Shown here: piece by piece, positions 1 through 23,372 of the stretch
Layout: every line of letters begins with the position of its first letter
Position numbering within the stretch: position 1 is the first letter of the stretch
Origin: a virus
Direction: 5' to 3' (one strand)
IMG/VR virus record: IMGVR_UViG_3300048839_001175
Span: 1-23,372 of that record
Length of the DNA stretch: 23,372 bases
The notes under the pieces: generated by a model
Told to the model about the DNA's origin: nothing
The model's input: the letters and a program-made list of their open reading frames with translations, nothing else
Databases searched by the model: none
Program-made: the position numbers and the translations under genes

Positions 1-2
1 CA

Positions 3-1376
3 CTCATGCTCGATGCCGACGGCGGCGAAGTTTTCATGTGGTGTACTGATGAGGTTTTCGCGCTCAAATCCTATAACGGCGTGGTTGCTCCGACCTTGCG
101 CCTTTGGGACAAGAACGAGGGTTTTTACATTGGTTTGAAATCTCCGGACATCCTTGCTGCAACCAGAACCTACGTTCTTCCAGCTACGGATGGGTCCTCA
201 GGACAAGTCCTATCGACTGACGGGTCGGGAGTTCTGTCATGGGCCACAGCCGGAGCGCCAGCCGGAATAACCGGCGCGGTACAGTTTAACGCGTCCGGCG
301 CCTTTGCCGCCGATGCGGCCACATTCTTTTGGGATGCCTCTAACAAGCGCCTTGGTCTTGGCACCAATGCCCCGGCGGGGCGTTTACATTTAGCCGCGCC
401 GACCGGGAACCCTTTAATGCTCCGGCTCACAGCCTTTACCACTCAGGCCGGGTATTTATCATTCACCAATTCAGGCGCCGATTACACTCACTTTATTGGC
501 GCGGAAAGTAGCGCTGGAACCGGCCTACTTGGCAGCGGAGATTCTTTTGCCCTAGCCATCGGCACTGGCGGTTCACACCCTATTTGCTTTCACACTGGCG
601 GTGTGACCACACCGCGACTACGAATCAGTACCGCCGATATTCGCACGTCGCTGGACATTATCCCGAATAGCGCGGGCGCTCGAAATGTTGGAACCTTGGC
701 CACATATTTCCAAACTATGCGGGCATCAAACTTCCAAGCCATAAACACCAATGGCGGTGAATTTGTCGTCATGAACACGGGCGGTACAGGCTATTGCCGC
801 CTCACTGCGGGGAATACAACCCTCCCCTCTGGTCAAACCAATGGCTCCGGCCTTAACGACCAAGGTGCAACCACCGTACTTGCAATGTGGACTTCAAGCG
901 CCGCAGGTTCCCGCGGAATAAACATTGAAACCGGAAACGGTACGGCTGGGAATTCCGGAAGCATCCTAATTAAAACGGGGACTGCAACCGGCACCAGGGG
1001 CGCAATCACCCTCAACGCCCGAATTCTCGATTTAGCCAACGCTCCGCTCGGGACGAATTGGCTTCCCGATCAAAACGCGACATGGAATCTTGGCTCCGGC
1101 AGCGCGGCCTTTGGCCAACTCTACGTGACTCAAATCTTCCCCAACACCGGCAATTTATTGTCGATTACCGGGGACGCTGGAATAGATTTCTACTCCGGCG
1201 GCGACATCACCTACGACACCCAGTTAAACGGTTCACATCTATTTTTCGGTGGGCCTTTACGCCTCCCCACGTTTTCGTCGGCTCCTATCCCAACTGGGGC
1301 CGGAGACATGTACTACGACACCACGACGAACAAGTCCTACACATGGGACGGAAGCACCTGGCAGGCGCATTGGTAA
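3..1376 (+). CDS. Tail fibre-like protein (5' end cut by window edge)
   Basis: The frame is open to the left edge. An ATG lies at 6, but too little sequence precedes it to judge a ribosome-binding site, so I treat the gene as 5'-partial. The visible ~457 residues are Gly/Ser/Thr/Ala-rich, with no transmembrane segment, as in trimeric tail fibres. Near residue 55 is LPATDGSSGQVLSTDGSG followed by LSW, a motif I know from phage fibres and bacterial surface proteins with repeated collar-like units. Later come unit-like phrases typical of such fibres (LGLGTNAPAGRLHL near 115; IPNSAGARNVGT near 217) and a C-terminal stretch (residues ~425-456: GAGDMYYDTTTNKSYTWDGS) that commonly closes fibre subdomains. 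No peptidase S74 chaperone is visible. It is the first of three consecutive appendage genes, so a role in host recognition is likely. The exact family is not assigned. Confidence 0.75.
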   Translation, partial: LMLDADGGEVFMWCTDEVFALKSYNGVVAPTLRLWDKNEGFYIGLKSPDILAATRTYVLPATDGSSGQVLSTDGSGVLSWATAGAPAGITGAVQFNASGAFAADAATFFWDASNKRLGLGTNAPAGRLHLAAPTGNPLMLRLTAFTTQAGYLSFTNSGADYTHFIGAESSAGTGLLGSGDSFALAIGTGGSHPICFHTGGVTTPRLRISTADIRTSLDIIPNSAGARNVGTLATYFQTMRASNFQAINTNGGEFVVMNTGGTGYCRLTAGNTTLPSGQTNGSGLNDQGATTVLAMWTSSAAGSRGINIETGNGTAGNSGSILIKTGTATGTRGAITLNARILDLANAPLGTNWLPDQNATWNLGSGSAAFGQLYVTQIFPNTGNLLSITGDAGIDFYSGGDITYDTQLNGSHLFFGGPLRLPTFSSAPIPTGAGDMYYDTTTNKSYTWDGSTWQAHW

Positions 1377-1388
1377 TTTGAGACCATA

Positions 1389-1428
1389 GGACTTAAGCAC
1401 GGACGCTGCTTAGGTCCACGGACGGACC
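1389..1428 (+). promoter_or_regulatory. Two mutually exclusive hairpins in the leader of the second fibre gene
   Basis: In the 123-bp gap between two fibre genes, 1389-1399 (GGACTTAAGCA) can pair with 1407-1417 (TGCTTAGGTCC) as an 11-bp stem with one G-U pair and a 7-nt loop. The last five bases of that 3' arm (GGTCC, 1413-1417) can instead pair perfectly with GGACC at 1424-1428. The two stems cannot coexist. No U-tract follows, so this is not a classical terminator. A small GGGC/GCCC hairpin follows at 1470-1482, just before the AAAAAGGGGG ribosome-binding site. It could tune expression of the next gene or be an RNA-processing site; the function is inferred only. Confidence 0.4.
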
Positions 1429-1499
1429 GCTTGACTTATCAGGCAACCGACCGAACAATTTAACTTGCGGGGCACACAGCCCGTTAAAAAGGGGGAGAC

Positions 1500-2237
1500 A
1501 TGCCGAAGTTCTACGGCGAGCTACAAGAGGCTTCACTCGAAAACCTGGCCTCTGACCCAAGCTCCACCGTCGCGGGTAGAGTGTGGCGAAACACGACCGA
1601 AAACCGCATCAAAACCGACGATGGGACGATAAAGCGGGCGTTGCTCCGAAACGACGACAAACTCGCTATCGGGAATTCCGGGACCGCAAACGAGAATGTC
1701 CGTTTGAACCGGGCCGCTGCGAGTGTGCTCCAGCTACTCCAGGGCGGAAACGTCACCCCTGAAGGAACCCTCGCCACATCGGCGATAGCCCAACTTTCCT
1801 CACGACTTGAAAACTACACCGACGCTGGTAAACCCGCCCCTGGAAACCCAGGGCGTTTGATTTTCGTTACCGACCTCGTCGAAGTTCAATACGACAATGG
1901 TGCCACCTGGCTTTCCATCGCTGGCTCAAGCGGCGGCTTTGGCGCCCTTGGTGTGCTCGTGGTCAACGCGAATACCGTGCTCACGAGCGGCGATAATCGC
2001 CGAATCCTGATGCTCGATTCAAGCGGCGGGTCGTTCAATATCGAGCTTCCAACCCCAGCCGCCAACTTCCTGCTCACAATTAAAGACTTCCTCGGCGAGC
2101 TTGAAAACTTCCCCGTTACATTGACCCGATCAAACCCATTGGTGAAGATCGAGGGGTTGGCCGCGGACTATGAGCTTCGCGCGGCCTGGGGAAATTGGAG
2201 CTTGTTCTCGGACGGTACGCACTACTACTTCGCATAA
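1500..2237 (+). CDS. Tail fibre / receptor-binding-type structural protein
   Basis: This is a 245-residue protein starting at ATG 1500 behind GGGGGAGAC, a good ribosome-binding site. I do not recognise a named family for the whole protein. The N-terminal half is polar (LASDPSSTVAGRVWRNTTEN), a phrase typical of phage particle proteins that begin by trimming empty fields. The middle (residues ~120-140, GRLIFVTDLVEVQYDNGATW) and the C-terminal ~75 residues (NRRILMLDSSGGSFNIELP, then IKDFLGELENFPVTLTRSN and WSLFSDGTHYYF) follow the pattern of beta-rich tail-tip domains seen in many phage spikes and fibres. There is no signal peptide or membrane segment. It sits between two other appendage genes with only 12 bp before the next one, so it is probably a tail appendage subunit co-expressed with them. 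Confidence 0.65.
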   Translation: MPKFYGELQEASLENLASDPSSTVAGRVWRNTTENRIKTDDGTIKRALLRNDDKLAIGNSGTANENVRLNRAAASVLQLLQGGNVTPEGTLATSAIAQLSSRLENYTDAGKPAPGNPGRLIFVTDLVEVQYDNGATWLSIAGSSGGFGALGVLVVNANTVLTSGDNRRILMLDSSGGSFNIELPTPAANFLLTIKDFLGELENFPVTLTRSNPLVKIEGLAADYELRAAWGNWSLFSDGTHYYFA

Positions 2238-2249
2238 AGAGGGCCTACA

Positions 2250-3773
2250 ATGAAGAACTTGGTCAAAAAGGTATTTACTCGCCAGGGCTCCACAAGCGAC
2301 CAATTTACGGTGCCAGCCGGAGTGAACAAACTCCGCGTGGTGTTCCAGGAAAACTTTGGTGAGGACGCGTTCTTCCCCACCAACGGCCTCGATCAATTTG
2401 GCGACATGTACTCTTGGGGCACTGCCCAAGTTGGAGACGGGTCCAACTTAAACCGCTTGTCGCCGGTAAATATCAGCTTTTTCACCGGCATCATGAAGGC
2501 CCCGTTCCACCGCGCCGACGGACAATTCATCAACTGGGGAACCAATTCCCACGGCCAACTTGGGGTTGGCGACGTGGTCACGCGGTCGGTTCCAACCCTT
2601 GTGACCGGCGGCCATGTGTTCAAGAAAATCTATCGCGGTGTTAACACCTGTTACGGCCTCAAAGAAAACGGCGAGCTTTACGCCTGGGGGCGAAACGAAC
2701 ACGGCCAACTAGGCGTTGGTGATGTGGCCTCTCGGTCCACGCCGACTCTCGTTACCGGGTTCACGTTCACGGATTTTTGGCCCGATCAACAGGCCGATTC
2801 CGCCGTTGGTATTTTCGCCAAGGACACCGACGGCCAAATGTGGGGCTGGGGCTATGACGGCACGGGCAGTCTCGGCAACGGAATCCTCGGCTCCCAAAGC
2901 ACGCCGACATTGGTGCTTGGAGCCCTTGATTTTGTGAAGATAGAACGCTGCGGGCAAGGCGGCGCCGTACCGTTACACCATACTCTTGGGCTCACCAAAG
3001 ACGGCGACATTTATGCCTGGGGGATGGGCACTTCCGGCCAACTTGGCGATAACGCTATTCAGACCCGAAGCTCGCCCGTTGCCGTAATCGGTGGATTGAA
3101 ATTCCGCGACATCATGGCGGGCACTGATTTCTCCATGGGCCTCACAACTGGGGGAACCCTTTATGCTTGGGGATTAAATACCGCTGGCCAACTGGGTCAG
3201 GGAAACATCTTTCCCAAAAGCTCGCCGGTTGCTGTGACCGGTCTTGGTTCAGTGGGCACATGGAAAGCCTATGCCGCTGGGCAATCGGCCTACGCCATCG
3301 GTAATGACCGAAAGCTCTACGCCTGGGGACACCAGGAAACCCTGTTCCCCGTGCTCGGCACCAACGATGTGGCTAAGAAATCAGTACCCACACTGGTATT
3401 CACAATTGGGTCCGCCGACATTATTGAATGTCTCGTCAAGCCCCTCCAAGGGCGCTTTGTGGAGGCAGTCACGAAGTTCGGCACGCGATACGGGTGGGGC
3501 GAGAACACGGCGGCTGGCAACCTCGGAAGTAACTCTGGGACTTTACGGTTCTCAGCGCCACAACAAGTTCTTGGTCCCAATATCGTAGGTCCCACCATCG
3601 ACGGCAATACGTGGTGGAAACGGCCCGAGGTCAAATCCGAAATCCACGAGGTTGATGTCACGCCGGGGGACACCATCACCATCGCCTACACTCAAGGACC
3701 AATTGTGCTGGGAGGACTCGGCCTATCGTCATCGCAGTTTTGCAAAGCTGTTGAGCTTCAGTGGGTGGGATAA
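2250..3773 (+). CDS. RCC1-repeat beta-propeller tail appendage protein
   Basis: This is a 507-residue protein starting at ATG 2250 with AGAGGG upstream. It contains eight W-G signatures, at about residues 56, 96, 146, 200, 257, 307, 359 and 416, spaced 40-57 residues apart. Several read YAWGxxxxGQLGxG, the hallmark of RCC1 (regulator of chromosome condensation) repeats that fold into a seven-bladed propeller; the partial first and last repeats would close the ring. Flanking the propeller are FTVPAGVNKLRVV (residues 19-31) and EVDVTPGDTITIAY (467-480). These are the two halves of a tail-tip motif that in many phage fibres brackets a glycine-rich segment. I infer that the propeller is inserted into that domain and shows at the tail surface, perhaps for receptor binding. 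It follows two fibre genes and overlaps the glycosyltransferase gene by one base (TAATG). No nucleotide-exchange role is implied. Confidence 0.85.
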   Translation: MKNLVKKVFTRQGSTSDQFTVPAGVNKLRVVFQENFGEDAFFPTNGLDQFGDMYSWGTAQVGDGSNLNRLSPVNISFFTGIMKAPFHRADGQFINWGTNSHGQLGVGDVVTRSVPTLVTGGHVFKKIYRGVNTCYGLKENGELYAWGRNEHGQLGVGDVASRSTPTLVTGFTFTDFWPDQQADSAVGIFAKDTDGQMWGWGYDGTGSLGNGILGSQSTPTLVLGALDFVKIERCGQGGAVPLHHTLGLTKDGDIYAWGMGTSGQLGDNAIQTRSSPVAVIGGLKFRDIMAGTDFSMGLTTGGTLYAWGLNTAGQLGQGNIFPKSSPVAVTGLGSVGTWKAYAAGQSAYAIGNDRKLYAWGHQETLFPVLGTNDVAKKSVPTLVFTIGSADIIECLVKPLQGRFVEAVTKFGTRYGWGENTAAGNLGSNSGTLRFSAPQQVLGPNIVGPTIDGNTWWKRPEVKSEIHEVDVTPGDTITIAYTQGPIVLGGLGLSSSQFCKAVELQWVG

Positions 3774-4774
3774 TGGACCAAATCGTCGTACCCGCACACA
3801 TGATTCCGGCGTTTCGGGCGTTTAAGGCGCTCAAGAACGGCACGGAGAAAAATCTCCTTATCACCACCTGGGGTGGGCTGGGGGACCAAGTGTGTGCGGA
3901 GCCGACGTTGCGCTACGCCCTTGAGCAATTTGGTGACAAGGCCAACTTGTCGCTCGCTACCTACGTGCCGGAAGTGTTCAGGCATTTGAAGTTCAAGCGC
4001 GTCTTCGATCTTGAACAAGAGCAACCGGCCTATGACAAGTACCTCACCTTTCAGACCATTTGCGATCAGCGCGACGTGGCCTGGAGTTTCCTCAATCACT
4101 GCATTATCAACTGCGTGGACTTTCCATCCCTTTCGGCTTTCCGCTGCACGCTGCCGATCAAGGCCAAAGAGGTAAAGCTTTTCTCCACGCCGATAAAAAT
4201 TCCGGACGCCAGTGTGGTGGTGCATCCGGGAAAGCATTGGCCCTCGAAAACCTTCCCCAAAGAGTGGTGGGACGAGGTCCTGGTGTGCTTGAGGGGTTTT
4301 GGATTAATCCCAGTTATCATCGGTAAAGATTTGGATGATGCCCGTGGAACTGTGGACGTGAGCACTGAAGGTTGTGTAGACTTGAGAAACCAACTCGATT
4401 TGAACGGGATGGTTTACCTGCTACAACAAGCGAAAGTGATTCTCACCAATGACTCCAGCCCAATTCACATTGGAGCCAGCGGCCATGCCTTCATCGGATT
4501 CGTGGCTACTTGCAAGCATCCTGATTATATTTCTCATTGGCGTATGGGTCAGTGGTCCTGGCGAATGAAGAACCTTGGCCGGGGCGGCATATGGGAGCAC
4601 CTTGACCATTTGCCGAACAAAGCCGACGACGTGACCGTAGACCAATGCGACCCGGAGCTTTTGAAATCCTGGTTGCCTGAGCCAATAGAAATAGCCGAGT
4701 GGGCCGCCTGTTCCGTCAACCAATACAAAGAAGAACCCATCGACAAGAGGCAGTGGCGTGAAACCCTTGCTTGA
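3773..4774 (+). CDS. GT9-like glycosyltransferase (heptosyltransferase family)
   Basis: I chose ATG 3773, which shares one base with the stop of the RCC1 gene (TAATG) and has GGTGGGA just upstream; a GTG at 3761 is possible. The protein is 333 residues, close to the family's usual length. The N-terminal half opens with LLITTWGGLGDQVCAEPTLR, matching the glycine-rich start of GT-B enzymes of the ADP-heptose:LPS heptosyltransferase family (GT9). The C-terminal half carries VVHPGKHWPSKTFPKEWW and later VILTNDSSPIHIGAS, the family's donor-binding signatures. Such enzymes move sugars to lipopolysaccharide in the cytoplasm. In a phage, the target could be host LPS (receptor masking) or the phage's own fibres; position between a tail protein and the lysis genes fits either. 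Donor and acceptor cannot be read from the sequence. Confidence 0.8.
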   Translation: MDQIVVPAHMIPAFRAFKALKNGTEKNLLITTWGGLGDQVCAEPTLRYALEQFGDKANLSLATYVPEVFRHLKFKRVFDLEQEQPAYDKYLTFQTICDQRDVAWSFLNHCIINCVDFPSLSAFRCTLPIKAKEVKLFSTPIKIPDASVVVHPGKHWPSKTFPKEWWDEVLVCLRGFGLIPVIIGKDLDDARGTVDVSTEGCVDLRNQLDLNGMVYLLQQAKVILTNDSSPIHIGASGHAFIGFVATCKHPDYISHWRMGQWSWRMKNLGRGGIWEHLDHLPNKADDVTVDQCDPELLKSWLPEPIEIAEWAACSVNQYKEEPIDKRQWRETLA

Positions 4775-5189
4775 TTATGCCATGCGCTTTATCGGCGTAC
4801 CTTATGTCTGGGGTGGGGATTCGCCGCAGGGGTTTGATTGCTCGGGGTTCGTTCAGCATGTGCTGCAATCGGTTGGGGCCGACCCCAAGGGGGACCAAAC
4901 CGCACGCGCGCTTCACGATTTACTTCTCGTCCAAGGCGGCTTGCCATTAAACCATCCGCAGGCTGGCGCCCTGGTATTTTACGGGACCGCTAAAACGGCC
5001 ATAAACCACGTCTCCATTTGCCTGAGCGAATACCAAATCATTGAGGCTGGCGGCGGTGGGTCCACCACGACCAACGCCCAGGAAGCCGCAAAGACTGGTG
5101 CCTCGGTTCGAGTACGGCCCTACACTCACCGAAAAGACGTTGTGGCAATCGTGCTGCCGAATTATCCGCTGTGGGTGACAAATGGCTGA
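4758..5189 (+). CDS. NlpC/P60-family peptidoglycan hydrolase (endolysin or tail lysin)
   Basis: This is a 143-residue protein starting at GTG 4758 behind AAGAGGCA, overlapping the glycosyltransferase gene by 17 bp. It is a single NlpC/P60 domain: YVWGGDSPQGFDCSGFVQ holds the catalytic cysteine (C28), and INHVSICL holds the catalytic histidine (H84), followed by IIEAGGGGS. These enzymes cut D-Glu/meso-DAP-type peptide bonds in peptidoglycan. There is no signal peptide, cell-wall-binding domain or transmembrane segment, so it would need a holin, or be carried in the virion. Two small membrane proteins follow directly with overlapping starts, which favours a lysis-cassette endolysin. In many phages a domain of this type is instead the tail-tip hydrolase; the tail genes on both sides keep that possible. 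Confidence 0.85.
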   Translation: MKPLLDYAMRFIGVPYVWGGDSPQGFDCSGFVQHVLQSVGADPKGDQTARALHDLLLVQGGLPLNHPQAGALVFYGTAKTAINHVSICLSEYQIIEAGGGGSTTTNAQEAAKTGASVRVRPYTHRKDVVAIVLPNYPLWVTNG

Positions 5190-5436
5190 ACAGGCAATCG
5201 CTCAAATCCCCACCAGTGTGTATGTGATTCTCGGGACGCTCGTAGTCGCCAATCTCGGCACCGTGGTCACAATTATTTATGGTATTGGCCGCCTCGTGTG
5301 GTTTATCGCGAAACTCGATTCGCGCGTGAACGTCATTGAGGCGGAACACAGCAAAGACATCAACGCGGCCCACGAAGCCATCCGGGAACTCCGGAAGGAA
5401 ATTCGGACGCCGCACACTAAGGGGGCTGGGCTATGA
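5182..5436 (+). CDS. Small membrane protein, holin candidate
   Basis: This 84-residue protein starts at ATG 5182, eight bases inside the end of the hydrolase gene. Residues ~12-42 are hydrophobic (VYVILGTLVVANLGTVVTII, then YGIGRLVWFIA), enough for one long or two short membrane spans. Residues ~44-76 are charged and helical (coiled-coil-like, ending RELRKEIRTPH). One N-terminal span plus a charged cytoplasmic helix, next to a lysin and another small membrane gene, fits a holin or an accessory lysis protein. No family signature is certain. It overlaps the next gene by ATGA. Confidence 0.55.
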   Translation: MAEQAIAQIPTSVYVILGTLVVANLGTVVTIIYGIGRLVWFIAKLDSRVNVIEAEHSKDINAAHEAIRELRKEIRTPHTKGAGL

Positions 5437-5657
5437 CGGGAATGAAAATTTGGGGAATCATCCGCGCGATTCTTCCGACAAAGAAAATCGGTGCTTGGAT
5501 TTTGGGAATCCTTGGAGCCGTGGTTGCGCTGATTCTTGGCGTATCAAACACGGATTTGAAAGAGCAATTTTGCGCCACAAAAGAAGTGGTCGAACTTCCG
5601 AAGATCGAGGTCCAAGCTCCAGCCGCACTGCCGGTTGAAGCGACCACGAAGAAATAA
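5433..5657 (+). CDS. Small single-span membrane protein, lysis accessory candidate
   Basis: This 74-residue protein begins with ATGA, overlapping the preceding stop by four bases. After a basic stretch (PTKK) comes one clear membrane span (residues ~19-40, IGAWILGILGAVVALILGV), then a ~35-residue polar tail with one cysteine and a Pro/Ala-rich end (ELPKIEVQAPAALPVEATTKK). The layout resembles small spanin-like or antiholin-like proteins, with an anchor and a Pro-rich periplasmic tail. I see no lipobox, so an o-spanin is not supported. The assignment rests mostly on its place in the lysis cassette. Confidence 0.5.
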   Translation: MTGMKIWGIIRAILPTKKIGAWILGILGAVVALILGVSNTDLKEQFCATKEVVELPKIEVQAPAALPVEATTKK

Positions 5658-5666
5658 GGGGGCCGC

Positions 5667-6047
5667 ATGTTAACGCTTTCCTACGGGTATAAAAAACCCC
5701 AAGCCGGGGACAAGGGCACGCCTTTGTTTCAGGCGCTTGAGGAAAATATCCAACGGGTCAATGACCATAACCACGATGGCGTGAATTCCCCCGCCCTCAC
5801 CGCGCAGTCTTTGCAGGGGATTCCGCAAAGCATCCTCGCCGCGAACTGGGTTGCCTTCGGTCCCACGGGCCATTACCGTCAATTGGTGACGATGTTTGCC
5901 GGGTTTAACTTTGACACCTGCTACACGAGCTTCAGGAAAACCACGGGGGAAATGATTTACCCGACGGTTGAGCGATTCTCGGCGACGCAGTTTTACGTCT
6001 ACACGACCGACCCGACTTTAGATTTCGTTGCAGTGTACGGGGGATAA
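5667..6047 (+). CDS. Small tail/fibre-associated structural protein
   Basis: This 126-residue protein starts at ATG 5667 behind AAGGGGGCCGC. Near residue 28 it reads NIQRVNDHNHDGVNS; the NDHNHDGVNS phrase recurs in phage tail and fibre proteins near their N-terminus, followed there by a list of receptor-facing units. The C-terminal ~70 residues are mixed beta-type (YRQLVTMFAGFNFDTCYTSF and VERFSATQFYVYTTDP), with no membrane span. I recognise the motif but not a function. It lies between the lysis genes and the 756-residue tail protein, whose TTG start follows its stop immediately, so the two are probably coupled and made late. Confidence 0.6.
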   Translation: MLTLSYGYKKPQAGDKGTPLFQALEENIQRVNDHNHDGVNSPALTAQSLQGIPQSILAANWVAFGPTGHYRQLVTMFAGFNFDTCYTSFRKTTGEMIYPTVERFSATQFYVYTTDPTLDFVAVYGG

Positions 6048-8318
6048 TTGGCTGATAGCTCAATGAACCCCTTCGAGGTTTTTAGTTTCTCGAAGGGCAT
6101 CACCGATGACACGTTCGAGCAAGTCTACGACGCCGCGGCGGAACTTGATAATTTCACCATCACGTCGGACGGACTACTTGATTCCCGCGATGGCTCGGTG
6201 GTTGACAACGTGGACTTCGGCCAAATTCCGGCGGGCGTCGCGCGCGTGGGCGCGCTGATAAATTACGCCAACAACGATAAGCTTTTTGTGAACTCCGGGC
6301 GCCAGCTTTTTTACCGCAACCCCGACGCCTACGACATCCTCCGCGGACCGGACAATAACGAGGTTCTTTCAAGCGGCGACGACTCCAGTGCCGTGTCGTT
6401 CTCGCAGTGGAACAACCACCTTTACATCACCAACGATGCGTACTCCAGGCCGGTGAAGGTTTATAAAGACGAAAATGGGGTTTACAAAGTCCGGGCTAAT
6501 GGTTTCGATTATCTCGCAACCGACCCGGTCGTTACGGCGGGAGCCGTGGGCACCAGGGCCTACGCCTACGCGTTTCATTTCCACTTCACCTACATGGTGG
6601 GAAATCAAGAGTTCCAAGATTTTGGTCCCACCACGGTAGTTCAGGTTTTAGATTCCGGGGACCCGAGTGTGAATCCGAACCTTGTGTCCGGGATTCCGGT
6701 TCTCTCAAACGGCGTTGACGGGAATTACGATTTGGCGAATGTGAAAATTTTCATCTATCGAACCGTCGATGGTGGGGAGACATTCTACAAAGTCGGCGAG
6801 GTCACTAACGGTACCACCACGTTCAACGATAACGTGAGTGACGACTTCGCTCAGGAAAATGGCTTGGTGCTTTATACCGACGATGGGACCGTGGATTTTG
6901 AAATCCCGCCGCTTGCGAAGTTCGTTCATGTCGTCAACAATATCGGGTACTATGCATCCACCAAAGAGGGAACCGAGGACTTCGAGTTCCGTGTTCGACA
7001 AAGTGTGCCGGGCGCGCCGGGCGCTGTGCCTGGCGATTTTTACGTGGACCTCGAAGATAAAATCACTGGGCTCAGTTCCACCAAGTCCATCCCGCTGGTT
7101 TTCTGCAAGCGGTATATTTATCGCCTTGAGCAAGGCTTTGATCGGTTTGGCCGGGGCAGCATTCGCCCTATTCGCATCAGTGATACCGCTGGTTGCGTTT
7201 CAAACTTATCCATTGTCCAAGCCGAAAACTTTGTCCTTTGGGCCGGACAAGACGGGTTCTACGCCAGCGACGGTTATCAGGTCTTTAAAATCTCCGACTC
7301 CAACAACACCCGATACCGCAGCATCCTTGATTCCCAAATTCAGCAAAACCGAATTACGGGAACCTTCAACGAAAAAGACCGCAGGGTGTACTGGGGAGTT
7401 CAGCGCAATTCCTCTAACCTTGATAACGACTCCCTTGTTGTTCTTGACATGCGTTGGGGAGTTTCAGCAAAGAGCACGTTTACCACATGGTCGGGAAATA
7501 GTTTCAGACCGACCGCCTTAGGTTTCTTCGCTGGTTTCCTTTATCGCGGCGACCGCCGTGGTTTTGTGTTCAAGCACTCAAGCGCGTACGACACCGACCC
7601 AAGAATCGACATCCTCACGACACCAAACAACTGGTCCAATGAGACCATCATTTGGACGTACAAGTCGGTCAACATCAACTTCGGCTCCACGTTCAATCGC
7701 AAACTGCCAACCAAGATTTTGCTCCAAGCGGCGAACCGCGCGAACACCACGATTCAAATTGTGGCGATTTCCGACGATGGGCGAATTGAGCGGTCCTTGA
7801 AGCCAATTCGCTGGCGCAGGAATTTCATTTGGGGCGACACGGAGTTTTCCTGGAACAATCCGGACTGTGTGTGGCGTGGAACTGGTCTCATCGAACAATG
7901 GCGCCGCTTCCCAGCCCGGTCCTTAAGGCTTTCCTACCTTCAGCTTGTCATCACCAACGGCTATTCCATTGTGACCAACTCCGACACCGACGGCACCGCG
8001 ACCTTCGACGGGACCCTCAACCAAATAACCCTTGATGACACAGTGAACAATAAGTGGCCGGACGATGTGGTCGGCTACACGATACGCTCAAGCTTTGATG
8101 GGTACACCCGAGAGTTTGAAGTCTCGGTGAGAAACTCCGATACCGTCATCACGGTCATCGACTCGGAGGGATTGCTTCCGGACGGGTCCTTGGAATGGGA
8201 GCTTTGGGGATTCAAAAAGGGTGAGCCCTTAAAGCTCTTGGGGTACAACGTGCATTGGAGCGACGTATCCCAAACCCAAAACACCTACGAGACTGGTCAG
8301 GACGGAAGCAACGCTTAA
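6048..8318 (+). CDS. Tail nozzle / packaged-DNA stabilisation-like protein
   Basis: This 756-residue protein has a TTG start at 6048, directly after the preceding stop and 3 nt beyond a GGGGGA run; an ATG at 6063 has no comparable site. It is large, beta-rich and without membrane spans. The N-terminus has SKGITDDTFEQVYDAAAELD then DGLLDSRDGS, and the middle has repeated blade-like phrases (FSQWNNHLYITNDAYSRPVK; FVLWAGQDGFYASDGYQVFK; DRRVYWGVQRN). This resembles the propeller proteins that close podovirus tails, such as the P22 gp10 stabilisation family and T7 gp12 nozzle, which seal packaged DNA below the adaptor ring. The adaptor-like gene follows 55 bp later, the usual partner. The alternative is another large tail or baseplate protein; I did not verify similarity by search. 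Confidence 0.65.
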   Translation: MADSSMNPFEVFSFSKGITDDTFEQVYDAAAELDNFTITSDGLLDSRDGSVVDNVDFGQIPAGVARVGALINYANNDKLFVNSGRQLFYRNPDAYDILRGPDNNEVLSSGDDSSAVSFSQWNNHLYITNDAYSRPVKVYKDENGVYKVRANGFDYLATDPVVTAGAVGTRAYAYAFHFHFTYMVGNQEFQDFGPTTVVQVLDSGDPSVNPNLVSGIPVLSNGVDGNYDLANVKIFIYRTVDGGETFYKVGEVTNGTTTFNDNVSDDFAQENGLVLYTDDGTVDFEIPPLAKFVHVVNNIGYYASTKEGTEDFEFRVRQSVPGAPGAVPGDFYVDLEDKITGLSSTKSIPLVFCKRYIYRLEQGFDRFGRGSIRPIRISDTAGCVSNLSIVQAENFVLWAGQDGFYASDGYQVFKISDSNNTRYRSILDSQIQQNRITGTFNEKDRRVYWGVQRNSSNLDNDSLVVLDMRWGVSAKSTFTTWSGNSFRPTALGFFAGFLYRGDRRGFVFKHSSAYDTDPRIDILTTPNNWSNETIIWTYKSVNINFGSTFNRKLPTKILLQAANRANTTIQIVAISDDGRIERSLKPIRWRRNFIWGDTEFSWNNPDCVWRGTGLIEQWRRFPARSLRLSYLQLVITNGYSIVTNSDTDGTATFDGTLNQITLDDTVNNKWPDDVVGYTIRSSFDGYTREFEVSVRNSDTVITVIDSEGLLPDGSLEWELWGFKKGEPLKLLGYNVHWSDVSQTQNTYETGQDGSNA

Positions 8319-8373
8319 AACGCCCCTTGTCTCAGGTTTTGTTTTGGGCAACGATTAGAGGGGGGATTAAACC

Positions 8374-9078
8374 GTGGCATATAGGACTTTCGGCGACTTG
8401 AGCACTCAGGTTCAGCGTGAGCTTGACATTGAGGATGAGGAATTCATCCAGCCTCAAGAACTCATCGAGTATTTCAATTCCGGTGTGCGAATCGTCGAAA
8501 GCGAAATCGTGAAGCTTGGGCTTCGGGACAAATACCTGCAAAGCGAAAGCACCATTTCTCTGGTTCAAGCCCAACAAGACTACGACCTGCCAGCCGACAT
8601 CATTGAGAACAAGGTCCGAAAAATCGTCTACCGGGACGGCTCGATCATTTACACTCTCAAACCCCTTAAGGGTGAGTCGGCCTACGAGGCCGAGGATGTG
8701 CTCAACCAGTATCCGGGTTCCGACTACTATCGGTACATGCTCTACAAAGACCCCTCCACAAAAACCCAAAAGCTCAGACTTGTCCCCAAAGCAGGCAAGG
8801 CCCTGGCCAATGGGCTTCGGGTTATTTATTTCCGCGACCTCAATCGCTACTTGAGTGACGGGACCAATTGCGACATGCCGGACATTTGCTATGAGTATTT
8901 GCTCAGCTACGTTCGGCTCCGTTGCTACATGAAGGAAACCCACGTCAACACAGCAAGCGAAAAACAGATTCACGATTCAATGCTCGCGCTCATGCGCGAA
9001 ACTTTGCAGGGTCAAGTGGCCGACCCTGACATGGACTTGATCGACCAAGACTTGAGCCACTATGAGGACCAATCATAA
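8374..9078 (+). CDS. Head-tail adaptor (gp6/gp11-like)
   Basis: This 234-residue protein has a GTG start at 8374 behind a six-G run at 8360-8365 (spacing 8). It is predicted mostly helical, acidic, and opens with YRTFGDLSTQVQRELDIEDE and ELIEYFNSGVRIVESEIVKL, typical of podovirus adaptor proteins (T7 gp11 tail tubular A and P22 gp4-type) in which an N-terminal helical bundle docks under the portal. A central beta part (LVQAQQDYDLPADIIENKVR) and C-terminal helices (ICYEYLLSYVRLRCYMKETH) follow the same plan. It sits right after the nozzle-like gene and ends in a TAATG overlap with the next gene. I am fairly sure of the class and unsure of the exact family. Confidence 0.7.
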   Translation: MAYRTFGDLSTQVQRELDIEDEEFIQPQELIEYFNSGVRIVESEIVKLGLRDKYLQSESTISLVQAQQDYDLPADIIENKVRKIVYRDGSIIYTLKPLKGESAYEAEDVLNQYPGSDYYRYMLYKDPSTKTQKLRLVPKAGKALANGLRVIYFRDLNRYLSDGTNCDMPDICYEYLLSYVRLRCYMKETHVNTASEKQIHDSMLALMRETLQGQVADPDMDLIDQDLSHYEDQS

Positions 9079-9824
9079 TGGGAAAAGGTGGGGGATTTCG
9101 TGCCCGGCAGGCAAGCCCTGCGGAAATCGCGGCCAAGCAAAAAGCTGAAGAACTCGCCGCCCAACGTGAGCTTGAGCGCCGCCAAAGCTTGGCTAGGAAA
9201 GGTGTGATTGAGTACAAACAATCCGCCCAAGAAAAAGCCGCAGGCGTCCTGCCGCCGAGCCTCGAAGGCTACCGTGACCTCAACACGGGCGAACTTCTCG
9301 GGCAGTACAAATTTGACCCCTACCAAGGCGAAGCTGTTCAGGCATTGAAGCAACAGGCGTTCGCGCAAGGGGATTCCCCGTGGGCGCAGCTTCAAAACCA
9401 AAAGCTGGCGCTTGAGCAATCGGGACTGATGGATTCAGCGGCCAAGCAACAAATGCAGGCCGCGGCCCAGAACCAAGCGCAGCTTGCCATGACCGGCGGA
9501 TTATCCGGCGGCGCCAGGGAACGAATGGCGAGAATGGGGGCGCGGGACCTCATGATGGCGCGCCAAGGGATTTCCCGCCAGGGCGCCATGGGCCGCATGG
9601 GCATCCAGGAACAAGACTTGGCCCGCAAAGAGAGTTTGCTCGGCACGTTCGCCAATGCCGAACAGCGCGCCCAGGAAATGAATTTGGGCTCGCTCAAAGA
9701 GGACATTAACCGCAAGGCCATGTTCGAGTCGGGTCGCTACGGTGAGCAAATGAAAGCTTGGGCGGCGAAACAATCCGCCGACGCTCAGCGGGCCGCCGCC
9801 TCGAAATCGGGGGGAAAGAAGTGA
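9078..9824 (+). CDS. Ala/Gln-rich putative internal or ejection protein
   Basis: This 248-residue protein starts at ATG 9078 (TAATG overlap). It opens with MGKGGGFRARQASPAEIAAK and is highly helical and rich in Ala, Gln, Met and Arg (for example MQAAAQNQAQLAMTGGLSGG; LGTFANAEQRAQEMNLG), ending in a low-complexity SKSGGKK tail. There is no membrane span or enzymatic motif. It is placed between the adaptor and an acetyltransferase-like gene, at the start of the block that in P22-type phages holds gp7/gp20/gp16 DNA-injection proteins. I infer an internal virion or ejection role but do not recognise a named family. Confidence 0.55.
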   Translation: MGKGGGFRARQASPAEIAAKQKAEELAAQRELERRQSLARKGVIEYKQSAQEKAAGVLPPSLEGYRDLNTGELLGQYKFDPYQGEAVQALKQQAFAQGDSPWAQLQNQKLALEQSGLMDSAAKQQMQAAAQNQAQLAMTGGLSGGARERMARMGARDLMMARQGISRQGAMGRMGIQEQDLARKESLLGTFANAEQRAQEMNLGSLKEDINRKAMFESGRYGEQMKAWAAKQSADAQRAAASKSGGKK

Positions 9825-10327
9825 CGTTGAAGGTTCTCCATTACGAAGACTTCAAGCAAATCGTTGAGGATGCTCACCTGATTTGCTTCAAGGAACTTCG
9901 CCCGAGACAATTCAACACCTTCAACTACGCCATTCTCATCGAGAATGAGCAAGGCACTCCCATGGCCTACGCCACAATTATCGAATTGGACAAAGACACC
10001 TGCTACATGCAGCACGGGGGCGCGTTTCCCGGAAGTGAAAAGGGGCCGGGCGCAGTTCGGGCCTACCACATGATTATGAATTACTTGCGCGAGAGTTACG
10101 CGCGCTCATCGACAATTATCAAGAACACGAATATCGCCATGATAAAACTCGCCTACTCAGCGGGGTTCATTATCCACGGCGTTGATTACATGGAAGACGG
10201 AATTTATTTACACTTAATGAACGATTTCAGGGGGGACGACAATGGCTTGGTGGATTCCAGTAGCGATGGCCGCGGGCTCAATGCTCCAGCAGGGGGAGCA
10301 ACAACGCCAGCAACGGCGGGCCGATAA
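9821..10327 (+). CDS. GNAT-fold acetyltransferase-like phage protein
   Basis: I chose the GTG at 9821 (GTGA overlap with the preceding stop), with GGGGGAAAGAA just upstream. The first ~132 residues have a GNAT layout: strand GTPMAYATIIEL, then CYMQHGGAFPGSEKGPGAVR, which occupies the place of the acetyl-CoA pyrophosphate-binding loop, then a helix, and IKNTNIAMIKLAYSAGFIIH leading into a final strand (DGIYLHLM). The N-x-x-M-x-x-L-A-x-x-x-G-F pattern is strong for phage GNAT proteins, including those related to T7 gp13 near ejection genes. The last ~28 residues are Gly/Ala/Thr low complexity and overlap the next gene by 86 bp. Enzyme activity is unproven; it may be a structural relative. Confidence 0.65.
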   Translation: MTLKVLHYEDFKQIVEDAHLICFKELRPRQFNTFNYAILIENEQGTPMAYATIIELDKDTCYMQHGGAFPGSEKGPGAVRAYHMIMNYLRESYARSSTIIKNTNIAMIKLAYSAGFIIHGVDYMEDGIYLHLMNDFRGDDNGLVDSSSDGRGLNAPAGGATTPATAGR

Positions 10328-10631
10328 AGCGAGCATGATGGCGAACGCCGCCGCCATTGAGCACAGCCCGTGGACCGGGATGCAAACTCAAATGCAGGGG
10401 CCGAAACCAACCGGCGGGATGGGAAGCGTCCTTGGAGCCGGGGCTCAAGGTGCCATGATGGGGGCGATGTTTAACCAGGCGAACCCGGCGACACCGGGGC
10501 AAAAGCCGTCCATCTATAAGCCAAAGACCGTGGACGAGGAACAGCTATTGAAGGGTCAATACCAGGGGACCTCAATGCCCTCGACCATGAACTCGCGGTT
10601 TTCTCCCTGGGGCGGAATGATAAATTCATGA
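10242..10631 (+). CDS. Small virion-associated protein with WWIP N-terminus
   Basis: This 129-residue protein starts at ATG 10242 behind a six-G run (10230-10235, spacing 6). It opens MAWWIPVAMAAGSMLQQGEQ, a short hydrophobic N-terminus followed by Gln/Arg-rich helix, then HSPWTGMQTQMQGPKPTGGM and a Gly/Ala/Met stretch. I have the impression of a phage family with an N-terminal WWIP..A segment and an SPWTGM motif found beside ejection genes, but no function is known to me. It overlaps the preceding gene by 86 bp and the next by ATGA. A membrane-interacting internal protein is possible. Confidence 0.55.
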   Translation: MAWWIPVAMAAGSMLQQGEQQRQQRRADKASMMANAAAIEHSPWTGMQTQMQGPKPTGGMGSVLGAGAQGAMMGAMFNQANPATPGQKPSIYKPKTVDEEQLLKGQYQGTSMPSTMNSRFSPWGGMINS

Positions 10632-10831
10632 AGCTGAGAACCGAAATCCACCAGGACCACCCGTGGTGGCATAAACTTTTTTGGGAGCACATTCACGAGG
10701 TTATCGAGGATGGTGAGGCGGAAGACCCGGACACCAGGATGCCAGCGGTAACGAAGACCACGATATACGAATGCAGCTTTCCAAATTGTCGGTTCCATAA
10801 AACTGAAACCAGAATTTGGTGCGATTACTAG
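10628..10831 (+). CDS. Hypothetical protein, possible small Zn-binding C-terminus
   Basis: This 67-residue protein begins with ATGA, overlapping the preceding stop by four bases. It has an aromatic, His-rich N-terminus (HPWWHKLFWEHIHEV), an acidic middle, and a C-terminus with C49-x4-C54-x2-H57-x7-C65 that could hold a metal ion. I do not recognise the family. Context is the internal-virion-protein block; the next gene starts 11 bp later with its own ribosome-binding site. Confidence 0.5.
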   Translation: MKLRTEIHQDHPWWHKLFWEHIHEVIEDGEAEDPDTRMPAVTKTTIYECSFPNCRFHKTETRIWCDY

Positions 10832-10842
10832 GGAGACTTTAA

Positions 10843-12117
10843 ATGGCCAACGGATTAAATGCCTACTTGCCAGTGGACGACGAGGAACTCAACCCCGCCG
10901 CCCCAACTCTCATGGATTACATGGCGGTGGATGAAATGGGTAACGCCCGTGTGGCCCCGCAGGCCACAGCGGAATCCGGGGCATTGGCCAAGATGTATGA
11001 CGAGCTATCTCGCAAGGCGGTTTCCGACGAGCAAGCCGGAATCTCCCAATTGTCCAAGTACCTCGATGACTACCAAGCCCAGCCCCAAGAAACCGATTTC
11101 CGAGCACTGGCCGCATGGGCCGACACTCTCAGACCTGGAACCAAGATTGCGGATGTTGCCGCGGCTATGGCACCGAACCGTGAGGCCAGGACACAAAAAT
11201 TCCTGGAGCTTCAAGACAAGCTCCAACAGCGTAAAGGTGGACTTGCCCAGCGCCAGCTTTCGGGACTAACCGCACAGCTTAACCGCCAGGCGCAATCCGA
11301 CATGCTCAAACAAAGACAACTCGCGGCGGACCAACAATTCCAGCAACGCCAAGACCTGGCCAAACAAAAAGCCGAATTTGAAAAAGCTAGATCGGCAGAG
11401 TACGAGCGCCACAACAAAGTGATGGAAGACATCGCGGCACGCCGAATTGAGGCCGACATGGCCCGCCTTGCCGGAACCCAAGGCCGCGCCGATAAACGGC
11501 AGGAAGCTGGCCTTGCTGAAAAGCGCGAGAAAAAGGTCGAAGACCATTTGATTAAATTTGAGCAAAAGGCCATCGATGCCGTACCGCTAGTGGAAAACCT
11601 CGAAGCCATCGAGGACATCATCGGCGGCAAGCTTGAGCAATTCGACCCAAAGACCGGGACCATCAATGGGAAAAAGGTGGATTTGCCTGGCAAGTCCATC
11701 CCCGGTGTGGGGCGAGTGTTCATGCCTGGTAGCGTGGGCGAATCTTTGCAGGCCGCGTTCTCCAACATCTTCAACACCACGTTAAAAGAACGAAGCGGTG
11801 CTGCGGTGACGGACCAGGAATTGGTTCGTATGAAAAGCGAATTCGCGCAAGGCAAGTTCAACACCGAAGAAAAGATGCTTGAGGCTTTGCAGCGGTACAA
11901 AAACATTCTTCGCAAACGGATGCGCCAACACGAGGCCGCATTCTCCCCTGAAGTTAGGGAGCGGTTTAAGAAACAAGGCGGGATGCTCGCCGACGATTTC
12001 TTCCCCGAACCCGGCGCTGGTAAACCCCCGCCCGGAGCAACCCGAAAAGAGTGGGAAGGTAAAACCTACGAACTCCAGGGAGACACCTGGGTAGAAGTTG
12101 AGCCGGGAGCACAGTAA
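10843..12117 (+). CDS. Coiled-coil putative ejection/internal virion protein
   Basis: This 424-residue protein starts at ATG 10843 behind GGGAGACTTTAA. Residues ~115-240 form a long charged coiled coil rich in Gln, Arg and Ala (QLNRQAQSDMLKQRQLAADQ; KAEFEKARSAEYERHNKVM). A second domain (~270-370) reads IPGVGRVFMPGSVGESLQ then LKERSGAAVTDQELVRMKSE and EKMLEALQRYKNILRKRMRQ, a module I associate with phage genes downstream of adaptors. A Pro/Gly-rich linker precedes a small C-terminal piece (RKEWEGKTYELQGDTWVEVE) that looks like a short carbohydrate- or structure-binding strand pair. There is no membrane span. It is coupled to the next gene (TAATG). Likely a DNA-injection or internal virion component, in the place of the P22 gp7/gp20 proteins; inferred from context. 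Confidence 0.6.
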   Translation: MANGLNAYLPVDDEELNPAAPTLMDYMAVDEMGNARVAPQATAESGALAKMYDELSRKAVSDEQAGISQLSKYLDDYQAQPQETDFRALAAWADTLRPGTKIADVAAAMAPNREARTQKFLELQDKLQQRKGGLAQRQLSGLTAQLNRQAQSDMLKQRQLAADQQFQQRQDLAKQKAEFEKARSAEYERHNKVMEDIAARRIEADMARLAGTQGRADKRQEAGLAEKREKKVEDHLIKFEQKAIDAVPLVENLEAIEDIIGGKLEQFDPKTGTINGKKVDLPGKSIPGVGRVFMPGSVGESLQAAFSNIFNTTLKERSGAAVTDQELVRMKSEFAQGKFNTEEKMLEALQRYKNILRKRMRQHEAAFSPEVRERFKKQGGMLADDFFPEPGAGKPPPGATRKEWEGKTYELQGDTWVEVEPGAQ

Positions 12118-13763
12118 TGCCGGAAGCGTTTAAAAAGGGCGAAGCGCCCTGGGAAATCAGTGAGCCGCAGGCTGGGTTTAAAGCAGGGCAGGCCCCGTGG
12201 GACCAAGCGCCCGAGGCTCCGGAAGCACCAATTACTGAGAAGTTCTCCGGCGGCGAATCCACCCTTCAGGGCGTAGGCCAGGGCGCAAGCCTTGGGTACC
12301 TGCCGGAACTCCAAGCCGGGGCTGAGGTCGCTTTGGACCGATTGCTCCCTGAGCGATTTGGCGGGCAGAGGAACCTCAAACTCAAAGAGGCCCTAAAGCA
12401 ATGGCGTGGCCGGGACCAGGCCATAGCAACCGAGGACCCCCTTGCCTACGGCGCTGGGACGGTCGCTGGCGGGGCCGCCATTCCAATCCCTGGTGCAACC
12501 GTGGCCAAGGGCGGAACGATGCTCACACGGGCGGCCAAGGCCGTAGGAACCGGCGCTGGACTCGGCTTTGTGGCCAACCCCGGCGAGACTGATGACCAAC
12601 TACAAGCTCGACTAGACCAGGCCAAAATGGGTGGGGCACTGGCGGCTGGCGGCAGTGCTTTGGGTAAAGCCCTATCCGGTGCCGGGTCGGCGCTCAAAGC
12701 CGGTAGACAGCAATTGGCGTTTAAGTTGGCCGGAGCCCGCAAAGCCCACATGAAGGACATTGCCAAATTCAAGATCGGCGACGACCTCGAAAAGTTCATG
12801 CAAAAAGAGGGGATGCTTAAGCCCGGCCAAACCTTTGAGACCGCCTTGGAAAAATCCACGGCCATCGTGGACGACGCCGGGAAACAAATTGGTCAAACCT
12901 ATAAAAGCGTCACTGACGACTTAAGCCGCCTAGCGGATGATTCCCCGGAAATTGCCAAAGCCCTCGATAAAACCAAACTCACCGCCCGCGATGTGGCGGC
13001 GGAAGTTCTCCGCAAGGCTAGACAAGAATTGCGGGGAACCGCCGAAGGCAACAAGGCGCTCGGACAATTGCGTTCGGAAATGAAAAACCTGGCGTCCCTT
13101 GACCGCCGGAGGACGGAAGTAAATACCGTCATGAAGCCTGGGAAATTCGACTATGCGTCCGGCACACGGGAAATGATTCCGGTAACAACCAAAACCACCA
13201 AGGTGCCGGAAACCCCATTTGAAGAAATTCTCAATTACCGCAAATCCCTCGACGACATTGCCGGGTACAACAAGACGTTCAACGAATCAAAGACCGGACA
13301 AAAGGCTTTGAAAATCGCCCGCAACGTCATCAAGGAAAAACTCGATAAGCGCATCGCCGACGTGGAGGCGGTATCGAAACTCGCAGGCGGTGATTCCGGG
13401 GACCGGCTTAAGCGCCTCAAGGAACTCAACCACCGCTACCGCATGGCCCGAAACGTCCAAAAGATGGCGGAAGACAGGGCGGCTGGCGAAGCGGCCAAAG
13501 CGAATTTAGGCTTGCTTGAAACCATCGCCGGAACTGGTTACGCGGCGTCGGAAATCGCCCGCGGCGAAGACCCGCTGAAAGCGATAGGTAAAGGCATTGT
13601 CGGTGGGATTGCATTGAGGCAGGCTCGTAAATATGGCCCCGGCATTGGCTACCAAACCGTGCGCGGAGCGGAAGCCCTAAGCCGACCGCTCAGGGCCGCA
13701 TCGAAAATTCCAGTTGGTTCATACGTGGTACCGTGGACGCTGATGAATAGGGAGAACAAGTAA
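12117..13763 (+). CDS. Large Ala/Gly/Lys-rich putative ejection protein
   Basis: This 548-residue protein starts at ATG 12117 (TAATG overlap). The N-terminus has two AGQAPW / KKGEAPW-type repeats and STLQGVGQGASLGYLPELQA, a glycine-rich motif I know from proteins in late phage operons. A small-residue stretch follows (~105-150, GAGTVAGGAAIPIPGATVAK) that could insert into membranes, as in P22 gp16-like or T7 gp16-like ejection proteins. The middle (~195-460) is long and helical, with many Lys, Asp and Glu. Near the C-terminus GKGIVGGIALRQARKYGP is another glycine-rich hydrophobic patch. No lytic transglycosylase glutamate motif could be picked out. The likely role is to form part of the DNA translocation channel in the host envelope; inferred. 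Confidence 0.6.
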   Translation: MPEAFKKGEAPWEISEPQAGFKAGQAPWDQAPEAPEAPITEKFSGGESTLQGVGQGASLGYLPELQAGAEVALDRLLPERFGGQRNLKLKEALKQWRGRDQAIATEDPLAYGAGTVAGGAAIPIPGATVAKGGTMLTRAAKAVGTGAGLGFVANPGETDDQLQARLDQAKMGGALAAGGSALGKALSGAGSALKAGRQQLAFKLAGARKAHMKDIAKFKIGDDLEKFMQKEGMLKPGQTFETALEKSTAIVDDAGKQIGQTYKSVTDDLSRLADDSPEIAKALDKTKLTARDVAAEVLRKARQELRGTAEGNKALGQLRSEMKNLASLDRRRTEVNTVMKPGKFDYASGTREMIPVTTKTTKVPETPFEEILNYRKSLDDIAGYNKTFNESKTGQKALKIARNVIKEKLDKRIADVEAVSKLAGGDSGDRLKRLKELNHRYRMARNVQKMAEDRAAGEAAKANLGLLETIAGTGYAASEIARGEDPLKAIGKGIVGGIALRQARKYGPGIGYQTVRGAEALSRPLRAASKIPVGSYVVPWTLMNRENK

Positions 13764-14002
13764 TGGCGACCAATCGAGATTTTGGCAACATGCTCAAGGC
13801 CAAACCCGCAACCAAGGGCATTCAAAAGAAACCAAAGAAAAGCTCACCCTGGCTGAAGATGGGGAAAAAGGACGAGCCGCCGGGGGAGAAAATCGCCCAA
13901 GAGCGCAAGGTCCCGAGGTTCCAACAACGGAAGAAAAAACGCGCCTTCAAACCAATGGATTCCGCCCGTCGAGCCATGGGCATCCGAAACAGTAGCTACT
14001 AA
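13763..14002 (+). CDS. Small, very basic protein near the end of the late operon
   Basis: This 79-residue protein starts at ATG 13763 (TAATG overlap). It is strongly basic, with Lys/Arg clusters (KPATKGIQKKPKKSSPWLKM; PRFQQRKKKRAFKPMDSARR), no hydrophobic core and probably mostly disordered. Such proteins can bind nucleic acid or fill space in the capsid, but nothing specific shows. It follows the ejection genes and precedes a strong AAGGAG site at 14001-14006 for the next gene. The family is not recognised. Confidence 0.55.
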   Translation: MATNRDFGNMLKAKPATKGIQKKPKKSSPWLKMGKKDEPPGEKIAQERKVPRFQQRKKKRAFKPMDSARRAMGIRNSSY

Positions 14003-14013
14003 GGAGTTCAAAG

Positions 14014-14256
14014 ATGGAAGTGAAAATCCACGCCCAGCCGCTCGAAAGTTCCGAGGCCAAGGAAAAGAAATACGGCAAGTACGACGACTGGGAAATTGAA
14101 TCCGCGGCGCGCACACTCATCGAGGCCGAGGAAATCAAAAAGGACAAAGAGAAAATGAAGTACGTCGGCGAATGCCTGAAAGCCAAAGGCGACGCCTACA
14201 GTGCGGCCATCACTTCTCTTGATGACCTTCGCAAACTCGCTAACAAAAAATCCTAA
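14014..14256 (+). CDS. Small charged helical protein of unknown function
   Basis: This 80-residue protein starts at ATG 14014 behind AAGGAG. It is rich in Lys and Glu and helical (SAARTLIEAEEIKKDKEKM; DAYSAAITSLDDLRKLANKK), with no membrane span. Its 'AARTLIEAEEI...D...........' pattern is common in small phage proteins found near the end of late operons. The partner and role are unknown. Confidence 0.55.
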   Translation: MEVKIHAQPLESSEAKEKKYGKYDDWEIESAARTLIEAEEIKKDKEKMKYVGECLKAKGDAYSAAITSLDDLRKLANKKS

Positions 14257-14257
14257 C

Positions 14258-14419
14258 ATGGACAAAAAGGTCAAGTGGGTAAAAGACCTTTACGATGTCT
14301 GTACCTCATGCAACAAGCGCGCATGGCTGTGCTGGTACACTGAGGACGACGTTGTTTGCGAGGAATGTTTCAAGATACTCACATCAACTGAGAAACCAAA
14401 AACAACCCCACCGTCTTAG
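14258..14419 (+). CDS. Small zinc-ribbon protein
   Basis: I chose ATG 14258, one base after the preceding stop. A start at 14201 in this frame would overlap the preceding gene by 56 bp. No ribosome-binding site is seen, so it probably relies on coupled reinitiation. The 53-residue product carries C15-x2-C18 and C34-x2-C37 (DVCTSCNK, VCEECFKI), plus C25, a classic treble-clef/zinc-ribbon layout. Small proteins of this type may bind DNA, RNA or protein. It is the last gene before the convergence point and terminator hairpin. A role is not assigned. Confidence 0.6.
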   Translation: MDKKVKWVKDLYDVCTSCNKRAWLCWYTEDDVVCEECFKILTSTEKPKTTPPS

Positions 14420-14431
14420 GATTGTGGGCGC

Positions 14432-14452
14432 GGGGGACCTGAAAAGGCCCCC
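14432..14452. terminator. GAAA-loop hairpin at convergent gene ends
   Basis: Bases 14432-14436 (GGGGG) and 14438-14440 (CCT) pair with 14445-14447 (AGG) and 14448-14452 (CCCCC), with one bulged A and a GAAA loop. It lies 13 bp after the last plus-strand gene and 5 bp beyond the end of the last minus-strand gene. The following TTGCTTTA is a weak U-tract for the plus strand, and none exists for the minus. It is probably a shared, imperfect terminator. Confidence 0.6.
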
Positions 14453-14457
14453 TTGCT

Positions 14458-14880
14458 TTAGGCATTGCCTTCCACCGGCTTTAAGTGTGACGGCGCTTTT
14501 TCTTCCGGCTCCATTTCAATAAACGGCTCCAGCTTATAGAGTTCCACCGCACTTAGGGCCGTGCCCTCAAGTTCCACGGATTTAATTTTCGGGATCTTGA
14601 ATTTGGCCTTGGTCTCCGCGAACTCTTTTTCCGCCGCTTCGGCCTCGGGCTTTAACTTCTCGTCTTTGAGTTCCAGGGTTTTGGTTTCCTGGTTAAACTT
14701 GAAGTATTTATCCTGAAGGGCCTTGGCCACGGCGTCGGCCTTTTTTTGCTCGGTCTCCAGCGCCTTCACTATCGCCAAAATCTTGACGGTCGTGGCGTAG
14801 GGAACCCGCTGCCGGGCCAGCCCATTGAGCGCGCCGTTTAGGTCATGGTTCCGCAGTTGAAGCCAATTCATTTCGATCAC
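14458..14880 (-). CDS. DUF1617-like phage protein
   Basis: This 140-residue protein starts at GTG 14880 behind GAGGGGGAAGAT (spacing 5); the ATG at 14871 is farther from the site. It overlaps the nuclease gene by 38 bp. The order of elements is: helical LNGALNGLARQRVPYATTVK, a long acidic coiled segment (KALETEQKKADAVAKALQDK), then FKIPKIKSVELEGTALSAVE and LYKLEPFIEME. This matches the layout of the phage family I know as DUF1617, including the ending 'ls..eLy.LepFi'. Its function is unknown to me. It is the last gene of the early/replication operon. Confidence 0.55.
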   Translation of the reverse strand: MIEMNWLQLRNHDLNGALNGLARQRVPYATTVKILAIVKALETEQKKADAVAKALQDKYFKFNQETKTLELKDEKLKPEAEAAEKEFAETKAKFKIPKIKSVELEGTALSAVELYKLEPFIEMEPEEKAPSHLKPVEGNA

Positions 14881-15172
14881 ATCTTCCCCCTCGGGCTAAG
14901 CCCTTTAACGCTTCAAGTACCTTGTTCCAGTTTCCAGGGTGGACGACGATACCCATGCCGCCCGCCCGATTTATTAGTTCCAGTGTGTGGGCCTGAAGCC
15001 TTGATGCCTTGGCGCGTTCGCTGCGCTTTAACTCCAGCCCCACAAACATCCCGTTAATGCACAGTATGAAGTCCGGAATTCCCGCTAAGCTCCGTTCGCT
15101 CGCCTTGAAGAACCACACGTTCGGAAGTTCCTTCAGGGCTTTCCTGACCTTCACTTGGAATTGACGCTCCAA
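14843..15172 (-). CDS. VRR-NUC domain nuclease
   Basis: This 109-residue protein is a compact VRR-NUC (PD-(D/E)xK superfamily) enzyme. LAGIPDFILC holds the aspartate (D34), GLELKRSE holds E47 and K49, and LQAHTLELINRAGGMGIVVH holds the conserved Gln (Q60) and hydrophobic core. Phage VRR-NUC proteins are thought to cut branched DNA in replication or recombination. The annotated start is a TTG at 15172 with no well-placed ribosome-binding site. A GGGGG run at 15188-15192 lies 6 nt before an in-frame ATC (15179-15181), so a non-canonical start or a frameshift from the polymerase gene is possible. It overlaps the polymerase gene by 119 bp and the following DUF1617-like gene by 38 bp. Confidence 0.8.
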   Translation of the reverse strand: MERQFQVKVRKALKELPNVWFFKASERSLAGIPDFILCINGMFVGLELKRSERAKASRLQAHTLELINRAGGMGIVVHPGNWNKVLEALKGLARGGRCDRNELASTAEP

Positions 15173-16979
15173 TGGCTCGATAGATTTCCCCCAAATCCTC
15201 GGACACGGTCTCCATGTCGTGAAAAGATTTTAGGCTGAATTCCACCGAGCAAGTCAAAGGAATATTCCGGACCGGGTATGCCGCTTCCATGATGGCCTTT
15301 AATTCGGGCACAATACCGACCTCGTCGAGCGCGACCTCGAATAAAATCTCATCGTGAACCTGGAGTACCATCCGGGTTTTCTTATCGCCTAAGAACCCGT
15401 GGAGCCGGTTCATAGCGATTTTACAGACATCGGCACAGCCGCCCTGAATCACCGAGTTCGGAGCCCGGTAGGCAAAGTTCTTGTCCTTAAGCTGGAAGCG
15501 GCGCCCGAACCAATTCCAAGTGAACCCGCGTTTGCGTTGATTTCCTGAGGCGTTCCACAGGAATTGCTGCACGCCCGGCAGGGCATTAAAATATTTTTGC
15601 TTGAACGCCTTGGCCTCGGCATCCGTGACACCAATTCCATGGGCGAGCCTGGCAATCCCCATCCCATAAATCAACCCGAAGTTTAGGGTCTTTGCTGCCT
15701 TCCGGGACAGGCCCGTTAAATCAGCGGTCGCTTGGTGAGGGTCGTGCCCCTCAATGATCTTTTGAATGAGTTCCATTTCCTTGGCGTAATCCAGCAAAAC
15801 CCGGAACTCCATTTGCTTGTAGTCAATGCTCACGAAGAAAAACCCAGGTCGCGGCACAAACGCCCGCCGGATTGGGTATTCGCTTTCGTCTTCCGCGGCC
15901 AAGTTCTGGAGATTTGGTTCCATGGACGACATGCGCCCAGTGACCGTTCCCGATTGCTTGAAGTTCGTGTGGACCACATGGTTGTTATCCGCCTGGTAAA
16001 GCAACCCCATGAGAGTGGAGTAGCGTTTGTCGGCGTCCCGATATTCTTCGAGGATGCGCGCCAAGGGGTGGTCGATTTTGGAAATGACGTTATAGTCCAC
16101 GTTGGGCTCGCCCTTATCGGTGAGCGGAATATAAAATCCCAGCGCCTCAAACACGGGCTTTAAATATTCACCGGAGTCAGTTAGTTCAACCCCGTGAGCC
16201 GCCTTCCACTTCTCAAGAGCTTGTTCCACGCGCCTGCGCTCAAACTCAGAGGCCGCAATAGTAAAGGGGATGTCCACCTTTACGCCCACTTGCTCCATGT
16301 CGAACAGCGTTTGGATAAGGCGCATTTCGTTTTGAATCACATTTTGGTCGGTTGCGTGAAACGGATTTTTATCTGGGTCGGTCTGATGCTGCCATAGGGC
16401 GAGCGTGAGCTTCGCGTCCTTGGCGCCGTACTTTGAGATAATCTCAAACGGCACTTGGTTGAAAAAGTAATTCTTGTTTTGTTTCTTCCGACCAGGCACC
16501 GACTCCATTTGGTAGCACTTGTTTTCCTCTAACCATTTCATCACGGCGTCGTCTTTGCGCTCCCCGAGTTCCCGCTCAGCCATGGCATCGAGGCTGTAGG
16601 AATCGTGGATATTGTAAAGCACGCGGCCCGCGACTTGTGTGTCGTAAAACTCGCCCTTTGGTTTGAGCCCCGCTTTGTTTAAAAAGTGAAGATCGAACTT
16701 GGCGTTCTGTAATACCCACAGCCTTGGAGTTTCAAACAGGGGCGCAAGGCTGGCCTTATCTTTCAGTTGGTACTGTGCAACCCCTAACTCCGAATACCAA
16801 TTGAAATTAAAGTAGCAGGCGGTCTTTGACGACGAGACGATAATACTGAAAAGCTCATCATTGTGGAAGGGGCGAAGGCCCGTCGTCTCCGTGTCAATGG
16901 CGAGAATTGGTTCCTCTTTAAACTCAGCGAGAATCGCGCCGAGGGTTTCCTCGGTCGCGATAACTTCAATTTGATTCAT
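15054..16979 (-). CDS. polA-like: Family A DNA polymerase with 3'-5' exonuclease
   Basis: I chose ATG 16979, which follows AGGGG by 6 nt; a TTG at 16985 is inferior. The 641-residue protein has an intact DnaQ-like proofreading domain: AIDTETTGL (D29, E31), LQNAKFDLHF (N92, D96) and YGAKDA (Y184, D188). It then has palm and fingers motifs: motif A FVSIDYKQMEFR (D386), motif B RKAAKTLNFGLIYG, and motif C QVHDEILF (H542, D543). All catalytic residues are present and there is no 5'-3' nuclease domain, as in T7-type phage polymerases. It copies the phage genome with the primase-helicase encoded divergently. The last ~45 residues extend past the usual family end and overlap the nuclease gene in another frame. 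Confidence 0.97.
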   Translation of the reverse strand: MNQIEVIATEETLGAILAEFKEEPILAIDTETTGLRPFHNDELFSIIVSSSKTACYFNFNWYSELGVAQYQLKDKASLAPLFETPRLWVLQNAKFDLHFLNKAGLKPKGEFYDTQVAGRVLYNIHDSYSLDAMAERELGERKDDAVMKWLEENKCYQMESVPGRKKQNKNYFFNQVPFEIISKYGAKDAKLTLALWQHQTDPDKNPFHATDQNVIQNEMRLIQTLFDMEQVGVKVDIPFTIAASEFERRRVEQALEKWKAAHGVELTDSGEYLKPVFEALGFYIPLTDKGEPNVDYNVISKIDHPLARILEEYRDADKRYSTLMGLLYQADNNHVVHTNFKQSGTVTGRMSSMEPNLQNLAAEDESEYPIRRAFVPRPGFFFVSIDYKQMEFRVLLDYAKEMELIQKIIEGHDPHQATADLTGLSRKAAKTLNFGLIYGMGIARLAHGIGVTDAEAKAFKQKYFNALPGVQQFLWNASGNQRKRGFTWNWFGRRFQLKDKNFAYRAPNSVIQGGCADVCKIAMNRLHGFLGDKKTRMVLQVHDEILFEVALDEVGIVPELKAIMEAAYPVRNIPLTCSVEFSLKSFHDMETVSEDLGEIYRAIGASIPSEGQESPEGTSERVVLQGERTELSGNSGLHTVH

Positions 16980-16988
16980 GGCCAACCC

Positions 16989-17792
16989 CTAAAACGTGAG
17001 TTGGTTTTGGGCGTCCTGCACCACGGGTCCGGCTTGAATGGGGCCGGAGTCCGGAGTTTCCTCGACATCCTCGTCAGTCACAGCAAGCTGTGCCGAAGTC
17101 ATGGCGGCAAGGTTCGTCTTAATCATATCCACCCAGCCGGTTGCGACCGCCAATTGTGGCCCCTTAATCATGCGGTACTTGTCACCGTCCATGACGTTGG
17201 CAACACTGGCCACGTAATACTTCCCCTTTTGGTCGGTGATTAACTGGGGCGTGATGGAAAACACATAGCTGAATGGAATCTGTTTATAGTTCTTCGCGTT
17301 CGTCCAGAACGTCAAAAGTTTCTTCCCCTCAACGCTGGACTTGCCGCGGAACTTAAACATATAAAGCTGCGGCATCGGTGAATCCAAATCCTTTTCCAAG
17401 ATCATGAACACATTGGTGTTCAAGTGTCGCTTGATGGTGAAGTCCTTGGCCTCCTCTTCCCACTTCCACATGGCGTTCTTCGGGCCAAATAGTTCTTTGC
17501 CGATGTACTCACGGTTGTTTTGCTTATCGACGTGGTAAATTTCCCAGGTCTTGAAAAACCAAAGCGGTACAAAGTTCAACGCCTTCCCCGCAGCACCAAC
17601 GGCATGTTTGGTGTTCAGGTCCACGATTTCTCCCGCCGCGTTTTGCAGCTTCGACGTGGGTTGGACAATGCAAAGGTTTGGTATCCGGTAGTCCGATGCG
17701 TCGGCAGACGGCAAGTCGTCGAGCATCCCCATCGCCGCCTGGTTGGCGTCCATGATTTCTCCAGTTTCCTTGTTCACTAATTCCGTGCTCAT
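16989..17792 (-). CDS. Replication-associated protein, candidate ssDNA-binding
   Basis: This 267-residue protein starts at ATG 17792 behind AAGGGGGAACAGT (spacing 6). The N-terminus is MSTELVNKETGEIMDANQAA, then YRIPNLCIVQPTSKLQNAAG, a phrase found in phage families next to polymerase genes. The core is beta-rich and aromatic (LNFVPLWFFKTWEIYHVDKQ; MPQLYMFKFRGKSS). The C-terminus is acidic, ending in DEDVEETPDSG and QLTF. An acidic tail closed by aromatics is how phage ssDNA-binding proteins recruit partners. It lies 9 bp before the polymerase start, another reason to suggest an SSB-like role. The exact family is not identified. Confidence 0.5.
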   Translation of the reverse strand: MSTELVNKETGEIMDANQAAMGMLDDLPSADASDYRIPNLCIVQPTSKLQNAAGEIVDLNTKHAVGAAGKALNFVPLWFFKTWEIYHVDKQNNREYIGKELFGPKNAMWKWEEEAKDFTIKRHLNTNVFMILEKDLDSPMPQLYMFKFRGKSSVEGKKLLTFWTNAKNYKQIPFSYVFSITPQLITDQKGKYYVASVANVMDGDKYRMIKGPQLAVATGWVDMIKTNLAAMTSAQLAVTDEDVEETPDSGPIQAGPVVQDAQNQLTF

Positions 17793-17803
17793 ACTGTTCC
17801 CCC

Positions 17804-18226
17804 TTATCGTTTTTTTCTTAGTTCTGTTCTTTGCTTCATTTCATCAAGGCCAGGGGCCTTAAAATCAAATCCAAGTTCTTCCTTTTTACTCTTGTACCAT
17901 GAGGTCAAGCGGCCCTGGTGAAACGTCACCACGTCGCTGAGTTCCCCGTTCGCGATTAAATGGTCCAAGAAAATCTGCCGGTTTTCTTCCGAGGGTTGGT
18001 TGCAGTAATCCACGATGCGTTTTTCCACGCCGCCGAGCTTGCCTTGAAAGCTACTAAGCTCGCAGGCATCCATGTATTGGATAATCCGTTGCTCCAGTTC
18101 GCGACGCTTTTCCTGGTAGGGTTTTACCGACGCTTCAATCTCGTCGATTTTCTCCCGCACCAAAACCCACTCGTCGATTACATTTTGAAATTCCGCGACT
18201 GAAACGTCGCCTGATTCCCCGTCCAA
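17804..18226 (-). CDS. Small phage protein with helical N-terminus, unknown role
   Basis: I chose TTG 18226, which follows AAGGGGGG (18231-18236, spacing 4). An upstream start at 18289 would overlap the previous gene by 50 bp. The 140-residue protein begins with a charged helical hairpin (EWVLVREKIDEIEASVKPYQ; KRRELEQRIIQYMDACELSS), then FQGKLGGVEKRIVDYCNQPS and VTFHQGRLTSWYKSKKEELG. The layout recalls small phage proteins such as the Gp157 type, but I cannot confirm that. It sits in the replication operon, 11 bp before the SSB-like gene, and is probably made with it. Confidence 0.5.
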   Translation of the reverse strand: MDGESGDVSVAEFQNVIDEWVLVREKIDEIEASVKPYQEKRRELEQRIIQYMDACELSSFQGKLGGVEKRIVDYCNQPSEENRQIFLDHLIANGELSDVVTFHQGRLTSWYKSKKEELGFDFKAPGLDEMKQRTELRKKR

Positions 18227-18236
18227 ATTTCCCCCC

Positions 18237-18476
18237 TTAGTGCATGTCATCCGACTCAACCAAACCGTCTTCCAGTTGGTCAATCTCAATGTTGCAATTG
18301 CTGCATATGTCCTTGCAGATTAAATACAGCGTCAACGCCACAGTCACCGGCTCGATGGGCTCTTGGCTCGTGAGCCCGTACACCACCACTCTGAAGTCCT
18401 TGGTGGTTCGGGTCTCGACTTGAATTTCCTGGTCGTTGATTTCGATCTTGGAGACGTTGGCTATTTCTTCAGACAT
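18237..18476 (-). CDS. Hypothetical protein in replication operon
   Basis: This 79-residue protein starts at ATG 18476, 16 bases inside the 3' end of the helicase gene. It is acidic and probably mixed alpha/beta (VSKIEINDQEIQVETRTTKD; VALTLYLICKDICSNCNIEI), with three cysteines in ICKDICSNC. I recognise no family. It may act with the helicase it overlaps. Confidence 0.5.
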   Translation of the reverse strand: MSEEIANVSKIEINDQEIQVETRTTKDFRVVVYGLTSQEPIEPVTVALTLYLICKDICSNCNIEIDQLEDGLVESDDMH

Positions 18477-19960
18477 TGGAATATCACCCGGTCAGAGATT
18501 TCCTGCTTTTGCTCCAGGGCCTTTAAGACATCGTCGTCAATGGTTCCAGGTGCGACAAGGTCAATCCGAGTGATTTTTCCATGAATCTCTGAACCGCCGC
18601 GATAATTTCGCGCCTCACTTTGTACGTCTTGTTCGAGCGAGAAATTTCTCGAATAATATATCGCATAAGAGGCTTCCACCAAGTTAACGCCGATGCCCCC
18701 GGCCCCCTGGCTTCCAAGGATAACGCGGACATTCGGGTCGCGGCGAAAATCTTCCATTGCTTGCTGGCGGTCTTGGTGACTTGAATCTCCAATAAGTTCC
18801 CTAAATCCGATCTTAGTTTTAGCGAGCATGTCCCGAATCGCGCGTTGGTTGTTACGCCAACAGGCCCAAACGATAACTTTTTCTGATTCGCATAAATCTT
18901 CGAGCAATTCCTTGAGCGCGTCGAGGCGCGGGACGTTCTTGAAATCGTGTTCGCTTCCATCATCACTCCCCAAAAAACCGGACGTTATTTGTTGTAGCCT
19001 GAGAGCCTTGTGTAGAGCCATTTGCGCGGTACAGGCTTCCGTCCCTACGAACGTAATCATGTACTTCCGCATTTCCTCATAGGCTTTCATTTGCTCATTC
19101 GACAATGGAACCGCGACCCGCTGGCGCACGAACGGCGGCAGGTCCAGGCACTCCGATTTTCTCACCGAGAGACTGGAGTTGGAGATTTTGGTTTTGAGTT
19201 CCGCCTCGCGGTGTTTGATCGGCGCCCACTTGGCCCACGTCACTTGTGGTGAGCGTGCCCGGATGCTCGCGTTTAAGTCTTGGAAGTATCTGCGGCGGAA
19301 GGTGAAGTAATTAACCCCAAAGGTTTTTCCCCCATCGAGAAACATGAACTGGGAAAACGCGTCCATGGCGTTCTGGAGAATCGGCGTCCCAGATAAAATA
19401 TATTTATACTGGGCGTGAATCGCTAACGCTATCGCTCGCTTGGTCATCATGGCTTTTGGGTTTTTTATCCGGTGTGACTCGTCGGCAATCATGACCTTTG
19501 GAGCCCAGGCTCTTAGCGCATCGAACGCCGGTAACATATTGAGCGTGTGGTAATTGCAAATCAGAATCCGTGCGTCCGTGGTTTTGATGGTTTCGGTTCG
19601 CTCTTTGCCTGAGCCTTCCAGGACCTCGATCATGCGTTCCGGAATTTTTGAGAACTTCGCGAACTCGGCTTTCCAATTTGGGCACACCACTTGCGGCGCC
19701 ACAATCAGGGTCTTGAGCGCCTCGTTGTGCTGCGTATAAATGTGGCGCAGGACTTCAATGGTGGTACGGGTTTTCCCGGTCCCGGCTTCAAAGAAAAAGC
19801 CATAGCTACCTTTGGCCAGTGCCCGATGAATACCCTCGACTTGATGGCCCCAAAGACCGTTTAAGTTTGAACTTGGTTCCACCGATGAATTGCCGGATGG
19901 ATACGCATTCCCATCGTGACCGAGGGGACTGGGGTCGCCAACGTGTTCAGCGTCAGTCAC
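18461..19960 (-). CDS. SNF2-family DEAD/DEAH-type helicase
   Basis: This 499-residue protein starts at GTG 19960 (8-bp overlap with the previous gene). It has the SF2/SNF2 motif set in order: FEAGTGKTRTTIE (Walker A, K63), LIVAPQVVCPNWKAEF (Ia), MIADESHRIKNP (DESH at 160-163, Walker B), ILSGTPILQN (III), then in lobe two VIVWACWRNNQ (IV), VILGSQGAGGIGVNL (V) and QSEARNYRGG (VI, R451/R454). The DESH box and the Q-x-x-A-R-x-x-R motif place it with phage SNF2-like translocases. It would use ATP to move along or remodel DNA during phage replication or recombination. The N-terminal 35 residues are poorly conserved and disordered. It is the largest accessory helicase in the operon, separate from the SF3 helicase on the other strand. 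Confidence 0.93.
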   Translation of the reverse strand: MTDAEHVGDPSPLGHDGNAYPSGNSSVEPSSNLNGLWGHQVEGIHRALAKGSYGFFFEAGTGKTRTTIEVLRHIYTQHNEALKTLIVAPQVVCPNWKAEFAKFSKIPERMIEVLEGSGKERTETIKTTDARILICNYHTLNMLPAFDALRAWAPKVMIADESHRIKNPKAMMTKRAIALAIHAQYKYILSGTPILQNAMDAFSQFMFLDGGKTFGVNYFTFRRRYFQDLNASIRARSPQVTWAKWAPIKHREAELKTKISNSSLSVRKSECLDLPPFVRQRVAVPLSNEQMKAYEEMRKYMITFVGTEACTAQMALHKALRLQQITSGFLGSDDGSEHDFKNVPRLDALKELLEDLCESEKVIVWACWRNNQRAIRDMLAKTKIGFRELIGDSSHQDRQQAMEDFRRDPNVRVILGSQGAGGIGVNLVEASYAIYYSRNFSLEQDVQSEARNYRGGSEIHGKITRIDLVAPGTIDDDVLKALEQKQEISDRVIFQCLKK

Positions 19961-20207
19961 GGCTCCGGTCCCCGATTTCCATTTTGCTTTTGCGCTTTTT
20001 GATCTCGTCCTGGATGTACCAAATGGCCTTTTCCAAGTCCTGAAGTCCCGCCTTCAAATCGGCCCGCCAAATATATTTCATGGCGTTGCCGAGATTGAAA
20101 TTCATGTGCCGGGTAATCTCGATGCACTCGATTCCGCTCGGATGCTGAGTGTAGTGTTTGGGGTGGTTAACGGGGTCGTGAAGTTCTGGGCTTCCCTTTT
20201 CCTGCAT
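19953..20207 (-). CDS. DUF3310 protein (T7 gp1.7 family)
   Basis: This 84-residue protein is read from the second ATG of an ATGATG pair (20207), because GGGAG lies 5 nt before it; the first ATG at 20210 is the alternative. It shows the DUF3310 signature: DPVNHPKHYTQHPSGIECIE then LGNAMKYIWRADLKAG and LQDLEKAIWYIQDEIKK. In T7, gp1.7 with this domain is a nucleotide kinase; most relatives are short and untested. It overlaps the preceding gene by one base and the helicase gene by 8 bp. Confidence 0.9.
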   Translation of the reverse strand: MQEKGSPELHDPVNHPKHYTQHPSGIECIEITRHMNFNLGNAMKYIWRADLKAGLQDLEKAIWYIQDEIKKRKSKMEIGDRSRD

Positions 20208-20569
20208 CATTGCTCCCGTTGTTTGACAAAACTACTCTGCCGCTCTTTGAGCCGCTTGATTTCAAGCTCATGTGCGCCAACGGTATCGCTCACCGTGTCC
20301 AGCCGGTCAAACTCCGCGTCGCAGGTTTTCCCGAATAATTTCTGCGCCTCACAAAAGCCCTTAACCTCGGTGCGAAGGGAGCGAATTTCCTCGATGACTT
20401 GCGTCCGTGTTTCCGTGAGCACGCGGTTGGTGTGGTCTACTGATTTAAAATAAGAATCGACAATCAGCCAAACGCCCGACATCGCCCAGGCAAAACCAAA
20501 TACTATGAACAAAAGCCCCGCCCACATTTTCCCCGCCTCACTCGTGTAATGGTCCGTTGATTGCGGCAT
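20207..20569 (-). CDS. Small membrane-anchored coiled-coil protein
   Basis: I chose ATG 20569, which follows AAGGAA by 7 nt; a TTG at 20587 is less likely. The 120-residue protein has one membrane span near residue 20 (MWAGLLFIVFGFAWAMSGVW), then ~75 residues of charged coiled coil (VLTETRTQVIEEIRSLRTEV; SDTVGAHELEIKRLKERQSS) with two cysteines in FCEAQKLFGKTC. A membrane anchor in an early phage gene suggests exclusion, host takeover or membrane tethering of replication, but none of these can be read from the sequence. It overlaps the previous gene by 32 bp. Confidence 0.6.
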   Translation of the reverse strand: MPQSTDHYTSEAGKMWAGLLFIVFGFAWAMSGVWLIVDSYFKSVDHTNRVLTETRTQVIEEIRSLRTEVKGFCEAQKLFGKTCDAEFDRLDTVSDTVGAHELEIKRLKERQSSFVKQREQ

Positions 20570-20744
20570 CCTTAATTTCCTTGTCAAAGAGTTTTATAAA
20601 CTCGTCCAGTTTACCTGAATGAACCGCTTGGGATAAATGGAGTTCGATGTCCGATAACGAATGCCCACGATGAATCTCGTGGCGGATGAAAAGAAACACC
20701 CACCTAACGGTTGCATGGAGCCGTGGGTCCTTAGCCAATAGCAT
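20538..20744 (-). CDS. First gene of the early operon, unknown function
   Basis: I chose ATG 20744, which follows AAAGGGG (spacing 8); a GTG at 20771 is possible. The 68-residue protein is helical and basic in its first half (LHATVRWVFLFIRHEIHRGH) and acidic in the second (LDEFIKLFDKEIKDAAINGP). There is no membrane span or known motif. It lies nearest the candidate promoter and leader at 20821-20927, so it is probably among the earliest genes expressed. Confidence 0.5.
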   Translation of the reverse strand: MLLAKDPRLHATVRWVFLFIRHEIHRGHSLSDIELHLSQAVHSGKLDEFIKLFDKEIKDAAINGPLHE

Positions 20745-20820
20745 TTCTGATTCCCCTTTAAGCGACCTCACCAGCCTTCACAAACCCGAAATGTTTGGCA
20801 ACCAAAATCTAGACCCCTTT

Positions 20821-20854
20821 AAAAAAGAAATGGCCCGGTTGGGAGACCGAGCCA
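20821..20854 (-). terminator. Intrinsic terminator in the leader of the early operon
   Basis: Read on the minus strand, TGGCTCGGT pairs with ACCGGGCCA across a CTCCCA loop (one internal mismatch; 20831-20854), followed at once by TTTCTTTTTT (20821-20830). This is a canonical hairpin plus U-tract. It lies 76 bp upstream of the first early gene, so it would end a short upstream transcript or act as an attenuator for the whole operon. Confidence 0.75.
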
Positions 20855-20893
20855 CTTTCAAAGATCAGGTCTTTGAGCGTCGCACTAAAAGGT
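20821..20893 (-). ncRNA. Candidate short structured leader RNA
   Basis: If transcription starts about 7 nt below the minus-strand -10 at 20900-20905, an RNA of about 73 nt results. It would contain a perfect 7-bp hairpin (TCAAAGA, loop CCTGA, TCTTTGA; 20858-20876) four nt before the terminator hairpin (20831-20854) and its U-tract. Either it is a small RNA, or its folding decides whether polymerase reads through into the early genes. The start site is inferred, and no known RNA family is recognised. Confidence 0.4.
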
Positions 20894-20899
20894 ACGGCC

Positions 20900-20927
20900 A
20901 ACATATCAGAACAACTTGAAAACGCAA
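20900..20927 (-). promoter_or_regulatory. Candidate minus-strand promoter for the early operon
   Basis: On the minus strand, TTGCGT (20927-20922) and TATGTT (20905-20900) are separated by 16 nt, and TGA stands directly before the -10, giving an extended TGnTATnnT element. It lies directly above the structured leader and terminator. The -35 is only half consensus, and a phage- or host-specific sigma factor could differ. Confidence 0.4.
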
Positions 20928-20954
20928 GGGATGTGTGGTACCCGCGCGAATCCT

Positions 20955-21009
20955 TTATCCACGCTGTATTCACAGCCTTCACACACACCTTTCCACAGAG
21001 TTACCCACA
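20955..21009 (+). other. DnaA-box-like array, candidate replication origin
   Basis: Four sites resemble the DnaA box TTATCCACA in the same orientation: TTATCCACG (20955-20963, one mismatch), GTATTCACA (20966-20974, two), CTTTCCACA (20989-20997, two) and TTACCCACA (21001-21009, one). Their starts are 11, 23 and 12 bp apart, close to whole helical turns. The array is in the divergent gap between primase-helicase and the polymerase operon, a common origin position. It could instead be an iteron for a phage initiator or a regulatory site. Confidence 0.5.
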
Positions 21010-21040
21010 ATGGCACCACTGGTCAGAGCCCGTCTCCCCG

Positions 21041-21072
21041 TTGACTTGGGGGTAGGTGATTCAGTGTATAGT
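21041..21072 (+). promoter_or_regulatory. Weak plus-strand promoter candidate for primase-helicase
   Basis: TTGACT (21041-21046) is a good -35, and TATAGT (21067-21072) matches five of six -10 bases, but the 20-nt spacer is longer than usual. The ribosome-binding site AAAGGGGGG (21088-21096) and the TTG start at 21103 follow. It is a plausible but non-optimal promoter, perhaps needing an activator. Confidence 0.35.
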
Positions 21073-21102
21073 TGATGGTTCAGCACTAAAGGGGGGAATG
21101 GT

Positions 21103-23372
21103 TTGGAACTTCAAGATTTTATCAAGTCCCATGGTTTTGATTTTTTGCCATCACAGTTAGACGGAATCCCGCACGAGTTCACGGATTCACTGGGGAACAA
21201 AGGTTGGTACATCGGTTCCACGTTGGCGTCGGGAAAAATTACACTCACTTGGGGCGAATGGCGTCACGGTAAAAGTTACTCTTATTTTTCGAGCGACACG
21301 ATTTCAGAGGGGGAAAGACATGAATTCGAGGAAAAGCAAAAACAATTTATCCAACAAAAAACCGAACGCCAGCTTCAGGCCAAAAAGAACGCCTCGGACA
21401 TCTTCACTCGATACGAGCAAAAGGGAAGCTCCGGCACATCCTTATATCTTGAGAAAAAGAAACTCCCAAACCATGTGCCCGGCACCATCGTTAAACCAAC
21501 CGGAAGTGGTCACGCCGTCGTCGTTCCCATGCGGGACGAATCAGGTGAAGTTTGGAACTTCCAAACCATCTTCGACTCCGGCGACAAATCATTCTTCAAC
21601 TTTGGCCGAGTCGAGGGGTTGTTCTTTGAGTTGCCCGCTACTGCCGGTGGGGACCCAATCACTCTTGTCTGTGAGGGATTTGCTACAGGGGTCGCGCTCA
21701 ATATCGCCACGGGCTCGCGGGTCATCGTGGCCTTTACCCTTTCCAACTTAAAGCACGTAGCCCCGAAATTCCCCGGCGCGATTCTGGCGCTCGACAATGA
21801 CGCTGACACCAAGGCCAAGATGCTGGCGGCGGGACACCGAGCGCCCGTGAATCCGGGGTTGGAACAGGGCGGGCGTCTCGCGCTGGAATTGGGTCTTGGT
21901 GCCGTGTGCCCTCCGGGCGATGCGAGCATGGACTACTGCGATCTTTGGGTCTTAGGCGGTACCCAGGCGGTCAAGGACGGCATGGTCCCGGTGGACATGG
22001 CCCAGTTTCAAAAATTCGATTCGCCGCCGTCCCCATCATCCGCCCAGAAACCAAGTTCTAATTTGGTGGTGGGGCCTTGGGTTAATGGCCTTGAGCCCAT
22101 GGACATGAAATACACCAAGACCGGCAAGGTTATTCTCCCGGAAGAAATGGAAGTCGCCCGCCGCTTGTTTGATTACTACCAGGGCTCGCTGGTGAAATTC
22201 GATACCGATATTTTCCTTTGGGATAAAAAATACTGGCGCGCTTTCACCGAGGCCGATCAGGCCCACGTCATGCAGCAAATCATGGTCCTTCACGCTGGCT
22301 ATGGCACCTATAACCGCTTTCGCTCCGTGTTCCAATGTTTCCTGAACCTACTCCCGCACACTAAACGTAATATGTTTTACGTGAACCCGCAGCGCGTGAC
22401 CTTTAATAACGGAACCCTGGCCATTGATTACGCCAAGGGCAATTGGGAATTCACGTTTCGGGAGCACCGACGCGATGATTTCTCCACTAACCTGATTCCC
22501 TTTGATTACGACCCGGACGCCAAAAACCCAGTGTTCGAGGAAACCATTCATAACATCCTGGGCGATGCCGAGTACGAAACCAAACTCAGGGCGGTCAAAC
22601 AAATGTACGGGTCGGTCCTTGCGCCCTTGTATCCGAGGCTCTTTTTATTGGTGGGGAAACCAGGCTCGGGCAAATCAACGCTGATTATTTTGGCCGCGCA
22701 ATTGGTGAGTGAGGGGAACGTATGCTCCGTGCAACCGGCGGACTTTCAAGGGTTCGGCATGGAACCAATGGCTGGGAAGCTGGTCAACGCCGTCACCGAC
22801 TTGGACGTGTCCAAACCCATCGCCGATGCCGTGATTAAACAAATCGAGGACCGAATCCCCGTCGCCATCAACCGCAAACATAAGGCCATAATCCGGGCGC
22901 CGTTCCCCGCGGTCCATATATTTGGAGCGAACGACATTCCACCCACGCTTGAAAGGGGCTCCATGGCCCACACGAGACGATGGACCTTTATCCCGTGCTC
23001 CCACTTTCAAAAGGACGCCAGTGAGCACGATAAACATAGGATAGACAGAATCCGTGAAGCCGGGATGGCGGGGATAATTAATTTCGCGCTCGAAGGACTG
23101 AAGGATTTGCTCAACTGCCACGGACAGTTTTTTGTGCCCGATTCAGGCAAAGTCCGGATGCAAAAATGGCAGACTGATAACGACCCGATTGCGAGCTTTT
23201 TTGAGGCGATTCGCGAAGGGGAAGTGGCGGACTTAACCCTTGAATCCGGGGTGCGTTGCTATACTAAAGTCTTGTGGGAAGAGTTCTGTAAATGGCATGA
23301 AGATGCCTATAACGCGAGGCCCCGGATACCCAAGATGAAATTCTATGCGCGGTGCGAAACGGGGACTGGGGG
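21103..23372 (+). CDS. TOPRIM primase / SF3 helicase fusion (3' end cut by window edge)
   Basis: The frame is open for 756 residues from TTG 21103 to the right edge with no stop. The start follows AAAGGGGGG by 6 nt. Residues ~22-60 (NKGWYIGS; WGEWRHGKSYSY) fit the N-terminal module of phage and plasmid TOPRIM primases. The TOPRIM core has CEGFATG (E191) and LALDNDAD (D231, D233). After a Pro/Ser-rich linker (~306-320) comes a D5-like/SF3 helicase: LLVGKPGSGKSTLI (Walker A, K524), VTDLDV as candidate Walker B, FGANDIPP (sensor-1, N610) and HTRRWTFIP (arginine finger, R625). Together it would lay primers and unwind the phage fork, alone or with the SNF2 helicase. No DnaG-type zinc finger or AEP motif is visible. 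It is transcribed divergently from the polymerase operon, next to the candidate origin. Confidence 0.92.
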   Translation, partial: MELQDFIKSHGFDFLPSQLDGIPHEFTDSLGNKGWYIGSTLASGKITLTWGEWRHGKSYSYFSSDTISEGERHEFEEKQKQFIQQKTERQLQAKKNASDIFTRYEQKGSSGTSLYLEKKKLPNHVPGTIVKPTGSGHAVVVPMRDESGEVWNFQTIFDSGDKSFFNFGRVEGLFFELPATAGGDPITLVCEGFATGVALNIATGSRVIVAFTLSNLKHVAPKFPGAILALDNDADTKAKMLAAGHRAPVNPGLEQGGRLALELGLGAVCPPGDASMDYCDLWVLGGTQAVKDGMVPVDMAQFQKFDSPPSPSSAQKPSSNLVVGPWVNGLEPMDMKYTKTGKVILPEEMEVARRLFDYYQGSLVKFDTDIFLWDKKYWRAFTEADQAHVMQQIMVLHAGYGTYNRFRSVFQCFLNLLPHTKRNMFYVNPQRVTFNNGTLAIDYAKGNWEFTFREHRRDDFSTNLIPFDYDPDAKNPVFEETIHNILGDAEYETKLRAVKQMYGSVLAPLYPRLFLLVGKPGSGKSTLIILAAQLVSEGNVCSVQPADFQGFGMEPMAGKLVNAVTDLDVSKPIADAVIKQIEDRIPVAINRKHKAIIRAPFPAVHIFGANDIPPTLERGSMAHTRRWTFIPCSHFQKDASEHDKHRIDRIREAGMAGIINFALEGLKDLLNCHGQFFVPDSGKVRMQKWQTDNDPIASFFEAIREGEVADLTLESGVRCYTKVLWEEFCKWHEDAYNARPRIPKMKFYARCETGTG

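Follow-up and report, generated by a model that had tools for sequence, protein, structure and literature searches.

A predicted phage tail-tip protein in which an RCC1 propeller takes the place of the first glycine-rich loop, encoded beside a GT9-family glycosyltransferase

Here we describe a 507-residue protein encoded in a 23.4-kb IMG/VR virus fragment (the window, by which we mean the whole stretch of 23,372 nucleotides that was analysed), which we read, with a probability of about 0.78, as a tail-tip protein whose scaffold, of the glycine-rich-tip type, bears an RCC1 propeller in its first loop. According to this reading, the protein would be the distal tip (adhesin) of a phage tail fibre and have a gene of its own, its scaffold would be a TNF-like beta-sandwich of the Gly_rich_2/Pam3 gp24 type, and a closed eight-blade RCC1 propeller would stand where the first glycine-rich loop would otherwise be. 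Closure of the ring makes neighbours of the first and last blades and brings both ends of the propeller to one point, and for this reason the ring may fit the loop regardless of how many blades it has (7 to 9 here). The tip would be produced just after the fibre encoded upstream and would probably dock on the C-terminal domain of that fibre, the docked tip holding the propeller at the far end and in contact with the host surface, and the GT9 enzyme, translated from an overlapping start, would most likely glycosylate the RCC1 tip. Phage fibre tips and phage RCC1 proteins are already known kinds; the link with GT9 is the unexpected result and was absent from the sequence-only reading that this analysis followed up. 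The features are located in Table 1.

Table 1. Positions in the window of the RCC1 gene, its parts and its two neighbours
Feature	Coordinates	Strand	Basis
Putative RCC1 fibre-tip protein (507 aa)	2250..3773	+	Pfam PF00415/PF25390; 93% identical orthologue L002; AF2
N-flank, residues 1-34, including FTVPAGVNKLRVV; putative first part of split tip domain	2250..2351	+	AF2 secondary structure; hhalign to classic Gly_rich domains
RCC1 propeller, residues ~45-440, eight blades	2382..3569	+	WG motifs, repeat HMM, AF2 strands, Foldseek to UVR8
C-flank, residues ~461-507, including EVDVTPGDTITIAY; putative second part of split tip domain	3630..3770	+	AF2; C-flank HMM
Upstream fibre gene, conserved C-terminal domain	1500..2237	+	Alignment to L090; C-terminal motif common to cassettes
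GT9 glycosyltransferase	3773..4774	+	Pfam Glyco_transf_9; profile match to heptosyltransferase II; sequence

The protein was matched by the RCC1 family PF00415 in six stretches (E=9e-47; 157.9 bits against a cut-off of 21.7) and by the RCC1-like family PF25390 (E=1e-55; 190 bits against a cut-off of 150), and the solved structures nearest to it are those of UVR8, HERC2 and RCC1. The eight WG-centred repeats noticed at the outset were borne out by the WG motifs themselves (residues 56, 96, 146, 200, 257, 307, 359 and 416) and by the family repeat HMM, which likewise gave eight blades. Structure prediction of the monomer with AF2, using a 26-sequence alignment, yielded a model with pLDDT 84.5 and pTM 0.78 in which seven strands lie outside the propeller, three ahead of it (4-10, 16-20 and 27-34) and four behind it (462-469, 475-480, 485-487 and 498-506). 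The description of the propeller as eukaryote-like was misleading, because bacterial genomes and phages commonly contain RCC1 repeats. With eight blades the protein also departs from the seven-blade type of RCC1 and UVR8, blade number being a property of the best-known members and not of the RCC1 repeat family itself. Among the relatives there are seven blades in L251, L254, L245, L246 and one copy of L090, and nine in L236; the genes at L236 4069-5889, L251 3409-4728 and L254 2024-3367 have the same scaffold with blades varying from 7 to 9. Foldseek aligned the window protein to UVR8 with E=4e-30 and a target TM-score of about 0.74-0.76, whereas the seven-blade relative L251, a protein of 439 residues, reached a TM-score of 0.89, and this better fit of L251 is consistent with the window ring being a seven-blade ring enlarged to eight.

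The best self-match of the gene is indeed, as first noticed, the pair of repeats at 2550 and 2700, exactly 150 bp apart; the growth by tandem duplication proposed from it was not supported as a recent event. The identity of this pair is 73% over 60 nt but drops to 52% when 90 nt are compared and to 41% when 150 nt are, so that the match fades within 90 nt, and orthologues only 52% identical to the window protein already have the same eight blades, for which reasons we rejected a recent tandem duplication. The 50-codon spacing of the pair is simply the usual blade length.

The assignment of the protein to a tail tip draws on the segments on either side of the propeller. The two phrases pointed out near its ends are present as described, FTVPAGVNKLRVV from residue 19 (19-31) and EVDVTPGDTITIAY at about 467-480, with the C-flank reading EVDVTPGDTITIAY…VELQWVG and running into a final strand at 498-506. 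In 26 relatives these flanks are as conserved as the blades, residues P22 and V25 of the first phrase and V470, P472 and G473 of the second being invariant or nearly so. Classic Gly_rich_2 domains follow the order [FW]T.PAGV..V.V, Gly-rich loop, VTPG..Y.V.V, Gly-rich loop, V.[IV].[YW], and the claim that the two phrases bracket a glycine-rich region in such tips agrees with their homology to the strands around the first loop, as detected by hhalign and by an HMM of the C-flank. For the profile comparison we relied on uncut termini and shuffled controls and did not use segments cut at the motifs, which would be circular. With uncut termini as profiles, the N-flank matched classic Gly_rich tips with a hhalign probability of 96.8, and the C-flank matched them with a score of 26.7, the best of 60 column-shuffled controls scoring 15.3. 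Examination of 5,529 ORFs from outside the family with the C-flank HMM gave 17 matches at E<=0.3, and 16 of these were glycine-rich ORFs, a class making up only 63 (1.1%) of that background (Fisher 1.7e-31). This set had been fetched in part by the N-flank motif, a procedure of which the position of the C-flank match is independent. In the glycine-rich ORFs the matches fall on the strand right after the first Gly-rich loop, and on this ground the RCC1 array most likely occupies the first glycine-rich loop of a tip domain of the Gly_rich_2/Pam3-gp24 type. Both the hhalign scores with their shuffled controls and the specificity of the C-flank HMM point to the presence in the window protein of the scaffold strands that flank Gly-rich loops, and we infer that the two flanks pack together as one domain.

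The joined flanks gave no match to the Pfam Gly_rich_2 model (PF21722), which scores classic proteins at 49 bits, and the window protein has no Gly-rich loop. HMM searches therefore recovered the RCC1 part of the expected architecture, and the Pfam model did not recover the flanking part; we do not file the protein as a Gly_rich_2 member, and regard it as probably sharing the Gly_rich_2 scaffold. The missing Pfam score, together with the shortness of the matching segments (about 24 and 20 residues), would suit another explanation, in which the flanks are two short independent strands capping an ordinary phage RCC1 protein and their likeness to tips is due to convergence on strand-turn motifs (VPAGV, VTPG). 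We consider this improbable, as both motifs co-occur throughout the family in the right order and place, outside the family the C-flank HMM finds almost nothing but the corresponding strand of Gly-rich tips, the last strand is retained as well (V.[IV].[YW]), and the flanks are absent from 77 other RCC1-bearing viral loci. Between the classic Gly_rich domain itself and the solved fibre tip of Pam3 (7yfw/7ypx) there is a weak match, with an E of 2e-3. In the Pam3 tip, strands of a TNF-like sandwich carry six glycine-rich loops that project distally and whose ends are proposed to be receptor-binding elements (PMC9608196).

Searching for close relatives retrieved two orthologues, and the general RCC1 profile retrieved L090 with 77 further viral loci and 80 bacterial loci, the flanks being found in L090 only. 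A DNA pattern combining FTVPAGV with WG, run over 2.9 million viral contigs, picked up RCC1 in no contigs other than close relatives of the window, and its remaining translated matches were classic Gly-rich domains. Compared with the general RCC1 profile, the neighbouring GT9 gene was the better bait for the family, and the survey of phage genomes suggested at the outset accordingly found the same split-flank RCC1 architecture in no fewer than 34 IMG/VR phage lineages, each adjoining a GT9-family gene. When the GT9 sequences were clustered at 90% identity, 34 of the 61 clusters adjoined a split-flank RCC1 gene, 11 an RCC1 gene without flanks and 14 neither, with 2 lying at contig edges. In the open-access literature, which we covered in part, we found neither the split architecture nor its link with GT9 described. 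The exchange between loop and propeller imagined in the sequence-only reading is seen at L270, where the slot directly before GT9 holds a classic glycine-rich protein ending in ...YIEVTEYYQ; together with the flank homology, this locus supports a propeller in place of the glycine-rich loop.

The genes of the cassette stand in the order fibre, RCC1 tip, GT9, and the C-terminal motif of the fibre gene, F.[VI]KD..G....N.(I/V)T..R.....EG.A.DY...GxWxxxxDGTxYY, is present in most of 24 loci compared. In L235 and L257 the N-terminal part of the fibre and the RCC1 tip form a single ORF, a fusion that ties the RCC1 protein to the tail. Homologues with the same flanks thus sit in fibre cassettes, adjoining the fibre gene or sometimes fused with it, and the flanks are related to tail proteins, as had been supposed. 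Tail-fibre chaperones also sit just after the fibre gene, and the RCC1 protein might then be a chaperone of the fibre or a factor in its assembly, as are the Tfa proteins, which have genes of their own, and lie outside the mature tail. This seems to us very improbable in view of the two fusions, of a scaffold that is that of a tip domain, and of the detection by mass spectrometry of RCC1 proteins in purified virions of E. coli phage W70, where they are encoded by three tandem genes (PMC11370258), and of GAP32 (PMC5259590). The RCC1 protein of W70 is without the split scaffold, and the data from these two phages support a general role of phage RCC1 proteins only.

Three RCC1 tips stand in tandem in L237, L238 (L090/L238) and L264, every copy with complete flanks, which suggests that these paralogues are alternative or combined tips. 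The carrier contigs span about 5 to 175 kb; a baseplate J gene is found in 15 of 37 records, and an SU10-type adaptor gene in the window and one relative, so that phages with different tail types carry the cassette. A tyrosine recombinase (PF00589) is encoded in relatives of the window clade (at 21212-21646 of G001, the L231 record, and in G002, G003 and G026), and its presence in L231, L233 and L234 means that the window clade may be temperate. A search for the host through 398 genomes from a single bacterial phylum found nothing.

The start codon of the GT9 ORF overlaps the stop codon of the RCC1 gene (TAATG at 3771-3775). Its product matches Glyco_transf_9 (PF01075) with E=2.8e-10 (40.4 bits against a cut-off of 22), its profile matches heptosyltransferase II (1psw) with E=2.4e-6, and in 23 relatives the motifs WGG.GDQ, HPGKHW.SKTFP and NDSSP.H are conserved or almost conserved, the cultured-phage collection containing no relative of this enzyme. 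An RCC1 gene, with or without the split scaffold, adjoins GT9 in 45 of the 59 non-redundant clusters with visible neighbours (loci L230-L309). Conversely, GT9 was found near 5 of the 77 viral loci fetched by RCC1, near 1 of the 80 bacterial RCC1 loci (a weak match 2.4 kb away) and near none of 57 classic glycine-rich loci. Distant members of the clade (L287, L290, L300, L072, L074 and L254) are two-domain GT8+GT9 enzymes, which stand mostly beside RCC1 genes with 7 or 14 blades; even at this distance the clade has RCC1 genes lacking the scaffold as neighbours. GT9 therefore tracks RCC1 and not the scaffold, and is most simply read as an enzyme modifying the RCC1 protein; glycosylation of the RCC1 tip by GT9 is the reading that we prefer, and it is unproven. 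Distances between GT9 and RCC1 sequences correlate weakly (rho 0.31, compared with 0.32 for RCC1 and fibre) and so do not show co-evolution of the two. At L256 4812-5926, two minus-strand ORFs that by eye resemble 2OG-Fe(II) oxygenases are flanked on one side by a large glycine-rich protein and on the other by a GT9 gene.

A serious rival, in our view rather unlikely, is that GT9 acts on the LPS of the host (core heptose or hexose) and alters the receptor after infection, thereby blocking superinfection or stopping progeny from sticking to debris, while an unglycosylated RCC1 tip recognises the glycan. GT9 is the family of LPS heptosyltransferases, the profile matches heptosyltransferase II, both GT8 and GT9, fused in the distant members, are known from LPS core synthesis, and the recombinases mentioned above mean that some carriers may be temperate. 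However, the enzyme accompanies RCC1 specifically, with or without the Gly-rich scaffold, and is absent near the classic Gly-rich loci; an integrase is found in only 4 of 37 carrier records, many of which are fragments; and masking of the receptor would be odd for an enzyme co-expressed late with the tail tip. Returning to glycosylation of the tip, TibA/TibC and AIDA-I offer an analogy for GT9 and the RCC1 tip, as there an enzyme of the heptosyltransferase type modifies a repetitive adhesin (PMC4358343). TibA and AIDA-I are autotransporters, whereas the window protein would be a phage tail protein, putatively glycosylated, and the iron-binding dodecamer is a feature of TibC. It is possible, though we hold it at somewhat less than even odds, that the cassette is a widespread phage module whose RCC1 propeller varies in blade number and, mounted on a fibre-tip scaffold, is glycosylated by a GT9 (or GT8-GT9) enzyme dedicated to it and displayed as a sugar-decorated tail adhesin.

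The window protein shares with Gly_rich_2 (PF21722) tips, such as Pam3 gp24 (7yfw/7ypx) and S16 gp38, the N-terminal strand motif [FW]T.PAGV..V.V, the strand VTPG..y.v.v after the first loop, the C-terminal strand [VI].[VI].[YW] and, as proposed, the distal position on the fibre; it differs from them in having an RCC1 propeller of about 400 residues for the first loop and a second loop shortened to about ten residues. Other phage RCC1 proteins (phrog_4219, phrog_7220 and phrog_16766; W70_237-239, GAP_001 of GAP32, and the tail fibres of PollyC and SeaP3) resemble the window family in having RCC1 repeats in structural genes, often in tandem copies, some of them proven in virions. The split tip scaffold is nevertheless absent from the phage RCC1 records examined and, outside the window clade, from the viral contigs fetched by RCC1 with the exception of L090. 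UVR8, HERC2 and RCC1 have the same blade sequence and fold, but are eukaryotic and seven-bladed. In phi11 Gp45 (five blades), PRD1 P2 and PhiKZ gp131C (seven blades) a beta-propeller serves as a host-facing adhesin module (PMC4901313), as we propose here, but these are not shown to be RCC1, do not sit in a Gly-rich tip scaffold and differ in blade number. If our reading is correct, a large closed propeller can stand in for the glycine-rich loop of a tip domain that is very common in phages, and the domain would act as a modular socket for host-recognition modules. The many phage genes annotated 'regulator of chromosome condensation' would thereby gain a likely role, and the link of phage RCC1 proteins with a specific glycosyltransferase makes tail-tip glycosylation directly testable.

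Comparison of the window with its closest relative, L002, showed 34 amino-acid and 242 nucleotide differences in the RCC1 gene (93.3% amino-acid identity). The other genes of this pair are 90-95% identical in amino acids, so that the RCC1 tip varies no more than the genes around it, and we rejected a hypervariable RCC1 gene for this one close pair. Such similar variability counts against the adhesin reading, since a hypervariable adhesin would differ more. The divergent gene in this pair is the upstream ORF 3-1376, which is fibre-like and 92% identical to its L002 counterpart over the first 84 residues, and thereafter unalignable or 41% identical; it is a probable variable or recombining host-range region. 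Elsewhere in the window, antisense to the structural genes, lie a family A DNA polymerase (15054-16985, minus strand) and an SNF2-type helicase (18461-19960, minus strand).
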